Assembly: GCA_016183815.1 (NCBI GenBank)
Contig: JACPDW010000020.1
Location: forward strand, 1 to 64,000
DNA from: Flavobacteriia bacterium
Lineage (GTDB): Bacteria; Bacteroidota; Bacteroidia; Flavobacteriales_D; Crocinitomicaceae
Direction: 5' to 3'
Length of the DNA: 64,000 bases
Shown here: in pieces, positions 1 through 64,000 of the stretch
Numbering within the stretch: the stretch's first letter is position 1
Layout: every line of letters starts with the position of its first letter
Position numbers and translations under genes: made by a program
The notes under the pieces: generated by a model
Told to the model about the DNA's origin: nothing
Databases searched by the model: none
The model's input: only the letters and a program-made list of their open reading frames with translations

Positions 1-49
1 CTTTTAATATAAGTGAGAATGAACATAAAATTCTTGAAATTATTTATTA

Positions 50-433
50 ATGATTTTTAAACAATTATATTTCATTTTGCTAATAACAATCCTAACCACC
101 TGCACCAAGTTTGGTGAAAATATTTATGTAAAAGGAAAAGTCGTGAATCCTGCAACAGGTAAAGGCATTCCCAACGTAGAAATAGCTTTACAAAAAAAAA
201 CAACTTTTGAGTTTTCAACTGGATATAAAGCTGTAGAAAAGGTAACAACAGATGCCAATGGAGATTTTGAAATCAGACATTTAGGAGGACTAAAACAATA
301 TTATTTGAATTGTATGTATTCAAGCGATTATTATCCTCTTGGTTGGACTGTAAACGGTACTTTTAGTGATTCGTATATTACAAAAATTAAAAAGGGAAAG
401 AAAAATGAGGTTGTATTTCAGATGATACTTTAA
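50..433 (+). CDS. Lipoprotein with carboxypeptidase-regulatory-like domain, truncated by frameshift
   Basis: The N-terminus is a hydrophobic signal with a lipobox-like LTTC at residues 15-18, so it is probably an outer-membrane or periplasmic lipoprotein. The segment around residues 26-75 (KGKVVNPATGKGIPNVEIAL, then TTDANGDFEI) is the classic carboxypeptidase-regulatory-like beta-sandwich. The frame closes at a TAA. The overlapping -1 frame stays open from 409 to 642 and encodes protein-like sequence (SGNPWYLIGCVDYL), so the gene looks interrupted by a one-base loss near 409-433. Precise function is unknown. Confidence 0.6.
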   Translation: MIFKQLYFILLITILTTCTKFGENIYVKGKVVNPATGKGIPNVEIALQKKTTFEFSTGYKAVEKVTTDANGDFEIRHLGGLKQYYLNCMYSSDYYPLGWTVNGTFSDSYITKIKKGKKNEVVFQMIL

Positions 434-642
434 TAGTATTTCGAAATGATGATTACAATTTTTTTTCAGGTAATCCTTGGTATTTAATTGGTTGTGTTGA
501 TTATCTAACAAGTCAAAGTGAAATTCCAATGGGAAATATCTATTATAAATGGGAAGTAATTAAAGGTGGGGTAAAATTAGTGTTTTATGATACTATATTT
601 ATAAATGAAGGAGAAAGTAAATTATATGAAATCAATTACTGA
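409..642 (+). pseudogene. Out-of-frame C-terminal continuation of the lipoprotein
   Basis: This frame has no start codon of its own that makes sense, but it is open for 78 codons with balanced composition (FRNDDYNF, then YYKWEVIKGGVKLVFYDT) and stops at TGA 640-642. It directly continues the lipoprotein at 50-433 in the -1 frame. The simplest reading is one gene of about 200 codons broken by a single-base deletion or a sequencing error. A genuine -1 slip site is not apparent. Confidence 0.55.
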
Positions 643-865
643 TTCTTACCATGTTGCCAAACGAAGAGCAAAAAATACAATCACTTTAGGTAAACACGTT
701 ACTCCTAGCACTGTCGATGGAGAGTATGAAATATTACCTAATGCAGATTTGCGTCTTGAAGCAGGAGAAACCATACATTTCACCGATGGTTTTCACGCCC
801 ATGAAGGCAGTAAAATGCACGCTAGTATTAGATACCAAAATTGCACTGTGCACTTATCTGTTTGA
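605..865 (+). CDS. Short protein resembling the 3-coathanger stack domain (probable fragment)
   Basis: Residues about 23-75 (NTITLGKHVTPSTVDGEYEI, then ADLRLEAGETIHFTDGF and HEGSKMHASI) match the pattern of the 3-coathanger stack domain. That domain normally lies near the C-terminus of large T9SS-exported surface proteins. Here it stands alone, without a signal peptide or sorting domain, and overlaps the end of the frameshifted lipoprotein. It is probably a remnant of a larger gene. The start is uncertain (605 or 626). An independent small gene is possible. Confidence 0.4.
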   Translation: MKEKVNYMKSITDSYHVAKRRAKNTITLGKHVTPSTVDGEYEILPNADLRLEAGETIHFTDGFHAHEGSKMHASIRYQNCTVHLSV

Positions 866-1072
866 TTTTTTTAAATAATGCCAAACACATTAATATTTTA
901 GTTCAATCAAGGATCTGTATTATGACGAAATAGTTTGAAAATATGACAATTTATTGGCTTATATTGAATACATGTTCGATATAATTCATCAAATTTTTGT
1001 TATTTATTTGTTAATAGCCCAACTATTTTGAACCGATAAAAGATTAATCTGTATTCTTTAAAAAAAGAAAAC

Positions 1073-2743
1073 ATGAAAAAAATAATCATTATTGGAAGTT
1101 TACTGATGGCAATATTCGGTAATACCACAGAAAAAGAGTATGTTAAATCAAGTATCACAGATGTAACGGTGTATATGCAAGGAGCACAAGTTTTCCGTAA
1201 AGCATCTTATACTATAAAACCTGGAATTTCTGAAATTATAATAGATGGTATTTGTCCAACTATAGATCCCAAAAGTTTACAAGTCAAAGCAAGTGGAAAC
1301 TTAATTATTATTGATTCAAAATATTCCTTGTATTACCCTAAACCTGAACCTGTTAAAACTATTGATGGAATACCATTAAAAATAAAAAAAGACATTAGTT
1401 TATTAGAAGATTCTATACAATCAATAAGTTTTGAGTTGTTAGAAATTCAAGATGAAATTGATGTTTTAATGGCTCAAAAAAATATCATAGCCAACAATGG
1501 AGCTATTCGAGGACAAGGTAAAGTAAACGATTCAATTCAACTACTTAAACAAGCAATTGAATATTATCATTTGAAAATGAATGAAATAAATAAAAAATTA
1601 CAGATTTTAAATAGAAAAAAAACAGATAAAAATAGTAAAAAATCAGCCATGCAAATTAGATTAACCAATTTGCAAAATTATCAAAATTCAGAAGCTCCTA
1701 TTATTGCTCCTAAAGGTCCAATTCATAGAATTACAGTTACAGTGTCTTCTAATGAGATTGTAAGTGGCAAATTACAGTTGTCTTACTTAGTTTCATCAGC
1801 AGGGTGGACGCCTTTGTATGATTTAAAAAGTGATTTACAAGTTGGAAAAGTGAATTTGACTTATAAAGCTCAAATCTTTCAAAACACAGGAAATGATTGG
1901 GATAATGTTAAAATTTCAGTTTCTACAAATAATCCCTATCAGAATAAAATTAAGCCCACCTTACACCCATGGTATTTAAGTTATTACAATAATCAAATGA
2001 ATACAAGTGTTGGTGGATATCCAGCTGCTCCATCTTTAAGAGAAGAAAAACTATTAAAAAAACCAATAGATGCTATGTCAGATTCAAAAGACTACGACGC
2101 TTTTTCTTCTGCACAATTTACTCAAATGATTGATCAAGTGATTTCAGCAGAATTTAAAATTGATTTACCTTATACCATAAAATCCAATAACGAACAACAC
2201 TTGGTTTTAATTAAAAATCATGATTTAGACGCTGATTATAAATATTATACTGTTCCAAAACTTGACCCTTCAGTTTATTTAATGGCTTTAGTTACCAATT
2301 TGGATGATTTAAAGTTAGTTCCTGCAAAAGCGAATATCTTTTTTGATGGAACTTATATGGGAGAAACCTATATTGACCCTACTCAAATGGACGATACTTT
2401 AACTTTAAGTTTAGGAAAAGACCCTAATATTTTAGTAAAAAGAACTCTTTTGAAAAAAGAATGTAAAGACAAAATTATAGGTTCATCAAGAGAAAAATCA
2501 AAATCGTTTGAAATTGAAATCAGAAACAACAAAGCCAATAATATCGAGTTAATCGTTCAAGATCAAGTGCCTGTCACACAGCATTCTGAAATTCAGATTG
2601 AAGTATTAAACAAAGGAAAAGCTTCACTTGATGAAGTAACTGGTTTGTTGGAGTGGAAAGTGAATTTAAAAGCAAAAGAAACAGAAAAAATTCATTTTAG
2701 TTATAAAGTTAAATACGATAAAAACATTAATTTGAATTTCTAA
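1073..2743 (+). CDS. MuiA-family protein (DUF4140/DUF4139)
   Basis: A 556-residue protein with an N-terminal signal-like segment (MKKIIIIGSLLMAIFG). The N-terminal domain (about 25-130; SSITDVTVYMQGAQVFRKAS) is the DUF4140 region. A lysine-rich helical coiled-coil stretch follows at about 125-205. The C-terminal half (about 220-550; YLVSSAGWTPLYDLKSD, then YKAQIFQNTGNDWDNVKIS) is the DUF4139 beta-rich domain. This is the layout of the 'mucoidy inhibitor MuiA family', whose biochemical role is unsettled; it is likely envelope-located. It is monocistronic and ends at a strong hairpin terminator. Confidence 0.85.
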   Translation: MKKIIIIGSLLMAIFGNTTEKEYVKSSITDVTVYMQGAQVFRKASYTIKPGISEIIIDGICPTIDPKSLQVKASGNLIIIDSKYSLYYPKPEPVKTIDGIPLKIKKDISLLEDSIQSISFELLEIQDEIDVLMAQKNIIANNGAIRGQGKVNDSIQLLKQAIEYYHLKMNEINKKLQILNRKKTDKNSKKSAMQIRLTNLQNYQNSEAPIIAPKGPIHRITVTVSSNEIVSGKLQLSYLVSSAGWTPLYDLKSDLQVGKVNLTYKAQIFQNTGNDWDNVKISVSTNNPYQNKIKPTLHPWYLSYYNNQMNTSVGGYPAAPSLREEKLLKKPIDAMSDSKDYDAFSSAQFTQMIDQVISAEFKIDLPYTIKSNNEQHLVLIKNHDLDADYKYYTVPKLDPSVYLMALVTNLDDLKLVPAKANIFFDGTYMGETYIDPTQMDDTLTLSLGKDPNILVKRTLLKKECKDKIIGSSREKSKSFEIEIRNNKANNIELIVQDQVPVTQHSEIQIEVLNKGKASLDEVTGLLEWKVNLKAKETEKIHFSYKVKYDKNINLNF

Positions 2744-2756
2744 AGCAAAACAAATT

Positions 2757-2795
2757 AAAAACCACGATTTTCTTTAATGAATTTCGTGGTTTTTT
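2757..2795. terminator. Bidirectional intrinsic terminator between convergent genes
   Basis: The arms ACCACGA (2761-2767) and TCGTGGT (2784-2790) are flanked outside by an A-run and a T-run, so the hairpin can act in both directions. It serves the MuiA-family gene on the plus strand and the SPOR-like gene on the minus strand, whose stop codon sits at its edge. Confidence 0.8.
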
Positions 2796-4006
2796 CATTT
2801 ATTTAAAATGATTGTTTCACTGATTTTTAATGCTTCTTCAAGTGTGATTTGTTCACCTTTATTATAAGCTATGACAACAAAATCATTTAATCCTTTTGCT
2901 TTCAAATCTGCAACTACTGAATCCACTTGTTCTTTTTTAAGAAACATTCCGTAGGAATACCTAATATTTCCATTTGTCAAATCTTTATAAATTAAATCTC
3001 TTTTTAGTAAAAGTTTACCAAAAGTGATGTCTTTATTATAAGTCCCGATTTGTATAGTATAAAAAAATCCATTGACAGAGCTTAAATTTATTGGATTGTA
3101 AGTCTGATAATGAATAACTTTAGTTAGTGAAGAATCGGGAATAAAATAATAGGAAAAAGTGTCTTTATTTACAAGTAATTTACTATCAATGTTGGCGTTA
3201 TAGACAAATTTCATAGTGTCAGAATATTTTATCAATTCTTTGATTATGTACTTATTTTTTTGATCTTCACTTTTTAAAAGAGGAGTTATATTTTTATTTT
3301 GATTGGCCAAATTATTTTCGTTTATTCGAATTTTGTTTTTTGTTTCATTTTGAATAACAATTAAATAGTTGTAATTTAATTTATCATTAGTGTTCCAAAA
3401 ATCCCTTCCTTTTTTCTCTAATTGATCAATTCTTAATGAACATTTGCCTAAAAGTTTATTGTCCATTTCAATTAGTTTTTGATAATTTTTAATATTATTA
3501 TCTATTGTAGAATTAGTTAAATTGATGAAATTTTTATAGTAATCAGGGTCAATGTCCAAAATAATATTTTTTTTGTTGATGTAGTTTCTAATTTCTTCTA
3601 TTTCTTCACATTTTTCTAAATATTGTTGCAAAGATTGGATTTTAAATTTTAAAGCATTTTTTAACTTATTTAATTCAATTTTATTCTGATTTGAAATACT
3701 ATCATTAATTGAGTCGAGAATATACATTTTTTTTGAAATATCAAACTTAACATATTTATCCAAATTTTGCATATAAAAATATTTCTCATACAAATTGATG
3801 TCGATATTTTCACTTAAAGAAACGCATAGGTTGATATAATTAGGGTCAATATTGCGTAAAAGATTTTTATATGGGATAATTTTGCTAATTTGATCGATTT
3901 CAATTTTTTGACACATACAACATAAAGAGTCAGGGTTTGAATTTTGTGCATAAGTCAATTGAGACAATAAAAATAATAGTAAAATATGTATTTTTTTAAT
4001 TATCAT
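2795..4006 (-). CDS. Secreted protein with SPOR-like C-terminal domain
   Basis: A cleavable signal peptide is visible (hydrophobic LLLFLLSQLTYAQ, residues 9-21). The middle (about 40-270) is charged, Asn/Lys-rich and helical, and I do not recognise it. The C-terminal 90 residues (FFYTIQIGTYNKDITFGKLL, a second half with YGMFLKKEQVDSVVADLKAK, then FVVIAY) follow the SPOR-domain pattern. SPOR domains bind denuded peptidoglycan glycans. Bacteroidota often carry such 'YTVQIG' domains on cell-surface or gliding-related proteins. The cellular role is inferred only from that domain. Confidence 0.6.
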   Translation of the reverse strand: MIIKKIHILLLFLLSQLTYAQNSNPDSLCCMCQKIEIDQISKIIPYKNLLRNIDPNYINLCVSLSENIDINLYEKYFYMQNLDKYVKFDISKKMYILDSINDSISNQNKIELNKLKNALKFKIQSLQQYLEKCEEIEEIRNYINKKNIILDIDPDYYKNFINLTNSTIDNNIKNYQKLIEMDNKLLGKCSLRIDQLEKKGRDFWNTNDKLNYNYLIVIQNETKNKIRINENNLANQNKNITPLLKSEDQKNKYIIKELIKYSDTMKFVYNANIDSKLLVNKDTFSYYFIPDSSLTKVIHYQTYNPINLSSVNGFFYTIQIGTYNKDITFGKLLLKRDLIYKDLTNGNIRYSYGMFLKKEQVDSVVADLKAKGLNDFVVIAYNKGEQITLEEALKISETIILNK

Positions 4007-4204
4007 AGGTCGATTTCACCGATAAAGATAATAATATTAGTTGATTATACAATATTTTTTATAAGTTTTTTAACTATCGATTTTATTAAATACTAATTAA
4101 TCTAATTATTTTGCTTTGGAAATAAACAAAGAAATTTTAAATACTTTAGGAATTTAAAAGTAATAGAAACAAAAAATTAATAAAACTTCCACTCAAAAAA
4201 GTAT

Positions 4205-7200
4205 CTATCTTTTAATCCAAGAATAAGTTTGTGTTTTTCCTTCAATAATAATTTCAATATTATATACTCCAGAACTCCAGTCATTCGTTTGAATTACTAA
4301 ATTGTTAGTATTTTTTATAGTCTGTATTTGTAACACTTTACCGACTGATGAAACCAATTTAATAGAAGCTTCATTTATTATTTCATGAAAAGAAAAATTT
4401 ATCATATCATTTCCAGGATTCGGGTAAATTTTTAATACTTCAATTGAATTATCACAAAAACCACTTAATAAGTCTAATCCATCACAATCTTCATCAATTC
4501 CATTATTTGGAATCTCACCAGCGTCTGGATTAATTGCTGAATTATTATCATTGCAATCAGTATTATTGATGGAGTATCCAGTTCCTGGATTTGAACAAAA
4601 TTCAGTACCAATTCCAGCTCCAAAATTATCGTTATCTGAATCAACAAAATAAGTTGTTAAACTTAATCCCTCATCGATGTTCCCATCACAGTTGTTGTCA
4701 ATGCCATCGCAGATTTCTGCTGCTAAAGGATTAATTGCTGAATTATTATCATTGCAATCAGTATAATTGATGGAGTATCCAGTTCCTGGGTTTGAACAAT
4801 AATCAGTACCAATTCCAGCTCCAAAATTATCGTTATCTGAATCAACAAAATAAGTTGTTAAACTTAATCCCTCATCGATGTTCCCATCACAGTTGTTGTC
4901 AATACCATCGCAGATTTCTGTTGCTAAAGGATTAATTGCTGAATTATTATTATTGCAATCAGTATTATTGATTGAGTATCCAGTTCCTGGATTTGAACAA
5001 AAATCAGTACCAATTCCAGCTCCAAAATTATCGTTATCTGAATCAACAAAATAAGTTGTTAGACTTAATCCCTCATCGATGTTTCCATCGCAGTTGTTGT
5101 CAATACCATCGCAGATTTCTGTTGCTAAAGGATTAATTGCTGAATTATTATCATTGCAATCAGTATTATTGATGGAGTATCCAGTTCCTGGATTTGAACA
5201 AAATTCAGTACCAATTCCAGCTCCAAAATTATCGTTATCTAAATCAGCGTAATAAGTTGTCATTGTTAAACCTTCATCAATATTTCCGTCACAATTGTTA
5301 TCTTTTCCATCACAAATCTCTATGGCTCCTGGATATTTTAAACTATCCAAATCGTCACAGTCACTGTAGTCAAGAGTAAAATAGAGACCTGGATTGTTAC
5401 ATGATACTTCAATCGCAACAGTAAAAGGATCACCAAAGCCATCTAAATCAATATCCCAATAATAAGTATTAAAAATTAAACCTTCATCGTCATTTCCATC
5501 ACAGTTGTTGTCAATATTATCACATATTTCTGGCGCACCAGGATAAACGCTCGAATTATTATCATCACAATCAATATTACTCAGATATCCATCACCATCA
5601 TTGTCAAAAATCGTAATATAGTCACTTCCATCGCAATCTTCATCCGTTCCATTATCGGCGATTTCTGTTGCTCCGGGGTAGATTGAGGGATTATTGTCAT
5701 CACAGTCGGAATTATCAATTGAAAAGCCAATACCTGGATTTAAACAATAATCTGCTCCTGTTCCTGTACCAAAATTATCGTTATCCACATCAGCGTAATA
5801 AGTCGTCATTATTAATCCCTCATCAATATTACCGTCGCAATTATTATCTATTCCATCACAAACTTCACCTATTCCTGGATTAATTGTAGCATTATTATCA
5901 TTACAATCTACTGTATTATCAAATCCATCGCTATCATTATCTAAAATGGCTGTCTCATCTGATCCATTACAATCTTCATCTATGCTATTATTTGGAATAT
6001 CAGTTTCTGCAGGATTAATGGCTCCATTTGTATCGTCGCAATCATCATTATTTACAGAATAACCAAAACCTGGATTATTACAAAAATCAGAGCCATTACT
6101 AGTACCATAACCATCGTTATCTACATCAGCGTAATAGGTAGTCATTGTTAATCCTTCATCAATATTTCCATCACAGTTGTTGTCAATCCCATCACAAATT
6201 TCTGAAGCACTTGGATATGCTGAGGAATTATTATCATCACAATCTGTATTGTCAAAAACAAATCCAAGACCTGGATTATTACAAAAATCAGAGCCATTAC
6301 TAGTACCATAACCATCGTTATCTACATCAGCGTAATAGGTAGTCATTGTTAATCCATCATCAATATTCCCATCACAGTTGTTGTCAATCCCATCACAAAT
6401 TTCTGAAGCACCAGGATATATAATTGAATTATTGTCGTCACAATCAATGTTACTATCAGAACCATCTCCATCGTTATCAATAATAAAATCACTACCATTA
6501 CAATCCTCATCTATTCCATTATTTGGAATCTCCAAAGCATTTGGGTTAACAAGCCAATTATTATCATCACAATCCAAATTATTATCAACATGTTCATAAT
6601 AGGGATAAGGAGCATAACAGTCCCATACACCAGTGTCATTCACGTTTCCGTAACCATCTTCATCCCAGTCAAAATACCAATATCTGAACAAACCTTCATC
6701 GATGTTTCCATCACAGTTGTTATCTATATCATCACAAATTTCCGTTGCCCCTGGATAAATAGTAGATTTTGTATCATCGCAGTCAGTATTGTTAGTTACA
6801 AAACTACCTGTAGGAACGTTACAATACGAAAATCCTATTGCACTTCCAAATCCATCGCCATCATTATCTGGATAATATAAGGTCATTGTTAATCCCTCAT
6901 CAATATTCCCATCACAGTTATTATCGATGCCATCACAAGTTTCTACCGCACTCGGGTGGATTGCGGCATTATTATCATCACAATCTATTGAATTATCAAA
7001 ACCATCTCCATCGTTATCTAAAACGGCAGTTTCATCAGATCCACTGCAATCCTCATCAATAGTATTGTTTGGGACATCAGTGGCTAGTGGATTAATTGCT
7101 GGATTATAATCATTACAATCATCATTATTTGTGACTGCATAATTGTCATATGTAATACAATAAAAACCATAAAAATAATTCCCAAAACCATCCAAATCCT

Positions 7201-7423
7201 CGTCCAAATAATATGTGGTCAATGGCAAGCCCTCGTCAACATTTCCATCACAGTTATTATCCAAATTGTCACAAATTTCAGGTGCACCAGGATAAACAGT
7301 TGCATTGTTATCATCACAATCAGAAAATTCGTAAGACCCATCACCATCCCAATCATTTTCAAATTGACTTAATAAAGGAAATGAAAAAGAAAAAAATAAT
7401 AATAATATGTAAATTGTTTTCAT
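4205..7423 (-). CDS. T9SS cargo with multiple MopE-type metal-binding repeats
   Basis: A 1072-residue exported protein with a signal peptide (residues 1-19, ending LLSQ). The body is an array of Asp/Asn/Cys-rich repeats: 11 copies of a CDxxDNNCDGN motif and 5 copies of an IDEDCxGSD-like variant, alternating with Tyr-rich DxDxDGFG segments. This is the putative metal-binding motif described for the copper-binding protein MopE; the acidic loops also resemble calcium sites. The last ~75 residues (LKIYPNPGNDMINFSF to the C-terminus) are a type A T9SS sorting domain, so it is probably surface-anchored or released. Its ligand here is unknown. No obvious partner gene lies beside it. Confidence 0.9.
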   Translation of the reverse strand: MKTIYILLLFFSFSFPLLSQFENDWDGDGSYEFSDCDDNNATVYPGAPEICDNLDNNCDGNVDEGLPLTTYYLDEDLDGFGNYFYGFYCITYDNYAVTNNDDCNDYNPAINPLATDVPNNTIDEDCSGSDETAVLDNDGDGFDNSIDCDDNNAAIHPSAVETCDGIDNNCDGNIDEGLTMTLYYPDNDGDGFGSAIGFSYCNVPTGSFVTNNTDCDDTKSTIYPGATEICDDIDNNCDGNIDEGLFRYWYFDWDEDGYGNVNDTGVWDCYAPYPYYEHVDNNLDCDDNNWLVNPNALEIPNNGIDEDCNGSDFIIDNDGDGSDSNIDCDDNNSIIYPGASEICDGIDNNCDGNIDDGLTMTTYYADVDNDGYGTSNGSDFCNNPGLGFVFDNTDCDDNNSSAYPSASEICDGIDNNCDGNIDEGLTMTTYYADVDNDGYGTSNGSDFCNNPGFGYSVNNDDCDDTNGAINPAETDIPNNSIDEDCNGSDETAILDNDSDGFDNTVDCNDNNATINPGIGEVCDGIDNNCDGNIDEGLIMTTYYADVDNDNFGTGTGADYCLNPGIGFSIDNSDCDDNNPSIYPGATEIADNGTDEDCDGSDYITIFDNDGDGYLSNIDCDDNNSSVYPGAPEICDNIDNNCDGNDDEGLIFNTYYWDIDLDGFGDPFTVAIEVSCNNPGLYFTLDYSDCDDLDSLKYPGAIEICDGKDNNCDGNIDEGLTMTTYYADLDNDNFGAGIGTEFCSNPGTGYSINNTDCNDNNSAINPLATEICDGIDNNCDGNIDEGLSLTTYFVDSDNDNFGAGIGTDFCSNPGTGYSINNTDCNNNNSAINPLATEICDGIDNNCDGNIDEGLSLTTYFVDSDNDNFGAGIGTDYCSNPGTGYSINYTDCNDNNSAINPLAAEICDGIDNNCDGNIDEGLSLTTYFVDSDNDNFGAGIGTEFCSNPGTGYSINNTDCNDNNSAINPDAGEIPNNGIDEDCDGLDLLSGFCDNSIEVLKIYPNPGNDMINFSFHEIINEASIKLVSSVGKVLQIQTIKNTNNLVIQTNDWSSGVYNIEIIIEGKTQTYSWIKR
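4531..5240 (-). repeat. Near-identical 201-bp tandem repeats inside the MopE-repeat gene
   Basis: Unit starts (TAATTGCTGA on the plus strand) fall at 4531, 4732, 4933 and 5134, an exact 201-bp (67-codon) period. Three units are complete and a fourth continues nearly identical to about 5240. A few bases differ per unit. The copies must be recent duplications or homogenised by recombination. Confidence 0.9.
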
Positions 7424-7869
7424 ATAGTAAGATTTAAAGTGGTTTTTAAAAATTCATTTTTTAACTATAAAATTTTATCCAATTTGAATTTATGATAAAA
7501 AAGCTATTGCTAAATTAACATTTTATTTTAATTAATACTTATAAATTATATTAATATTTCATTTTTATTACTATTTAAAACCTTTCTAAACTAATTAAAA
7601 GAAAGTTAAATTCTATTTTTAGCTAACTATTTTTTTTTTGATTAATGGTGAGTAATTTAAATATTAATAATTTAATTGATTTTGCAATTCTAACTAAACT
7701 TAATAATTATCTTTTCTTAACCTATTCCAATAAACTTATAGAAAACTAAATCCTAATTCTTTTTTTTTTACTAGTTTTAGACATAAAATGCTTTTAAAAA
7801 ATAAATAAATTAATTGGGATACCAAGTTAAAGTGCAAAAATTAATTTATAGAATTGTATAAAAAAACAA

Positions 7870-7943
7870 ACCACTGAGAAAGTAAGATTTCTAAGAAAAA
7901 ACACCGCAGGTGTTGTACCACAATGTTCTTCTTTCTTAGTGGT
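7870..7943. repeat. Long imperfect inverted repeat (stem-loop)
   Basis: The 13-bp arms ACCACTGAGAAAG (7870-7882) and CTTTCTTAGTGGT (7931-7943) pair completely if one G-U is allowed. The loop contains a smaller hairpin (ACACC GCA GGTGT, 7901-7913). A-runs flank the right side and T-rich sequence follows on the minus strand. It could be a structured RNA, a mobile-element remnant or a terminator. It is far from both neighbouring stop codons. Confidence 0.6.
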
Positions 7944-8313
7944 AAAAAAAAAAATGATTTTAGCGACTTAAATTGGTAAGCCAATAAATTAAAATTATAA
8001 AATAGTAAATTAATAAGTTGAAATTGTTGTCACAGCTACAAAATTGGTTGATTCCATTTTTATGAATACATAATCGGTAATTTACTTTTCGTTTTTTTTT
8101 ATTAATTATTTATTTGGTAAAACTTTTCTAAATAGCACTTTTCACTTCCCTTTGGTTAGTGAGATCGTCCAAGAAAAACTTCGGGATTAAGTTGTTGCTT
8201 TTTAGGCTTTGGAAAAAGTAAAAATAAAATTAACAGTTGGAGTTTATTTAGAACCTCAACTTAAAATATTTTTTTTATTACATGATTAATAAGTTCGATT
8301 GTTGAATTTCCAT

Positions 8314-8321
8314 TAATTTTG
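8314..8321 (+). promoter_or_regulatory. Probable -7 box for the thiolase gene
   Basis: TAATTTTG matches the Bacteroidota -7 consensus TAnnTTTG and lies 14 bp before the ATG. No well-placed -33 TTTG is seen. Confidence 0.4.
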
Positions 8322-8335
8322 AAAAAAAATTTTTT

Positions 8336-9544
8336 ATGTCAAAAGAAGCGTATCTCATTGATGGAATAAGAACTCCAATAGGAAATTTCGGAGGGTCTTT
8401 ATCTACTGTAAGGGCTGATGATTTAGCAGCTTTTCCAATCAAAGCATTAATAGAAAAAATTCCCCACTTGGATCTCAATCAGATTGAAGAAGTTATTTTA
8501 GGTTGTGCTAACCAAGCTGGTGAAGACAACAGAAATGTAGCTCGAATGGCTTTATTGTTAGCCGGTATTCCTTTTAAGACGGCTGGAGAAACAATCAATC
8601 GACTTTGTGCTTCTGGTATGGCGGCTTGTATAAATTCTTCTCGAGCAATAAAAGACGGTGCAGGAGATTTATATATCGCAGGTGGTATTGAACACATGAC
8701 AAGAGGTCCTTGGGTAATCTCTAAAACAAGCAGTGCATTTGGAAGAGATGCTCAGATGTATGATTCTTCTTTTGGCTGGAGGTTTATCAATCCCATTATG
8801 AAAGAAAAATTTGGAACAGAAGGTATGGGAGAAACAGCAGAAAATTTGGCTGAAATGTTTAAAATTTCTCGAGAAGACCAAGATAAATTCGCTATTTGGT
8901 CTCAACAAAAAACAAGCATTGCAAATGAAAAAGGTATTTTTAAAGAGGAAATTTGTCCTGTTACTATTCCAATGAAAAAAGGAGAATCATTAGTCTTTGA
9001 AAAAGATGAATTTGTGAAATCAAACAGCACATTAGAAGGATTATCTCAATTAAAACCTGCTTTTCGGAAAGAAGGTAGTGTAACCGCAGGTAATGCTTCT
9101 GGTCTAAACGATGGAGCAGCTGCTTTATTATTCTCCTCTGAAAATGGTTTGAAAATCAATCAACTTAAACCAAAATGTAGAATTGTTGCTGGTGCCGTTT
9201 CGGGTGTCGAACCTCGAATTATGGGTATTGGTCCTGTTGAGGCAATTCAAAAAGTATTGAAAAGAAGTGGCTTAACTTTGAACGACATAGATGTTATCGA
9301 ACTCAATGAAGCATTTGCTGTTCAAGTACTTGCTTGTACCAGACAGCTAGGTCTTGATGATTTTGATCCTAGAATAAACATAAACGGTGGAGCGATAGCT
9401 TTAGGTCATCCTTTAGGAATGTCAGGAGCAAGAATAATACTTTCAGCAGCAAATGAATTACACAGAAGTAATAAAAAATATGCTTTAGCTAGTATGTGCG
9501 TTGGTGTTGGACAGGGTTATGCTTGCATCATGGAAAAAGTGTAA
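8336..9544 (+). CDS. Acetyl-CoA C-acyltransferase, 3-oxoadipyl-CoA thiolase type
   Basis: A 402-residue thiolase that cleaves a 3-oxoacyl-CoA to acetyl-CoA and a shortened acyl-CoA. The catalytic residues are visible: nucleophile Cys91 in NRLCASG, His358 in GHPLGMSG and Cys388 in CVGVGQG. Length and block motifs ([39 protein letters not shown]) follow the PcaF/PaaJ subgroup known from beta-ketoadipate and phenylacetate catabolism. No other genes of those pathways are nearby, so it may serve general fatty or amino acid degradation. The gene appears monocistronic. Confidence 0.9.
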
Positions 9545-9611
9545 TGTTAAAATTTGATAAAATCGTTTTAACTGCTTTTTTTTAATTAATTTAGATTTCA
9601 AAATTTATAAA

Positions 9612-11405
9612 ATGTCAGAAAATAGAGTGAGTTTTGGTCGAATATTTTGGCCAAGTTTGATAGCAGCATTTATCGTTTCGATACTTGGTTTTTTAATTTT
9701 TATTCTTACAACTTTTGGTATCATAGGAAGTCTAATTCCTGAAACAAAAAAAGTTAATATTGAAAGTGGTGTACTTCATCTCACTTTAGAAGGAGAAATT
9801 AAAGACAAAACCACAGACGAGTTTGACCCCTACAATTTATCTTTTAATCAACAACTTAGTATTCCCGCTATTTTAAATGGATTGGAATATGCACAAAAAG
9901 ATCCATCAATAAAAGGAGTATTTTTTGAAATAAAAGGTTGGAATTTTGGAATGGCTTCAGCAAAAGAGATCCGTTCTGCTTTAACTCGTTTTCAAGCATC
10001 TGGTAAATTTGTTGTCGCTTATTTAAGTGGTGAAGTGTTAACACAAAAACAATATTATGTTGCTTCTGCTTGTAATGAAATTTATGGTTTTCCTAACACT
10101 ATGATGGAATTTGTCGGTTTAGGTACAGAACTCATGTTTTTTAAAAACACATTGGATAAATTAGGTATTGAAGTTCAGGTTTTTAGAGGGAATAATAATG
10201 ATTTTAAAAGTGCAGTCGAACCATTTTTTAGAAGTGAAATGAGTGATTCTGCTCGTGTTCAAGTCAATAGATACTTAAAATCTATTTGGATTGATCTTAA
10301 ATTAGATATATCTAAATCTAGAAAAATACCTGTAGAAAAATTAGAATCTATAGCTGAACTTATGCAAATTAAACGTATTGACGATGCTGTTAAACTAGGC
10401 TTAGTTGACAAAGCACTTTATAAAGATGAAGTACTTTCATTAATTAGAAAAAAAGTAAAAATTAGAGAAAGTAAAGAGTTGATATTCACCAATTTTGATA
10501 AATATGCTATACAACATTTTATTCAAAAACAAGCAATCAATAACAAAAACAAGGCAAATATCGCTGTGGTTGTTGCTGAAGGAGAAATCAGTACCAATGA
10601 TTCAGAACTGACTTCTGAAAAAATATGTAAATACCTTAGAGAAATTCGTCACCTTGACAATATCAAAACTCTTGTATTAAGAGTGAATAGTCCTGGTGGA
10701 AGTGCTTTAGCTAGCGATGAAATATGGAGAGAAATTGAAATATGCAAAAAAACAAAAAAAATCATTGTTTCAATGGGAGACGTTGCAGCTTCTGGTGGTT
10801 ATTACATCTCTGCTCCTGCCCATACAATTTTCGCTCAAGCAAATACAATTACTGGCTCTATAGGGGTTTTTGGAGTTATTCCTTTTACTGAAAAAATGTT
10901 CAGTGACAAACTGGGGATAACTTTTGATAGGGCTTCGACAAACAGCCATTCGGTGATGAGTACTAACAGAAAACTAAGCCCTTATGAAGCTGAACTTTTA
11001 CAGGAAGAAATTGATTTTATTTATTCAGATTTTCTCGAAAAAGTTGCAGATGGAAGAAAAATGACTACTCAACAAGTTAATGTTTTAGCTCGTGGCCGAG
11101 TTTGGACAGGAGTCGATGCTCAAAAATACGGTTTAGTTGATCGTTTAGGTGGTTTAAATGATGCCATTGAATTTGCGGTAAAGGATAGTGGAATCAAAGA
11201 TGCTAAAATTGTTTATTTTCCAAAGGTCGAAGAAAATCCTTTTCAAGCTGTTGTCGATTTAATAGAAGATCAAAAAAAAGAAAAAGTAAGTGTTAAAAAA
11301 GTTCAAATCCCAAGTAATTTAACAAATCTTTTTACAGAAGTAGAGAAAATACAAAAAATGAAAGGAATTCAAATGCGACTTCCTCTTTATTTTCCTGTAA
11401 AATAA
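9612..11405 (+). CDS. sppA: Signal peptide peptidase SppA, 67K type
   Basis: A 597-residue inner-membrane serine protease that digests leftover signal peptides. One N-terminal transmembrane helix (about 12-40) is followed by two tandem ClpP-like S49 domains, as in the E. coli 67K enzyme. The likely catalytic dyad is Lys199 (NDFKSAVEPF) in the first half and Ser394 (GDVAASGGYY) in the second. The RVNSPGGSA motif (about 357-365) is typical. It follows the thiolase after 67 bp and may be independently transcribed. Confidence 0.93.
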   Translation: MSENRVSFGRIFWPSLIAAFIVSILGFLIFILTTFGIIGSLIPETKKVNIESGVLHLTLEGEIKDKTTDEFDPYNLSFNQQLSIPAILNGLEYAQKDPSIKGVFFEIKGWNFGMASAKEIRSALTRFQASGKFVVAYLSGEVLTQKQYYVASACNEIYGFPNTMMEFVGLGTELMFFKNTLDKLGIEVQVFRGNNNDFKSAVEPFFRSEMSDSARVQVNRYLKSIWIDLKLDISKSRKIPVEKLESIAELMQIKRIDDAVKLGLVDKALYKDEVLSLIRKKVKIRESKELIFTNFDKYAIQHFIQKQAINNKNKANIAVVVAEGEISTNDSELTSEKICKYLREIRHLDNIKTLVLRVNSPGGSALASDEIWREIEICKKTKKIIVSMGDVAASGGYYISAPAHTIFAQANTITGSIGVFGVIPFTEKMFSDKLGITFDRASTNSHSVMSTNRKLSPYEAELLQEEIDFIYSDFLEKVADGRKMTTQQVNVLARGRVWTGVDAQKYGLVDRLGGLNDAIEFAVKDSGIKDAKIVYFPKVEENPFQAVVDLIEDQKKEKVSVKKVQIPSNLTNLFTEVEKIQKMKGIQMRLPLYFPVK

Positions 11406-11418
11406 ATTTATATTTGAA

Positions 11419-11451
11419 TTTGTATAATAAACCTAAAATAAATTAAATTTG
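11419..11451 (+). promoter_or_regulatory. Bacteroidota promoter (-33 TTTG / -7 TAAATTTG)
   Basis: TTTG at 11419-11422 and TAAATTTG at 11444-11451 are separated by 21 bp. Both elements and the spacing fit the Bacteroidota primary sigma factor consensus. It precedes the small lipoprotein gene by 20 bp. Confidence 0.6.
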
Positions 11452-11471
11452 TGTTAAAATTGAATTAATTT

Positions 11472-11780
11472 ATGAAAAAAATTGCTTATTTACATTTATT
11501 TTTAATTTTAGTTTGTTCATGTAGAAAAAACTACGATTGTACTTGTACAGAAACGACATCATTACCCAATATCTACTGGTCGAGTGACTCAACTTTGTAC
11601 TCGAATGCAACTACTTATGAATATTCTGTTGTTAATTATCCTTTTAAATCCTTCAAAAAAAATTCTGAATCTAAATGTTCTGAACACGAAAGCGATACAG
11701 TACATACAGATATTTATGGTTCTAATTATTTTGGTGATGACAGAACTTTGACAACAAATTGTGTTTTGTCAAAAAAATAA
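11472..11780 (+). CDS. Small putative lipoprotein
   Basis: A 102-residue protein with a short hydrophobic signal and lipobox (LILVCSC, cysteine at about 16-18). The mature part has further cysteines (YDCTCTE near the start, SKCSEHES in the middle, NCVLSKK at the end), suggesting disulfides after export. I recognise no domain. The start is supported by a good promoter directly upstream. It converges on aroB with only 16 bp between stops. Confidence 0.55.
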   Translation: MKKIAYLHLFLILVCSCRKNYDCTCTETTSLPNIYWSSDSTLYSNATTYEYSVVNYPFKSFKKNSESKCSEHESDTVHTDIYGSNYFGDDRTLTTNCVLSKK

Positions 11781-11796
11781 TTTTTTAACTTTCAAT

Positions 11797-12846
11797 TTAT
11801 TTTATTGATTGATTAACTTCTTGAAATACTTCTAATATTTCTATTTCACTTAAAAAACAATCGAAAGTAGCTTGTCCAATTTTACTAAGCAACGTGAAGT
11901 TGATATTTGTAGTATTGTTTTTTTTATCCTGTCTCATCGCTATAATTATTTCCTTGATTTGTTCACTTGTCCAATTTGGAATTGACGTATATTGTTTAAT
12001 GAATTGAATGACTTCTTTAGCTTCTTTTTTAGGCATTTTAAGATGTTTTACAGAAAGTTGAAGTTCATAGACCATTCCCCAAAGCACTGCTTCTCCATGC
12101 GACAAATTGCAATTTTCATTCAGAAATAAATGTTCGATTGCATGAGCGAAAGTATGACCGAAATTTAAAATTTTCCTCACATTTTTTTCATAAGGATCTT
12201 GCAGAACAATTTTCATTTTAATTTGAGTTGCTTCTTTGATTTGTTTAATACTTATGTTATGTAACTCATTTTTTCTTATTTTTTTCCAAAAATTGTAGTC
12301 AGCGATTAAAGCATGTTTAAGCATTTCAGCTAATCCACAAATAAGTTCTTTTTCAGGAAGTGTTTTTAAAAAAATGTCATCAATAAAAATTCTTTTACAT
12401 TCACTAAATAAACCAATTTGATTTTTATATTGCAAAAAGTTCACACCACATTTACCGCCAATTGAAGCATCGACCATCGCTAATAATGTAGTTGGAACTA
12501 GTACATAAGGAATCCCTCTTTTATATGTTGAAGCTACAAAAGCACCCAAATCACATAAAACACCACCACCAATTACAATTAAAACTGTATTTTTTGAAAA
12601 ACCGTATTCTGTAAATGTTTCCCATAGTTGTATCGATTGTTCAATAGACTTGTTCTCCTCTCCAGTTTCAACTTGAATTATTTCTATAGATATATCATAA
12701 AAATTTGAGGAAAGTATTTTTTCATAACATAAAATATGAGTCTGATCGTCAACTAAAAAAACCCATTTTGAAAGCGGATAATTTTTTTCCAAGAATTTTA
12801 ATAATTTACTAGAAACTGAATTTTCTGAATAGGTAATTGGATTCAT
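11797..12846 (-). CDS. aroB: 3-dehydroquinate synthase
   Basis: Second step of the shikimate pathway: conversion of DAHP to 3-dehydroquinate, using NAD and a divalent metal. The NAD-binding segment GGGVLCDLGAFVAS (about 93-106), PTTLLAMVDASIGGKCGVN, and metal ligands in GLAEMLKHA (Glu174), FGHTFAHAIEH (His231/His235) and LSHGEAV (His250) are all present. Length (349) is normal for the family. No other aro genes are adjacent. Confidence 0.95.
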   Translation of the reverse strand: MNPITYSENSVSSKLLKFLEKNYPLSKWVFLVDDQTHILCYEKILSSNFYDISIEIIQVETGEENKSIEQSIQLWETFTEYGFSKNTVLIVIGGGVLCDLGAFVASTYKRGIPYVLVPTTLLAMVDASIGGKCGVNFLQYKNQIGLFSECKRIFIDDIFLKTLPEKELICGLAEMLKHALIADYNFWKKIRKNELHNISIKQIKEATQIKMKIVLQDPYEKNVRKILNFGHTFAHAIEHLFLNENCNLSHGEAVLWGMVYELQLSVKHLKMPKKEAKEVIQFIKQYTSIPNWTSEQIKEIIIAMRQDKKNNTTNINFTLLSKIGQATFDCFLSEIEILEVFQEVNQSIK

Positions 12847-13085
12847 TATTTTATAAAATGTGCTAAATTAAGCATTTCGATAAACAACTATAAAAAGCTT
12901 ATAAAAAAAATTCTTATATCCACAAAAAAACTTTTCAAACATTTTTGTTAAAAACTCATTGACTTCTTTATATTCAATGAAATAAAAAATTTTCAACAGA
13001 AATAAACACGATTTTGTTATTAACTATTTTGAATTTTAATTTTTGATTTTCTCTTTAATGATAATTTAGCAAAAAAATAACTTCG

Positions 13086-15200
13086 ATGGAAAAATTTGTG
13101 ATTAAAAGAAATGGAGAGTATAAACCTTTGGAATGGTATAAAATTGAGCAGGCAATAAACAAAGGTTTTGAAAGTGTAGGCAAGGAATTGGAATCACAAA
13201 TTATTGAGACTATTTATAATAAGTTAACTGAAAAAGATGTTTGGTCTGTCGAAGAAATTCAAGATAAAATCGAGGAAGTTCTGTTTGAAAAAGGTCACTT
13301 TGACGTAATGAAATCTTTTATGCTTTATCGCCATACTAGAAAATTACAACGTCAAAATGAAACAGGCATTTCAAATGAAACTACTTATGTGGACAGTAGT
13401 CAAACTATTGAAGAATATATAAACAAATCCGATTGGAGAATCAACGCCAATGCCAATACTTCTTACTCAAATGCTGGCTTAGTAAACAATGTGGCGGGTA
13501 AAATAATTGCCAATTATTGGTTAGACAAAGTGTATAACAAGGAAGAAGGATATGCACATAGAAATGGCGATATTCATATCCACGATTTAGATTGTTTAAC
13601 TGGCTATTGTGCTGGTTGGAGTTTAAGAGTTTTATTAAACGATGGATTTAACGGTGTAAGAGGGAGAGTAGAAAGTAAACCACCAAATCATTTTCGTGAA
13701 GCATTAGGTCAAATGGCTAACTTTTTAGGAATTCTACAAAGTGAATGGGCTGGTGCTCAAGCGTTCAGTTCTTTTGATACTTATTTGGCACCTTATGTTT
13801 TTAAAGATGAATTAAGCTACGACGAAGTATTAAAAGCCATTAGAAGTTTTGTTTATAATTTAAATGTTCCTGCTCGATGGGGTCAATCTCCTTTTACAAA
13901 TATTACTTTAGATTGGGTTCCTCCTTCCGATTTACGTGAGCAAATGCCAACCAAAAACAACGAACATTTATTTAAAAATATCACAAAAGAAAGTCTTGTA
14001 GCAAAAATTAAAGATAGAGGAGTTGAACAGTTAGAAGATTTGAAATACGCTCATTTTCAAGAAGAAATGAATATGATTAACAAGGCGTATTATACTGTTA
14101 TGACAGAAGGGGATTCAAACGGTCAACCTTTTACTTTCCCAATTCCAACAGTAAATATCACAGAAGATTTTGATTGGTACGGCGAAAACACAGACATTCT
14201 TTTTGAAAATACTGCTAAAATTGGATCCTCATATTTCCAAAATTTTATTGGAAGTCAATTTATTTATGATGACAATGGTCAAAAAGTTGAAAATCCTGAG
14301 GCCTACAAACCAAATGCTGTTCGAAGTATGTGTTGCAGACTTCAACTTGATTTAAGAGAATTACTGAAAAGAGGAAATGGATTGTTTGGTAGTGCAGAGA
14401 TGACGGGAAGTATCGGTGTAGTAACAATCAATATGGCTAGATTAGGATTTATCTATAAAGGAAATAAAAAAGAATTGTACGAAAGATTGGATTATCTATT
14501 AGAAATTTCTAGAACATCTCTTGAGAAAAAAAGAGTGTTTATTCAAGAAATGTATGATAGAGGATTATATCCTTACACCAAACGTTATTTACCTCATTTT
14601 AGAAATCATTTTTCAACGATTGGAGTGAATGGAATAAATGAAATGATTAGAAATTTTTCTGAAGATAAAGACAACATTACTAGTGCAAGTGGGATTGAAT
14701 TTGCCAATGAAATTTTAGATTATATCAGAAAAAAAATGCAACAATTTCAAGAAGAAACAGGAAATCTGTATAACCTTGAAGCAACACCTGCTGAAGGAAC
14801 TACTTATCGTTTTGCGAAAGAGGATAAAAAACGATTTGAACAAATCAAACAAGCTGGTTTTGAAGATAATGTTTATTACACCAATAGTTCTCAAATTCCT
14901 GTTAATCACACAGAAGATCCATTTGAAGCCCTTTATCTTCAAGATGAATTACAATGTAAATATACAGGTGGAACAGTACTACACTTATATATGGGTGAAA
15001 AAATCAGTTCGGCTGAGGCATGTAGAAGTTTAGTTAAAAAGGTGATTTCAAATTTCAGATTACCTTATATTACTGTAACACCAGTGTTTAGTATTTGTCC
15101 AAAACACGGATATCTATCTGGTGAATTTGAATATTGTCCAAAATGCGATAATGAATTAATTAATAATGTTAAAAACGAATCATATGAATACAAGCGTTAA
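13086..15200 (+). CDS. nrdD: Anaerobic ribonucleoside-triphosphate reductase, large part lacking the glycyl-radical tail
   Basis: Class III RNR reduces ribonucleoside triphosphates to dNTPs without oxygen. Domains in order: N-terminal ATP-cone (about 1-95; FVIKRNGEYKPLEWYKIEQA), then the ten-stranded barrel with the active-site cysteines Cys416/Cys417 (RSMCCRLQLD) and GSIGVVTINM, then a zinc-type cluster CPKHG...CPKC (Cys671, His674, Cys684, Cys687). The frame stops 17 residues after that cluster. The glycyl-radical motif that every NrdD needs is absent here and is found in the next, overlapping +1 frame (15184-15360). The two pieces together have the usual NrdD length. Confidence 0.9.
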   Translation: MEKFVIKRNGEYKPLEWYKIEQAINKGFESVGKELESQIIETIYNKLTEKDVWSVEEIQDKIEEVLFEKGHFDVMKSFMLYRHTRKLQRQNETGISNETTYVDSSQTIEEYINKSDWRINANANTSYSNAGLVNNVAGKIIANYWLDKVYNKEEGYAHRNGDIHIHDLDCLTGYCAGWSLRVLLNDGFNGVRGRVESKPPNHFREALGQMANFLGILQSEWAGAQAFSSFDTYLAPYVFKDELSYDEVLKAIRSFVYNLNVPARWGQSPFTNITLDWVPPSDLREQMPTKNNEHLFKNITKESLVAKIKDRGVEQLEDLKYAHFQEEMNMINKAYYTVMTEGDSNGQPFTFPIPTVNITEDFDWYGENTDILFENTAKIGSSYFQNFIGSQFIYDDNGQKVENPEAYKPNAVRSMCCRLQLDLRELLKRGNGLFGSAEMTGSIGVVTINMARLGFIYKGNKKELYERLDYLLEISRTSLEKKRVFIQEMYDRGLYPYTKRYLPHFRNHFSTIGVNGINEMIRNFSEDKDNITSASGIEFANEILDYIRKKMQQFQEETGNLYNLEATPAEGTTYRFAKEDKKRFEQIKQAGFEDNVYYTNSSQIPVNHTEDPFEALYLQDELQCKYTGGTVLHLYMGEKISSAEACRSLVKKVISNFRLPYITVTPVFSICPKHGYLSGEFEYCPKCDNELINNVKNESYEYKR

Positions 15201-15360
15201 ATTAAAAGAAGTTGATGTTTTAAAACAAATCAACGAAAAAAGAACCAAATGTCTAGTTTACACTAGAGTAATGGGTTATCACCGCCCTGTTGAAAGTTTT
15301 AACATCGGAAAAAAAGGTGAACACAAAGAGCGTTTACATTTTATTGAAAAATGTGCTTAG
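15184..15360 (+). CDS. Separate glycyl-radical C-terminal segment of NrdD
   Basis: A 58-residue frame overlapping the end of nrdD by 17 bp and nrdG by 10 bp. It encodes VYTRVMGYHRPVESFN followed by IGKKGEHKER, the conserved glycyl-radical tail of NrdD. The radical-bearing glycine is Gly31 (codon 15274-15276). An ATG at 15184 gives a neat start, which allows a true separate polypeptide made by translational coupling, analogous in idea to the 'spare part' proteins GrcA (YfiD) for pyruvate formate-lyase. The alternative is a one-base indel (real or sequencing) in a single gene. Sequence alone cannot decide. Confidence 0.7.
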   Translation: MNTSVKLKEVDVLKQINEKRTKCLVYTRVMGYHRPVESFNIGKKGEHKERLHFIEKCA

Positions 15361-16034
15361 AAAAAGCTATTGAAAGTATAAGTCCCTTTAGTTTATTAGA
15401 TTATCCTGATTTAACTTCCTGCATTGTATGGTTTAAAGGTTGTAATATGCGTTGTTCGTATTGTTACAACCCTGAAATCATTTTTGGTGAAGGGAAATAT
15501 ACTTTTGATGATGTTTATCGTTTTCTTAAAACCCGAATAAATTTGTTAGATGGTGTTGTTTTAAGTGGTGGTGAATGTACAATGAATAAAAATATTGTCG
15601 ATTTTACTCGCCACATAAAAGAAATGGGTTTTAAAGTAAAATTAGACACCAATGGAACTTACCCAGATCGAATCAAACAAATGTTAGATGAAAATTTATT
15701 AGATTTTGTTGCTCTTGATTTTAAAGCACTTGATTATAATTTCCAATTTATCACCAAAACAAAAACATTTGATTTGTTTAAAAAAAGTTTAGATTATTTG
15801 TCTGAAAGTAATATCCCTTACGAAATTAGAACAACTTATCACGAAGATTTACTTTCTTTTCATGATTTGTATAATATGATTGATTTTTTAAAGGAAAATC
15901 AATATAAAGGAAATTACTTTATTCAAAATTTTAGGAATGACACCCCCTCTTTAGATAAACTTCCTAATAGCAATAAATTACCTCTAACTCAATTGCCAAA
16001 AGATAAAATTCCCATTTTTGTTCGAAATGATTAA
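15351..16034 (+). CDS. nrdG: Anaerobic RNR activating radical-SAM enzyme
   Basis: A radical-SAM activase that abstracts hydrogen from the NrdD glycine. The CNMRCSYC motif (CxxxCxxC; about residues 31-38) binds the 4Fe-4S cluster, and VVLSGGECT is the GGE motif for SAM. At 227 residues it is of the longer 'NrdG2/YjjW-like' anaerobic RNR activating type. Its start overlaps the glycyl-radical frame by 10 bp, so nrdD, tail and activase are co-transcribed and probably translationally coupled. Confidence 0.88.
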   Translation: MCLEKAIESISPFSLLDYPDLTSCIVWFKGCNMRCSYCYNPEIIFGEGKYTFDDVYRFLKTRINLLDGVVLSGGECTMNKNIVDFTRHIKEMGFKVKLDTNGTYPDRIKQMLDENLLDFVALDFKALDYNFQFITKTKTFDLFKKSLDYLSESNIPYEIRTTYHEDLLSFHDLYNMIDFLKENQYKGNYFIQNFRNDTPSLDKLPNSNKLPLTQLPKDKIPIFVRND

Positions 16035-16129
16035 TCAAAAAAAAATTCCTTAGAATTTTATTAAATGGAATATTCAAACAAAAAAAAGTATTACATACCT
16101 AAATTTTAAGTAATCGATTTTTGAATTTT

Positions 16130-16567
16130 ATGAATAATACCGTTTATTTTTACTTTATATTTACATTGATTTCTTGTAAACAAAACAATAATAAAATCCC
16201 TATTTTAACTTACGATGTAAACTTAGGTAAAGGTCATTTTAAACAAATAAATTTTAATCCCAATGATTCATTATTGACGAAAAAAGGAGAAAAACTTTTC
16301 ATAAAAAGTTGCGTTCCTTGTCATGCTTACAACACTAAACATTCAAATGGACCCTCTTGGGAAGGTATAACAGAACGATTTCATCCAGTGTGGATATTAA
16401 ATTTCATGACTAATACTGAAGAAATGCTTAACTTTGACCCCTATTTACAAAAACAAATAAAACAATACAAGCTAAAAATGCCTTCATTTAATTTAGACAC
16501 AAACGATGCAAAGGCACTCTATAGTTTCATGTATTTAAAAGACAATACTCTTTATGGAAAAAATTAG
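16130..16567 (+). CDS. Lipoprotein-anchored c-type cytochrome
   Basis: The frame extends to a TTG at 16121, but ATG 16130 is preferred. A short signal ends in a lipobox LISC (Cys16), giving a membrane-anchored periplasmic protein. The single haem site is CVPCH (61-65), with a C-terminal LKMPSF segment whose Met is the likely axial ligand. It is a class I mono-haem cytochrome that would pass electrons in the periplasm. It overlaps queD by 14 bp. Its redox partner is unknown. Confidence 0.75.
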   Translation: MNNTVYFYFIFTLISCKQNNNKIPILTYDVNLGKGHFKQINFNPNDSLLTKKGEKLFIKSCVPCHAYNTKHSNGPSWEGITERFHPVWILNFMTNTEEMLNFDPYLQKQIKQYKLKMPSFNLDTNDAKALYSFMYLKDNTLYGKN

Positions 16568-17012
16568 AATTAGCAAACGATTTAGCTTTGATTTAGCTCA
16601 CGCTTTGTTACATTATGACGGACTTTGCAAAAATGTACATGGGCATACTTATCATTTAACGCTAACGCTTTTAGGTTCACCAATCAATGATATAAACAAC
16701 CCAAAAAATGGTATGGTGGTAGATTTTAGCGATATAAAAAGAATTGTTTTCGAAAATATTATTTCTAAATACGATCACGCTTTAGTTATCAATGAATTAT
16801 CAGAAAAGGAATTGATTGAATCACTTAAAAAAAGTGAGCATAAGTTACATTTAACTCCTTACCAGCCCACTTGTGAAAATCTCATGATTGAAATAAAAAA
16901 TATTTTAATTGAAAATATTCCTAAACACCTTACATTAATGAAAGTAAGATTAGAAGAAACACCTACTTCTTACGCTGAATGGTGTAAATATGATCAATCA
17001 ATTGATGAATGA
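16554..17012 (+). CDS. queD: 6-carboxytetrahydropterin synthase (QueD/PTPS family)
   Basis: Converts 7,8-dihydroneopterin triphosphate to 6-carboxytetrahydropterin in queuosine/7-deazaguanine synthesis. The zinc-binding histidines are His16 (FDLAHAL), His29 and His31 (VHGHTYH), and the catalytic Cys25 is in GLCKNVHG. The C-terminal LEETPTSYAEW motif is typical of the family. At 152 residues it has the normal length. It is translationally coupled to the upstream cytochrome and the downstream acpH (4-bp overlap). Other que genes are not in the window, so a different pterin role cannot be excluded. Confidence 0.87.
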   Translation: MEKIRISKRFSFDLAHALLHYDGLCKNVHGHTYHLTLTLLGSPINDINNPKNGMVVDFSDIKRIVFENIISKYDHALVINELSEKELIESLKKSEHKLHLTPYQPTCENLMIEIKNILIENIPKHLTLMKVRLEETPTSYAEWCKYDQSIDE

Positions 17013-17575
17013 ATTATTTAGCACATCTTTTTTATTCAGGAGATGACTTTGATTTAATGATTAACAATTTATATGGTGATTTTGTTAAAGGAAAATACAT
17101 AACTCATTACGACGAAAAAATTCAAGCCGGAATCGTACTGCACAGAAATTTAGATAGTTACATTGATACACATTCTACAATTTCACTTATTAAAAAAGAA
17201 ATTTCAATTGATTTACCAAAAATTTATCCAATAGCAATTGACCTATTTTACGATCACTTTTTGGCTAAAAATTGGAACAATTATCATTCCTCACCACTAG
17301 AATTTTATTTAAATGATTTTTACTCTAAAATAGAGCACATTCCAAATTATTATTCAGAAGAATTTCACCTATTTTTAAATAGATTAAGAGAAAAAAAGTG
17401 GCTAAACTATTACCATACTTTGTTTGGTTTACATAAATTATGTGAAGGTGTATCTAAAAAATTGAATTTCAAGAATGAATTAGGTAAAGCACCAGCTGTG
17501 TATATTAATAAAGAGGTTCAAATAGAAAAGCATTTTTTAACCTTCACAAACGAAGCCATCAATAGGTTTTTATAA
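17009..17575 (+). CDS. acpH: ACP phosphodiesterase (AcpH family)
   Basis: The start MNYLAHLFYSG, followed by GDFVKGKY, then AGIVLHRNLDSYIDTH and a DLFYDHFLA motif, is the AcpH (DUF479) signature. The histidine and aspartate clusters form the metal site of this HD-like hydrolase. The E. coli enzyme removes the 4'-phosphopantetheine group from acyl carrier protein. The ATGA overlap with queD suggests one transcript. Functional assignment in Bacteroidota rests on family membership. Confidence 0.85.
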   Translation: MNYLAHLFYSGDDFDLMINNLYGDFVKGKYITHYDEKIQAGIVLHRNLDSYIDTHSTISLIKKEISIDLPKIYPIAIDLFYDHFLAKNWNNYHSSPLEFYLNDFYSKIEHIPNYYSEEFHLFLNRLREKKWLNYYHTLFGLHKLCEGVSKKLNFKNELGKAPAVYINKEVQIEKHFLTFTNEAINRFL

Positions 17576-17626
17576 TGAAATTCGAGTTTTAAAATAAACC
17601 ATTAAAAATGTCTATTATACCTAAAA

Positions 17627-19420
17627 TTATAATTCGATTTTAGAAAGTTCCATTTTGTGAAAATTTAACGCATCTAAAAAGCTACTCTCTTCTAATTTAG
17701 TAGTCAATTTCATATTTGGAATTAATTGAACATAATACTCAATACCAGACAATAAATTTGTCTTAAACTCTTGTAAATATTTTCTTTTGTTTTGAGTGGA
17801 TTCTAATAAGTATTTTTTTAACTCGATTTTTAAATAATCTGAATACATAATCAACTCATTGACAAAAAGATTCGGTCTATTTAAATTATTTAAAATATTA
17901 ATTCTTCCATAAATATGATTAACCATTTGTCTTAAAGAAAAAGTGTTTGAAAAATAAGCCAAATTAGGTCCTGGACAAATTGAAACAGCTGTAATATTAT
18001 ACAAAGGTTTAATGTCGTTTTTTATCAAAACGGAATTAACTAAACCTTCACATAAACATTCTTTTTCTAACAATTCGGCTTTAACAATTTTTCTTAAATC
18101 GTCACTCATGTCAACTGATTCAAGTTCTTTTAGTTTGTGTTTTTGATAACTTTTTGAAGCTAAACAAATGGCTTTAGAAGTAAATTCAGTATTAAAAGAC
18201 AAAAACTTTTTGTAACAAGGGCTTCCAGGTTTATTTGAATCAATACGTTGTTTCTTTTGTTCTTGAGATGAAGTTACCCTAAAGTTATTAAAAGGAATCC
18301 CTAATGGCGAAGCCAAACTCAAATAATAATCTTCTTTTTTGGCATTTACTAAAGCTTGAAGCGTTTGCTCGTCCACATTTGTCGCTTCTGGAACAAGAAG
18401 AAATGGACTGCCCCAGCCAGTATAATCGATATCGTAATAATTCATCAGAAATTCATTTTCAAATGAAGTACCAATACCTCCTTGAACTGAAATTCTAATT
18501 GTTGAATCAAATTGAAGATTTTTAGAAGATTTTTCTTTTATTGCGACATTAAACATCTCAAAAAGAATGTTTTTTAACTCTATTTTATTTAATTTAAATT
18601 CTTCTAATATAGGTCCTAAAAGCAAACCATTTGTCGGAAACGCATGTCCACCACAATTTAAACCACTTTCAATTCGAAATTCTGAAACCCATAAACCTTT
18701 TTTGGCTAAAAATTTACCTTGAATCATGGCAGATCTATAATCACTAACTTTAAGAATAATTCTTTTCTTAAAACTACCTTCTTCAATTTTTGTAAAATCT
18801 TCGAAATTTTCACAATAAGTGTATAATCTAGGATTCATACCAGCTGAAAATACAACAGAAGCATTTAAATCGCTTAAAGCAAAACCTCGTAAAGCACTCA
18901 TTGCATCTGAATATTCTTTTTGTAACTCGTTACCATCAGCATCATAATTGGTACGATCACATTTTGTCATGATGTTGACATCTATTTTACCAGCAACGAT
19001 TTTTTCTCTCAGTTCATTTTGTTTGTTTATTTTTTCAAATGGATCATTTTCTTCAAGCATTAAAAAATATTCTTTTCTTAAATTAGAAACATCGGGCAAC
19101 AACTCAAAATATTTTACAATCTCATTTCCTTCAACAAAATCTTCTTTTTTAAGTTTTTCCAATTGTTTATTCACCATGGAATTAATCAAATTCAAATATG
19201 AACAAATTCTTTTTGAACGAAAATCAATATCTTCTTTTTCTATTTTTTGGTAGGGAATACCTTCATTTTTGCAATGATATTCTCTCATTTGTTCAACTAA
19301 GTCATCTTCAATAATAGAAATAACTGATGAAATACCAAATCGAGCAACTTTTAACGGTGAATCTATTGTATAACCTAATCCCATTACTGGAATATGAAAT
19401 GTATGTTCTGAATTTTGCAT
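17627..19420 (-). CDS. Conserved protein of unknown function with nitronate-monooxygenase-like motifs
   Basis: About 597 residues. The frame extends to a TTG at 19429, but ATG 19420 is the better start. I know this type as a conserved Bacteroidota hypothetical. The N-terminus (IPVMGLGYTIDSPLKVARFG) and the pair SGLNCGGHAF (about residue 260) and VQGGIGTSF (about 315) resemble the substrate-His 'GGH' and phosphate-binding 'GGI' motifs of FMN-dependent nitronate monooxygenase/PfaD-type TIM barrels. It also has clustered cysteines (GSPCYKK, ECLCEGL, SICPGPN). An FMN-binding barrel is an inference. No pathway neighbours help. Confidence 0.5.
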   Translation of the reverse strand: MQNSEHTFHIPVMGLGYTIDSPLKVARFGISSVISIIEDDLVEQMREYHCKNEGIPYQKIEKEDIDFRSKRICSYLNLINSMVNKQLEKLKKEDFVEGNEIVKYFELLPDVSNLRKEYFLMLEENDPFEKINKQNELREKIVAGKIDVNIMTKCDRTNYDADGNELQKEYSDAMSALRGFALSDLNASVVFSAGMNPRLYTYCENFEDFTKIEEGSFKKRIILKVSDYRSAMIQGKFLAKKGLWVSEFRIESGLNCGGHAFPTNGLLLGPILEEFKLNKIELKNILFEMFNVAIKEKSSKNLQFDSTIRISVQGGIGTSFENEFLMNYYDIDYTGWGSPFLLVPEATNVDEQTLQALVNAKKEDYYLSLASPLGIPFNNFRVTSSQEQKKQRIDSNKPGSPCYKKFLSFNTEFTSKAICLASKSYQKHKLKELESVDMSDDLRKIVKAELLEKECLCEGLVNSVLIKNDIKPLYNITAVSICPGPNLAYFSNTFSLRQMVNHIYGRINILNNLNRPNLFVNELIMYSDYLKIELKKYLLESTQNKRKYLQEFKTNLLSGIEYYVQLIPNMKLTTKLEESSFLDALNFHKMELSKIEL

Positions 19421-19699
19421 ATAATACAAATTATAAAAAATATTTTAATCCAAAAGAAAATTTGTAAAAAGCCATTATTATTTTAATTTAATTCCAATAT
19501 CCAAAAATTTGTTGGTAGGGAATAAAGTGAAAATTACAATTGTTGTTACGCTCTTTTTTCAATAAAATGAATGTACAAAGGTAACATAAAGAACTTGAAT
19601 TAGTGGAAATTATTATTTATTTAATACAATTCATTATTAATCAATGATATTTATCGATTATTATCAATTTGAGTTCGATTATTTTACACTAATAAAGTA

Positions 19700-20668
19700 T
19701 TAAATTTTGATTTCTGTTTCAATAATTTCTCTCCAAAAATTTTCAATAGTATTACCATCGGCTTTTATCATCTGTGGAACGATACTTGCTGGAGAAAATC
19801 CGGGCGTGGTATTCACCTCAATTAAATAGGGTTCGTCTTCAACCAACATAAAATCAATTCTTGCTATTGACTTTATTTGTAATATTTTATAAATTAATAT
19901 GGCTTTTTCTTTTATTCTATCTTCATGTTTGACCGATATCGGTGCAGGCGTTATTTCATTAGATTTCCCTTTATACTTTGCTTCATAATCAAAAAACTCA
20001 TTATCACTAACAATTTCTGTTAACGGTAAAGTTATTACTCCTTTTTCATTTCGATATACTCCACAAGTAATTTCTTTACCTTTTAAAAAAGATTCAATTA
20101 CCACTGTTTTTCCTTCAGCAAATGCGGTTATTATAGCATTCTTTAACTCACTTTTTTTATTTACTTTAGATATTCCATAACTAGATCCAGAATCACAAGG
20201 TTTAACAAAAACGGGCAAAGACAAATAATCGATAATTTCATCTTCTTTGTATTCTTCAACAGCAGTCAATAAAATTGATTTAGCAATAGATATTCCAAAA
20301 CCTTTTAAAAACTGGTTACAAAACCATTTATCAAAAGACAATTCTGATGCCAAAGCACCTGCATTGATATAAGGAAATTCTCTTAAATCAAAAAAGGCCT
20401 GAAGTTTTCCGTTTTCACCAGGGTTTCCATGAATATAAACTAATCCAGCATCTAATTTTATTTCTTTTTTGCCTACAAAAAAAGACAAATTCCAAGGATT
20501 CAGTTTATAAATTTGTTTATTATAATGAATGCTCCAATCCTCTTTTTTAACTTCAATCAAATAAGAATTATATTCTTTAGGGAAATTTGCTACTATGGTT
20601 TGACCACTTAAGATTGAAATTTCATATTCTGAGGAAAAACCACCACAAAAAATACCTATATTTTTCAT
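19700..20668 (-). CDS. ddl: D-alanine--D-alanine ligase
   Basis: An ATP-grasp ligase that makes the D-Ala-D-Ala dipeptide for peptidoglycan. The start (CGGFSSEYEISILSGQTI) is the N-terminal substrate-binding loop, FVKPCDSGSSYGISKV is the ATP-grasp loop, and IARIDFMLVEDEPYLIEVNT followed by PGFSP gives the metal ligands. At 322 residues it is a normal length. A -7 box lies just upstream, giving a leader of only about 10 nt. Confidence 0.95.
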   Translation of the reverse strand: MKNIGIFCGGFSSEYEISILSGQTIVANFPKEYNSYLIEVKKEDWSIHYNKQIYKLNPWNLSFFVGKKEIKLDAGLVYIHGNPGENGKLQAFFDLREFPYINAGALASELSFDKWFCNQFLKGFGISIAKSILLTAVEEYKEDEIIDYLSLPVFVKPCDSGSSYGISKVNKKSELKNAIITAFAEGKTVVIESFLKGKEITCGVYRNEKGVITLPLTEIVSDNEFFDYEAKYKGKSNEITPAPISVKHEDRIKEKAILIYKILQIKSIARIDFMLVEDEPYLIEVNTTPGFSPASIVPQMIKADGNTIENFWREIIETEIKI

Positions 20669-20682
20669 TTTACAATTTTTTT

Positions 20683-20690
20683 CAAATTTA
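20683..20690 (-). promoter_or_regulatory. Probable -7 box for ddl
   Basis: Read on the minus strand this is TAAATTTG, a full match to TAnnTTTG, 15 bp before the ddl ATG. The -33 element is not at ideal spacing. Confidence 0.4.
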
Positions 20691-20965
20691 GCTAAAAATC
20701 TTTTCCAATTATCATTCTAAAAATTTAATCGTAAAATTTTATTAAAATGAATATTTACTATGTTTTTCATGGACAATCATCTATTTTCATTGAATATTTT
20801 ATGGAAATTAGTTTAAAAAAAATACACTTAGGATTACAAGGATTATTTTATGAATTTTATTATAAATTGTATTATTTTATCGTTAAATTATTATGAAGTG
20901 TTGTTTAACTAAATCCTTTTTATATACATACTTTATATACAGAATTAATTTTCATTTTTTTACCC

Positions 20966-20996
20966 TTTGTAACATTAAAATTAGATTGTAATTTTG
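20966..20996 (+). promoter_or_regulatory. Bacteroidota promoter of a candidate small RNA
   Basis: TTTG at 20966-20969 and TAATTTTG at 20989-20996 lie exactly 19 bp apart, matching both elements and the usual spacing. No ORF follows on this strand. A terminator hairpin lies about 75 bp downstream. Confidence 0.55.
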
Positions 20997-21001
20997 TTGT
21001 G

Positions 21002-21093
21002 TTATTTATGATTTAAACAATAGTAAATAATAATCTTTTTCAGTGAATAGTGGTTAGGTTAGGTTTAGAAAGCGATCGTAATGATCGCTTTTT
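21002..21093 (+). ncRNA. Candidate small non-coding RNA (~90 nt)
   Basis: Bounded by a consensus promoter (20966-20996) and a Rho-independent terminator (21069-21093) on the same strand. The only in-frame ATG is followed at once by a stop. The internal sequence is A/U-rich with a G-rich segment (GTGGTTAGGTTAGG, 21051-21064) just before the terminator stem. It sits antisense to nothing, between ddl and rlmB. No known RNA family was recognised. The main alternative is that the hairpin only terminates rlmB on the other strand. Confidence 0.4.
21069..21093 (+). terminator. Intrinsic terminator
   Basis: A 9-bp stem AAAGCGATC (21069-21077) / GATCGCTTT (21083-21091) with loop GTAAT, and a T-run on the plus strand. 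It could also weakly terminate rlmB on the minus strand, 16 bp past its stop, but the T-run is poorer in that direction. Confidence 0.75.
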
Positions 21094-21108
21094 ACGTTTA
21101 AAAATCTG

Positions 21109-21891
21109 CTATAGATTTTGTCTATATTTTTCATACAACAAAATACCACAAGCAACACTCACATTCAAAGACGATATTTTTCCAGACATAGGTATTTTTG
21201 TAGTTATATCTGATAGATGAATAATATCATTACTAATCCCATCTTCTTCGGAACCTAAAACCAGCACCACATTCCCTCGTAAATTTACTTCGTTGAGTTT
21301 ATGTTTAGATTTTTCGGTACAAGAAATAATTCTATAACCAGTTTGTTGAGCATAAAACAAACTTTCTTTCAATTGTTTGACTTTACATATTTTAAGCTGA
21401 TGAATGGCTCCTGAGGATGTTTTAACTGCTTCTGGAGTTATTAAAACGGATGAAAATTGTGGGATCAAAACTGCTTCAACACCCATAGCTACAGCAGTTC
21501 TACAAATCGCACCAAAATTTCTTACATCTGTAATTCTGTCCAAAGCCAAAAAAGTTTTTTTTCTATCTACTTCACTCAATTCTTCTAACAATTCCTCAAA
21601 AGAATAAAAAGTAACAGGTGAAAGAAAAGCAATAATCCCTTGATGGGCATTTTTAGTTTCTCTGTCTAATTTCTCGACAGGTGCATATTGTATTGTATAA
21701 TCTTTTCCTTTTGTCAATTGAGCTATTTCATGAAAAATTTCTTTATTTACTCCTTTTTGAATAATAATTTTTTGAATACTTTTTTCAGATAAAATTGCTT
21801 CTTTAACCGCGTGAATACCGTAAATTAAAAATTCCTTTTCTTTTTTTTCGTAATATCTTTTTTTACTAAAATTTGTTTCTTCTTTTTTCAT
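21109..21891 (-). CDS. rlmB: 23S rRNA 2'-O-methyltransferase, RlmB/TrmH family
   Basis: A SPOUT-class methyltransferase. The N-terminal substrate-binding domain (about 20-95; LIYGIHAVKEAI, then EKLDRETKNAHQGIIA) and the trefoil-knot catalytic domain with RITDVRNFGAICRTA, LVLGSEEDGIS and SSLNVSVACGILLYE (knot motifs 1-3) are all present. It is the group that methylates G2251 of 23S rRNA in E. coli. The charged N-terminal extension of about 20 residues is common in Bacteroidota. Confidence 0.9.
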   Translation of the reverse strand: MKKEETNFSKKRYYEKKEKEFLIYGIHAVKEAILSEKSIQKIIIQKGVNKEIFHEIAQLTKGKDYTIQYAPVEKLDRETKNAHQGIIAFLSPVTFYSFEELLEELSEVDRKKTFLALDRITDVRNFGAICRTAVAMGVEAVLIPQFSSVLITPEAVKTSSGAIHQLKICKVKQLKESLFYAQQTGYRIISCTEKSKHKLNEVNLRGNVVLVLGSEEDGISNDIIHLSDITTKIPMSGKISSLNVSVACGILLYEKYRQNL

Positions 21892-21896
21892 GGATA

Positions 21897-22298
21897 TTAA
21901 ATAAATTTATATTCTATTTCTACTACATTTTCAATCGTTTTAGCAACTGGACAAAACATTCCAGCTTTTTTAACTTTCTCTTTAGTTTTTTCATCCCATT
22001 GATTACCTGTCAAGTCAATGATTAACTCTATTTTCGATACTCTTCTGGGATTTGAATCCATGATTTTTAACACTTTGGCCTCTGCCATTTTAAAAGGTAT
22101 TTTATGTTCATTACAATAAATTCCCATAATTGTAAACATACATGAAGCCAAAGAAGTGGCTAATAAATCGGTGGGAGAAAAAGCAGAACCCTTTCCATTA
22201 TTATCTGTTGGGGCATCGGTAACAATTTTAGTGTTTGATTTTAGGTGAACACACTCAGTCTGTAAATTACCAATATATTTTACTTGAGAAGTAAACAT
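21897..22298 (-). CDS. OsmC/Ohr family protein
   Basis: 133 residues with the two reactive cysteines in ATSLASCMFTIM (about residue 53) and GMFCPVAKTIEN (about residue 116), the OsmC peroxidase pair. It likely reduces organic hydroperoxides in the cytoplasm. It lies 5 bp upstream of rlmB on the same strand and is probably co-transcribed with it. Confidence 0.87.
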   Translation of the reverse strand: MFTSQVKYIGNLQTECVHLKSNTKIVTDAPTDNNGKGSAFSPTDLLATSLASCMFTIMGIYCNEHKIPFKMAEAKVLKIMDSNPRRVSKIELIIDLTGNQWDEKTKEKVKKAGMFCPVAKTIENVVEIEYKFI

Positions 22299-22316
22299 AG
22301 TAAACTAAATATTAAT

Positions 22317-22324
22317 TAATTTTG
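22317..22324 (+). promoter_or_regulatory. Probable -7 box for lipA
   Basis: TAATTTTG matches TAnnTTTG, 60 bp before the lipA ATG. No -33 match at standard spacing. Confidence 0.3.
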
Positions 22325-22383
22325 TTAAAAATTTTGGATAAAAATAGACAGAACATCTGAATATACAACAGATATTTTAAAAA

Positions 22384-23265
22384 ATGGAAAATAAAATCTT
22401 ATCATCAACAGAAAAAAACACTATAAAAAAACCAAAATGGTTAAAAGTAAAACTACCAACTGGAGAAAATTATAAAAAAGTAAGATCTTTGGTTGACGAA
22501 CACAAACTTCACACAATTTGTGAAAGTGGCAGTTGCCCAAACATGGGAGAATGTTGGGGTGAAGGTACGGCAACTTTTATGATTTTAGGGAATATTTGCA
22601 CGAGAAGTTGCGGTTTTTGTGCTGTTAAGACTGGAAAACCTTTAGAAGTAGATGCTTTTGAACCTGGTAGAGTGGCTCGTTCTGTAAAACTAATGGGCGT
22701 TAAACATGCTGTTATAACCTCAGTGGATAGAGATGATTTAAAAGATGGTGGTGCAGAAATTTGGGTTCAAACAGTGAAGGCCATTCGTCATCAATCTCCT
22801 ATTACAACTTTAGAAACATTAATACCAGATTTTCAAGGTAAATGGGAAAATTTACAAGCTATTATAGATATTGCTCCTGAAATCGTTTCTCACAATTTAG
22901 AGACAGTAAAACGATTGACCAAAAAAGTCAGAATTCAAGCCAAATACGATAGAAGTTTGGAAGTTTTAAAAAGACTTAAACAGGGAGGGATGAGGACTAA
23001 ATCAGGAATTATGCTAGGTTTAGGTGAAAGTAAAGACGAGGTTTTTGAAACTATTGACGATTTACACCAAGTAGGTGTTGACATATTAACCATAGGACAA
23101 TATTTACAACCGACTTTAAAACATTTACCTGTACAAGAATTTATATCGCCTGAAATTTTTGACGAATATCGTGTTTATGGCTTATCAAAAGGTTTTCGTT
23201 TTGTTGAAAGCGGACCATTAGTTAGGTCTTCTTATCATGCAGAAAAACATATTTTTGCACTTTAG
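22384..23265 (+). CDS. lipA: Lipoyl synthase
   Basis: A radical-SAM enzyme that inserts two sulfurs into octanoylated carrier domains. Both clusters are visible: the auxiliary cluster C46/C51/C57 ([12 protein letters not shown]) and the SAM cluster C72/C76/C79 (CTRSCGFC), plus the C-terminal serine ligand in VRSSYHAE. At 293 residues it has the usual length. Together with lpdA 3.3 kb downstream it supports lipoate-dependent dehydrogenases. Confidence 0.96.
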
Positions 23266-23421
23266 ATAGGTATAAAAATATTTAAAAAAAAACTAAAATA
23301 TTTTGAAAATCGTGACAGATTATATTAATTTTACAAAAAAAATAAAATTGTTGTGAGTTAATATATAAAAATTAACTATTTTTAACGCCAATTTTAAAAC
23401 TTAAAATTATACAACGTGCAA

Positions 23422-26400
23422 ATGAAAGGTAAAAAATTGCTTTTAGGCGGTATAGGTGCAACAGCATTAGCCACATTGGTTTATTTTTTGAATCCAATTG
23501 AAAAAACATCAAAATACGAGATGAAAAAAATCTCTATGTTTGAAGAACAGAACGCTAACGACGCCTTGAAGTGGTTAGCAGCTCGATACATCGATGCAGA
23601 AACTGGAGAAAGAATTTCTCCTGAAAGAATGAAAGAATTGTACACTTTACATAAAAACAATAAAGTTCGTTCCTCAATTAGTTTTGAAGAATTAGGTCCT
23701 GATAACATTGGCGGTCGTACACGTGCAATTTTGATTGATAAAAACGACAACAATAAGATATATGCAGGAGGTGTGTCTGGGGGCTTGTTTTTTTCTAATG
23801 ATAGAGCTCAAACTTGGACAAAAGTTGACGACTTCCCTGGCTTACCTTTTATTTCTTCAATGACACAAAGTGAAAATGGAACTATTTTCGTTGCAACTGG
23901 TTCAAATGATGAAGATGATGCCTATTGGGACGGTGATGGGATTTATTACAAAGCTAACGGCTCATCTACTTGGGAACAAGTTCCAAATACAGGCACCTAC
24001 ACCAAAATTACAGAGGTTGTTTGTGCAGAAAACAGTAATACCATATTCTTTACAAACAGTACTGGTTTAAAAAAATGGACTATTGGTGATGCCTCAATTA
24101 CAAGTGTTCAAATTAGTAGTGGAGGTGGCTGTTTGGCCTTAGCTATTTCTAATGATGGTTCAGTTATTGTTGCGGGCATGTCTTCTAATAAAACTTTTGT
24201 GTCAGAAGATGGTGGAAACACTTTTACTCCTGTATGGGGTTCAATAGACGATAATAAAATACCAGCAAATGCGGGTAGAATTGAATATGCTATTTCTAAA
24301 AACAAAGAAAGTTCAAACAATAAATATAGAGTTTACGCAAGTCGTACAGATGGAAATCTAATGGGAATGTATGTTTCTCTTGACAATGGTGTTTCTTGGT
24401 CTAAAATTGCTGGTCAAGCTGATGGTACAAGTGGTTTAGATATTTATAGAGATCAAGGAACATATAATTCAATTTTATCTGTAGTGCCAAATGATAATGA
24501 AAGGTTATTAATAGGCGGTATTGACATCTGGGATTGGAATCAAACAACATCTAACCCAGTTTACGGTGGATTTTCTCAATTATCTTATTGGTTTTCTAAT
24601 CCTACAAGTGATGAGTATGTTCATGCAGACAATCATGAAATGAAATGGGACAATACCAACAGACTTTATTTAGGTAATGATGGTGGTATTGGAATTTCTG
24701 AAGATTTTGGTGAAACTTTTTATCCAGCAAATAGAGGTTACAATGTAACTCAATTTTATGGAATTGCTATGGATAAAGATGGTAGAGTAATGGGAGGAGC
24801 ACAAGACAATGGTACTCTTTACAATCCTCATGTTTTTAATTCATGGCAAAACTTTATTGAAGTTTCTGGTGGTGATGGTTTTGAATGTGAAATTTCTTTT
24901 TTTAACCCAAGAGTATTGTTTTCAACGTTATATTTTGGTGCTTTATCTAGATCTGCTGATTTTGGATTCTCATTTTCTTCCTTTACACCTTCTTTACCAG
25001 GTACAACATGGTCTTCAATGACTCACGCATTCCATACTGAATTTGTATTAGCTGAATATTTTGATGAAAATTCTAGAGATTCGGTTACTTTCTTTCCTAG
25101 AAAAGACTACAATGTAAATGATGTTATTAAAGTATCAAGTATGTCAACTGGTGATACAATGAATTATGTTACCAATAAAAAATTATACTACGATTCAGTA
25201 GTTAATTATGATCCATCTTTAACAGTTAACTCATTTAAAATAACAACAACAACAAATCCAAGCGTACAATTTTTAGGTGAATTAAATTACACTTTTATCT
25301 ATAATACTGGTTCAAATGATGTAAGTGTTGGTGATACCATACAAATAAATGGTGTAGCTCAAACAGTAGCAACTGCTGAAGCATATCAACATTATTATGC
25401 TTGGAGTCCTCATCCTGTGAATCCTAAAAAATTAAACATGAAAGACAAACAACAAGTATTTGAAATTCCTTGGGATACTATTCAAGTACAAGATCCTTAC
25501 CAATCATGGTTGATTCTTCATACTGCAAATGGTACAGGTGAATTATATGCTTCTAGAGATGCCTTACGTTTTTCCAAAGAACCTACATGGATAAAATTAG
25601 CTACTGGAGTTGGTGGAAACGGTTTTCAAAATGTGGACATTGAATTTTCTCGCGATTTAAACAGATGTTACATCAGCTGTGGTAGTGGTATTTATAGAAT
25701 AGATGGATTGGGTAATATGTATGAACAAGATTATACCAATCAAGCCGCGTTTAGAACTGCTGTTCAGGCATTAGGTACTGCTAAAACTAAAATTACCAAC
25801 ACTGCTTGTGAAGGTATTGCACTAAACCCAAATAACGATAAAGATTTACTTTTCATACAAATGTTTGGAGGTTCAACTGCTATTGTAAAAAGAACGGCTA
25901 ATGCTGATGTAGCTACACCAACTTTTACTACATTAAGAGCATTGGATGTTCCAGGTTATGATGCAATTATTGATCGTGATAATCCTGAAATCATTGTTGC
26001 TGCAACTGCTTTTGGAGTAATGGTTTCAACTAATGGAGCAGATCCAGGGTCTTCTACTTCTTGGCAAGATGCTTCTACTGGCTTTGAAAATGTACCTGTT
26101 TTTGAAATCAGACAAAATTGGAGAACTTGGGAAGAAGGATGTACAAGACCAGGTGAAATATACATTGGTACTTATGGTCGAGGTATGTGGGCGTCCTCCT
26201 CTCTTTTAGGTTTAGATGATAAAAACACTTCATCTGATGTTAAAAAATTAAAGACAAATCTAAAAGTATACCCTAATCCTGCGACTGATGTTACTAAATT
26301 AAACTTTAGTTTATACAAAAATAGTGATGTAATGATTGAAGTCTATTCTATTTCGGGTAGATTAATCCATACTTCAAAATACAAACAACTTTCTAAAGGT

Positions 26401-26505
26401 GATCACCAATTGTCTATTGACACTGATTCTTTCAGTAATGGTTCCTATATTGTGAAATTCACTGCAGGAGATGTGAATGAAACAGTGAAGTTTTTGAAAT
26501 TCTAA
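23422..26505 (+). CDS. T9SS cargo with sialidase/BNR-type beta-propeller repeats
   Basis: About 1027 residues. The frame opens at a GTG (23416), but ATG 23422 fits the signal segment better (MKGKKLLLGGIGATALATLV). The first ~500 residues hold BNR/Asp-box-like repeats (FSNDRAQTWTKV, VSEDGGNTFTP, VSLDNGVSWSKI, ISEDFGETFYP), i.e. an extracellular propeller of the type called 'glycosyl hydrolase/VPS10-like'. The last 80 residues (LKVYPNPATDVTKLNFS, SGRLIH, VKFLKF) are a type A sorting domain. No catalytic residues are recognised. It ends at a clear terminator. Confidence 0.88.
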   Translation: MKGKKLLLGGIGATALATLVYFLNPIEKTSKYEMKKISMFEEQNANDALKWLAARYIDAETGERISPERMKELYTLHKNNKVRSSISFEELGPDNIGGRTRAILIDKNDNNKIYAGGVSGGLFFSNDRAQTWTKVDDFPGLPFISSMTQSENGTIFVATGSNDEDDAYWDGDGIYYKANGSSTWEQVPNTGTYTKITEVVCAENSNTIFFTNSTGLKKWTIGDASITSVQISSGGGCLALAISNDGSVIVAGMSSNKTFVSEDGGNTFTPVWGSIDDNKIPANAGRIEYAISKNKESSNNKYRVYASRTDGNLMGMYVSLDNGVSWSKIAGQADGTSGLDIYRDQGTYNSILSVVPNDNERLLIGGIDIWDWNQTTSNPVYGGFSQLSYWFSNPTSDEYVHADNHEMKWDNTNRLYLGNDGGIGISEDFGETFYPANRGYNVTQFYGIAMDKDGRVMGGAQDNGTLYNPHVFNSWQNFIEVSGGDGFECEISFFNPRVLFSTLYFGALSRSADFGFSFSSFTPSLPGTTWSSMTHAFHTEFVLAEYFDENSRDSVTFFPRKDYNVNDVIKVSSMSTGDTMNYVTNKKLYYDSVVNYDPSLTVNSFKITTTTNPSVQFLGELNYTFIYNTGSNDVSVGDTIQINGVAQTVATAEAYQHYYAWSPHPVNPKKLNMKDKQQVFEIPWDTIQVQDPYQSWLILHTANGTGELYASRDALRFSKEPTWIKLATGVGGNGFQNVDIEFSRDLNRCYISCGSGIYRIDGLGNMYEQDYTNQAAFRTAVQALGTAKTKITNTACEGIALNPNNDKDLLFIQMFGGSTAIVKRTANADVATPTFTTLRALDVPGYDAIIDRDNPEIIVAATAFGVMVSTNGADPGSSTSWQDASTGFENVPVFEIRQNWRTWEEGCTRPGEIYIGTYGRGMWASSSLLGLDDKNTSSDVKKLKTNLKVYPNPATDVTKLNFSLYKNSDVMIEVYSISGRLIHTSKYKQLSKGDHQLSIDTDSFSNGSYIVKFTAGDVNETVKFLKF

Positions 26506-26528
26506 ATCTTAATTCATAATTAAGTAGT

Positions 26529-26553
26529 AAAGTCGCTTTAGGGCGACTTTTTT
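26529..26553 (+). terminator. Intrinsic terminator
   Basis: Stem AAAGTCGC (26529-26536) / GCGACTTT (26543-26550) followed by T's. It ends the propeller-protein gene. Confidence 0.8.
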
Positions 26554-26586
26554 ATTTTATATAATACAAATATTGCTAATCTTAAT

Positions 26587-26594
26587 TAATTTTG
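26587..26594 (+). promoter_or_regulatory. Probable -7 box for lpdA
   Basis: TAATTTTG, a consensus -7 box, ends 16 bp before the lpdA ATG. It lies downstream of the preceding terminator, as an independent promoter should. Confidence 0.45.
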
Positions 26595-26610
26595 TAAAAA
26601 ATATTAGTGA

Positions 26611-28011
26611 ATGAAAAATTTTGATGTGTTGATTATTGGGTCTGGTCCAGGTGGGTACGTTGCAGCATTACGTTGTGCACAACTTGGTTTTAAAACAGCA
26701 ATTGTAGAAAAATACAACAACTTAGGAGGTACTTGCCTCAATGTAGGATGCATTCCGTCTAAAGCATTATTGGATTCTTCCGAACATTTTCATAACGCTA
26801 AACATTCGTTTGAAAAACATGGGATTGAATTTAGTGGGCTAAAAGCCAATATCAATCAAATGATTCAAAGAAAAGAAGAAGTGGTTTCTCAAACAAGTAA
26901 TGGGATAAAATTTCTAATGGATAAAAATAAAATCGAGGTTTTTCACGGTACAGCGTCTTTCATAAATAATGAAGAGGTCGAAGTGCTTAATGGTGAACAA
27001 AAAGAAATATTAAAAGGAAATAAAATTATTATTGCTACTGGGTCTAAACCAAACTTTTTTAAAGGAATGGAACCAGACAAAAAAAGAATTATCACTTCTA
27101 CTGAAGCTTTAAAGTTGTCTGAAATACCAAAAAAAATGTTAGTCATCGGTGGTGGAGTAATAGGATTGGAATTAGGTTCAGTATATGCACGTTTAGGAAC
27201 TGAAATATCCGTAGTGGAGTTCGCCGATAGTATTTGCCCTTCTTTGGACAAAACAATCAGTAAGGAGTTGACTAAAGTTCTAAAAAAAGAAGGTTTTCAA
27301 TTTTATTTTGAACATCAAGTCCAATCTGTAACTAACAAAGGTAAAAAAGTTGAACTAATTGCATTAAACAAAAAACAAGAAAAAGTCACTTTAGAAGCAG
27401 ATTATTGTTTAGTTGCCGTAGGAAGAAAACCTTATACAGAAAATTTAAAATTGGAAAACACTCAAGTTAAACTCAATCAAAAAGGACAAATTGAAGTGAA
27501 TGAAAATTTACAAACAGCAGTTCCAAATATTTTCGCTGTTGGCGATGTTGTAAGAGGAGCAATGTTAGCCCATAAGGCAGAAGAAGAAGGTGTATTTGTA
27601 GCAGAATTTATCGCTGGTCAAAAACCTCACTTAAATTATAATTTAATTCCTGGGGTAGTTTACACCTGGCCTGAAGCGGCTTCAGTTGGTGCTACTGAAG
27701 AGGAAATAATTCAATCAGGAACACCTTACAAGGTGGGTTCTTTTCCAATAAAAGCATTAGGTAGAGCAAGAGCAAGTATGGATATTTCGGGTTTAATTAA
27801 AATTATTGCTAATAAAGAAACCGATGAAGTTTTAGGTGTTCATATGATTGCACCTCGAGCAGCAGATTTAATTATGGAAGCTGTCGTTGCCATGGAATAC
27901 AAAGCTTCGTCTGAAGACATTGCTCGTATATGTCACCCTCATCCAACATACTCTGAGGCAGTAAAAGAAGCTGCTTTAGATTGTTACGACAATAAAGCAT
28001 TACATATATAA
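26611..28011 (+). CDS. lpdA: Dihydrolipoyl dehydrogenase
   Basis: The E3 flavoprotein that reoxidises dihydrolipoamide in pyruvate and 2-oxoglutarate dehydrogenase and glycine cleavage complexes. FAD motif GSGPGGYVAA (10-19), redox disulfide Cys42/Cys47 (GGTCLNVGC), NAD motif GGGVIGLELGSVYARLG (about 183-199) and C-terminal HPHPTYSEAVKEAA (catalytic His-Glu) are all visible. Length is 466. No E1/E2 genes are adjacent. Confidence 0.95.
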   Translation: MKNFDVLIIGSGPGGYVAALRCAQLGFKTAIVEKYNNLGGTCLNVGCIPSKALLDSSEHFHNAKHSFEKHGIEFSGLKANINQMIQRKEEVVSQTSNGIKFLMDKNKIEVFHGTASFINNEEVEVLNGEQKEILKGNKIIIATGSKPNFFKGMEPDKKRIITSTEALKLSEIPKKMLVIGGGVIGLELGSVYARLGTEISVVEFADSICPSLDKTISKELTKVLKKEGFQFYFEHQVQSVTNKGKKVELIALNKKQEKVTLEADYCLVAVGRKPYTENLKLENTQVKLNQKGQIEVNENLQTAVPNIFAVGDVVRGAMLAHKAEEEGVFVAEFIAGQKPHLNYNLIPGVVYTWPEAASVGATEEEIIQSGTPYKVGSFPIKALGRARASMDISGLIKIIANKETDEVLGVHMIAPRAADLIMEAVVAMEYKASSEDIARICHPHPTYSEAVKEAALDCYDNKALHI

Positions 28012-28138
28012 AATAAATTCTATTATATCCTTGTATTACAAACGATTTTTTTCTTTAATCGTTAATATAACTTAATTGATAATGTTTATACTTCTCATTA
28101 TCTAAAGGTTGAAGTAGTATAAAAATTCTTGCTTAAAT

Positions 28139-31100
28139 TTGATAGAGTTATTTTACCTCCAATTGAAAAAAGTAAGTCTTATTATATTATTATTTTTTAT
28201 ATTTTATGGACAAATATCCTTTGCATCAATTATAGATGTTACTAATTTACCCTACACTTTAGCCAATAAATTACTTATAAGTTTAGGCATCTTTTTTTCT
28301 TTTTCTGTTTTAATTTATTTTATTTTAAAAACACAATCCAATTACAATAAGGAATTAATAAAACAATTTCAAGTTTTTGATACCAATAAAATGGAAGAAC
28401 TGAGATTGTATATGCTTATTATTGGAATTTTAGCACCATTAAGTGAATTTTTTATTCAACTTTTTCATGTTAGACAAAATGATGAATTTGATTATAATTT
28501 AATAGTTGGATTCATTTTAATTTTACTTTATTTTATAAGTAAAAAAAATCCAAAACTTATAAAAATATCCTATTTGTTATTTCTTTTATACTTTTTTTTC
28601 TTTTTTGGATTTACTTCTTATAAACTATTTATTTATAACACAGAAATTATTTTATTTGCTGAATTTTTTCTTCTTATATTCTTTTCTTATTATATATTTT
28701 ACAAGCTAATACATTATTACTTGTTTATTTTATTAGTATTTGTATCTAATATATTATTAATTCTCAGCCCTTCACTAACTATTGAACACAAGGTAATTCT
28801 TGTTATTTTTTCGTACATTATTTTGGTTTTAAATCACCTTCGCCAAATAATATATTACAAACAACAAGAACATTTGTTTTTTATAAATAATGTAATAAAT
28901 TCAGGTATATCTTTGGTAATTGCATCCAATAAAGAAGGAAAAATTTCTTATGTTAGTGAGAATGTTAAAAACATATTAGGTTATTCTTCAAAAGAGTTAC
29001 TTGGAGATGGTTGGTGGAAAAAAACAATTGATGATAAAACAAATTTCGACAACAAGAAAAATGAATTGTTTGAAGAGGTTAAATTGCAGACTATCAATCA
29101 TAGATTAATTAAAACTAAAAATAATGAATATAGATGGTATCAATTTCATGATAAAAAATTTAACGACGATTTATATGTTGGAATTGGTCAAGATATTACT
29201 GAATTAAAAACTATTGCAATAGAAAAACAAAAAACGGAACAAAAAAATAAACAACAACAAGAAATCCTTCAAAAAGTCAATAAAATTCAATATCATGATT
29301 TTAAAGATTTTAGTGAGGACATCAATCAAATTATAAAAATAGTTTCAGATGGTATTTCATTAGATTTAATTAGTTTACTTGAATATAAAGAAGGCGAATT
29401 AGAAGTCATTTCTAATTATGAAAAAAATAAAGACAGTTTTTCAAGTGGTGAAACCTTTTCCCTTAACAAATATCCGATTTATAAAAATGCATTATTGTCT
29501 GGACAAAACATTATTGTTTCAGATACATTAAATAATGAATTGACAAAAGAATTTGTTGATGGATATATTAAAGAAAAAAACATTAAATCTTTAGCTGATA
29601 TTCCTATATTTATCGGAGGTAAATTAAATTTTATTATCAGTTGTGAACATATTCAAGACTATTATGACTGGGACGATAATGATGTTCAATTTATTAAAAA
29701 CATTGCTGAATTTTTGACTATTTTAATAGAAAATAGAAAAAGAAAAGAAGCAGAAATTAAAGTTTTAGAAAGCGAGAATATTTTCAGACAAATTAATGAA
29801 ACAATTGACAATGTGTTCTTTTTGTTTGACATTATCAATATAAAAGTTTTATATATCAGTCCTTCATGTAAAGATATTTTGGGTGTAGATCAACAAAATT
29901 TTTATGACAAATATGATTATTGGGATAAGTATATTTTACCCGAAGACAAGGAAAAAATAATTTCATGTCATGAGAAATTAGTTTTACAAGGATTTTATGA
30001 GGTTGATTATCGTATTAATAAAAATGGAGAAATTCGATGGATTAAAGAAAAATCGTATGGAATTCAAGACGATAAAGGTGTTTTTATAAAAAGTTCTGGT
30101 ATTTGTACTGATATCACTGAAGACAAACAAAAAGAAGAAGATTTAAAAAAATTATCTCTTATTGCAGAACGAACATCAAACGGAGTTTCTATTACAGACA
30201 AAGATGGAAGAGTATTATGGGTAAACCAAGGTTATTTAGATTTATTTGAGATTACACAAGAAGAAATTTTTGGTAAAATTCCAAGAGAATTATTCATCAA
30301 ACACAATGACGGTTTACTGAATAAAATCACAGAATTAAACGGAACAAATTATAAAATAGAGTTGGAAGTTACAACACATTTGAATAATCATATTTGGGTT
30401 GAAGTGAACAATACTATAATTACAAATTCAGAAGGTGAGTTTTTACAACAAATTGATGTGATTACAGACATTACAGAAAGAATTAAAACAAAACAAAAAT
30501 TAGAATCTCAATCCATAATTTTAGAAGAATATGCTAAAGATTTGGAATATCAAAACAAACTAAAAGAAAAATTAATTCATGCAGACCACATCAAGGAAGT
30601 AGTACACAACACTTTATTATTTATCAAAGAACAATATGATAACACAATTCTAGTAAGTATTCTTTTTCCAGACATTAACTATACTAGATACAACGGGTAT
30701 TATTATTACAAAAATGAATTTAAAGATGAATATTACTTTACTAATGAATTGCAATGCATTGAAAAATGTTTAAATGGTGAAATTTTTATTAAAGAAGATT
30801 TAAAAGAGTCAAATAGGAAATCTGCTTCTGATATAAAATATATAGAGAAAGGTATTCATTCTTATATTGTTTTTCCTATTCAAATTCAAAATGAATTTTT
30901 AGGTATTTTAATTTTGGCTTTTTCAGAAAAATTAAATTTAAATTTTAAACAAATAACTTATTTGAAAGAAACAACAACAGTTGTAGGAGTAACATTAAAT
31001 CAAATTCGTTTAAAAGATATTCTTCAAAGCAAAAACGAAGATATTCTCTCGAGTATTATATATGCTAAAAATATTCAAACATCATTATTTACGGATTTAA

Positions 31101-31801
31101 AAACATTCAGTCCAAATTTTCAAAATGTAAGTCTTTTTTATAGACCAAAAGACATTGTTTCTGGAGATTTTTATTGGGGAAAAGATACTGAGGAGTTCAG
31201 TTATTTAACTATGGGAGATTGTACTGGTCATGGAGTGCCTGGAGCATTTATTACATTATTAGGAATTAATTTTTTAGAACAGCTTATAGGTATTGAGAAA
31301 AAAACTGACCCTGCTGATATATTAACACAATTGGATAATAGATTAAGTTCTATTTTAAAAAACCACACTTCCTCAGAGGATAGTTTATACGAGGGAATGG
31401 AATTGGCTGTTTGTGTATATAATAAAAAAGAAAAAAGACTCTATTTTTCTGGAGCAGGATTAGGAATATTGTATTTTCATAACAATGAAGAAATTCACAT
31501 TAGAGGTATTAGAGGTGGTATTGGCGAACCAAAAGCAGATTCATTTAGTTATAATACTACAAGCATTCCAGTTAGCGGTTATGAGTACTTTTTCCTAGCA
31601 ACAGACGGTTATCAAGATCAATTAGGTGGCGAAAAAAACAAAAGATTTTCTAAAAATAGATTGATTTCACTTTTGAATGATATTAAATTTAAAGATGCTG
31701 AAGTTCAAGAAAAAATTTTATCTGACACAATGGATCAATATGTTGGTAATTATTGGCAACTTGACGATTTTACAGTGATTGGATTTAATATTCAATTTTA
31801 A
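28139..31801 (+). CDS. Membrane sensor PP2C phosphatase (7TM-PAS-GAF-PAS-PAS-GAF-SpoIIE), SiaA-like
   Basis: About 1220 residues. The start is TTG at 28139 or, more plausibly, TTG at 28163 giving MKKVSLIILLF with a signal-like helix. Order: several membrane helices (to about 240), PAS (about 255-350), GAF (about 385-535), PAS (about 560-660), PAS (about 675-790), GAF (about 820-960), then a SpoIIE/PP2C phosphatase with metal-binding aspartates in VSGDFYW (about 1006), GDCTGHG (about 1025), ATDGYQDQ (about 1155) and DDFTVIGF at the end. The next two genes are SiaB- and SiaC-like, so this is the input phosphatase of a partner-switch module. The signal it senses is unknown. Confidence 0.85.
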   Translation: MIELFYLQLKKVSLIILLFFIFYGQISFASIIDVTNLPYTLANKLLISLGIFFSFSVLIYFILKTQSNYNKELIKQFQVFDTNKMEELRLYMLIIGILAPLSEFFIQLFHVRQNDEFDYNLIVGFILILLYFISKKNPKLIKISYLLFLLYFFFFFGFTSYKLFIYNTEIILFAEFFLLIFFSYYIFYKLIHYYLFILLVFVSNILLILSPSLTIEHKVILVIFSYIILVLNHLRQIIYYKQQEHLFFINNVINSGISLVIASNKEGKISYVSENVKNILGYSSKELLGDGWWKKTIDDKTNFDNKKNELFEEVKLQTINHRLIKTKNNEYRWYQFHDKKFNDDLYVGIGQDITELKTIAIEKQKTEQKNKQQQEILQKVNKIQYHDFKDFSEDINQIIKIVSDGISLDLISLLEYKEGELEVISNYEKNKDSFSSGETFSLNKYPIYKNALLSGQNIIVSDTLNNELTKEFVDGYIKEKNIKSLADIPIFIGGKLNFIISCEHIQDYYDWDDNDVQFIKNIAEFLTILIENRKRKEAEIKVLESENIFRQINETIDNVFFLFDIINIKVLYISPSCKDILGVDQQNFYDKYDYWDKYILPEDKEKIISCHEKLVLQGFYEVDYRINKNGEIRWIKEKSYGIQDDKGVFIKSSGICTDITEDKQKEEDLKKLSLIAERTSNGVSITDKDGRVLWVNQGYLDLFEITQEEIFGKIPRELFIKHNDGLLNKITELNGTNYKIELEVTTHLNNHIWVEVNNTIITNSEGEFLQQIDVITDITERIKTKQKLESQSIILEEYAKDLEYQNKLKEKLIHADHIKEVVHNTLLFIKEQYDNTILVSILFPDINYTRYNGYYYYKNEFKDEYYFTNELQCIEKCLNGEIFIKEDLKESNRKSASDIKYIEKGIHSYIVFPIQIQNEFLGILILAFSEKLNLNFKQITYLKETTTVVGVTLNQIRLKDILQSKNEDILSSIIYAKNIQTSLFTDLKTFSPNFQNVSLFYRPKDIVSGDFYWGKDTEEFSYLTMGDCTGHGVPGAFITLLGINFLEQLIGIEKKTDPADILTQLDNRLSSILKNHTSSEDSLYEGMELAVCVYNKKEKRLYFSGAGLGILYFHNNEEIHIRGIRGGIGEPKADSFSYNTTSIPVSGYEYFFLATDGYQDQLGGEKNKRFSKNRLISLLNDIKFKDAEVQEKILSDTMDQYVGNYWQLDDFTVIGFNIQF

Positions 31802-31865
31802 TAAAATATAATTTTATTAAGCGATTATAACTTTTTTAAATTATTTTCGTAGAACGTATTATAAT

Positions 31866-31873
31866 TAATTTTG
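31866..31873 (+). promoter_or_regulatory. Possible -7 box for the siaB-siaC pair
   Basis: TAATTTTG lies 44 bp before the siaB-like ATG. It suggests the pair can be transcribed independently of the phosphatase gene. The -33 site is only a partial match. Confidence 0.3.
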
Positions 31874-31917
31874 ATTTTCTACAAAAAAACAATAACTTTA
31901 ATGCAAATAATGAATCA

Positions 31918-32460
31918 ATGATTGCCAACCAATCTTTTAATGGTTTACTAGAAAATTTGTCTAATAATACAAATATAACTGATTTTTTATTTGTTTACTA
32001 TGGAAAAATGAATCAGGATTTAATTGTTTCTGCTATACACATGCTTGAAAACAAATTGATTATAGAAAACTTTGCAAAAACTCTAATTTCTAAAGCAAAA
32101 ATTATCTCTATTGAAATGTTACAAAATATTGTAAAACATCAACAAGTACATCCTGAAATTTTTCCTTATTTTATTGTAGGAATAGATAAAAATTCTTTGG
32201 TTTTCTTTTCAGGGAATGTAGTTAACACTTTGGATAAAGAGGTAATATGCAAAAATATGGATAAATTAAAACTTTTAAAAAATAGTAATATAAAAGAAAA
32301 TTACAAATATGCTTTAAAAAACACCACAATAAGCTCAGAAGGTAACGCAGGGATTGGACTACTTGACATCGTTTATCGTTCTGGTAATCAAGTGAATTAT
32401 CATTTTGACGAATTCAATAATCAAATTTATACGTTTAATCTTCAAGTCTTATTAAATTAA
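31918..32460 (+). CDS. SiaB-family (DUF6272) protein kinase-like protein
   Basis: A 180-residue protein matching the SiaB/DUF6272 type: an HPK-like fold with the segment SIEMLQNIVKHQQ (about residues 63-75) in the N-box position and SSEGNAGIGLLDIVYRSG (about 141-158) resembling the G-box ATP lid. In Pseudomonas aeruginosa SiaB phosphorylates SiaC, opposing the phosphatase SiaA. The gene lies between the SpoIIE phosphatase and the SiaC homologue, exactly as expected for that circuit. Confidence 0.78.
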   Translation: MIANQSFNGLLENLSNNTNITDFLFVYYGKMNQDLIVSAIHMLENKLIIENFAKTLISKAKIISIEMLQNIVKHQQVHPEIFPYFIVGIDKNSLVFFSGNVVNTLDKEVICKNMDKLKLLKNSNIKENYKYALKNTTISSEGNAGIGLLDIVYRSGNQVNYHFDEFNNQIYTFNLQVLLN

Positions 32461-32464
32461 TACA

Positions 32465-32833
32465 ATGCTGATACAATCTACACCAAAAACACCTTTTGTT
32501 CATTTTGATTTTCAAAATAAAACTTTTGTTATAAAAGGTATTTCTTGCCCAGAAAACCCAATGCAATTTTACACACCCATTTTTGAAGAATTAAAAAAAT
32601 ATCTTGTTTCTAGTACTGAATTAGAAATTGTAATGCAATTAGATTATTTTAATACAGGTTCTTCAAAATGCCTTTTAAATCTTTTTCAAATAATCTCCGA
32701 TAATGCTACTGAATTAAAAGGGTTTGTTGTTCATTGGATAACTGAAGAGGGAGATGATGAATTAAGAGAAGCAGGTAAGATTTTTGAAGAAATGTCAGGT
32801 CTTTCTTTTTTTTATGAAGATTCTAAAGAATAA
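32465..32833 (+). CDS. SiaC-family (DUF1987) regulatory phosphoprotein
   Basis: A 122-residue anti-sigma-antagonist-like protein of the SiaC family. The TPKTPFVHFDF start and LDYFNTGSSKCLLNLF are diagnostic. The conserved phosphorylated threonine corresponds to Thr64 in YFNTGSSK. In P. aeruginosa unphosphorylated SiaC activates the diguanylate cyclase SiaD. No cyclase gene is next to it here, so its effector must be elsewhere or different. It starts 4 bp after the SiaB-like stop. Confidence 0.82.
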   Translation: MLIQSTPKTPFVHFDFQNKTFVIKGISCPENPMQFYTPIFEELKKYLVSSTELEIVMQLDYFNTGSSKCLLNLFQIISDNATELKGFVVHWITEEGDDELREAGKIFEEMSGLSFFYEDSKE

Positions 32834-32858
32834 AAAAAAACCTGAATAATTTATAAGT

Positions 32859-33401
32859 CTAATCAATACCTTTTTCAGGATATTTTCCTTTAAATTGTTT
32901 TAAAATATTTTTAATTGAAATTATATCCATATCAATATTTCCTGTTGGTTCAAACAATGAGTGAAATCCTCCAATTTTCTTTTCATAATCCATGTAGGCA
33001 ATATAAATAGGCACTTTTGCTTTTAAGGCGATGTAATAAAATCCTTTTTTCCAATTTGGATTATACCCCCTAGTTCCTTCAGGTGTAAAAACCATATACA
33101 TTGTTTCATTATTATTAAAATACCATACAGCTTGCTCTGTAAATTTGTTATTAGATTTTCTATCTATAGGAACTCCTCCCATCGCTTTTAAAATCCAACC
33201 AAATGGTGGAATAAACATTTCTTTTTTTATTAAAAATCTTCCTTTTATTCCATAAGTCATAAAGGCCAATTTTCCAATTACAAAATCCCAATTTGAAGTA
33301 TGAGGACCAACAACAACAACCGCTTTTTTGACACCATTAGGAGTATGTTCATCTATTTTCCACCCCATCAGTTTTAATAAAAAACGAATAAACCCTATCA
33401 T
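32859..33401 (-). CDS. 1-acyl-glycerol-3-phosphate acyltransferase-like (PlsC fold)
   Basis: 180 residues with the acyltransferase block HTSNWD (HX4D catalytic motif, about residues 33-38), GGVPIDRK (block II) and FTPEGTRG (block III, substrate phosphate binding). It is shorter than classical PlsC and lacks an obvious membrane anchor beyond the N-terminal helix. It resembles small Bacteroidota glycerol/ornithine-lipid acyltransferases. The acceptor is uncertain. It converges on the siaC-like gene. Confidence 0.82.
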   Translation of the reverse strand: MIGFIRFLLKLMGWKIDEHTPNGVKKAVVVVGPHTSNWDFVIGKLAFMTYGIKGRFLIKKEMFIPPFGWILKAMGGVPIDRKSNNKFTEQAVWYFNNNETMYMVFTPEGTRGYNPNWKKGFYYIALKAKVPIYIAYMDYEKKIGGFHSLFEPTGNIDMDIISIKNILKQFKGKYPEKGID

Positions 33402-33501
33402 ATTGCAAACCTAAGAAAAATTTTATTATTTTTGAATAAAGAATTAATATTTCAGTTTATTTCTTGTATTTACTTTATTTTTAACTTTACGTTTTGATAA
33501 A

Positions 33502-34854
33502 TTGAAAAAATTTACTTTTATATCGAAGTTTTTGCCACTATTGTCTGCCTTAATTTTATTATGGGTGGGCATTTTGTCTTTTGCTGGAATTCATAATTCG
33601 GTAAACAATTCCCACTCATATTATATCCCTTCAAATTCAAACTTCGAATTCAAACTTCACTTAAAAGATTTTCTTAAAAACGCTTTGTACAGTATGGTTT
33701 TTGAATCTAAAGATCAAGAATTAATAGATAAATTTCACTTTTTTATCAAAAGTCAAAAAAAAGACCAATTAATTGATGAATTAGGGATTGATTATTTTTC
33801 TGAATTAGTAATTTTCGGAGTAAAAATGGAAAATCAGCAAGTAATAGTTTTCTCATTTTTGCTTTCAAATAAAAATATATTTGAAAAACAATTCTCTAAT
33901 TATTTTAATAATAAGTTTGTACATTATTCTACTGAAAATATTGGATTTATTGCTTTTTCTACTTCAAATAAAGTCTCAAATTCTGCATTAAAAAATTATC
34001 TAAAATCATTAAAGAAAAGTAAAACCAATATTTCAAAAAGTAATAATGATAAATTATTGCTAAATTTTAATATGAATAATAGTACACTCAATAACGACTA
34101 TTTTATTAAAAAAGGAAACATTTATTCTACTTTTAGTGAAAATTCATTGGAATTTAGAGGAAAAATATATTTAAAAAACTCTTTTGTTAGACCAAGAAAA
34201 TGGACTTTAAAACAAGAGTATGAACTCCACCCTTTTAAGGTTGAAAACTTTTTATTGGATAAGCCTATGAAAGATACTATTCAACAATTTTTAAATAAAT
34301 CTGGTTTATATACTCCACCAATTACGGGTTTTACTTTTAATTATTATGGTCTGGACATTCAAGATCATGAAAGTGGATTAGTTTTCACCCCAAAATTTGA
34401 CATGATTTTACATTTTGACATTGAAATTGAAAAAAGTCAATTATATTTCGATTCAGAAAAATTAAGAAGGATGGGCTTTTCTTATGACGGAAATAAATTA
34501 ATCGCTGGAGATATACTTTATACCGTTGAAAAACTTGATGAAAAAACACTATTTATTGGTTTTAATAGAAATATTGTTGTCATAAGAGAAAATTATAATC
34601 TATTAAAAATAAGTGGAAATCCTGCTAAATTGACGGACATAAATGGAGGCGGTTTTATTCAATCAATGATTAATATTGTCCCTGAATATAAAGCATCTAA
34701 AACACTTTTTAATTCTATGAATCGATGTGAATTAAGAATAACTCCAAAAAATAATCATTTGTTGTTTGTAAGAGGAAATATTGAATTCTTTGAACAAAAA
34801 TATTTATACAATGAAATGTTAAGATTTTATTTAACTATCAATGGTATTTACTAA
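33502..34854 (+). CDS. Membrane-anchored protein of unknown function
   Basis: 450 residues starting at TTG (33502; MKKFTFISKFL) with one N-terminal transmembrane helix (about 10-32; LPLLSALILLWVGILSFAGI). The rest is extracytoplasmic, Asn/Lys/Phe-rich beta-type sequence without cysteine-rich or catalytic motifs that I recognise. A conserved-family hypothetical of Bacteroidota is likely. It sits 23 bp before folA on the same strand and may be co-transcribed, which does not suggest a function. Confidence 0.65.
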   Translation: MKKFTFISKFLPLLSALILLWVGILSFAGIHNSVNNSHSYYIPSNSNFEFKLHLKDFLKNALYSMVFESKDQELIDKFHFFIKSQKKDQLIDELGIDYFSELVIFGVKMENQQVIVFSFLLSNKNIFEKQFSNYFNNKFVHYSTENIGFIAFSTSNKVSNSALKNYLKSLKKSKTNISKSNNDKLLLNFNMNNSTLNNDYFIKKGNIYSTFSENSLEFRGKIYLKNSFVRPRKWTLKQEYELHPFKVENFLLDKPMKDTIQQFLNKSGLYTPPITGFTFNYYGLDIQDHESGLVFTPKFDMILHFDIEIEKSQLYFDSEKLRRMGFSYDGNKLIAGDILYTVEKLDEKTLFIGFNRNIVVIRENYNLLKISGNPAKLTDINGGGFIQSMINIVPEYKASKTLFNSMNRCELRITPKNNHLLFVRGNIEFFEQKYLYNEMLRFYLTINGIY

Positions 34855-34877
34855 ATAATTACTCACTTTTAAACTAG

Positions 34878-35393
34878 ATGAAAATAAAAATAATTACTGC
34901 AATTGATTTGAATTCTGGTATTGGCAAAAACAATGATTTACCATGGAATTTGCCCGCTGATATGCAATTTTTTAAGGAACAAACCCAAAATCAAATTGTT
35001 GTAATGGGTAGAAAAAATTATGACTCCTTACCTAATAATTATAAACCTTTACCCAATAGAATCAATGTCGTTTTAACAAGAAATAAAAATTTTCATGCGG
35101 AAAATGTATTGATATTCAACGATTTTGATAAAGCAATTTCTTCTATTAAAAATGAGTATAAAAATCAAAATAAAGATATTTTTATCATTGGCGGTGCTCA
35201 ACTATATCAAGAGGCTTTAAATTCCAAAATTGTAGATGAAATGTATATTACCCTAATCCAACATCAGTTTGAAGTGGACACTTTTTTCCCAACTTTTAAT
35301 GAATCAGATTGGAAAGTAGAAGTGATGAAAACTTATTTAGTTGATCAAAAAAATAAATACCCGTTTGTCATTAAAAAATACACCAAAAAATGA
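34878..35393 (+). CDS. folA: Dihydrofolate reductase
   Basis: NADPH-dependent reduction of dihydrofolate. The N-terminus IKIITAIDLNSGIGKNNDLP leads into WNLPADMQFFKEQT (substrate-binding Asp), VVMGRKNYDSLP is the NADPH loop and FIIGGAQLYQEAL is the second nucleotide motif. 171 residues is typical. It overlaps the DinB-family gene by 4 bp (ATGA). Confidence 0.95.
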   Translation: MKIKIITAIDLNSGIGKNNDLPWNLPADMQFFKEQTQNQIVVMGRKNYDSLPNNYKPLPNRINVVLTRNKNFHAENVLIFNDFDKAISSIKNEYKNQNKDIFIIGGAQLYQEALNSKIVDEMYITLIQHQFEVDTFFPTFNESDWKVEVMKTYLVDQKNKYPFVIKKYTKK

Positions 35394-35908
35394 TTAATAA
35401 ACCTGAATTATCTTCTCTTCCATATTATTATCAATATTATGTCAATTTAATAACTGAAAATGATTTGTTTGAAGCTTTTGAAAACAACAAAAAAGAATTT
35501 ATACAATTTATAAGCTCGATTGAAAAGGATAAATTAGATTTTAGTTATGAAATGAATAAATGGACTGTAAGAGAAGTTATTAGACACATTTTAGATACTG
35601 AAAGAATTTTTCAATATCGTGCTTTTCGTTTTTCAAGGTTTGATTTTACACCTTTATCTGGCTTTGATGAAAATAAATATATTTCAAAGACCACTCATCT
35701 TATACTAAATAAAGAGGAATTAATTGAGGAATTTTCTTTGATAAGACAAAACACTATAGCTTTGTATCGACAAATGAACAATGATATGCTTGATTTTTTA
35801 GGTGAAGCCAATAAACAACAAAGTAACGCAAGAGGTCTTGGATTTTTTATAGTCGGTCATCAAAAACATCATACTAAAATAATTAAAGAACGATATTTTC
35901 TAAACTAA
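35390..35908 (+). CDS. DinB-family protein
   Basis: A 172-residue four-helix DinB/YfiT-like protein. MNKWTVREVIRHILDTER holds the first metal histidine of the family, and VGHQKHHTKIIKERY gives the others (HX3H type). Such proteins bind a divalent metal and many act as thiol-dependent transferases; the substrate is unknown. It is translationally coupled to folA. Confidence 0.82.
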   Translation: MINKPELSSLPYYYQYYVNLITENDLFEAFENNKKEFIQFISSIEKDKLDFSYEMNKWTVREVIRHILDTERIFQYRAFRFSRFDFTPLSGFDENKYISKTTHLILNKEELIEEFSLIRQNTIALYRQMNNDMLDFLGEANKQQSNARGLGFFIVGHQKHHTKIIKERYFLN

Positions 35909-35919
35909 ATTAAAAAATC

Positions 35920-37194
35920 CTATTCTTGAAACAAAGGAAAAGTACTCATTAATGAATTGACTTCATTTTTAACTTTTTCGATTTGGGTTTCGTCATTTCT
36001 ATTCATCAACACTTTATCAATGAGTTTAACAATGAGAGGAATGTTGTCTTCTTTAATTCCTCTTGTTGTAATTGCTGGAGTACCAACTCTAATACCAGAA
36101 GTTATAAAAGGAGATTCTGTATCAAAAGGAACCATGTTTTTGTTTACAGTAATATCGGCTTTTACTAAATTTATTTCTGCGTCTTTTCCAGTTATACCTT
36201 TAGATCTCAAATCAATTAACATGGAGTGATTATCTGTTCCTCCTGATATTATTTGATAACCTAATTTGATAAACTCTTGAGCCATAACAGATGCATTTTT
36301 TTGAACTTGTTTCATATAACTTGCATATTCTGGACTTAAAGCTTCTCCAAAAGCAACTGCTTTAGCTGCAATTACATGTTCTAATGGACCGCCTTGTATT
36401 CCGGGAAAAACAGCAGCGTCTAAAAGTGAAGTTATGGATTTCAAATTTCCGTTATTCCATTTTAAACCAAAAGGGTTATCAAAATTCTTTCGTACCATTA
36501 TTACACCACCTCTAGGACCTCTAAGGGTTTTGTGTGTTGTAGTTGTAACAATATGGCAATGTTCTAATGGGTCATTTAATAATTTTGTTGCTATTAAACC
36601 AGCTGGATGAGAAATGTCCGCTAAAATTAATGCCCCTATTTTGTCTGCAACAGAACGAATTCTGGCATAATCCCAATCCCTTGAGTAAGCAGAGGCACCG
36701 CAAATAATCATCTTAGGTTTTTCTTTTAGGGCAACTTCCTCCATTTTTTCATAATCAACTTTTCCAGTATCTTTATTTACACCATAAAAATATGGACGGT
36801 AAAGTTTTCCTGAAAAATTGACTGGTGAACCATGAGTCAAATGACCACCATGAGATAGATCAAAACCGAGTATTTTATCTCCCGGTTGAAGACAAGCCAA
36901 AAAAACCGCTGCATTTGCTTGAGCACCAGAGTGAGGTTGAACATTTGCCCACGTAGATCCAAATAATTCATTCAAACGGTCAATTGCTAATTGTTCAACT
37001 TCATCCACTACTTCACATCCACCATAATATCTTTTCCCAGGTAAACCTTCAGCGTATTTATTTGTTAAAACGGAACCCATTGCTTCCATTACTTGTTGAC
37101 TAACGAAATTTTCAGAGGCAATTAGTTCAATGCCATGGGTTTGTCTTTTTCTTTCTTTCTCTATTAATTCAAAAATTGTTTTATCTCTTTTCAT
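35920..37194 (-). CDS. glyA: Serine hydroxymethyltransferase
   Basis: PLP enzyme interconverting serine and glycine with one-carbon transfer to tetrahydrofolate. [24 protein letters not shown], the PLP lysine in [14 protein letters not shown] and [14 protein letters not shown] are all present. The frame extends to a TTG at 37215, but the -7 promoter box overlaps that codon, so ATG 37194 ([10 protein letters not shown], 424 residues) is chosen. folA lies close by on the opposite strand, both serving folate metabolism. Confidence 0.95.
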
Positions 37195-37212
37195 ATTGCT
37201 TAATCGAAAGTG

Positions 37213-37220
37213 CAAACTTA
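37213..37220 (-). promoter_or_regulatory. Probable -7 box for glyA
   Basis: Minus-strand TAAGTTTG matches TAnnTTTG, 19 bp before ATG 37194. It argues against the longer TTG-initiated frame. Confidence 0.5.
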
Positions 37221-37392
37221 ATCAAATAAAATATACGATTTAGGAATAATTAAGATTTTATCTCATTCTATTATGCAGATGATTCAACTTTAATCAAAAT
37301 TTTATACTGTTCAGTAAAAAAAATGTTATTTAGAAATTAAATAATGTAACTTTATCTTCTGAATTAAAAGAGACTCAAATTAATTAAAAATT

Positions 37393-37400
37393 TAAATTTG
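37393..37400 (+). promoter_or_regulatory. Probable -7 box for the T9SS protease gene
   Basis: TAAATTTG, 22 bp before the ATG at 37423. No clear -33 element. Confidence 0.35.
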
Positions 37401-37422
37401 TACAATTATTTAAAATGAACCT

Positions 37423-39690
37423 ATGTTAAGATTTTCTTCTTTTTTATTTTCCTTTTTATTTTTTTATTTCACTTTTTCTCAAATTCAGTCTCTTGGAGAA
37501 CCAATAGGCTTTTCAAAAAAAATCACTTTACCAAAAAATGGAATACTAACTCCCAATCAAAATAATGATGTTTTATTTGATAAATATCATCAAATTGCAC
37601 TTCAAAACCATAACAAGATGTTGCAATATGGCGAACCAATCTCACTTGCCATAGATTTTTTTAATGAAGCAAACAAACAAAAAGTAAATAATAAAAATGT
37701 TTATCATTTATTAATACATTCTTCTGGAGCTAGATCTATCAACCTGATTTTTAGTGATTTTTATTTAAAAGAAGGGACAATCATGTATTTGTTTTCTGCT
37801 GATAAAAAATCCTATATAGGAGCTTATAGTTCATTGAACAATAACAAATCCAATGTTTTAGGTACAGAATTGCTCTATTCAGATAAAATTTATATTGAAA
37901 TTCAAGAACCTCTCGAAAACGAAAATAAATCTCGATTAACAATAGAGTCAGTTATTCATGGATTTATTGATTTAAATGAAGAATTGGAAAAAGAATTTGG
38001 AGATGCTGGGTCATGTAACTACGATGTAAATTGTTCGCAAGGAGATACATGGCAAATTCAAAGAAATGCAACAGTGATGTTATTAAATAGCTCTGGTGGT
38101 TTTTGTTCTGGTTCGATGATTAATAATACAAGTGGAACAGAGATTCCTTATTTGCTAACTGCCTCTCATTGTGGAACCAATCCATCTGCATGGTCATTTC
38201 GTTTTCGTTGGGAAGCTCCCTTAAATCAAACACATTGTGGCACAACTGGAACAACAGGAAATGGACCAACAACAATGGTCATAACAGGTGCAGAAACAAA
38301 AGCACAATACAATCCATCTGATTTTCATTTAATGGAATTAAACAGCATACCTGATGCCAGTTGGGAGGTATATTACGCAGGTTGGAACAGAGAAAATATA
38401 CCAGCTACAAGTGGAGCAGGCATTCATCATCCCTCATCGGATATTAAGAAAATTTCTATTTCTTCAGTAGATTATGAATCTCTACATTATCAATGGGATT
38501 CTGGCACAGATTCTAATCATTGGAAAGTCTATTGGTCTGAAGGAGTTACTGAGGGAGGATCATCTGGTTCCCCAATTTTTGATCAAAACAGAAGGATTGT
38601 AGGTCAATTAACTGGAGGTGCTTCAGCTTGTGGATCAGAGGATCAATCTGATTTTTATGGTAAATTAGCTGTGTCATGGGAAGGTGGAGGTGTTCCAAGT
38701 AATCGTTTGAAGGATTGGTTAGACCCAAATTCAACAGGTGCTTTAGTTACTGATGCAAGTATAAATTACGCTTTAGATCCATATGTTTCAGGTAAAGTTT
38801 TAGGCTTGGATACTATTTCATGTAATGGAACATACGATTTAAAGGTAATAATTGGAAATGGAGGAGTAAATCCTTTAAATAGTGCAACCATTACTTATAA
38901 TATAGATGGAAATCTAAACACTATAAATTGGACAGGAAGTTTGGGACTGTTTGAAACTGACACTATATCAATTCCTACCCTTCAATTATCTAATGGACAA
39001 CACACCTTAATAATTGAAATTAGTAACCCAAATAATAACCAAACAGATGAATTACTGAGTAATAATTCTAAAACAAAAGTGATTAATGCGATGGTAAATG
39101 GTCAAGATATAGAGTTTGAGATTAATTTCGATTGTTATGCAAATGAATTTTCATGGAAGATTAAGAATGAGAATGGAGAGGAAATAATTTCAAAAAGCGG
39201 TTATTTCGGCAACAATGAAGAGCCTTATTCAGTAATTGAAAATTTTTGTTTGGCTCCAGGTTGTTATTCTCTTGAGGTTTCCGATAGCTATGGTGATGGT
39301 TTAGCTGGTGGTTGGGGCTGCTCTACTGAAGGAAGTTTTGTCTTAAGAGGATCATATCAAGACACTTTGGTTGAATTAGTAGCTGATAGTTCAAATTTTG
39401 GAAGTTTATTGAAAAAATACTTTTGCGTCATGAACTATTCAGGAATCCAAGAATACATTCAAAATAATATTAAAATTTATCCAAATCCTAGTACTGATAT
39501 ATTTTACATTGAAGGAATTAAAAACCACATCTCTATTGATGTTTATGATATAAATGGAAAGTTGAGGTATTCACAAAAAAATAGTAACGTAGATAAGACA
39601 AAAATCGACGTTCACCTTGAAAAAGGTGTATATTATGTTGAAATTATCAACAAAGAACGAAAAATTAGAAAAAAATTAATAAAAATTTAA
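37423..39690 (+). CDS. Secreted chymotrypsin-fold serine protease (lysyl endopeptidase-like), T9SS cargo
   Basis: 755 residues: signal peptide (1-20), a propeptide-like region (to about 195), then a trypsin-fold domain with His249 (LTASHCG), probable Asp300 (SDFHLMEL) and Ser381 (EGGSSGSPIF). The cysteines around them fit the disulfides of Achromobacter-type lysyl endopeptidases. A CARDB-like beta domain (about 455-560) and a second beta domain follow, and the tail IKIYPNPSTDIFYIEG to KKLIKI is a type A sorting domain. It is probably a digestive exoenzyme. Confidence 0.88.
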   Translation: MLRFSSFLFSFLFFYFTFSQIQSLGEPIGFSKKITLPKNGILTPNQNNDVLFDKYHQIALQNHNKMLQYGEPISLAIDFFNEANKQKVNNKNVYHLLIHSSGARSINLIFSDFYLKEGTIMYLFSADKKSYIGAYSSLNNNKSNVLGTELLYSDKIYIEIQEPLENENKSRLTIESVIHGFIDLNEELEKEFGDAGSCNYDVNCSQGDTWQIQRNATVMLLNSSGGFCSGSMINNTSGTEIPYLLTASHCGTNPSAWSFRFRWEAPLNQTHCGTTGTTGNGPTTMVITGAETKAQYNPSDFHLMELNSIPDASWEVYYAGWNRENIPATSGAGIHHPSSDIKKISISSVDYESLHYQWDSGTDSNHWKVYWSEGVTEGGSSGSPIFDQNRRIVGQLTGGASACGSEDQSDFYGKLAVSWEGGGVPSNRLKDWLDPNSTGALVTDASINYALDPYVSGKVLGLDTISCNGTYDLKVIIGNGGVNPLNSATITYNIDGNLNTINWTGSLGLFETDTISIPTLQLSNGQHTLIIEISNPNNNQTDELLSNNSKTKVINAMVNGQDIEFEINFDCYANEFSWKIKNENGEEIISKSGYFGNNEEPYSVIENFCLAPGCYSLEVSDSYGDGLAGGWGCSTEGSFVLRGSYQDTLVELVADSSNFGSLLKKYFCVMNYSGIQEYIQNNIKIYPNPSTDIFYIEGIKNHISIDVYDINGKLRYSQKNSNVDKTKIDVHLEKGVYYVEIINKERKIRKKLIKI

Positions 39691-39750
39691 TAAATTTGCC
39701 AAATAATTTTAAAAATTTGTAACTTTAACAATTAAAAAAACGAATAATTT

Positions 39751-42700
39751 ATGAAAAAAGTTTTATTTTCTGTATTTGCACTTGTTACTGGGCTTACAAT
39801 TAATGCCCAAGTAGTATTTAATGTGCAATCACCTGCAAACATAGTAGGTAACTATGAAATGTCTGTAACGGATCCAGGAGGTGGATGGGGTTCACCTGAT
39901 ATGACTATCCCTGCAAATGCTGTGACAGCAGAATTAATGTTTGTAGAAGATGGCACACCTGGAACAAATGCTCAAGGAAATCCTATTTCAAGAGAAGGGT
40001 GTAATACTTTAATTAATGATTTAACAGGAAAAATTGCTGTTATTTATCGTAATACATGTGAGTTCGGTGCTAAAGTGTATAATGCTCAACAAGCTGGTGC
40101 CATTGCTGCTATTATAGTAAATAGAGAAGATGAGGTAATTGCGATGGGCCCTGGTGCTGATGGTGCCAATGTTACAATCCCAGCAATATTTATTTCTAGT
40201 TCTTCAGGTTTGTTAATAACAACAGAATTAAATGCTGGAAATACTGTTACTGCTTTTATTGGAAATAAATTAGGTCTGTTTGATAATGACATGGGAATAT
40301 TAAAAAATAAATTATTAATACCAAGCCCAAACACCAACGCAAGTATTTTAAACCTTGATGCTTCAAACAATTCATATCAAATTGGTGCAAAAATTTTTAA
40401 TTATGGAAATGAATCGCAATCTAATTATTCTTTAAATGCAACTATCTCATTTAATGGAACAACAATTTATAGTGAAACTCAAAATAGTACACAAATATTA
40501 AATACTGGTGATAGTGCAATCATTCATTTACCAAATTTTTCTTTATCTAATTACCCAATAGGTAAATATACTCTAACATATAATGTTCTATCAAATATTG
40601 TTGATGAATATCCTGAAGATAATATTTTTTCTACTGATTTTTATATTCATAATAATATATTTTCTTATTCATCAGTTGTAAACGATTCAGTAGTAACCAA
40701 TTCTTCTTATAGAACATCTGCTGCTACTTCAAGTTTTCAATCTTGTATTCATTTTATGCATCCAAATGCAAGCTCAACAGAATTAGAGGGCGTAAGTTTT
40801 TCTGCATCAGTTAATGATGATATGGAAAGTCAGGAATTCACAATTCATGTAATTAAATGGAATGATGTTTTCACTGATATGAATTCACCCGAATTTACTA
40901 ATCTTGCAGAATTTGCTTTCGAAGAAGTTGCAACAACTGTCTATAACATGACATCAGATTTATATGATGTGCAAGTTTATGCTCCTTTAACTGATATTGA
41001 CGGAAACCCAGCTACTTTGCCATTATTAGATAATCAACGATATTTAGTTTGTGTTGAGACTTTTGAAGACAGTACTTATATTGGTTATACAAATTTAGAT
41101 TATGACTATACTGCTGATACTTTAAATCAACCTTTATCACCTGTTGTTTCTGATGAAGGTACTTCAATTGGAGGTTTTGTTGGCTCACCAGCAGCTTCAA
41201 TAGGTTTAAGTTTAATACCAAATACTAATATCCCTATGATTACCACAAATGCTTATACTACTTTTTGTGAAGGACAATCTATAGTATTGACTTCATCTAT
41301 TTCTACTGGCAATCAGTGGAAAAAAGATGGAGCAAATATTTCTGGAGCTATTAATAGTACTTTAACTGTTACTGAATCTGGCAATTATACAGTAGTTTCA
41401 GGTGGAAACGAATCTGCTAGCATAACTATTACTGTATTAAATAATCCACCTATGCCAACAATCTCTGTAAATGGTGCAACTACATTTTGTTATGGTAATG
41501 AAGTTGTTTTAACATCAGATGTTACTTCAAATATTACTTGGTCAAATGGAACGACAGAAGCTTCACAAACAATTAACTCTTCTGGAGTTTATATGGTTAC
41601 ATCTCATAATGACATTTGTTCAGTTAGTTCAACACCAGTTACAATTACTGTAAATCCATTACCAGTTGTTGAAATTCAAGCACCTGTTTTTACAGTTTGT
41701 CAAGGTTCTATTTTAGAGTTAACTGCTGTAGGAGCAGATAATTATGTTTGGAGTACAACAGAAACTACATCAGTAATTTCAGTTAGCCCAACAGTTAATA
41801 CTTTTTATACAGTGACAGGAACGGATGTGAACCAATGTTCAAATACTGCAACTGTAGAGGTAATACATGTTGATCAAATAACTATAAGTGTAGATGTTTC
41901 ACCGATTCAATGTATAGGTTCTGAAATTACACTTTTAGCTTCAGGTGCTGATTCTTATTTTTGGAACGGAAGCACTACAAGTTCAAACTCTTACTCATTT
42001 ACGCCTTTAAATGCTGGTGATGAAGTAATTAATGTTAATGGTATTTTAGGAACTTGTACTGATGATTTAACTGTCACCGTATCAGTAAATTCTCTTCCTA
42101 CAGTTAATGCTGGTTCAGACGTATCTGTTTGTTCTGGTCAAAGTACTGTATTAAGTGCTAGTGGTGCAAATACATATGTTTGGGATATTTTAGGAGCTGG
42201 AAATGATTTGACAGTAAATGTTGTTTCAACAGTTACTTATACAGTTGTTGGGACTGATAATAATGGTTGCTCAAATTCAGATGATTTAACTATTACAGCT
42301 TTAGCAACACCTTCTATTACATTCGATTCTAACCCATTTGAGTTATGTGACAATGCAGGCATTGTTACTTTGACAAATCCAACTTTAGTGCCTTCAAATT
42401 CAACTGGAGCTTATAGTGGTATTGGAGTATCTAATGGAAACATAGATCCTACTTTATTATCTTTAGGGTCTAATACAATATCTTATGAAGCTACAAGTAC
42501 AGATGGTTGTGTTCATGTTGAAGAGTTAGAAGTTTTAGTTGAAAATTGTTCAAATATAAATGAAGTTAATAATTCAATTTTAGTAAGTTTATTTCCAAAT
42601 CCAGCTAATGATTATTTTATAATTGAATTAAGTTCTATGACTTATAACAAAGCTAAAATTATTGATGCATTGGGTAGAGTTGTATCTTCTTATGATTTAA

Positions 42701-42810
42701 ATTCTTTTAAAACTGAAATAAGTACAAAAGAATTGTCTAATGGTTTATATAATATAATTTTCATTGGCAACAATGAATCTTTTATTCAAAAAATTCAAGT
42801 AAGAAAATAA
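39751..42810 (+). CDS. T9SS cargo with PA domain and Ig-like repeats
   Basis: 1019 residues with signal peptide (KVLFSVFALVTGLTINAQ, 3-20). Residues about 85-180 form a protease-associated (PA) domain (GKIAVIYRNTCEFGAKVYNA, then AGAIAAIIVN). A CARDB-like region (about 200-290) and a jelly-roll region follow, then several Ig/PKD-like repeats from about 500 to 920 with CSGQS/FCEGQSIVLT-type motifs. The C-terminus (VSLFPNPANDYFIIELS to QKIQVRK) is a type A sorting domain. There is no catalytic domain, so it is more likely an adhesin or a substrate-binding surface protein. It lies 60 bp after the protease gene. Confidence 0.88.
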   Translation: MKKVLFSVFALVTGLTINAQVVFNVQSPANIVGNYEMSVTDPGGGWGSPDMTIPANAVTAELMFVEDGTPGTNAQGNPISREGCNTLINDLTGKIAVIYRNTCEFGAKVYNAQQAGAIAAIIVNREDEVIAMGPGADGANVTIPAIFISSSSGLLITTELNAGNTVTAFIGNKLGLFDNDMGILKNKLLIPSPNTNASILNLDASNNSYQIGAKIFNYGNESQSNYSLNATISFNGTTIYSETQNSTQILNTGDSAIIHLPNFSLSNYPIGKYTLTYNVLSNIVDEYPEDNIFSTDFYIHNNIFSYSSVVNDSVVTNSSYRTSAATSSFQSCIHFMHPNASSTELEGVSFSASVNDDMESQEFTIHVIKWNDVFTDMNSPEFTNLAEFAFEEVATTVYNMTSDLYDVQVYAPLTDIDGNPATLPLLDNQRYLVCVETFEDSTYIGYTNLDYDYTADTLNQPLSPVVSDEGTSIGGFVGSPAASIGLSLIPNTNIPMITTNAYTTFCEGQSIVLTSSISTGNQWKKDGANISGAINSTLTVTESGNYTVVSGGNESASITITVLNNPPMPTISVNGATTFCYGNEVVLTSDVTSNITWSNGTTEASQTINSSGVYMVTSHNDICSVSSTPVTITVNPLPVVEIQAPVFTVCQGSILELTAVGADNYVWSTTETTSVISVSPTVNTFYTVTGTDVNQCSNTATVEVIHVDQITISVDVSPIQCIGSEITLLASGADSYFWNGSTTSSNSYSFTPLNAGDEVINVNGILGTCTDDLTVTVSVNSLPTVNAGSDVSVCSGQSTVLSASGANTYVWDILGAGNDLTVNVVSTVTYTVVGTDNNGCSNSDDLTITALATPSITFDSNPFELCDNAGIVTLTNPTLVPSNSTGAYSGIGVSNGNIDPTLLSLGSNTISYEATSTDGCVHVEELEVLVENCSNINEVNNSILVSLFPNPANDYFIIELSSMTYNKAKIIDALGRVVSSYDLNSFKTEISTKELSNGLYNIIFIGNNESFIQKIQVRK

Positions 42811-42827
42811 TTTTTATTTAAAAACAT

Positions 42828-42860
42828 AAAAAAAACCGACTTATTTAAGTCGGTTTTTTT
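42828..42860. terminator. Strong bidirectional terminator
   Basis: Stem CCGACTTA (42836-42843) / TAAGTCGG (42846-42853), extended by an eight-A / seven-T stretch. It separates the convergent PA-domain gene and the Ppx/GppA gene. Confidence 0.9.
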
Positions 42861-42922
42861 ATTTTCTTTGTTTTTTTCGAAAACTTTTTTCAAATAAAAT
42901 TGAAAATTTGTTGAGTAAAATT

Positions 42923-43801
42923 TTAATTAGTTTGTTTCAAAAATAGATCATAAACAATACCGTCAGAAAGACCAATTTTTGGCACAAACAATTCATTTAC
43001 TTTTAATTTTTTAAGGATTGATAGATAGATATCACAAGCTGGGACAATCACATCAGCTCTATCTGGTTTTAATTGATATAAATCCATTCTTTCTTCTATT
43101 GACAACACATTTAATCGGTTTCTGAGTTTTTTCAAATCCCTTACTTTTATACTATCATTGAATTGAGCACCAAGTAATTTATGAACTTTATTAATATTAC
43201 CACCAGTCGCAAAGATTTGATGTTCCATAGTTAATTCAACATTTTTATCAATCCAGCTAGAAATTGTCTTCCAAATATTTTTATCTGTTTTATTTTTAAG
43301 CAACCTTATAGTACCTATTTGAAAAGATCGTGAGGCAACTTTAGTTCCATTTTCAAAAACACTTACTTCAGTACTTCCACCACCAACATCTATAACGATA
43401 AAAGGATTTTTTTTATCAAAATCTAAAAGAAAAAAAGTACCAAAAATCAATTTTGCTTCTTCATCTCCAGTAATCACTTCTATTTGTATCCCTGTATGGG
43501 ATTTTATTTCTTCAATAATTTCAGAACTATTTATTGCTTCTCTCATAGCGGAGGTGGCACATGCTCTAATAGCATTGACATCAAATATTTCTGATATTAA
43601 CTTAAAAGCATGAATGGTTTTAATGAAATCAATCTTTTTTTTATTTGAAATCATCCCATTCATGAATACTTCATCCCCTAACCGTAATGGGATTCGTGTA
43701 TAAGAAATTTTTTTTACAAAGGAATGTTCGCCCTCTTTGGTTACTTCACCAACTAACAATCTAGCAGCATTTGTGCCTATATCTATCGCAGCATATTTCA
43801 T
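42923..43801 (-). CDS. Ppx/GppA-family exopolyphosphatase
   Basis: 292 residues of the ASKHA-fold Ppx/GppA phosphatase domain. AIDIGTNAARLLVGE (5-19) is phosphate loop 1 and VIDVGGGSTEVSVF (about 137-150) is phosphate loop 2. It lacks the C-terminal HD extension of long E. coli Ppx, as is common in Bacteroidota. It acts on polyphosphate and/or pppGpp, and the two cannot be told apart here. Confidence 0.88.
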   Translation of the reverse strand: MKYAAIDIGTNAARLLVGEVTKEGEHSFVKKISYTRIPLRLGDEVFMNGMISNKKKIDFIKTIHAFKLISEIFDVNAIRACATSAMREAINSSEIIEEIKSHTGIQIEVITGDEEAKLIFGTFFLLDFDKKNPFIVIDVGGGSTEVSVFENGTKVASRSFQIGTIRLLKNKTDKNIWKTISSWIDKNVELTMEHQIFATGGNINKVHKLLGAQFNDSIKVRDLKKLRNRLNVLSIEERMDLYQLKPDRADVIVPACDIYLSILKKLKVNELFVPKIGLSDGIVYDLFLKQTN

Positions 43802-43909
43802 AATATTTGCGAAGTTAAAAAGTAAACGTAAAACAAAAGTGAAATATTAAATTTATTTCTAATAAATTCTTGACAATAGTAAAAAATTACTATAAAATAC
43901 TGTTTAATT

Positions 43910-46582
43910 CTACAACATCACACTTCCCAACCAACGTTCCATTTCTTCAAAAGATTTTCCTTTTCTTTCAGCAATTGATTTTACTTGTTCTTCCGTAATT
44001 TTACCTAAACCAAAATATTTCGCTTGAGGATGAGCAAAATACCAGCCAGAAACTGCAGCAGTTGGATACATCGCTAAACTTTCAGTAAGAGTTACTCCAG
44101 TTACCTTAGTAGCATTTAACAATTGGAATATAGTTCTCTTTTCTGTATGATCTGGACATGCAGGATAGCCTGGTGCAGGACGAATACCTACATATTTTTC
44201 CTTGATTAAATCATCGTTATCTAAATGTTCATTTTGTGCATAGCCCCAATATTCTTTTCTGACTAATTCATGTAAATGCTCAGCAAACGCCTCAGCCAAT
44301 CTATCGGCTAATGCTTTTAATAAAATGGACGAATAATCGTCGTGGTCTTTTTCAAACTCTGCTATTTTTTTATCTAAACCAATGCCTGTTGTTAGTACAA
44401 AAGCACCGATAAAATCTTTAAAATTTAATTCTTTTGGTGCAATAAAATCTGCCAAAGCTATATTTGGAGCACCTTGTGTTTTAGTAGTTTGTTGCCTTAA
44501 CGAATATTGTACAGCACTTATTTTGTTTTTTGATTCATCTGAATAAATTTCAATGTCATCACCGATAGAATTACAAGGAAACAAACCAAAAACAGCATTG
44601 GCTTGCAACCAATTTTCTTTAACTATTATTTTTAACATTTCTTGTGCATCGTCAAAAAGTTTTTTGGCTTCAGCACCAACTATTTTGTCCTCAAAAATAG
44701 CAGGAAATCGACCTGCCAGCTCCCATGTTTGAAAAAAAGGTGTCCAATCAATGTATGGTATTAATTTTTCTAAAGGGAAATTAAGTATTTCAGTAATTCC
44801 AAGTTTATTTGGTTTTATAATATCTTCTTTTTTCCAATCAATTTTTAATTTATTATCTTGAGCTTCTTTTAAAGAAAGTAACTTTTTTTCTGAACGATGT
44901 TTCTCATGATGTTCACGTAATTTTTGATATTCAACTTTTAAATCTTTCACAAAATCATCTTTTTTATGACCTAAAAGACTTTCAACAACAGTAACTGCTC
45001 TTGAAGCATCTAATACGTGTACTGTTTGTCCTTTTAGATAATTCTGTTCGATTTTAACTGCTGTATGAACTCTTGAAGTAGTAGCTCCTCCGATCATTAA
45101 AGGAATAGACAATCCTGCTTTTTCCATTTCTTTTGCAACATGTACCATTTCATCTAAAGATGGAGTAATTAATCCACTTAAACCAATCACATCGACTTTT
45201 TCTTTAAGTGCAGTATCTATAATTTTTTCTGTTGGAACCATTACTCCAATATCAAGAACTTCATAATTGTTGCAACCCAAAACTACACCAACAATATTTT
45301 TACCAATATCATGAACATCACCTTTTACAGTAGCCATTAAAACTTTACCAGCCGATTTACTACTACCTGTTTTTTCTAGTTCAATATAAGGCAATAAAAC
45401 TGATACAGCCTTTTTCATCACTCTTGCAGATTTTACTACTTGAGGTAAAAACATTTTACCCTCACCAAATAAATCGCCGACAATATTCATCCCATTCATT
45501 AATGGCCCCTCTATAACTTCAATTGGTCTTTTATATAGCAAACGACACTCTTCCACATCTTCATCAATAAACTCAACAATTCCTTTTACAAGTGCATAAC
45601 TTAACCTGTCTTGAACAGGATTTTTTCGCCATTCTAAATCAATTTCTTTTCTTTGAACATCACCTTTTACAGATTCAGCGAAAGTTAATAGTCTTTCTGT
45701 TGCATCTTCTCTTCTATTTAATAAAACATCTTCTACTCTTTCTAATAAATCTTTTGGGATATTATCATAAACATCTAACATACTTGGGTTAACAATTCCC
45801 ATGTCCATGCCATGTTTAATTCCATGATATAAAAAAGCAGAATGCATTGCTTCTCTTACTTTATTATTACCTCTGAATGAAAAAGAAACATTAGATACAC
45901 CTCCACTTACATGAGCTCCAGGTAAATTTTCTCTAATCCATTTGGTAGCATTAAAAAAATCAACAGCATTATTGTTGTGTTCGCTCATGCCTGTTGCAAC
46001 AGGAAAAATATTTGGATCAAAAATTATATCATTTTTTGGGAATGCAACTTTTTCTATTAAAATTTCATAAGATCTTTTGCAAATATCAATACGTCTTTGA
46101 TAAGAATCTGCTTGTCCATTTTCATCAAAAGCCATTACTATTACTGCCGCACCAAAGCGTTTGATTTTTTTAGCTTGTGATATAAAATTTTCTTCCCCTT
46201 CTTTTAGAGAAATCGAGTTAACGATTCCCTTTCCTTGTAAACATTTTAAGCCAGCTTCAATAATTTCCCATTTAGAACTGTCAATCATTACTGGTATTTT
46301 TGCAATGTCTGGCTCAGAAGCCATTAAATTAAGAAATGTTACCATTGATTTTTTTCCATCAATCATTCCTTCATCCATATTTACATCAATAATTTGAGCA
46401 CCTCCCTGAACTTGTTCTAATGCAACAGAAAGAGCATCTTCAAAACGATTTTCTTGAATCATTTTTAAAAACACTTTTGACCCTGTTACATTAGTCCTTT
46501 CACCAATGTTTATAAAATTAGATTGTTTTGTAACAAATAAAGGTTCTAAACCTGATAAATTAAGTGTTGTCTGATTGGTCAT
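43910..46582 (-). CDS. metH: Cobalamin-dependent methionine synthase without the homocysteine-binding domain
   Basis: 890 residues corresponding to the last three modules of MetH: a pterin-binding (methyl-tetrahydrofolate) domain (about 18-290; [14 protein letters not shown]), a B12-binding module with DVHDIGKN (His424 the cobalt ligand), and the AdoMet activation domain (about 610-890; [15 protein letters not shown]). The N-terminal homocysteine/zinc domain of ordinary MetH is missing. In Bacteroidota that part is usually encoded as a separate gene, but it is not next to this one. No B12 riboswitch is visible in the 34-bp gap upstream. It follows gldE on the same strand. Confidence 0.93.
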
Positions 46583-46616
46583 TTTTTATTAAAATTTACA
46601 TTTATCTTAAAAACTA

Positions 46617-47885
46617 TTAAAGTAATTCCACTTTAATGGATTTAATCCTTTTTTTATCGGAAGATTCAACTGTAAGTTTGACATTATTAATGGTAATATA
46701 TTCTTTATTTCTTAATATTCTACCTTGATTTTCTACAATAAACCCTCCTAAAGTTTCAGCATCACCTTTAATCTTCTCAAAATCTTTTGGGTCGATATCA
46801 ATTACTTTATAAAAATCGATTAATAAAGTTCTTCCTTCAAAAACATATTCTTTTTCTGATTTCTTTTTGAAAGCAATATCTTCTTCGTCAAATTCATCGG
46901 TAATATCTCCAATGATTTCCTCTAAAATATCTTCTAAAGTAACTAAACCATTCACACCTCCATATTCATCAACAACAATGGCCATGTGCATTTTCTTATT
47001 TTGAAACTCTTTCAATAAATCATCTATTTTTTTATTTTCAGGAACAAAAAACGGTTTTCGAATCAAAAATCTCCAATCAAAATCATCTGATTCATGAATG
47101 TGAGGTAATAAATCTTTAATATAAAGAACACCTTCAATTTCATCAAGAGTTTTTTTATAAATAGGTATTCTAGAATATCCAGCATTTAAAATAAAATCTT
47201 TAATTTCATTGAAAGCAGAATTTAATTCAAATGCCTCTACTTCCATTCGTGATTTCATGATTTGTTTGACCTCTGTGTTACCAAATTTAACAATTCCTTC
47301 TAAAATTTTTTGTTCTTCAGAACCAGTATTTTCTTCTTTAGTTAAGGCAATAGCTTGTTCCAGTTCATCACTGGACAATTTAAAAGTTTTCTTTTTTGAA
47401 TATTTTTGAATCAAATTTGTTCCATTTGTTAAAAATTTACTCATCCATGAAATAGGAGGTAAATTATTTAATATATACAAAGGGTAAGCCATTTTTTTTG
47501 CTATTTTAAGCCCTTTTGCAGTTGCATAGACTTTTGGTAAAACTTCACCAAAAAGCAAAATAAAAAAGGTTATAACAACAATTTCAAAAAGGGTAATAAC
47601 GGTTTGGCTCCATTGAAAAGTTTTTGCATAAATATGTAATAACGAGCTAGAGATGATAACAATAGCAACATTAACAAAATTGTTTAAAATCAGCAATGTA
47701 GCTAATAAATCATGTGGTTTTTGTAATAATAAAAAAATATACTTAGAATTTTTAGAATTTTCATTTTTTAATTGCTCTTTATCTGAAGGGCTTAAAGAAA
47801 AAAAAGCATTTTCTGAGCTAGAAAAAACAGCGGATAAAAAAATTAAAACAATAATTAAAATAAAAAAAATTATATCTGATCCCAT
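46617..47885 (-). CDS. gldE: CNNM/CorC-family membrane protein, gliding-motility-associated GldE
   Basis: 422 residues: CNNM transmembrane domain with four helices (about 1-165; SAVFSSSENAFFSLSPSDKE), a CBS-domain pair (about 200-335; MAIVVDEYGGVNGLVTLEDI) and a C-terminal CorC/HlyC domain (about 345-420). Placement directly after mutY and ssb on the same strand is the classical flavobacterial position of GldE. It may transport or sense divalent cations and is linked to T9SS/gliding in F. johnsoniae. The gldD gene that normally follows is absent here. Confidence 0.87.
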   Translation of the reverse strand: MGSDIIFFILIIVLIFLSAVFSSSENAFFSLSPSDKEQLKNENSKNSKYIFLLLQKPHDLLATLLILNNFVNVAIVIISSSLLHIYAKTFQWSQTVITLFEIVVITFFILLFGEVLPKVYATAKGLKIAKKMAYPLYILNNLPPISWMSKFLTNGTNLIQKYSKKKTFKLSSDELEQAIALTKEENTGSEEQKILEGIVKFGNTEVKQIMKSRMEVEAFELNSAFNEIKDFILNAGYSRIPIYKKTLDEIEGVLYIKDLLPHIHESDDFDWRFLIRKPFFVPENKKIDDLLKEFQNKKMHMAIVVDEYGGVNGLVTLEDILEEIIGDITDEFDEEDIAFKKKSEKEYVFEGRTLLIDFYKVIDIDPKDFEKIKGDAETLGGFIVENQGRILRNKEYITINNVKLTVESSDKKRIKSIKVELL

Positions 47886-47891
47886 AATGAT

Positions 47892-48350
47892 TTAAAAGGG
47901 TAAATCATCTTCTTCCTCATCTTTGAGAAAATTATCCATTTTTTGGGGCAAAACTTGATTTTCAGGTTTTGGATAAATTGTTTTATTTTCTGTTGAATTT
48001 TTACTTTCACCATCTGGACGAGAAAGCATTACTAAGTCTTCAACAAGAACTTCAGTTATATACCTCACCTGCCCTTCTTTATCGGTATAATTTCTTGTTT
48101 TTAATTTCCCTTCCAAATAAATTTTTAAACCTTTTTTTAAATATTTTTCTGCAATTTCTGCCAAACCCCTCCATAAAACAATATTGTGCCAATCTGTATT
48201 TTCTCTTCTTTCTCCAGTTGATTTATCAATATATGTTTCTGAAGTAGCTAAAGTAAAACTTGCTAACACCACTCCATTATCTAATCTTCTGATTTCAGGA
48301 TCTTTTCCTAAATTTCCGACTAAAATCACTTTATTTACACTTCCTGCCAT
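47892..48350 (-). CDS. ssb: Single-stranded DNA-binding protein
   Basis: 152 residues. The OB-fold (about 1-110; VNKVILVGNLGKDPEIRRL, then TDWHNIVLWRGLAEIAEKYL and KGLKIYLEGKL) and the acidic C-terminal peptide ending DDLPF, which recruits repair and replication partners, are intact. It ends 6 bp before gldE starts. A -7 box sits just upstream. Confidence 0.96.
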   Translation of the reverse strand: MAGSVNKVILVGNLGKDPEIRRLDNGVVLASFTLATSETYIDKSTGERRENTDWHNIVLWRGLAEIAEKYLKKGLKIYLEGKLKTRNYTDKEGQVRYITEVLVEDLVMLSRPDGESKNSTENKTIYPKPENQVLPQKMDNFLKDEEEDDLPF

Positions 48351-48367
48351 TCAATTATTTATTTCAA

Positions 48368-48375
48368 CAAAGTTA
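48368..48375 (-). promoter_or_regulatory. Probable -7 box for ssb
   Basis: Minus-strand TAACTTTG matches TAnnTTTG, 17 bp before the ssb ATG, with a TTG 18 bp further upstream. It gives ssb-gldE-metH a promoter separate from mutY. Confidence 0.5.
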
Positions 48376-48384
48376 GTTTATTTT

Positions 48385-49452
48385 TTACAAATACAATCCA
48401 ATTTTTATCTGTTGAATAATCTCGTTCATCATTACAGGAAATGGATAATCGTCAATTTGGTTGATGAAAATTTGTTTAAATTTCTGATTATTTTTAAATT
48501 CTTTAGGAATAAAATCGTAAATAACAAAACGTGAAAAAATATTTTGATGAGTTAAAATATGTTTTTTATTAGTTATAACAAAATTGGGTTCTTTTGAATA
48601 TTTCAACTTGTTTTCCCTATAAAATTCACTTTTTTCAAAATCAGAAAGACTTTCCTCTTCACTCAATGGAAATTCAAATAGGTTTTGCCAAATATCTTTA
48701 ACAACTCTTTTAGAAATTATTAGCTGTTGGTTTTCTATAAAGACAAAATAGGTGAAATATCTATTTTTTTTAATTATATTTTTTTTTTTAACAGGAAATT
48801 GATCTATTTCATTATTCTTAAAAGAAATACATTGAGATTGAAAAACACAAATTCCACATTTCATCTGTTTAGGTGTGCAAATCAAAGCACCGTATTCCAT
48901 TATAGCTTGATTAAATATATTAGATTGATTTTTAGGTAGGTAATGAAGCAATAATTCATTAAATATTCTTAAACTTTTACTCGTATTTATCAATTCATTA
49001 ATTGACCATAATCTACTGATAAAACGATATACATTACCATCAATTAATACCACATTTTTATTAAAAGCAAAAGCCAAAATAGCTGAAGCTGTATAGGGTC
49101 CAATACCACTCAATTTAATCAAATCATTATAATTTTCAGGAAAACTACCTTGATAGAGTGAAACCAATTGTTTAGCACATAAATGTAAATTTTTAGCCCT
49201 AGAATAATATCCTAAACCTTGCCAAAGTTGATATATTTCGCTTTCTTCTGCCTTTGCTAAATCAAATATTGTTGGAAAATTATGGATGAATTTATAATAA
49301 TATGGAAGACCTTGTTGAACCCTTGTTTGTTGTAAAATTATTTCAGACAAAAGAATAAAATAAGGATTTTGGGTATGCCTCCAAGGTAAATCTCTTTTAT
49401 TTTCTTCATACCAATGAATAAGATTACTTGAAAAATCAAAATTTTTTAACAT
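48385..49452 (-). CDS. mutY: A/G-specific adenine DNA glycosylase
   Basis: Removes adenine opposite 8-oxoguanine. HhH-GPD domain with WYEENKRDLPWRHT, LSEIILQQTRVQ, LSGIGPYTASAI, VLIDGNVYRFISR; the 4Fe-4S cysteines lie in CTPKQMKCGICVFQSQC. A NUDIX-like C-terminal domain follows. The frame reaches a TTG at 49467, but a -7 box overlaps that region, so ATG 49452 (355 residues) is preferred. It is first in the mutY-ssb-gldE block. Confidence 0.94.
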   Translation of the reverse strand: MLKNFDFSSNLIHWYEENKRDLPWRHTQNPYFILLSEIILQQTRVQQGLPYYYKFIHNFPTIFDLAKAEESEIYQLWQGLGYYSRAKNLHLCAKQLVSLYQGSFPENYNDLIKLSGIGPYTASAILAFAFNKNVVLIDGNVYRFISRLWSINELINTSKSLRIFNELLLHYLPKNQSNIFNQAIMEYGALICTPKQMKCGICVFQSQCISFKNNEIDQFPVKKKNIIKKNRYFTYFVFIENQQLIISKRVVKDIWQNLFEFPLSEEESLSDFEKSEFYRENKLKYSKEPNFVITNKKHILTHQNIFSRFVIYDFIPKEFKNNQKFKQIFINQIDDYPFPVMMNEIIQQIKIGLYL

Positions 49453-49464
49453 ATAAAAAAATAA

Positions 49465-49472
49465 CAAAATTA
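49465..49472 (-). promoter_or_regulatory. Probable -7 box for mutY
   Basis: Minus-strand TAATTTTG, 12 bp before ATG 49452. It overlaps the alternative TTG start and so helps choose the start. Confidence 0.45.
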
Positions 49473-49629
49473 TTCAATTCTATTAAAATAGAATGTTAAA
49501 TGTAAATAAACCAAACGATTAAAGAACAAACTTATCTAATGCAAGAAACTATTAATCACAATAAATTAGGCATTTATATAATAATTTAAAAAAAAAGTAA
49601 TAATTATTATGTAATATGTTTTTAAATAG

Positions 49630-49637
49630 TAATTTTG
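49630..49637 (+). promoter_or_regulatory. Probable -7 box for the HU gene
   Basis: TAATTTTG, 32 bp before the HU ATG. Confidence 0.45.
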
Positions 49638-49669
49638 CCAAAAGAAATCAAATTTAAAACCATTAAGAT

Positions 49670-49960
49670 ATGACAAAAGCAGATATTGTAGCACGTATTG
49701 CATCAGAAACAGGACTTGATCGTACAGAAGTATTAAAAACAGTTGAAACATTTATGACAACTGTTAAATCTAGTATGGCGAAAGGTGATAACGTTTATTT
49801 AAGAGGATTTGGAAGTTTTATTGTGAAAAAAAGAGCTGAAAAAACAGGTAGAAATATTTCTAAAAAAACAACTATTGTAATTCCTGCTCACAATATACCT
49901 GCGTTTAAACCTTCAAAAGAATTTGTTGAAGAAATAAAATCAAATGTTAAAGTAAAATAA
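49670..49960 (+). CDS. HU-family DNA-binding protein
   Basis: 96 residues of the HU/IHF fold: MTKADIVARIASETGLDRTE (helices), NVYLRGFGSFIVKKRAEKTG and the basic arm RNISKKTTIVIPAHNIPAFK with the DNA-intercalating proline. It lies divergent from mutY and upstream of the RNase E/G gene, the normal flavobacterial order. A short terminator follows. Confidence 0.94.
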   Translation: MTKADIVARIASETGLDRTEVLKTVETFMTTVKSSMAKGDNVYLRGFGSFIVKKRAEKTGRNISKKTTIVIPAHNIPAFKPSKEFVEEIKSNVKVK

Positions 49961-49994
49961 TTCGAATTAGAAGTCAATATTAAAAAAAAATATT

Positions 49995-50002
49995 TATCTT
50001 TG
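49995..50002 (+). promoter_or_regulatory. -7 box for the mS38-like small ribosomal protein gene
   Basis: TATCTTTG, a very typical Bacteroidota -7 box. It sits immediately before, and overlaps in function with, the HU terminator hairpin at 50005-50033. Confidence 0.5.
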
Positions 50003-50004
50003 CA

Positions 50005-50033
50005 CTCCTATTTTATAATAGGAGTTTTTTTTT
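50005..50033 (+). terminator. Intrinsic terminator of the HU gene
   Basis: Arms CTCCTA (50005-50010) and TAGGAG (50019-50024) are followed by nine T's. Because the downstream -7 box ends at 50002, transcripts of the next gene should begin inside the left arm and escape the terminator. Confidence 0.75.
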
Positions 50034-50062
50034 GAAAAGTAATTAATTAAATACATTATATT

Positions 50063-50155
50063 ATGCCGAGTGGTAAAAAACGTAAAAGACATAAAATGGC
50101 TACGCACAAGCGTAAAAAAAGATTAAGAAAAAATCGCCATAAAAAGAAAAAATAG
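50063..50155 (+). CDS. Small basic ribosomal protein, AURKAIP1/COX24 (mS38)-like
   Basis: A 30-residue protein, MPSGKKRKRHKMATHKRKKR plus LRKNRHKKKK, about two thirds Lys/Arg/His. It matches the short Bacteroidota proteins carrying the AURKAIP1/COX24 domain, homologous to mitochondrial small-subunit protein mS38. It probably binds 16S rRNA. It has its own -7 box and lies between HU and RNase E/G, a conserved position. It is easily missed because of its length. Confidence 0.82.
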   Translation: MPSGKKRKRHKMATHKRKKRLRKNRHKKKK

Positions 50156-50265
50156 TTTTTCATTTTAAAAATATAGATTAAATCATTGAAATAGTCTATA
50201 AGTTATTAAATAAGTGTAAGTAATTTTATTACATTTATTTTTTTCATTAACCAAATTGATCATTT

Positions 50266-51813
50266 GTGAGTTTAGAACTAGTAGTAGATTCCAGAGCAAA
50301 CGGTATTTGGTTGGCTTTATTGCGTGATGGCAAGCTTATTGAGTTACACGAAGAACAGGGAGGATCAGATTTTTCAGTTGGAGACGTGTACCTTGGGAAA
50401 GTAAGAAAAATTGTACCCAGTTTAAATGCAGCTTTTGTTGATGTTGGTTACGAAAAAGACGCTTTTTTACATTATTTAGATTTAGGTCCTCAATTTGCTT
50501 CTCACCATAAATTCACCAAAGATACACTGCATAAGAAACAAAATGTTTCTGATTTGCAATACTTTAAATTAGAAAAAGACATTGTTAAGGATGGTAAAAT
50601 GGATGATGTTCTGTCATCAAACCAATCCATCTTAGTTCAAGTTGCCAAAGAACCAATTTCTAGCAAAGGTCCTCGCTTAAGTGCTGAGGTCACTTTAGCG
50701 GGTAGATATTTAGTTTTAGTTCCTTTTTCGGACAAAATTTCTATATCTCAAAAAATTAAGAATCCTGAAGAAAGAGAAAGGTTAAGAACCCAGCTTGATG
50801 CCATTAAACCCAAAAATTTCGGGGTAATTATTCGTACTGTAGCTGAAAATAAGAAGGTTAGTCAAATTGATCAAGATTTAAAAAATCTAGTTGAAAAATG
50901 GAAAACCTTACATAATAATCTTAAAACTGCAACACCACCACAAAGAATTTTAGGCGAAATCGACAAAACATCTTCTATTCTTCGAGATATGTTAAATAGT
51001 GATTTCTCAAATATTCACGTCAACGATGCTCAATTAACTGATGAAATAAGAGAATTTGTTTGTTCCATTGCTCCTGAAAGAGAAAAAATTGTTAAAAATT
51101 ACGATGGCAAAATAGATATATTTGAAAAATTTGGAATTAGTAAACAAATTAAAGCATTGTTTGGTAAAAAAGTTCCTCTTCCTTCTGGAGGATATTTAAT
51201 TATTGAGCATACAGAAGCAATGCATGTTATAGATGTCAATAGTGGTAATCGTAAAGGTTCAGAAGGTCAAGAATTTAATGCTTTAACAACCAATCTTGAA
51301 GCAGCAGAAGAAATAGCAAGAGTGTTACAATTACGTGATATGGGTGGAATTATCTGTGTTGATTTCATCGATATGCACGAAAAGGAAAACAATCGCATGT
51401 TGTATGAAAAAATGAAAGATTTCATGAAACATGATCGTGCAAAACACAATATTTTAGCTCCTTCTAAGTTTGGTATAATTGAAATTACACGACAACGTGT
51501 AAAACCTGAAACAGAAATAGTCACCAACGAAACTTGTCCAACTTGTAATGGAACAGGAGAAATTGAAGCTTCTATTTTATTTGCTGAGGAAATAGAATCA
51601 AATTTGAATTATCTTCTTTTTGATAAAAAAGAAAAAAAGGTTGCATTATTAGTTCATCCATATTTAGAGGCCTTTTTCAAAAAAGGAATTATATCTAAAC
51701 AATTAAAATGGTGGCTTAAATATAAAAAATGGATTCCTGTAAGAGGAATGTCTGCTCATCATTTACTTGAATATTCTTTTATAAATGGTGATAACGAAGA
51801 GATAAGTATTTAA
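50266..51813 (+). CDS. rng: Ribonuclease E/G family endoribonuclease
   Basis: 515 residues beginning with GTG. S1-like RNA-binding domain (about 35-125; GDVYLGKVRKIVPSLNAAFV, then DVGYEKDAFLHYLDL), the catalytic DNase I-like domain with VIDVNSGNRKG and CVDFIDMHE (metal aspartates), and the zinc-link CPTCNGTG (about 425). It processes rRNA and decays mRNA. The family is named Rne/Rng and the length fits RNase G. Confidence 0.92.
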   Translation: MSLELVVDSRANGIWLALLRDGKLIELHEEQGGSDFSVGDVYLGKVRKIVPSLNAAFVDVGYEKDAFLHYLDLGPQFASHHKFTKDTLHKKQNVSDLQYFKLEKDIVKDGKMDDVLSSNQSILVQVAKEPISSKGPRLSAEVTLAGRYLVLVPFSDKISISQKIKNPEERERLRTQLDAIKPKNFGVIIRTVAENKKVSQIDQDLKNLVEKWKTLHNNLKTATPPQRILGEIDKTSSILRDMLNSDFSNIHVNDAQLTDEIREFVCSIAPEREKIVKNYDGKIDIFEKFGISKQIKALFGKKVPLPSGGYLIIEHTEAMHVIDVNSGNRKGSEGQEFNALTTNLEAAEEIARVLQLRDMGGIICVDFIDMHEKENNRMLYEKMKDFMKHDRAKHNILAPSKFGIIEITRQRVKPETEIVTNETCPTCNGTGEIEASILFAEEIESNLNYLLFDKKEKKVALLVHPYLEAFFKKGIISKQLKWWLKYKKWIPVRGMSAHHLLEYSFINGDNEEISI

Positions 51814-51825
51814 ATTACTTTTAAG

Positions 51826-52305
51826 ATGAATACTCTTCTCAATTATGAAGAAGTCAAATTAAAAATGGAAAAATGGTGCGTTTATCAAGAGAGATGCATC
51901 TTTGATTTCAATACAAAAATTAAATCTTTCTCGCTGAAAGAAAATGAAATAAAAAATCTTCTTCAACACCTATTAAACCATAAATTCATTGATGAAATCA
52001 GATATGTTGAAGCCATTATCTCTGGTAAAAAAACTCAAAAAAAATGGGGTAAAAATAAAATTGTCTATTTTTTAAAGAGTAAAAACATTTCTATCAAGCA
52101 ATTTGAAAAGCTAATCAATAATATTGTTGATGAAAATTATCATCAAAATTTACATAAATTAATGATTATAAAATGGAACTCTTTTAAAGACAAATATTCT
52201 GTTTTTGAAAGAAAATCAAAACTCTTTAATTATCTTTTGTCTAAAGGTTATACTTCAGATCAAATTCAAGAAGCACTGTCAAAATACCAAAAAGAAATTT
52301 TATAA
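51826..52305 (+). CDS. recX: Regulatory protein RecX
   Basis: 159 residues of three-helix RecX repeats: a first repeat at about 15-55 (LSCK-like KLKMEKWCVYQERCIFDF), HKFIDEIRYVEAIISGKKTQ in the second, and a C-terminal repeat KLFNYLLSKGYTSDQIQEAL. RecX modulates RecA filament activity. recA is not in the window. It lies 12 bp after rng on the same strand and is probably co-transcribed. Confidence 0.85.
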   Translation: MNTLLNYEEVKLKMEKWCVYQERCIFDFNTKIKSFSLKENEIKNLLQHLLNHKFIDEIRYVEAIISGKKTQKKWGKNKIVYFLKSKNISIKQFEKLINNIVDENYHQNLHKLMIIKWNSFKDKYSVFERKSKLFNYLLSKGYTSDQIQEALSKYQKEIL

Positions 52306-52417
52306 TCTCATCTTTTTTACTATTTTAAAATATTTTGAACATTTAATAAAAGTGTACATTTTTGTAAAAAACATTCAAAAAAAAAATACTTAAATCCATA
52401 TTATATAGAATAACTTA

Positions 52418-52425
52418 TATCTTTG
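52418..52425 (+). promoter_or_regulatory. Probable -7 box for the glycosyltransferase operon
   Basis: TATCTTTG in the 178-bp gap before the GT2 gene, giving a leader of about 55 nt. Confidence 0.45.
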
Positions 52426-52483
52426 TATTTCATTTTATTTTTTTTGGAAACTATTATTAATTATAATATAAATCAAGTTTAAT

Positions 52484-53422
52484 ATGGATGTTTCCATTAT
52501 TGTTCCTTTATTGAATGAAGATGAATCACTAGAAGAATTGTTTTTATGGATTAAAGATGTCATGAATAATAACAACTTTATTTTTGAAGTAATTTTTATT
52601 GATGATGGCAGTAAAGACAAATCATGGTCAGTAATTGAATCTTTAAAAGCAAAATATCCAGAAGTAAAGGGGATTAAATTTCAAAGAAATTATGGCAAAT
52701 CCGCTGCTTTACAAGTTGGTTTTGAGATGGCAAAAGGAGACTTTGTTGCTACTATGGATGCCGATTTACAAGACAGTCCCGAAGAGGTTCCTGAAATGAT
52801 AGAATTAATCAAATCTAAGGGATTGGATTTAGTTTCTGGCTGGAAAAAAAAGAGATTTGACCCTTTATCAAAAACTATTCCTACCAAATTATACAATTGG
52901 ACAGCAAGAAAAATTACTGGTATAACCCTACACGATTTTAATTGTGGAATAAAAACTTATCGTTCGGAAGTGGTCAAAAGTATTGAATTATATGGAGATA
53001 TGCACCGTTACATCCCTGTTTTAGCAAAATATGCTGGATTTAATCAAATTGGAGAAAAGGAAGTCAAACACCAAGCTCGAAAATACGGCAAAAGTAAATT
53101 TGGAATGAATCGCTTCGTCAATGGCCCATTAGATTTAATGACTGTCTTTTTTATGGGTAAATTTGGAAAAAAACCAATGCACTTTTTCGGCGTTTGGGGG
53201 ATATTGATGTTTTTAATTGGCTTTTCATTATTTTTATTTCTAACTATTGACAAACTTTTTATTGACACAAATGCAAAACTTTTAGCCGAAAGAACTGAGT
53301 TTTTTATCGCACTAACTTGTATGCTTTTAGGAGTTCAATTTTTTTTAACAGGTTTTTTAGCTGAAATGATTGGACGTAATTCAGGTACAAGAAATCATTA
53401 TCTAATCGAAAAAACTATTTAA
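52484..53422 (+). CDS. Family 2 glycosyltransferase, polyprenyl-phosphate type
   Basis: 312 residues. GT-A domain with VSIIVPLLNEDESLEEL, FIDDGSKDKSWSVIE, MDADLQDSPEEVPEM and HQARKYGKSKFG, as in DPM1/ArnC-like enzymes that load a sugar onto undecaprenyl phosphate. Two C-terminal membrane helices (about 220-245 and 260-295) anchor it. First gene of an operon whose next gene overlaps it by one base (TAATG). The sugar is unknown. Confidence 0.88.
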   Translation: MDVSIIVPLLNEDESLEELFLWIKDVMNNNNFIFEVIFIDDGSKDKSWSVIESLKAKYPEVKGIKFQRNYGKSAALQVGFEMAKGDFVATMDADLQDSPEEVPEMIELIKSKGLDLVSGWKKKRFDPLSKTIPTKLYNWTARKITGITLHDFNCGIKTYRSEVVKSIELYGDMHRYIPVLAKYAGFNQIGEKEVKHQARKYGKSKFGMNRFVNGPLDLMTVFFMGKFGKKPMHFFGVWGILMFLIGFSLFLFLTIDKLFIDTNAKLLAERTEFFIALTCMLLGVQFFLTGFLAEMIGRNSGTRNHYLIEKTI

Positions 53423-53979
53423 TGTTTTTTGAAGAAATAAACAATACATGGACTTTATTTTTAGACAGAGACGGAGTAATTAACAAACGAATTATTGATG
53501 GTTATGTTTTAAATAAAGATCAATTTGAATTTATTGAAGGAGTTTTTGAAGCTCTTGTTTTTTTAAAACCACTTTTTTTTAAAATTATTATTGTTACAAA
53601 CCAACAATGTATTGGCAAAAAATTGATTAATGAACGTAACTTATTTGAAATTCATCGTTATATGTGTGATGAAATAGAAAAAATGGGTGGAAAAATTGAT
53701 AATTGTTATTTTGCTCCTGAAGTAAAAAATGTTTTCCCTAATACAAGGAAACCTAATCCTGATATGGCAATTCAGGCAAAAAAAGATTTTCCTAGTATTG
53801 ATTTTAATAAATCAATTATGATTGGTGACACCGATACAGATATTTTATTTGGTAAAAAATTAGGAATGAAAACGGTACGAATTTTGGAAATTGACCCGAT
53901 TGGAATTGAAGCCGATTTAACCGTAAAAAATCTTATTGAATTTGTTAATTTATGGAAAAAAAATCAATCGTACTTATAA
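53422..53979 (+). CDS. HAD-IIIA phosphatase (GmhB/HisB-N-like)
   Basis: 185 residues. FLDRDGVINKRI (nucleophile Asp15, acid Asp17), IIIVTNQQCIGKKLI (motif II), RKPNPDM (motif III lysine) and MIGDTDTDILFGKKLG (motif IV) define the HAD-IIIA family that includes heptose-1,7-bisphosphate 7-phosphatase and histidinol phosphatase. The neighbour GT2 favours a sugar phosphate. Zinc-binding cysteines of GmhB are not obvious. Confidence 0.85.
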   Translation: MFFEEINNTWTLFLDRDGVINKRIIDGYVLNKDQFEFIEGVFEALVFLKPLFFKIIIVTNQQCIGKKLINERNLFEIHRYMCDEIEKMGGKIDNCYFAPEVKNVFPNTRKPNPDMAIQAKKDFPSIDFNKSIMIGDTDTDILFGKKLGMKTVRILEIDPIGIEADLTVKNLIEFVNLWKKNQSYL

Positions 53980-54716
53980 TTTTTATTTTAGTTACCTTTA
54001 TTTTCTGTGCTCAACCTATCAATCAATTAGATGAAAAAGGGAAAAAACAAGGTGTTTGGAAAGTAAATTATCCTAAAAGTAAAGCATTTATTTATGTTGG
54101 CGAGTTTAAAGACGATGTCCCTATTGGAACTTTTACATATTATTACCCTTCAACAAAAACTAAAGCTCAAATAGTCCACGACAAAAAAGGTGTTCGTTCA
54201 GTTGCAGTTTTTTATCATGAAAATGGAGCAATTATGTCAAAAGGAATTTATAAAAATCAAAAAAAAGACAGTATTTGGCTTAATTATGGTCCAAGTGGGA
54301 GAATTAGTTTTAAAGAAAATTACATCAATGGAAAATTACATGGACAAAAAATAATTTATTATGTACCAGAGGATCCAAACGACAACAGTAAAAATATTGC
54401 CAGAATTGAAAATTATCAAAACGATGCTTTACATGGAGAAGTAAAAGAATTTTTTGATTTTGGTGTTGTAAAATTAACTGGTAAATATGTTAATGGTAAA
54501 AAAGAAGGGAAATTTATAACCAATCACATCAATGGCAAACCTATGTCCATCGAACTTTATAAAAATGGTGTGAAACATGGTTTTTCAATAGGTTATGATG
54601 AAAATGGAAAAGAATTGGGAAGAAGATATTACAAAAATGGAAAAGAACTGATTGAAAAAGAATTAGATTCTTGGCTAAATTATTGCAAACAAAATGGAAT
54701 AAGTCCAAATGATTAA
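53952..54716 (+). CDS. Exported MORN-variant repeat protein
   Basis: 254 residues with a signal peptide (SIVLIIFILVTFIFC, 5-19) followed by repeats of the type 'NGxxxGxW / NGKxHG' (EKGKKQGVWKVNY, ENGAIMSKGIYKN, INGKLHGQKIIYY, VNGKKEGKF, KNGVKHGFSIGYDENGK). This is the MORN_2/YwqK-like variant common in Bacteroidota, and its function is not established. It overlaps the HAD gene by 28 bp and the transpeptidase by 8 bp. Confidence 0.82.
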   Translation: MEKKSIVLIIFILVTFIFCAQPINQLDEKGKKQGVWKVNYPKSKAFIYVGEFKDDVPIGTFTYYYPSTKTKAQIVHDKKGVRSVAVFYHENGAIMSKGIYKNQKKDSIWLNYGPSGRISFKENYINGKLHGQKIIYYVPEDPNDNSKNIARIENYQNDALHGEVKEFFDFGVVKLTGKYVNGKKEGKFITNHINGKPMSIELYKNGVKHGFSIGYDENGKELGRRYYKNGKELIEKELDSWLNYCKQNGISPND

Positions 54717-55491
54717 TGTTAAAAAAAATATTTTTCTTTTTTCTATCATTTTGATATTGATTAATTTCTCATTCGTTAGTTCATCCTTCAAACAAGAAAA
54801 TAGTTTTTTAACTCAACAACAAAAGTTTGAAAGAGTCAAACTAGCCATAAAAGAAAAAAAACCAAAAATTATTACTGAATTAAAACAAAAAGGTTTATTA
54901 ATAAACAATTTTCATTTATTATTTATTGCTTATAAAGAAGAAGGATTTATAGAACTGTGGGTTAAAAATAAAAAAGAAAAAGAGTTTTTTTTAATGAAAG
55001 AGTATCCTATATGTTCAAAGTCTGGAGTTTTAGGCCCAAAAAGAGGAGAGGGAGATTTTCAAGTTCCAGAAGGTTTTTATCACATTAATCGATTCAATCC
55101 AACTAGTCAGTTTTACCTCTCTTTAGGTATTAATTACCCTAATCAATCGGATCGAATAATAATTGGAAACAAACCAACAGGAGGGGATATTTTTATTCAT
55201 GGTTCTTGTGTAACAATTGGCTGTTTACCAATGACAGATGATTTAATTAAAGAAATTTATTTGTTTTCTGTTTATGCAAAAAATAACGGTCAAAATAAAA
55301 TTCCCATATATATTTTTCCCTATAAGATGAATGAAACTAATTATTCTAATTTATCGAATAAATATCAATCAAACAAAGAGTTGCTTCGTTTTTGGTCAAA
55401 CATTAAGAAAGGTTACGACAAGTTTTATTCAGATAAAAAGGAAATCAAATTCACTATAAACGAAAAGGGTGAATATGTTTTTGATATTTAA
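54709..55491 (+). CDS. L,D-transpeptidase (YkuD family, YafK-like)
   Basis: 260 residues: an N-terminal membrane/signal helix (about 5-27), then a YkuD catalytic domain with PEGFYHINRFNP, IFIHGSCVTIGCLPM. The likely catalytic pair is His164 and Cys172. It would cross-link or trim peptidoglycan peptides in the periplasm. It is last in the GT2-HAD-MORN-Ldt operon, suggesting an envelope role for the set. Confidence 0.88.
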   Translation: MINVKKNIFLFSIILILINFSFVSSSFKQENSFLTQQQKFERVKLAIKEKKPKIITELKQKGLLINNFHLLFIAYKEEGFIELWVKNKKEKEFFLMKEYPICSKSGVLGPKRGEGDFQVPEGFYHINRFNPTSQFYLSLGINYPNQSDRIIIGNKPTGGDIFIHGSCVTIGCLPMTDDLIKEIYLFSVYAKNNGQNKIPIYIFPYKMNETNYSNLSNKYQSNKELLRFWSNIKKGYDKFYSDKKEIKFTINEKGEYVFDI

Positions 55492-55501
55492 TTCACTATT
55501 A

Positions 55502-55760
55502 ACCTGAGTTCGATAGTAAAATTGAAATTCAGATTAATATAAAGAACTGTTAGACAAGGATTTTGATCGAAAATTTAGCGGGCTAAATTGAGAGAAAACA
55601 ACGAAGTATAACAGGTTTTTATATAAAGTGAAAAAATATTCCGCTGATAAACAACGATTTACTTCACAACCGATTTATCTCGATAAATCTTCAAAAGTGT
55701 CATTCGTAACTCATTGTTTTTTGAGCGGTCTGAATCCAATTTTAATAATCGAACTCAGGT
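55502..55760. mobile_element. MITE-like non-autonomous element with terminal inverted repeats
   Basis: The ends ACCTGAGTTCGAT (from 55502) and ATCGAACTCAGGT (to 55760) are perfect 13-bp inverted repeats, extendable to 32 bp with seven mismatches. The element is flanked by the same five bases, TATTA, at 55497-55501 and 55761-55765, a likely target-site duplication. It is 259 bp long and encodes no transposase. The parent insertion sequence is not in the window. Confidence 0.7.
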
Positions 55761-55794
55761 TATTAATAAACAGATTAGTTTAAAATATAAAAAT

Positions 55795-57903
55795 TCAAAT
55801 TTCTATCTTTTTCAAAGAGATTCTTTTCCTATTCAAATCTATTTCGATAACTTCAACATTTAAATGTTCATGTAATGAAACAACAGAAGATGGATCTTCA
55901 ACATAATGTTCTGCTAAATTCGACTTATGTATCAATCCTTGTTCTTTCAATCCAATATTTACAAAACAACCAAAACTTGTGATATTTGTTACTATTCCTT
56001 TTATTTTCATGCCTATTGACAAATTTTTAATTTCTCTAATATTTTTATCAAATTCTAAAACTTTTGCCTTTTTTCTTGGGTCTCTGCCAGGTTTTTTAAG
56101 TTCTTTTATAATGTCCTCAAAAGTGAAAGCATCTATTTCATTGGGTTTAGGAACTAGAGATAAAATTGACTCATTCCCTATAAGTTCTTCGATTTTAACC
56201 TTATAATTTTGAGCAATTTTTTCTACAAATGAATAACTTTCAGGATGAATAGACGTGTTATCTAATGGATTTTCTCCGTTTCTAATCCTTAAAAATCCAG
56301 CACATTGTTCGTAAGATTTTTCCCCTAACCTTTTAATTTCTTTTATTTGTACTCTGTTTTTAAATAGTCCATTTTTTTCTCTAAATTCAACTATCGACTG
56401 AGCTATATTTGTATTTAAACCAGAAACATAAGCCAACAAAAAAGGAGAAGCAGTATTAATATCCACACCAACTGTATTAACAGCTGACAACACCACGTCA
56501 TCCAATGCTGATTTTAAAAGTGTTTGATTGACATCGTATTGATATTGCCCTACTCCAATAGATTTTGGGTCTATTTTCACCAATTCCGCTAAGGGGTCCA
56601 TCAATCTTCTTCCAATTGAAACGGCACCCCTGACCGTTACATCATAATCTGGGAATTCTTTTCTAGCAATAGCACTAGCAGAATAAATTGAAGCTCCGTC
56701 TTCTCTTACAACAAATACGTCAATGTCTCTATCAAATTTAGTATTTTTTATTAGTTGCTCTGTTTCTCTGCCTGCCGTTCCATCACCAATGGCAATTGCT
56801 TCAATTTTATATTGTTGAACCAGTGCAGATAGTTTGCTTTTAGCTTTTAACGTTTCGTTTTGAGGTGGATGAGGGAAAATTGTAGTATTGTGTAACAAAA
56901 ACCCTGTTTCATCAATACATACTACTTTGCAGCCTGTTCTAAAACCAGGATCAATTGCTAAAATTCTTTTTTCGCCTAATGGAGAAGCTAAAAGTAATTG
57001 TTTTAAGTTGTTAGAAAAAACTTTTATAGCTTCAATATCTGCTTTTTCTTTGTATTCGTTTAAAATTTCATTTTCTAAAGAAGGAGCCATTAATCTACTA
57101 TATGCATCCATACAGACATTACTCACAAATAAAGAACATTCCTCATTAGATTTAACAACGATTTCTCTAATCGTTTCAATACAAAGATCCTTTTCAGGTT
57201 GAGCTTTTACTGATAAAATCCCCTCTTTTTCTGCACGTAAAACGGCCAACAAACGATAGGAAGGCACTTTAAATAAAGGTTCTTGATAAGAGAAAAAATC
57301 TTTGTATTTAATTCCAGCTTCTTCTTTTCCTTTTAATAATTTTGACTGTAAGACGGATTTTCTTCTGAAAAGATTTCTTACACGATTTCTTACAAAAGTA
57401 TTTTCGTTAATATATTCAGCAATTATATCAGCAGCACCTTTTAAAGCCATTTTTTCATCTTCAACTTCTCCTTTCACAAACTTTTCAGCCATAATTTCAG
57501 GATTTCCACCTCTTTGAGACATAATCATTTTTGCTAATGGCTCTAATCCCATTTTTTTTGCTTTATCCCCCCTTGTTTCTTTTTTTTGCTTAAATGGGAG
57601 GTAAATATCCTCTAATTCAGACAATTGAAAACAGCTTTCTATTTTATTTTTTAATTCTACTGTTAATTTATCTTGTTCATTTATAGACTTTAATATTTGA
57701 ATCTGTTTGTCAATAATCTCCTCATACTTCTTAGAAAAATCTCTAATTGAAGTTATTTGTACCTCGTCTAAATTTTCTGTTTTTTCCTTTCTATATCGAG
57801 AAATAAAGGGAATTGTACAACCTTCATTTAAAAGTGAAAGGGTATTAATAATTGATGAAACAGCCAGTTGAGTGTTTTGTTGAATATAATTTTCTTTTGT
57901 CAT
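55795..57903 (-). CDS. tex: RNA-binding transcriptional accessory protein Tex
   Basis: 702 residues with the complete Tex plan: N-terminal helical region (FISRYRKEKTENLDEVQI), YqgF/RuvC-like domain (ILAIDPGFRTGCKVVCID; IGDGTAGRETEQLI), helix-hairpin-helix region (SVGVGQYQYDVNQ; VGVDINTASPFLLAYVSGL) and C-terminal S1 domain (GIVTNITSFGCFVNIGLKEQ). It binds nucleic acid and affects transcription. The stop of the res gene is 40 bp upstream on the same strand, so read-through from the RM island is possible. Confidence 0.95.
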   Translation of the reverse strand: MTKENYIQQNTQLAVSSIINTLSLLNEGCTIPFISRYRKEKTENLDEVQITSIRDFSKKYEEIIDKQIQILKSINEQDKLTVELKNKIESCFQLSELEDIYLPFKQKKETRGDKAKKMGLEPLAKMIMSQRGGNPEIMAEKFVKGEVEDEKMALKGAADIIAEYINENTFVRNRVRNLFRRKSVLQSKLLKGKEEAGIKYKDFFSYQEPLFKVPSYRLLAVLRAEKEGILSVKAQPEKDLCIETIREIVVKSNEECSLFVSNVCMDAYSRLMAPSLENEILNEYKEKADIEAIKVFSNNLKQLLLASPLGEKRILAIDPGFRTGCKVVCIDETGFLLHNTTIFPHPPQNETLKAKSKLSALVQQYKIEAIAIGDGTAGRETEQLIKNTKFDRDIDVFVVREDGASIYSASAIARKEFPDYDVTVRGAVSIGRRLMDPLAELVKIDPKSIGVGQYQYDVNQTLLKSALDDVVLSAVNTVGVDINTASPFLLAYVSGLNTNIAQSIVEFREKNGLFKNRVQIKEIKRLGEKSYEQCAGFLRIRNGENPLDNTSIHPESYSFVEKIAQNYKVKIEELIGNESILSLVPKPNEIDAFTFEDIIKELKKPGRDPRKKAKVLEFDKNIREIKNLSIGMKIKGIVTNITSFGCFVNIGLKEQGLIHKSNLAEHYVEDPSSVVSLHEHLNVEVIEIDLNRKRISLKKIEI

Positions 57904-57943
57904 AAAATTTAAAAAAATGTATAAATTAACGTTTAGTAATAGC

Positions 57944-60472
57944 TTATTCCATTAGTTCGTTAATCTTGTTTTGCCACTCGTCTTCAAATACTACTTGAAA
58001 TTCAAAGTCATGGTCGGGAAATTCGTCAAACAATTCTTTCCATGCTTTTTTTGCACCCAATTCTTTGCAAAGAGCGAAAACATCTTGTTTATATTTCGTG
58101 TCCTCATTTTTCAGGTGAATTCCTTTTGTCTCCAATACATAAACTGTCCCATAGTCGTCTTTGCCCTTTGCTTTATTGTCTGCTGCAAGAAAGTCAGGAT
58201 AGATTTTATTCCGCTTCCAACCTTGTATGTGATAGTCTTGACGGCTCATATTTCGATACCACCACAATAATTTTTCTTGTTCGTCAAGGTAAATTGCAAC
58301 CGATTTTTCAAGGTCGTTTATATTTTCTTCGGGAACATAGTCGAACAATGATTTTTGAATGGGTGTGTTGTCGTCACGCACCAACTGTTTGTTGCTTTTT
58401 ACTTTTATTCTTGATGGTAATTCAAAACCACCTTTGTCAGTTATAAGGAAAAAGCAAAGTTTCTTGTCTGCTACCATTTTTCTGAAAACTTGCTCTGATA
58501 AACGGTTTCTTTCTTTTTCTAAAATTTTTTTAAGTTCTTCAATGATGAAAACAAAATTGGTTGCAACTATTTCACGTTCGTATTTTCCAAAAAGAAGTTT
58601 AATTGCTTTTTCTCCGATTTGAAAACAATGCCAAGGATTTGGAATGATTTCCGTTATCTGTCGTGTCAAAAATACTTCGTCAATTTCTAAAGTGCCTATC
58701 TTTTCTTCTCTGCCTGTTTCTTTTAGCAACTCCTTTTCTTCTACACTCAAACCCAAAGCAATTTCTTGTTCTTTGTTTCGTTTATTTTGAAGTGAAAGAT
58801 TTTTGATTTCATCAATATTGATACTTTCCCAATCAATTTCGCTGAGAATATCAATTTCAAAATTCATATCCCGCCAACTTTCTTTTTCCTGAATTACAAA
58901 TTTTGGCAAGTATATTTTTCCTTCAAACTTTTTAAAGCCCGAACGATATTGCATTACACGGTCTTTTAAACCGCCAGTGTCTGTTCCTGTATCATCACTT
59001 ACAATTCTTCCTGCTATATCGCCCAATCCTTCATCTTCCAACCCTTTTTTAATATCACTTACTAAGGATTTGGCATTTTGTCTGAAAGTAAAAACATAAC
59101 ACTCGTCCAGATCTTTGATTTTGGTTTTTCGTGCAAAGGGCTGTCTTAAAATCCGTCCGACTAATTGTGTAATTCCTGTTGCAGATGATGGATTGGTAAG
59201 TACGGTAAGCACATAAGCAAAAGAACAATCCCAACCCTCTTGCAATGCCTGTTTGGTGATGATATAACGTATTTCACAATCATTGGCGAATAAGTCAATA
59301 CCTTCAATATCGTCTTTTTCACTTGACTTTATCGCAATATGACTTTCGGGAACATTGCATTTTTTGATTAAATATTCTTTGGCATCTTCTGCGTGAATAA
59401 ACTTTTTATCCTTTTGGTCTTTTCCTGTTCTTTCAACTTGAATCAAGCAAATTGGACGGATATATTCACCTGTGTTTCCTTCGTATTCTTTGGCTTTTTT
59501 CTCTAAATTGTTTCTTTTTTCAAAACTTGCCAATAAAGTGTCTTGCCAATCTAAACTTGTTTTGTTGGTTAAGTGAATATCCAACTTTATCATTTCTTCT
59601 TCGTGCAGTTCACGACCTGTAATTTTTACCAACTCGTTGCTGTTGGGTGGTGGTGTTGCCGATAATTCAAGAATAAATGAGGGATTGAAATTTCTAACCG
59701 TATTTCTTGCCAATTCTCCATAAGCTCTGTGTCCTTCGTCAATTACCACAAGCGGACGCAATACTTTTAATGTGTTTCCAAGAGAAGTTTTTATTTGTGT
59801 TCCGATTCCGAAAAAATTCGGAACCATTTCAGTAGTGAAGCAATCCAAATTTGGAATCAATTCCTTTAACTTCTTGTGTCCTTCAAAATCATCTTCACGA
59901 GGGAAAAAGTCAGTAAATCCGCCTTGGTCTCTGAAAACCTTTAGCGTTTCTTTGTTTTGACGGTTGGCAGAAGGAAGCATCAGCATTAAAACCACCAAGT
60001 TTTCTTCCACATCAAGACGATTAAATATTTCCGTTTTTTCCTTGATAAGCGTTCTACCACCGCTTGAAATATCTAAAACCTGTCGGTATGGATGTTCTCG
60101 ATTTTTTAATGCAGAAATGGTTTGTCTATAAATTTGTGTAGAGGGAACAATCCACAAAATCAATCCTGTTTGCTTGTTCAGATATGTTTTTTGGATATTG
60201 TCAATAGCGTGGCAAGCCACCAATGTTTTTCCTCCACCTGTTGGAACTTTGAAATAAATGTCGGGCAAAGGCTCATCTAATCCGTTGGTTTTAGAACTGT
60301 AAACCAAACGCCCTGTTGATTTTTCCCAAGCACGTTTAGGAAAATTGTAATCTTTTGCCATATCAGCATCAAACTCCAAAGTTTTTTCATACTTGACTTT
60401 AAATTCAGCCAGAGCACTCAAAAAGTCTTTGAGTTCCTTTAAAACTTTTTCCTGATAATGTTTTAGTCTCAT
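57944..60472 (-). CDS. res: Type III restriction enzyme, Res subunit
   Basis: 842 residues. SF2 helicase motor with Walker A VPTGGGKTLVACHA (Lys82), DEAD-like VIDEGHRAYGELA, SATPPPNSNE (motif III) and ITQLVGRILRQPF (motif VI). The C-terminal nuclease is the PD-(D/E)XK type: IYPDFLAADNK followed by VLETKG. Res cuts DNA after translocating between inversely oriented Mod sites. It pairs with mod (60990-62630), separated from it by a GxxExxY gene. Base composition is richer in G+C than the surrounding core genes. Confidence 0.93.
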   Translation of the reverse strand: MRLKHYQEKVLKELKDFLSALAEFKVKYEKTLEFDADMAKDYNFPKRAWEKSTGRLVYSSKTNGLDEPLPDIYFKVPTGGGKTLVACHAIDNIQKTYLNKQTGLILWIVPSTQIYRQTISALKNREHPYRQVLDISSGGRTLIKEKTEIFNRLDVEENLVVLMLMLPSANRQNKETLKVFRDQGGFTDFFPREDDFEGHKKLKELIPNLDCFTTEMVPNFFGIGTQIKTSLGNTLKVLRPLVVIDEGHRAYGELARNTVRNFNPSFILELSATPPPNSNELVKITGRELHEEEMIKLDIHLTNKTSLDWQDTLLASFEKRNNLEKKAKEYEGNTGEYIRPICLIQVERTGKDQKDKKFIHAEDAKEYLIKKCNVPESHIAIKSSEKDDIEGIDLFANDCEIRYIITKQALQEGWDCSFAYVLTVLTNPSSATGITQLVGRILRQPFARKTKIKDLDECYVFTFRQNAKSLVSDIKKGLEDEGLGDIAGRIVSDDTGTDTGGLKDRVMQYRSGFKKFEGKIYLPKFVIQEKESWRDMNFEIDILSEIDWESINIDEIKNLSLQNKRNKEQEIALGLSVEEKELLKETGREEKIGTLEIDEVFLTRQITEIIPNPWHCFQIGEKAIKLLFGKYEREIVATNFVFIIEELKKILEKERNRLSEQVFRKMVADKKLCFFLITDKGGFELPSRIKVKSNKQLVRDDNTPIQKSLFDYVPEENINDLEKSVAIYLDEQEKLLWWYRNMSRQDYHIQGWKRNKIYPDFLAADNKAKGKDDYGTVYVLETKGIHLKNEDTKYKQDVFALCKELGAKKAWKELFDEFPDHDFEFQVVFEDEWQNKINELME

Positions 60473-60512
60473 TTTTTTCTTCTTGTGTTCTTTGTGAAAT
60501 GTGCTTACTGAA

Positions 60513-60541
60513 CTTTGTGGTTAAAATTTAAAACCACAAAG
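60513..60541. repeat. Hairpin with CTTTGTGGTT arms downstream of the GxxExxY gene
   Basis: CTTTGTGGTT (60513-60522) and AACCACAAAG (60532-60541) are perfect 10-bp inverted repeats. The same word recurs upstream of the GxxExxY gene at 60978-60987, so the gene is bracketed by related repeats. Confidence 0.7.
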
Positions 60542-60563
60542 AGTACAAAGGTTTGCACAGAGT

Positions 60564-60944
60564 TCACATAGTGCCATTTATTACCCTTTTTATTCCGTTT
60601 TTCAATAAGGATACATTAAAATTGATTAACAACCCTAACTTGTAATTACCTAACTTCATATAAGTAAGTGTTTGAGCCAAATGAATATCATTTAGAGCTT
60701 CAACACTTTTAATTTCAATCACTAATTTGTTTTCAACCAATAAATCAATCCTGTAACCACATTCCAATTTAACTTCTTCAAAAATCAAAGGCATCGGCTT
60801 TTCTTTTTCAACTTTCAATCCTGATTTCCCGATTTTATAAAACAAACATTCTTGATAGGCATTCTCCAATAGTCCTGGTCCCAAGGCAGAATGAACTTCA
60901 ATTGCCAAACCTATTACTTTATTTGCTATCTCGTTTTCTGTCAT
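60564..60944 (-). CDS. GxxExxY-family protein
   Basis: 126 residues with the signature GPGLLENAYQECL (GxxExxY; residues about 22-34) and nuclease-like EVKLECGYRIDLLVENKLVIEIKSVE split as 'RIDLLV' and 'VIEIKS', a PD-(D/E)XK pattern. Family function is not established. It sits between mod and res, 91 bp before res and 45 bp after mod, flanked by short CAAAG-rich repeats, as if inserted into the operon. Confidence 0.85.
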   Translation of the reverse strand: MTENEIANKVIGLAIEVHSALGPGLLENAYQECLFYKIGKSGLKVEKEKPMPLIFEEVKLECGYRIDLLVENKLVIEIKSVEALNDIHLAQTLTYMKLGNYKLGLLINFNVSLLKNGIKRVINGTM

Positions 60945-60945
60945 T

Positions 60946-60990
60946 TTCTTTGTGTCCTTTGTGTCTTCTTAGCGTTCTTTGTGGTTAATC
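60946..60990 (-). repeat. CACAAAG-type direct repeats upstream of the GxxExxY gene
   Basis: The plus strand reads TTCTTTGTG, TCCTTTGTG, TCTTCTTAGCG, TTCTTTGTGG in close succession (60949-60987), i.e. nine-to-eleven-base quasi-repeats of CTTTGTG. It fills the gap between mod and the GxxExxY gene. A related cluster lies at 60480-60560 on the other side. Confidence 0.65.
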
Positions 60991-62630
60991 TATTTCTGTA
61001 TTCTATAAATTTCGTAAGGCAACTGGCAAAAATCAATTCGGTATTCTAAACAAGTGTGGTCATCAATATACTTACAAGGTGCAAAAACCAATCTTTGTTT
61101 TGCCTTAAATGACGGTAAACTTCTGCATCCATCCAACGTCAAGGCATTTCGCTTTAACCATTCAATATCTGGTTTGTAAATTAAATATACCTCATACGTC
61201 TTACTTTCGCCAATGAAGCCTATTTTTTCATTGATTGCTTTTTCGTTAAATTCCTCTCCTGTGGCTGTGTAAAATAGGTATCGAGCAAACTCTGTAAATG
61301 AAGGAAGGTTTTTACCTCTCAACAAACTTTCCATTTCGATAGTGTCGCCCAATGCAAAGTAACTAAACGAACCGCCTGTTCCTTTTTTAAGCAATTCATT
61401 TTTGGCAGTTTTTACGCCTTTGATAACTCTCCGAACCCTTTCGGCTGTAATGGTATTGGCATAATCTTCCATTTCAATCAAAACGAATTTTCTACTACCG
61501 TTATCTTCTTTGTTTTGTTCTAAAACAGCGTGAGCAGTAGTTCCTGAACCTGCAAAGCTGTCAAGAATAATGTCGTTATCATTTGTTGAAAGTTCAATAA
61601 TCTTTCTAATTAGTGAAACAGGTTTAGGTGTGGCAAATAAATTATCACCAAACAATTCTTTAAGAGGCTTTTTAGCATCATCATTACTACCTACTTCATT
61701 ATATAACCAAATAGATTTTGAAGTAACTCCATCTTTCATCTCGGAAAGAAATTTTTTCATTCTCGGAACTGCATCCCCTTTGGCTCCAAACCAAATTCTA
61801 TTTTCATTATCTGCATTTTCGAGAGTTTCTTTCGCATATCTTGGGAATGTCCCAGCAGGTGGTTGCCATTTAACTTTGTTTTTAAATTCAAAAACATACG
61901 TTTTGTCTGTTCCACTTTTTGCGTGAAGTGGTTGTGTCATCCAAGGACCTCTTTCATCATTATCTGGATTTGTATATCTCTCGTTCTGTTCCTCTGTTCG
62001 ATTGATTAAATTAAGAGTAAATCCATTTTTAACTTCCCCATCTATTTTGTTTTTTGCATAACAAATCACAAAATCGTGTGTGTCTGAAAAGTATTTAGCG
62101 TCATTACTCTGCGTATATTTTTTCTGCCATATAATATTTTGAATAAAGTTTTGGTTTCCGAAAACTTCATCTAAAAGTAATCTTAATCTATGTTGCTCAT
62201 TGTCATCACAAGAAATAAAAATCACTCCATTCTCGCTCAAAAGTTCACGTAACAGCTTTAATCGTGGCATCATCATACACAGCCATTTGTCGTGGCGGGT
62301 CATATCTTCTTTGTCAACAATGCTACCCAACCATTCTTGTATCATAGGGCTGTTCACGTTGTCGTTATACACCCATTTTTCGTTCCCTGTATTATAAGGT
62401 GGGTCAATGTAAATACATTTTACTTTCCCTGCATAAGTTGGAAGTAATGCCTTCAATGCTTTCAAATTATCGCCTTGAATAATCAGGTTATCGTGCAAGG
62501 AAACGGTACCTGTCCCGCCATAAGCGGAATCGGTTAAACTCAATTCTGCCTTCGGCACCAATTGGTGATACTTCACCGCCAAATGGTGGTTCTGCACAAA
62601 AGTTTTTCCTTTGAAATGGAGTGTTGGCAT
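60990..62630 (-). CDS. mod: Type III DNA adenine methyltransferase, Mod subunit
   Basis: 546 residues. The catalytic motif DPPYNTG (Asp76-Asn80 within IDPPYNTGNE), SAM-binding DSFAGSGTTAHAV (about 355-367) and ISCDDNEQ give the beta-class order (catalytic motif before SAM motif) of Mod enzymes. The central variable part (about 165-330) is the target recognition region, so the site cannot be predicted. It lies 4 bp after hepT on the same strand. Confidence 0.93.
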   Translation of the reverse strand: MPTLHFKGKTFVQNHHLAVKYHQLVPKAELSLTDSAYGGTGTVSLHDNLIIQGDNLKALKALLPTYAGKVKCIYIDPPYNTGNEKWVYNDNVNSPMIQEWLGSIVDKEDMTRHDKWLCMMMPRLKLLRELLSENGVIFISCDDNEQHRLRLLLDEVFGNQNFIQNIIWQKKYTQSNDAKYFSDTHDFVICYAKNKIDGEVKNGFTLNLINRTEEQNERYTNPDNDERGPWMTQPLHAKSGTDKTYVFEFKNKVKWQPPAGTFPRYAKETLENADNENRIWFGAKGDAVPRMKKFLSEMKDGVTSKSIWLYNEVGSNDDAKKPLKELFGDNLFATPKPVSLIRKIIELSTNDNDIILDSFAGSGTTAHAVLEQNKEDNGSRKFVLIEMEDYANTITAERVRRVIKGVKTAKNELLKKGTGGSFSYFALGDTIEMESLLRGKNLPSFTEFARYLFYTATGEEFNEKAINEKIGFIGESKTYEVYLIYKPDIEWLKRNALTLDGCRSLPSFKAKQRLVFAPCKYIDDHTCLEYRIDFCQLPYEIYRIQK

Positions 62631-62634
62631 ATCG

Positions 62635-62982
62635 TTAAAATTCTTTAGATAAAATGGTCTTTACAAATGATTTTAATTGTGGCAAATCCTTTTGAATTAT
62701 TTCCCAAACAGCGGTTAATTTAATATTAAAGTACTCGTGAGCAATCATATTCCTGAATGAATGAACTTTATACCAGGCATAATCATATTTGGCTAATTTT
62801 TCTTTTTCAACATGAATAATCGCCTCCCCAATTATTACAAATTGAAGTAGAACAGCATTATTCAACATTTCGTTTTCGCAAAATGTTATAACATCTATGG
62901 CTTCTACAAATTTTTCAATAGCTACAATTGATTTTTCAATATGCTCCAGTCTTTTTTGACTCTCAATATGACAATCTTTCAT
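62635..62982 (-). CDS. HepT-like (DUF86) toxin
   Basis: 115 residues, all-helical HEPN domain. The RNase motif RNMIAHEY (Arg77, His82, Tyr84) is the RX4HXY of HepT; the Tyr is the residue adenylylated by the MNT antitoxin in characterised HepT/MntA pairs. The start overlaps the upstream XRE-MNT gene by 20 bp. The pair leads directly into the type III mod gene. Confidence 0.85.
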   Translation of the reverse strand: MKDCHIESQKRLEHIEKSIVAIEKFVEAIDVITFCENEMLNNAVLLQFVIIGEAIIHVEKEKLAKYDYAWYKVHSFRNMIAHEYFNIKLTAVWEIIQKDLPQLKSFVKTILSKEF

Positions 62983-63559
62983 AAATAAGTTTTAAATCGG
63001 GTTTTATATGCTCCAAAATGTATGGTTTAAAAGAGTCTAAAAAGCCCACATCTACTTTGCGATTTATACTGTTCTCTATAACATGCTGCAATTCTGCCAA
63101 ATCAAAATATGAAAATGTTGAATCAGTTTGCAATGCAATATCAACATCACTTTTTGGTCCATCATCCTTGCGGGCAAATGAACCATAAATCCAAGCTTTT
63201 TCTACCTGATGAAATCTGTGAAGACCTGCTTTTATTTTCTTTACTATTTCACTTCTGTTTATTTTTTTGAATGTATTATATTCAACTCTTTCTTCAGCTA
63301 CTTGCAATGCTTTCAATGCCACATCTTCGTCCGCTACTTCATAAACCAGTTTGTCAGACAGCCAAGCAACAAGCAAGTCGGTTTCTTTAATCTTAAAAAA
63401 CTCGGCAAGTTTTACCACCTGTTCACGACTTGCATTTCGTTTTCCTCTTTCAATTTTACTTAAGATTGCTTGGTCAATGTCAAGGAATGCTGCAACTGTC
63501 CGCAGGGGCAATTCCTTGTCTTCCCGTAGTTTTCTTATCTTTTCGCCTAAGCTGTCCAT
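62963..63559 (-). CDS. Fused XRE helix-turn-helix and MNT nucleotidyltransferase antitoxin
   Basis: 198 residues. Residues 5-62 form an XRE HTH (GEKIRKLREDKELPLRTVAA, then ILSKIERGKRNASREQVVKL). Residues about 105-195 are a minimal nucleotidyltransferase with GSFARKDDGPKSDVDIAL (Gly126, Ser127, Asp138, Asp140: GSx10DxD). MntA antitoxins are normally single-domain; the added HTH probably lets this one also regulate the operon. It is the first gene of hepT-mod-GxxExxY-res. Confidence 0.87.
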   Translation of the reverse strand: MDSLGEKIRKLREDKELPLRTVAAFLDIDQAILSKIERGKRNASREQVVKLAEFFKIKETDLLVAWLSDKLVYEVADEDVALKALQVAEERVEYNTFKKINRSEIVKKIKAGLHRFHQVEKAWIYGSFARKDDGPKSDVDIALQTDSTFSYFDLAELQHVIENSINRKVDVGFLDSFKPYILEHIKPDLKLIYERLSY

Positions 63560-63714
63560 ATTTCGGTTTACACAATTTAAATTTTGAACAAAACTATTTT
63601 GAATGATTTTGTCAAAAATAAAACTTTTTAAGCAATTTTAAAATAGAATTTTTCAAAAGTTTTCAACAAGAAAATGATCTTTGAAAATAAAATACAAAAA
63701 TTAAATTAAGATAA

Positions 63715-64000
63715 CTATCTTAACAAATTAATATGTCCATTAACGACGATATTTTCAGATCCTTCATATTCTTTATAAGTTAAACGATAGGAATACGTTC
63801 CGTCTGGACAAGGTTTTCCGTCAAAATTTCCATCCCAACTATCTTTTGGGTTATTTGAAAAAAACAATTCTTCCCCCCATCTATTAAAAATTCTAAATTC
63901 ATAGAATGATGCATCTAATACTACCGGTTGAAACACATTATTATATTTATTTCCGTCTGGAGTAAAACTATTGGGTACATAAACTGTTGTAAAAGGTACT
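63715..64000 (-). CDS. C-terminal end of a T9SS cargo, type B (gliding-motility C-terminal) sorting domain; partial
   Basis: Only the last 94 codons lie in the window; the gene continues beyond position 64000. The sequence YVPNSFTPDGNKYNNVFQPV, FEFRIFNRWGEELF, DSWDGNFDGKPCPDGTYSYR is the CHU_C / type B sorting domain found at the end of large Bacteroidota surface proteins such as SprB-like adhesins. The nature of the rest is unknown. Confidence 0.88.
   Translation of the reverse strand, partial: VPFTTVYVPNSFTPDGNKYNNVFQPVVLDASFYEFRIFNRWGEELFFSNNPKDSWDGNFDGKPCPDGTYSYRLTYKEYEGSENIVVNGHINLLR

Follow-up and report, generated by a model that had tools for sequence, protein, structure and literature searches.

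Results

The glycyl radical motif lies outside the nrdD frame

The window analysed here is a stretch of 64,000 nucleotides from contig JACPDW010000020.1 of a Flavobacteriia bacterium. It contains a gene for the core of a class III ribonucleotide reductase (RNR), a short reading frame carrying a glycyl radical motif (hereafter the tail) and nrdG, in that order (Table 1). A sequence-only reading had reported that nrdD stops 17 residues after the last cysteine of its zinc cluster without a glycyl radical motif, and coordinates and sequence agree on this. It had also placed the missing motif, TRVMGYHRPV, in the +1 frame relative to nrdD, behind an ATG at 15184, with overlaps of 17 bp with nrdD and 10 bp with nrdG; all of these coordinates hold. 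An earlier in-frame start at ATG 15166 would give a tail of 64 aa, but many related Bacteroidota tails begin with MNT, MQT or MKT in register with the later start. The MCCR motif of the core is the double-cysteine finger-loop motif of class III RNRs (PMC9669993).

Table 1 Features of the split nrdD locus in the window
Feature	Position	Strand	Description or basis
nrdD core	13086..15200	+	704 aa; ATP-cone, ten-stranded-barrel domain, zinc cluster; no glycyl radical motif
Finger-loop MCCR motif with the expected thiyl-radical cysteine	14328..14339	+	read from the sequence
Zinc-cluster ligands CxxH...CxxC at the core end, followed by a 17-residue extension	15096..15146	+	read from the sequence
Possible upstream start of the tail frame (ATG 15166), less likely	15166..15183	+	related tails are in register with 15184
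Putative glycyl radical subunit (tail), 58 aa, own start codon	15184..15360	+	PF13597; separate ORF in relatives; purifying selection
Radical-glycine codon GGT in TRVMGYHRPV	15274..15276	+	assigned from homology with the glycyl motif of NrdD
nrdG2, radical-SAM activase	15351..16034	+	TIGR02495 above cut-off

The Pfam family NRDD (PF13597, 562 positions) is matched by the 704-aa frame over positions 2-530 (E 5e-164) and by the tail, scanned from ATG 15166, over positions 531-562 (E 9e-7; 28.4 bits against a cut-off of 26.2). The two frames thus jointly make up the whole family without overlap, and a complete NRDD domain, from barrel to glycyl loop, is present in the two chains together and not in the core alone. 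The core also matches the ATP-cone family PF03477 and exceeds the cut-offs of NCBIfam PRK08270 and TIGR02487. A six-frame search of the window's own genome (44 contigs) returned only these two NRDD pieces, the tail at 25.4 bits and so just below the 26.2 cut-off; no intact NrdD was therefore found elsewhere in these contigs. Since this search placed the glycyl motif and the catalytic barrel only in the separate frames of core and tail and never in the same polypeptide, the enzyme of the window was filed as a two-chain variant of class III RNR.

No Rfam match was obtained between positions 12800 and 16200 at E 0.1. FNR-like boxes with at most one mismatch occurred in the window at chance level (25 found, 22 expected), and none lay just upstream of nrdD at the same stringency.

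The split is shared by related loci

The sequence-only reading had proposed alignment with relatives as a check on the split, and the split proved to be conserved. Core and tail were separate in 78 of 80 related nrdD loci from Bacteroidota and Campylobacterota, each of the 78 cores ending after the zinc cluster and each locus having its own glycyl radical ORF. Relative to the core, the tail occupied all three frames (56, 16 and 7 of 79 loci), and its first ATG lay between -89 and +1412 bp from the core end. Among the 49 Bacteroidota loci, 38 had this ATG before the core end, that of the window being one of them. In 77 of the 78 split loci, no more than 400 bp separated the tail from the neighbouring nrdG. 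Core and tail were unlinked in five Campylobacterota genomes (G611, G725, G743, G730 and G701), which form one clade (support 98). Forty-nine of the 80 genomes were searched in full for tails; two of these were fused, and the 47 split genomes each contained exactly one tail.

The trait is patchy more broadly. In a sample of the class (295 genomes), all seven cores ending near profile position 530 were accompanied by a separate tail, and the glycyl segment was in the same frame in 8 of 15 NrdD genomes. A separate tail was present in one of 58 relatives, not counting the window's own genome. Split nrdD also occurs in Pseudomonadota, including Cupriavidus necator H16, where it is located on pHG1.

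Between 10 and 32 residues (median 18) follow the last CxxC in 79 split cores. This C-terminal extension, together with an N-terminal extension on the tails, is mostly missing from the fused relatives seen; in one of them, L030, three residues separate the zinc cluster from the glycyl segment. A split-intein NrdD was rejected, given that so few residues follow the last CxxC and that neither Pfam nor NCBIfam detects an intein domain in the core or the tail of the window.

A core tree was built from 97 of 112 extracted frames (111 had at least 500 residues), leaving out 14 that were near-copies, one broken duplicate or second pieces of loci already included. This was a quick tree, and the long branches of L099, L251, L087 and L232 are unsure. 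Fused forms occurred among split ones, indicating that the split is not indispensable.

A one-base indel, arising by assembly error or recent mutation in an otherwise ordinary nrdD of this genome, had been named as the plain alternative. It is compatible with a tail in the +1 frame that overlaps the core by 17 bp, and same-frame NrdD is common too, as the class sample illustrates. However, a break shared by 78 of 80 relatives, in three phases and with spacings up to 1412 bp, together with the unlinked pieces and the Shine-Dalgarno sites and selection described below, excludes an indel for the family and leaves it next to no chance in this genome.

The tail bears signs of separate translation and of selection

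Each of the 30 Campylobacterota tails showed a Shine-Dalgarno match of at least 5 nt; random picks did so in 7% of cases. No such match was found at any of 49 Bacteroidota tails. We read this absence as the usual habit of Bacteroidota, but with it initiation at their tails, including that of the window, remains unproven.

The overlapping starts of most Bacteroidota tails and the lack of a 5-nt Shine-Dalgarno match in this phylum leave room for programmed frameshifting or stop readthrough, either of which would join the frames into one ordinary NrdD chain. This requires one kind of shift at 56 loci, another at 16 and readthrough at 7 of the 79, and it accommodates neither the Shine-Dalgarno matches of Campylobacterota nor tails at distances of up to 1412 bp or far off in the genome. 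A constant frame relation with overlap or adjacency, the pattern expected of such joining, was not met, and we regard this explanation as very improbable.

The tail is under purifying selection. Pooled pN/pS was 0.096 for Bacteroidota (50 sequences, including the fused copy L030), 0.148 for Campylobacterota and 0.33 for viral tails (a set that includes L109, which has a core); viral tails are thus less constrained than those of hosts. The glycyl loop is strictly conserved among tails. These values bear on the idea that the core, degenerated or repurposed, has become independent of a glycyl radical and has left the tail as a relic. A core that on its own lacks the motif would fit this idea, but the invariant loop, the low pN/pS and the retention of the tail together with nrdG do not. 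In C. necator H16, moreover, nrdDG is reported to be required anaerobically and to be essential for complete denitrification (PMC2864759). We give the relic hypothesis hardly any credence.

Taken together, the shared break, the several frame relations, the Shine-Dalgarno sites of Campylobacterota and the unlinked genes give good support to the two-polypeptide class III RNR that the sequence-only reading had put forward. We consider it very probable that two separately translated polypeptides form the enzyme here, although the evidence assembled for the tail includes nothing at the protein or biochemical level.

Tails occur without a core on viral contigs and in host genomes

A search for stand-alone tails, also suggested by the sequence-only reading, was successful. 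Tails were found on viral contigs, and 79 of the 80 contigs fetched carried no NrdD core; these 80 records represent 63 distinct stretches, are often fragments and are partly near-copies. Lone phage tails were located in several settings, namely lysis, transposition and tail regions. Nine further lone tails were found as extras in seven Campylobacterota genomes; the fetched stretches contained neither core nor nrdG. A tail alone is also carried by at least one plasmid. These lone tails on viral contigs and in host genomes are new. A collection of cultured phages yielded no lone tails beyond weak matches, some of them annotated as RNR large subunit.

The tail of G740 and its extra copy L227 have in common the unusual variant GYLRP, which is absent from 59 other host tails. 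This case apart, the extra copies do not single out their own host, and other hosts match equally well or better.

In addition to a full NrdD, G230 has a 108-aa frame with a zinc cluster and a glycyl motif. It was rejected as a true spare part: it shares little identity with the full NrdD and has an nrdG-like neighbour, so that it is probably what remains of a second, shortened nrdD.

Structure prediction does not inform docking

AlphaFold predictions were poor both for L018 read through its single stop (mean pLDDT 59) and for a fused Chitinophaga protein (mean pLDDT 69, tail about 30), and they support no statement about docking. At E 0.01, the tail profile had no match among solved chains. 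The fused L030 matches the solved structures 8p23, 4coi, 4u3e, 9d3x and 1h78.

Discussion

The best explanation for these observations is a small dissociable subunit that carries the glycyl radical and that phages also carry alone. Oxygen kills glycyl radical enzymes by cutting at the radical residue. In the proposed enzyme, a 704-aa NrdD core with ATP-cone, barrel, finger-loop cysteines and zinc cluster would work with a 58-aa radical subunit bearing the RVMGYHRPVESFN loop. By inference from ordinary NrdD, the tail would dock non-covalently where the C-terminal loop of that enzyme dips into the barrel. NrdG and S-adenosylmethionine would then generate the glycyl radical on the tail, and from there the radical would move onto the core's finger-loop cysteine, the core then reducing NTPs; this chemistry too is inferred. 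Cleavage of the chain by oxygen is reported to occur at the glycyl radical (PMC3019208), and in a split enzyme it would cost only the small piece. A fresh tail might then restore the core, an exchange that is likewise inferred. For phages, and at least one plasmid, a tail alone could serve the host core as a spare part or as added supply; what the phage gains by it is conjectural.

Core and tail together resemble the class III NrdD/NrdG systems of T4, T. maritima, P. copri and S. thermophilus in covering the full NRDD family and in having an ATP-cone, finger-loop cysteines, a zinc cluster, a glycyl loop and an adjoining NrdG. The difference is that the glycyl loop forms a polypeptide of its own here, whereas in the solved enzymes, as described in the sources consulted, it sits in the C-terminal part of a single chain. 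Another RNR encoded in two pieces is the class II enzyme NrdJa/NrdJb of Pseudomonas aeruginosa. Its small piece is also C-terminal; class II RNRs use B12 and have no glycyl radical, and the separate NrdJ piece is a different domain. Phage nrdD genes may be in pieces as well, through introns, inteins or for reasons not known; the cases seen are mostly connected with introns, inteins or homing endonucleases (PMC3653736). The split described here differs in that it falls at one site in three phyla and that, in the window, nothing of this kind separates the two pieces.

The comparison with GrcA/YfiD made in the sequence-only reading stands as one of analogy and does not extend to membership of that family. 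YfiD/GrcA and T4 Y06I are likewise small proteins that duplicate a radical-carrying C-terminus, have an extra N-terminal part and are encoded by a phage too (PMC8683613). Their partner is pyruvate formate-lyase and not an RNR, and they belong to a different family: a Pfam scan of the tail up to E = 1 returned NRDD only, with no homology to the glycine radical domain of pyruvate formate-lyase type. GrcA/YfiD also repairs an otherwise complete enzyme that oxygen has cleaved, whereas the cores of the window and of its split relatives lack the segment altogether, so that, in the host, the tail seems to be an obligatory component. Exchangeability itself is still an inference, which the lone tails strengthen.

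A narrower disagreement concerns exchange alone. Two chains could form a fixed two-subunit enzyme whose obligate tail is not replaced after oxygen damage, the phage copies being passengers or serving another use such as competition for NrdG. The single tail in each of the 47 split host genomes agrees with this, co-assembly alone would explain why nrdG and tail are adjacent, and none of the data here measure exchange. The weaker constraint on viral tails (pN/pS 0.33) and the fact that the own host is mostly not the best match of an extra copy point the same way. Set against this, the tail is the part that oxygen destroys (PMC3019208), lone tails persist under selection in several phage settings, and one extra copy shares its host's own unusual variant. 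We regard a fixed enzyme as a real but somewhat doubtful possibility; because it accepts the two chains, the weight given to it overlaps with that given to the two-chain enzyme. Whether the dissociable subunit goes as far as a disposable 6-7 kDa carrier of the oxygen-labile radical, replaced after exposure to oxygen and used by phages to keep the host core running, across at least three phyla and several phage types, could in our judgement equally turn out either way.

We recognised no description of a bacterial class III NrdD in split form in the open-access literature as far as it was searched, subscription literature being out of reach. The small protein already bears the name nrdD in NCBI annotation, so pipelines have seen the domain. 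For Alcaligenes eutrophus H16, a report from 1999 is said to deal with nrdD and nrdG, possibly including their reading frames. Only two spare-part proteins have been validated, both for pyruvate formate-lyase, and others may exist, according to Andorfer et al. 2021 (PMC8683613).

If true, the present reading would add a spare-part system for an RNR. The spare-part idea has apparently reached its end point here in a DNA-precursor enzyme, with the radical part a separate gene in host and phage alike. In-trans transfer of the glycyl radical, turnover of the radical subunit under oxygen and the influence of phages on anaerobic dNTP supply are directly testable. RNR surveys filtered by length, for example to 400-1100 residues (PMC9531940), would drop the radical subunit, and genomes whose nrdD looks truncated may hold a working class III RNR.

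The glycyl-radical segment of NrdD is encoded separately

The large nrdD frame of the window lacks a glycyl-radical motif, which lies instead in a separate, overlapping +1-frame ORF, as the sequence-only reading had described. The ORF coordinates (Table) confirm this arrangement. In a Pfam scan the NRDD model (562 positions) was divided between the two frames, with positions 2-530 matched on the large ORF (the core, ending after its Zn cluster) and 531-562 on the small one (the tail). This core and this tail were the only NRDD matches in the window's own genome (44 contigs, 3.24 Mb), with none further detected; a class I small subunit is also present. As with the haem-motif gene of the window, an annotated c-type cytochrome lies downstream of nrdG on the Sulfuricurvum plasmid.

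Table. Positions of nrdD cores, tails and neighbouring genes
Feature	Source	Position	Remarks
nrdD core, 704 aa	window	13086-15200	ATP-cone, barrel, Zn cluster
tail ORF, 58 aa	window	15184-15360	+1 frame; contains KRTKCLVYTRVMGYHRPVESFNIGKKGEHKER
nrdG (product NrdG2)	window	15351-16034	
gene with CxxCH haem motif	window	16121-16567	downstream of nrdG
interrupted core	L085, B. japonicum S11L plasmid	61-3403	annotated IS3-like transposase interrupts core; tail and nrdG intact
viral core and tail	L256		one frame, two stops between
viral core	L257		same contig as L109
viral split-type core, 967 aa	L258, 196-kb contig (G780)	2959-5862	jumbo contig; identical to L259 over 8.8 kb compared
viral core	L259		jumbo contig
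interrupted viral tail gene	L262, contig of L258	1784-2723	~790-bp insert right after radical-glycine codon
AAA_21 and RloB-like genes	L106	5762-7469	adjoin phage endolysin downstream of lone tail
lone tail	L247, Allochromatium vinosum plasmid pALVIN01	3474-3683	beside CHAP-domain gene
~94-aa frame	L260	5812-6096 (minus)	immediately before nrdG-like gene; carries Zn cluster and glycyl motif
unlinked core and tail	G611	104 kb vs 9 kb	opposite strands; one 1.85-Mb contig
unlinked core and tail	G725	69 vs 10 kb	
unlinked core and tail	G743	185 vs 63 kb	
unlinked core and tail	G701	135 vs 11 kb	
unlinked core and tail	G730	1.97 Mb vs 10 kb	gap maybe shorter across circular origin

The split is conserved among related loci

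A core scan with one genome per species returned 236 relatives. The comparison rests on the best 80 of them, 50 from Bacteroidota and 30 from Campylobacterota, with L071, a locus titled only 'bacterium', assigned to Campylobacterota by its placement in the tree. The core ends after the Zn cluster with a tail at most 900 bp away in 76 of the 80 loci, and the tail is also separate in L011 and L080, where the distance to its first ATG is 1412 and 835 bp, respectively. Comparison with relatives, in line with a check proposed with the original observation, found the split common to 78 of these 80 loci; the two fused exceptions, L030 and L052, are Chitinophaga-like. With the window counted in, core and tail occur in three frame relations (56, 16 and 7 of 79 loci), and the first tail ATG precedes the core end by up to 89 bp or follows it by up to 1412 bp. 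When 49 of the 80 genomes were searched in full, each held exactly one tail, which was separate in 47 and fused in two. The core-tail junctions of L018, L024 and L029 are identical though filed under three Cyclobacteriaceae genera (Indibacter, Cecembia and Lunatimonas), so these loci may not be independent; cross-contaminated assemblies or recent transfer are perhaps responsible.

Within a sample of the window's class, NrdD was present in 15 of 295 genomes, seven of them split and all seven with a tail. A separate tail was found in 10 of 392 genomes of a phylum sample and in two of 59 close relatives (the window's genome and G404), with one more relative fused. These last two counts indicate that the trait is widespread but patchy.

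Signs of separate translation, selection and unlinked genes

A Shine-Dalgarno match of at least 5 nt precedes an ATG of the tail at 30 of 30 Campylobacterota loci, compared to 7% at random positions with an equal number of picks. Such a match was found for 48 of 71 scorable viral tails and for no Bacteroidota tail (0/49). The tail ATG of Cupriavidus metallidurans has AGGAG immediately upstream. Pooled over pairs with pS <0.7, the pN/pS of tails was 0.096 in Bacteroidota (46 distinct stretches), 0.148 in Campylobacterota (30), 0.197 for extra host copies (9) and 0.33 for viral tails (63 distinct). These ratios show the tail to be under purifying selection.

The core is distant from the tail in five Campylobacterota genomes (Table), where no fused product could therefore arise by frameshifting. 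nrdG remains beside the tail in all three unlinked genomes inspected (G611, G743 and G725), and it starts at most 400 bp from the tail end in 77 of 78 split loci, the exception (L009) being a contig end. The unit that is conserved thus consists of the tail and its activase, not of core and tail, in keeping with an action of NrdG on the tail. Taken together, the conserved split, the signs of separate translation, selection and the unlinked genes strongly support a class III RNR of two polypeptides, the interpretation that the sequence-only reading had set beside a one-base indel.

Split operons on plasmids

Plasmid annotations show the core-tail-nrdG arrangement in Cupriavidus necator H16, Bradyrhizobium japonicum S06B, Aquabacterium olei, Azospira sp., Shinella zoogloeoides, Sulfuricystis multivorans and Sulfuricurvum kujiense (Campylobacterota). 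Further split cores came from C. metallidurans, Paracoccus denitrificans and Cereibacter azotoformans, and the plasmid copies of Acidiphilium, Actinomyces and Geoalkalibacter are fused. A further B. japonicum plasmid carries an interrupted core (L085).

According to the C. metallidurans genome paper, complete denitrification in H16 requires NrdDG, and a strain lacking pHG1 shows a defect unless B12 is supplied (PMC2864759). The H16 enzyme, encoded on pHG1, is the split form; the split nrdDG operon, taken as a whole, therefore appears genetically functional.

Evolution of split and fused forms

A tree of 97 cores, quickly built and with long branches that leave the deeper joins unsure, places split cores in Bacteroidota, Campylobacterota and Pseudomonadota. 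Within the split Bacteroidota sit the two fused Chitinophaga cores, and two fused Campylobacterota are placed among split ones, which suggests refusion. Because the tree needs at least six fused/split changes (four forced by well-supported branches), several independent splits are not excluded. The five unlinked genomes form one clade (support 98).

The fused junction is short in L030 (CPVCEDERQKCLVYTRVMGY) and longer, about a dozen residues, in the fused protein of L249. Beyond the last CxxC, split cores carry a further 10-32 residues (median 18, n=79), and in tails the conserved part, which starts with R..C, is preceded by at least 8-23 residues; thus both partners have extra ends.

Lone tails in viruses and host genomes

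The proposed search for other stand-alone tails found them on viral contigs and in host genomes. An IMG/VR scan with the tail alignment yielded 131 stretches, the best 80 of which were fetched; the stop-to-stop tail frame is at most 101 aa in 71 of these 80, and at least 2.4 kb of DNA lies upstream in 57. When the 80 whole viral records (many fragments, several near-copies) were searched with the NRDD model, a core was detected in one (L109) and none in 79, two of which gave weak partial matches that are not cores (positions 503-529, 15 bits; positions 521-544, 9.8 bits). The tail of L110 was below threshold, with its motif present. An exact-pattern core scan of viral contigs, which divergent cores would escape, found four only (Table). 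An ORF-interrupted tail lies ~110 kb from the L258 core, and a search of the 160-kb contig of L259 found no tail. By eye, the L258 core has an apparent intein after GYC and before CAGW, and the insert in L262 holds a 257-aa homing endonuclease-like frame; an Rfam intron search of this insert gave no credible match.

Genes near lone viral tails include those for holin, endolysin, tail tape-measure protein, major head protein and HNH endonucleases. The tails belong to PHROG family 4132, without assigned function, and cultured-phage records gave no tail matches or weak ones only. The AAA_21 and RloB-like genes of L106 are a possible defence pair.

Of 249 sampled Campylobacterota genomes, 109 carry a tail of the window's type, which is fused only in three and a short separate frame in 106; the count leaves aside any other NrdD that the remaining 140 may encode. 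Thirteen genomes have two or three tail matches, several extras being partial. Of these 13, nine (G611, G706, G734, G743, G754, G764, G740, G742 and G658) were studied at 20 places in all; the extras of G623, G636, G647 and G686 fell outside the studied set. Nine extra tails, from seven genomes, lack both core and nrdG in the stretch examined, two being cut by contig ends. Neighbours were classified for two of the nine: L212 adjoins genes for a holin and tail fibres, and L227 Mu-type transposition genes. Extra copies match their own host's tail at 27-34 of the conserved 36 residues; host-matching is not general, because the best of 59 other hosts equals or beats the own host in 9/9 extras. The G740 tail and the L227 extra share GYLRP, absent from 59 other host tails.

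Two core-tail-nrdG operon copies occur in G754 (L222 and L223), one with its core broken into two frames, and G658 has a tail in two pieces (L230). The lone tail of pALVIN01 has no core or nrdG within the 7.1 kb examined. The ~94-aa frame of L260, whose genome also encodes a full-length NrdD, is probably what remains of a second nrdD.

A proposed mechanism

In ordinary NrdD the C-terminal loop enters the barrel, bringing the radical glycine to the finger loop, and has to swing out for NrdG (PMC4493059, PMC12662201). A loop already mobile in this way is a natural site for a chain cut. We infer, without structure or assay, that the tail would dock where the ordinary loop enters the barrel, that NrdG would activate it, and that an oxygen-cut tail would be discarded. 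YfiD (GrcA), a spare-part protein for pyruvate formate-lyase (PFL), was activated only with cleaved PFL present (PMC8683613); by analogy, tail activation may likewise depend on the partner enzyme.

No earlier description of a split class III NrdD was found in the open-access literature (subscription literature being outside our scope), and the split class III RNR is a variant of a known enzyme that is apparently undescribed there. The sequence-only reading had likened the radical-carrying segment to YfiD as a small exchangeable protein; lone tails do exist, exchange itself is only inferred, and both an exchangeable tail and its use by phages are plausible.
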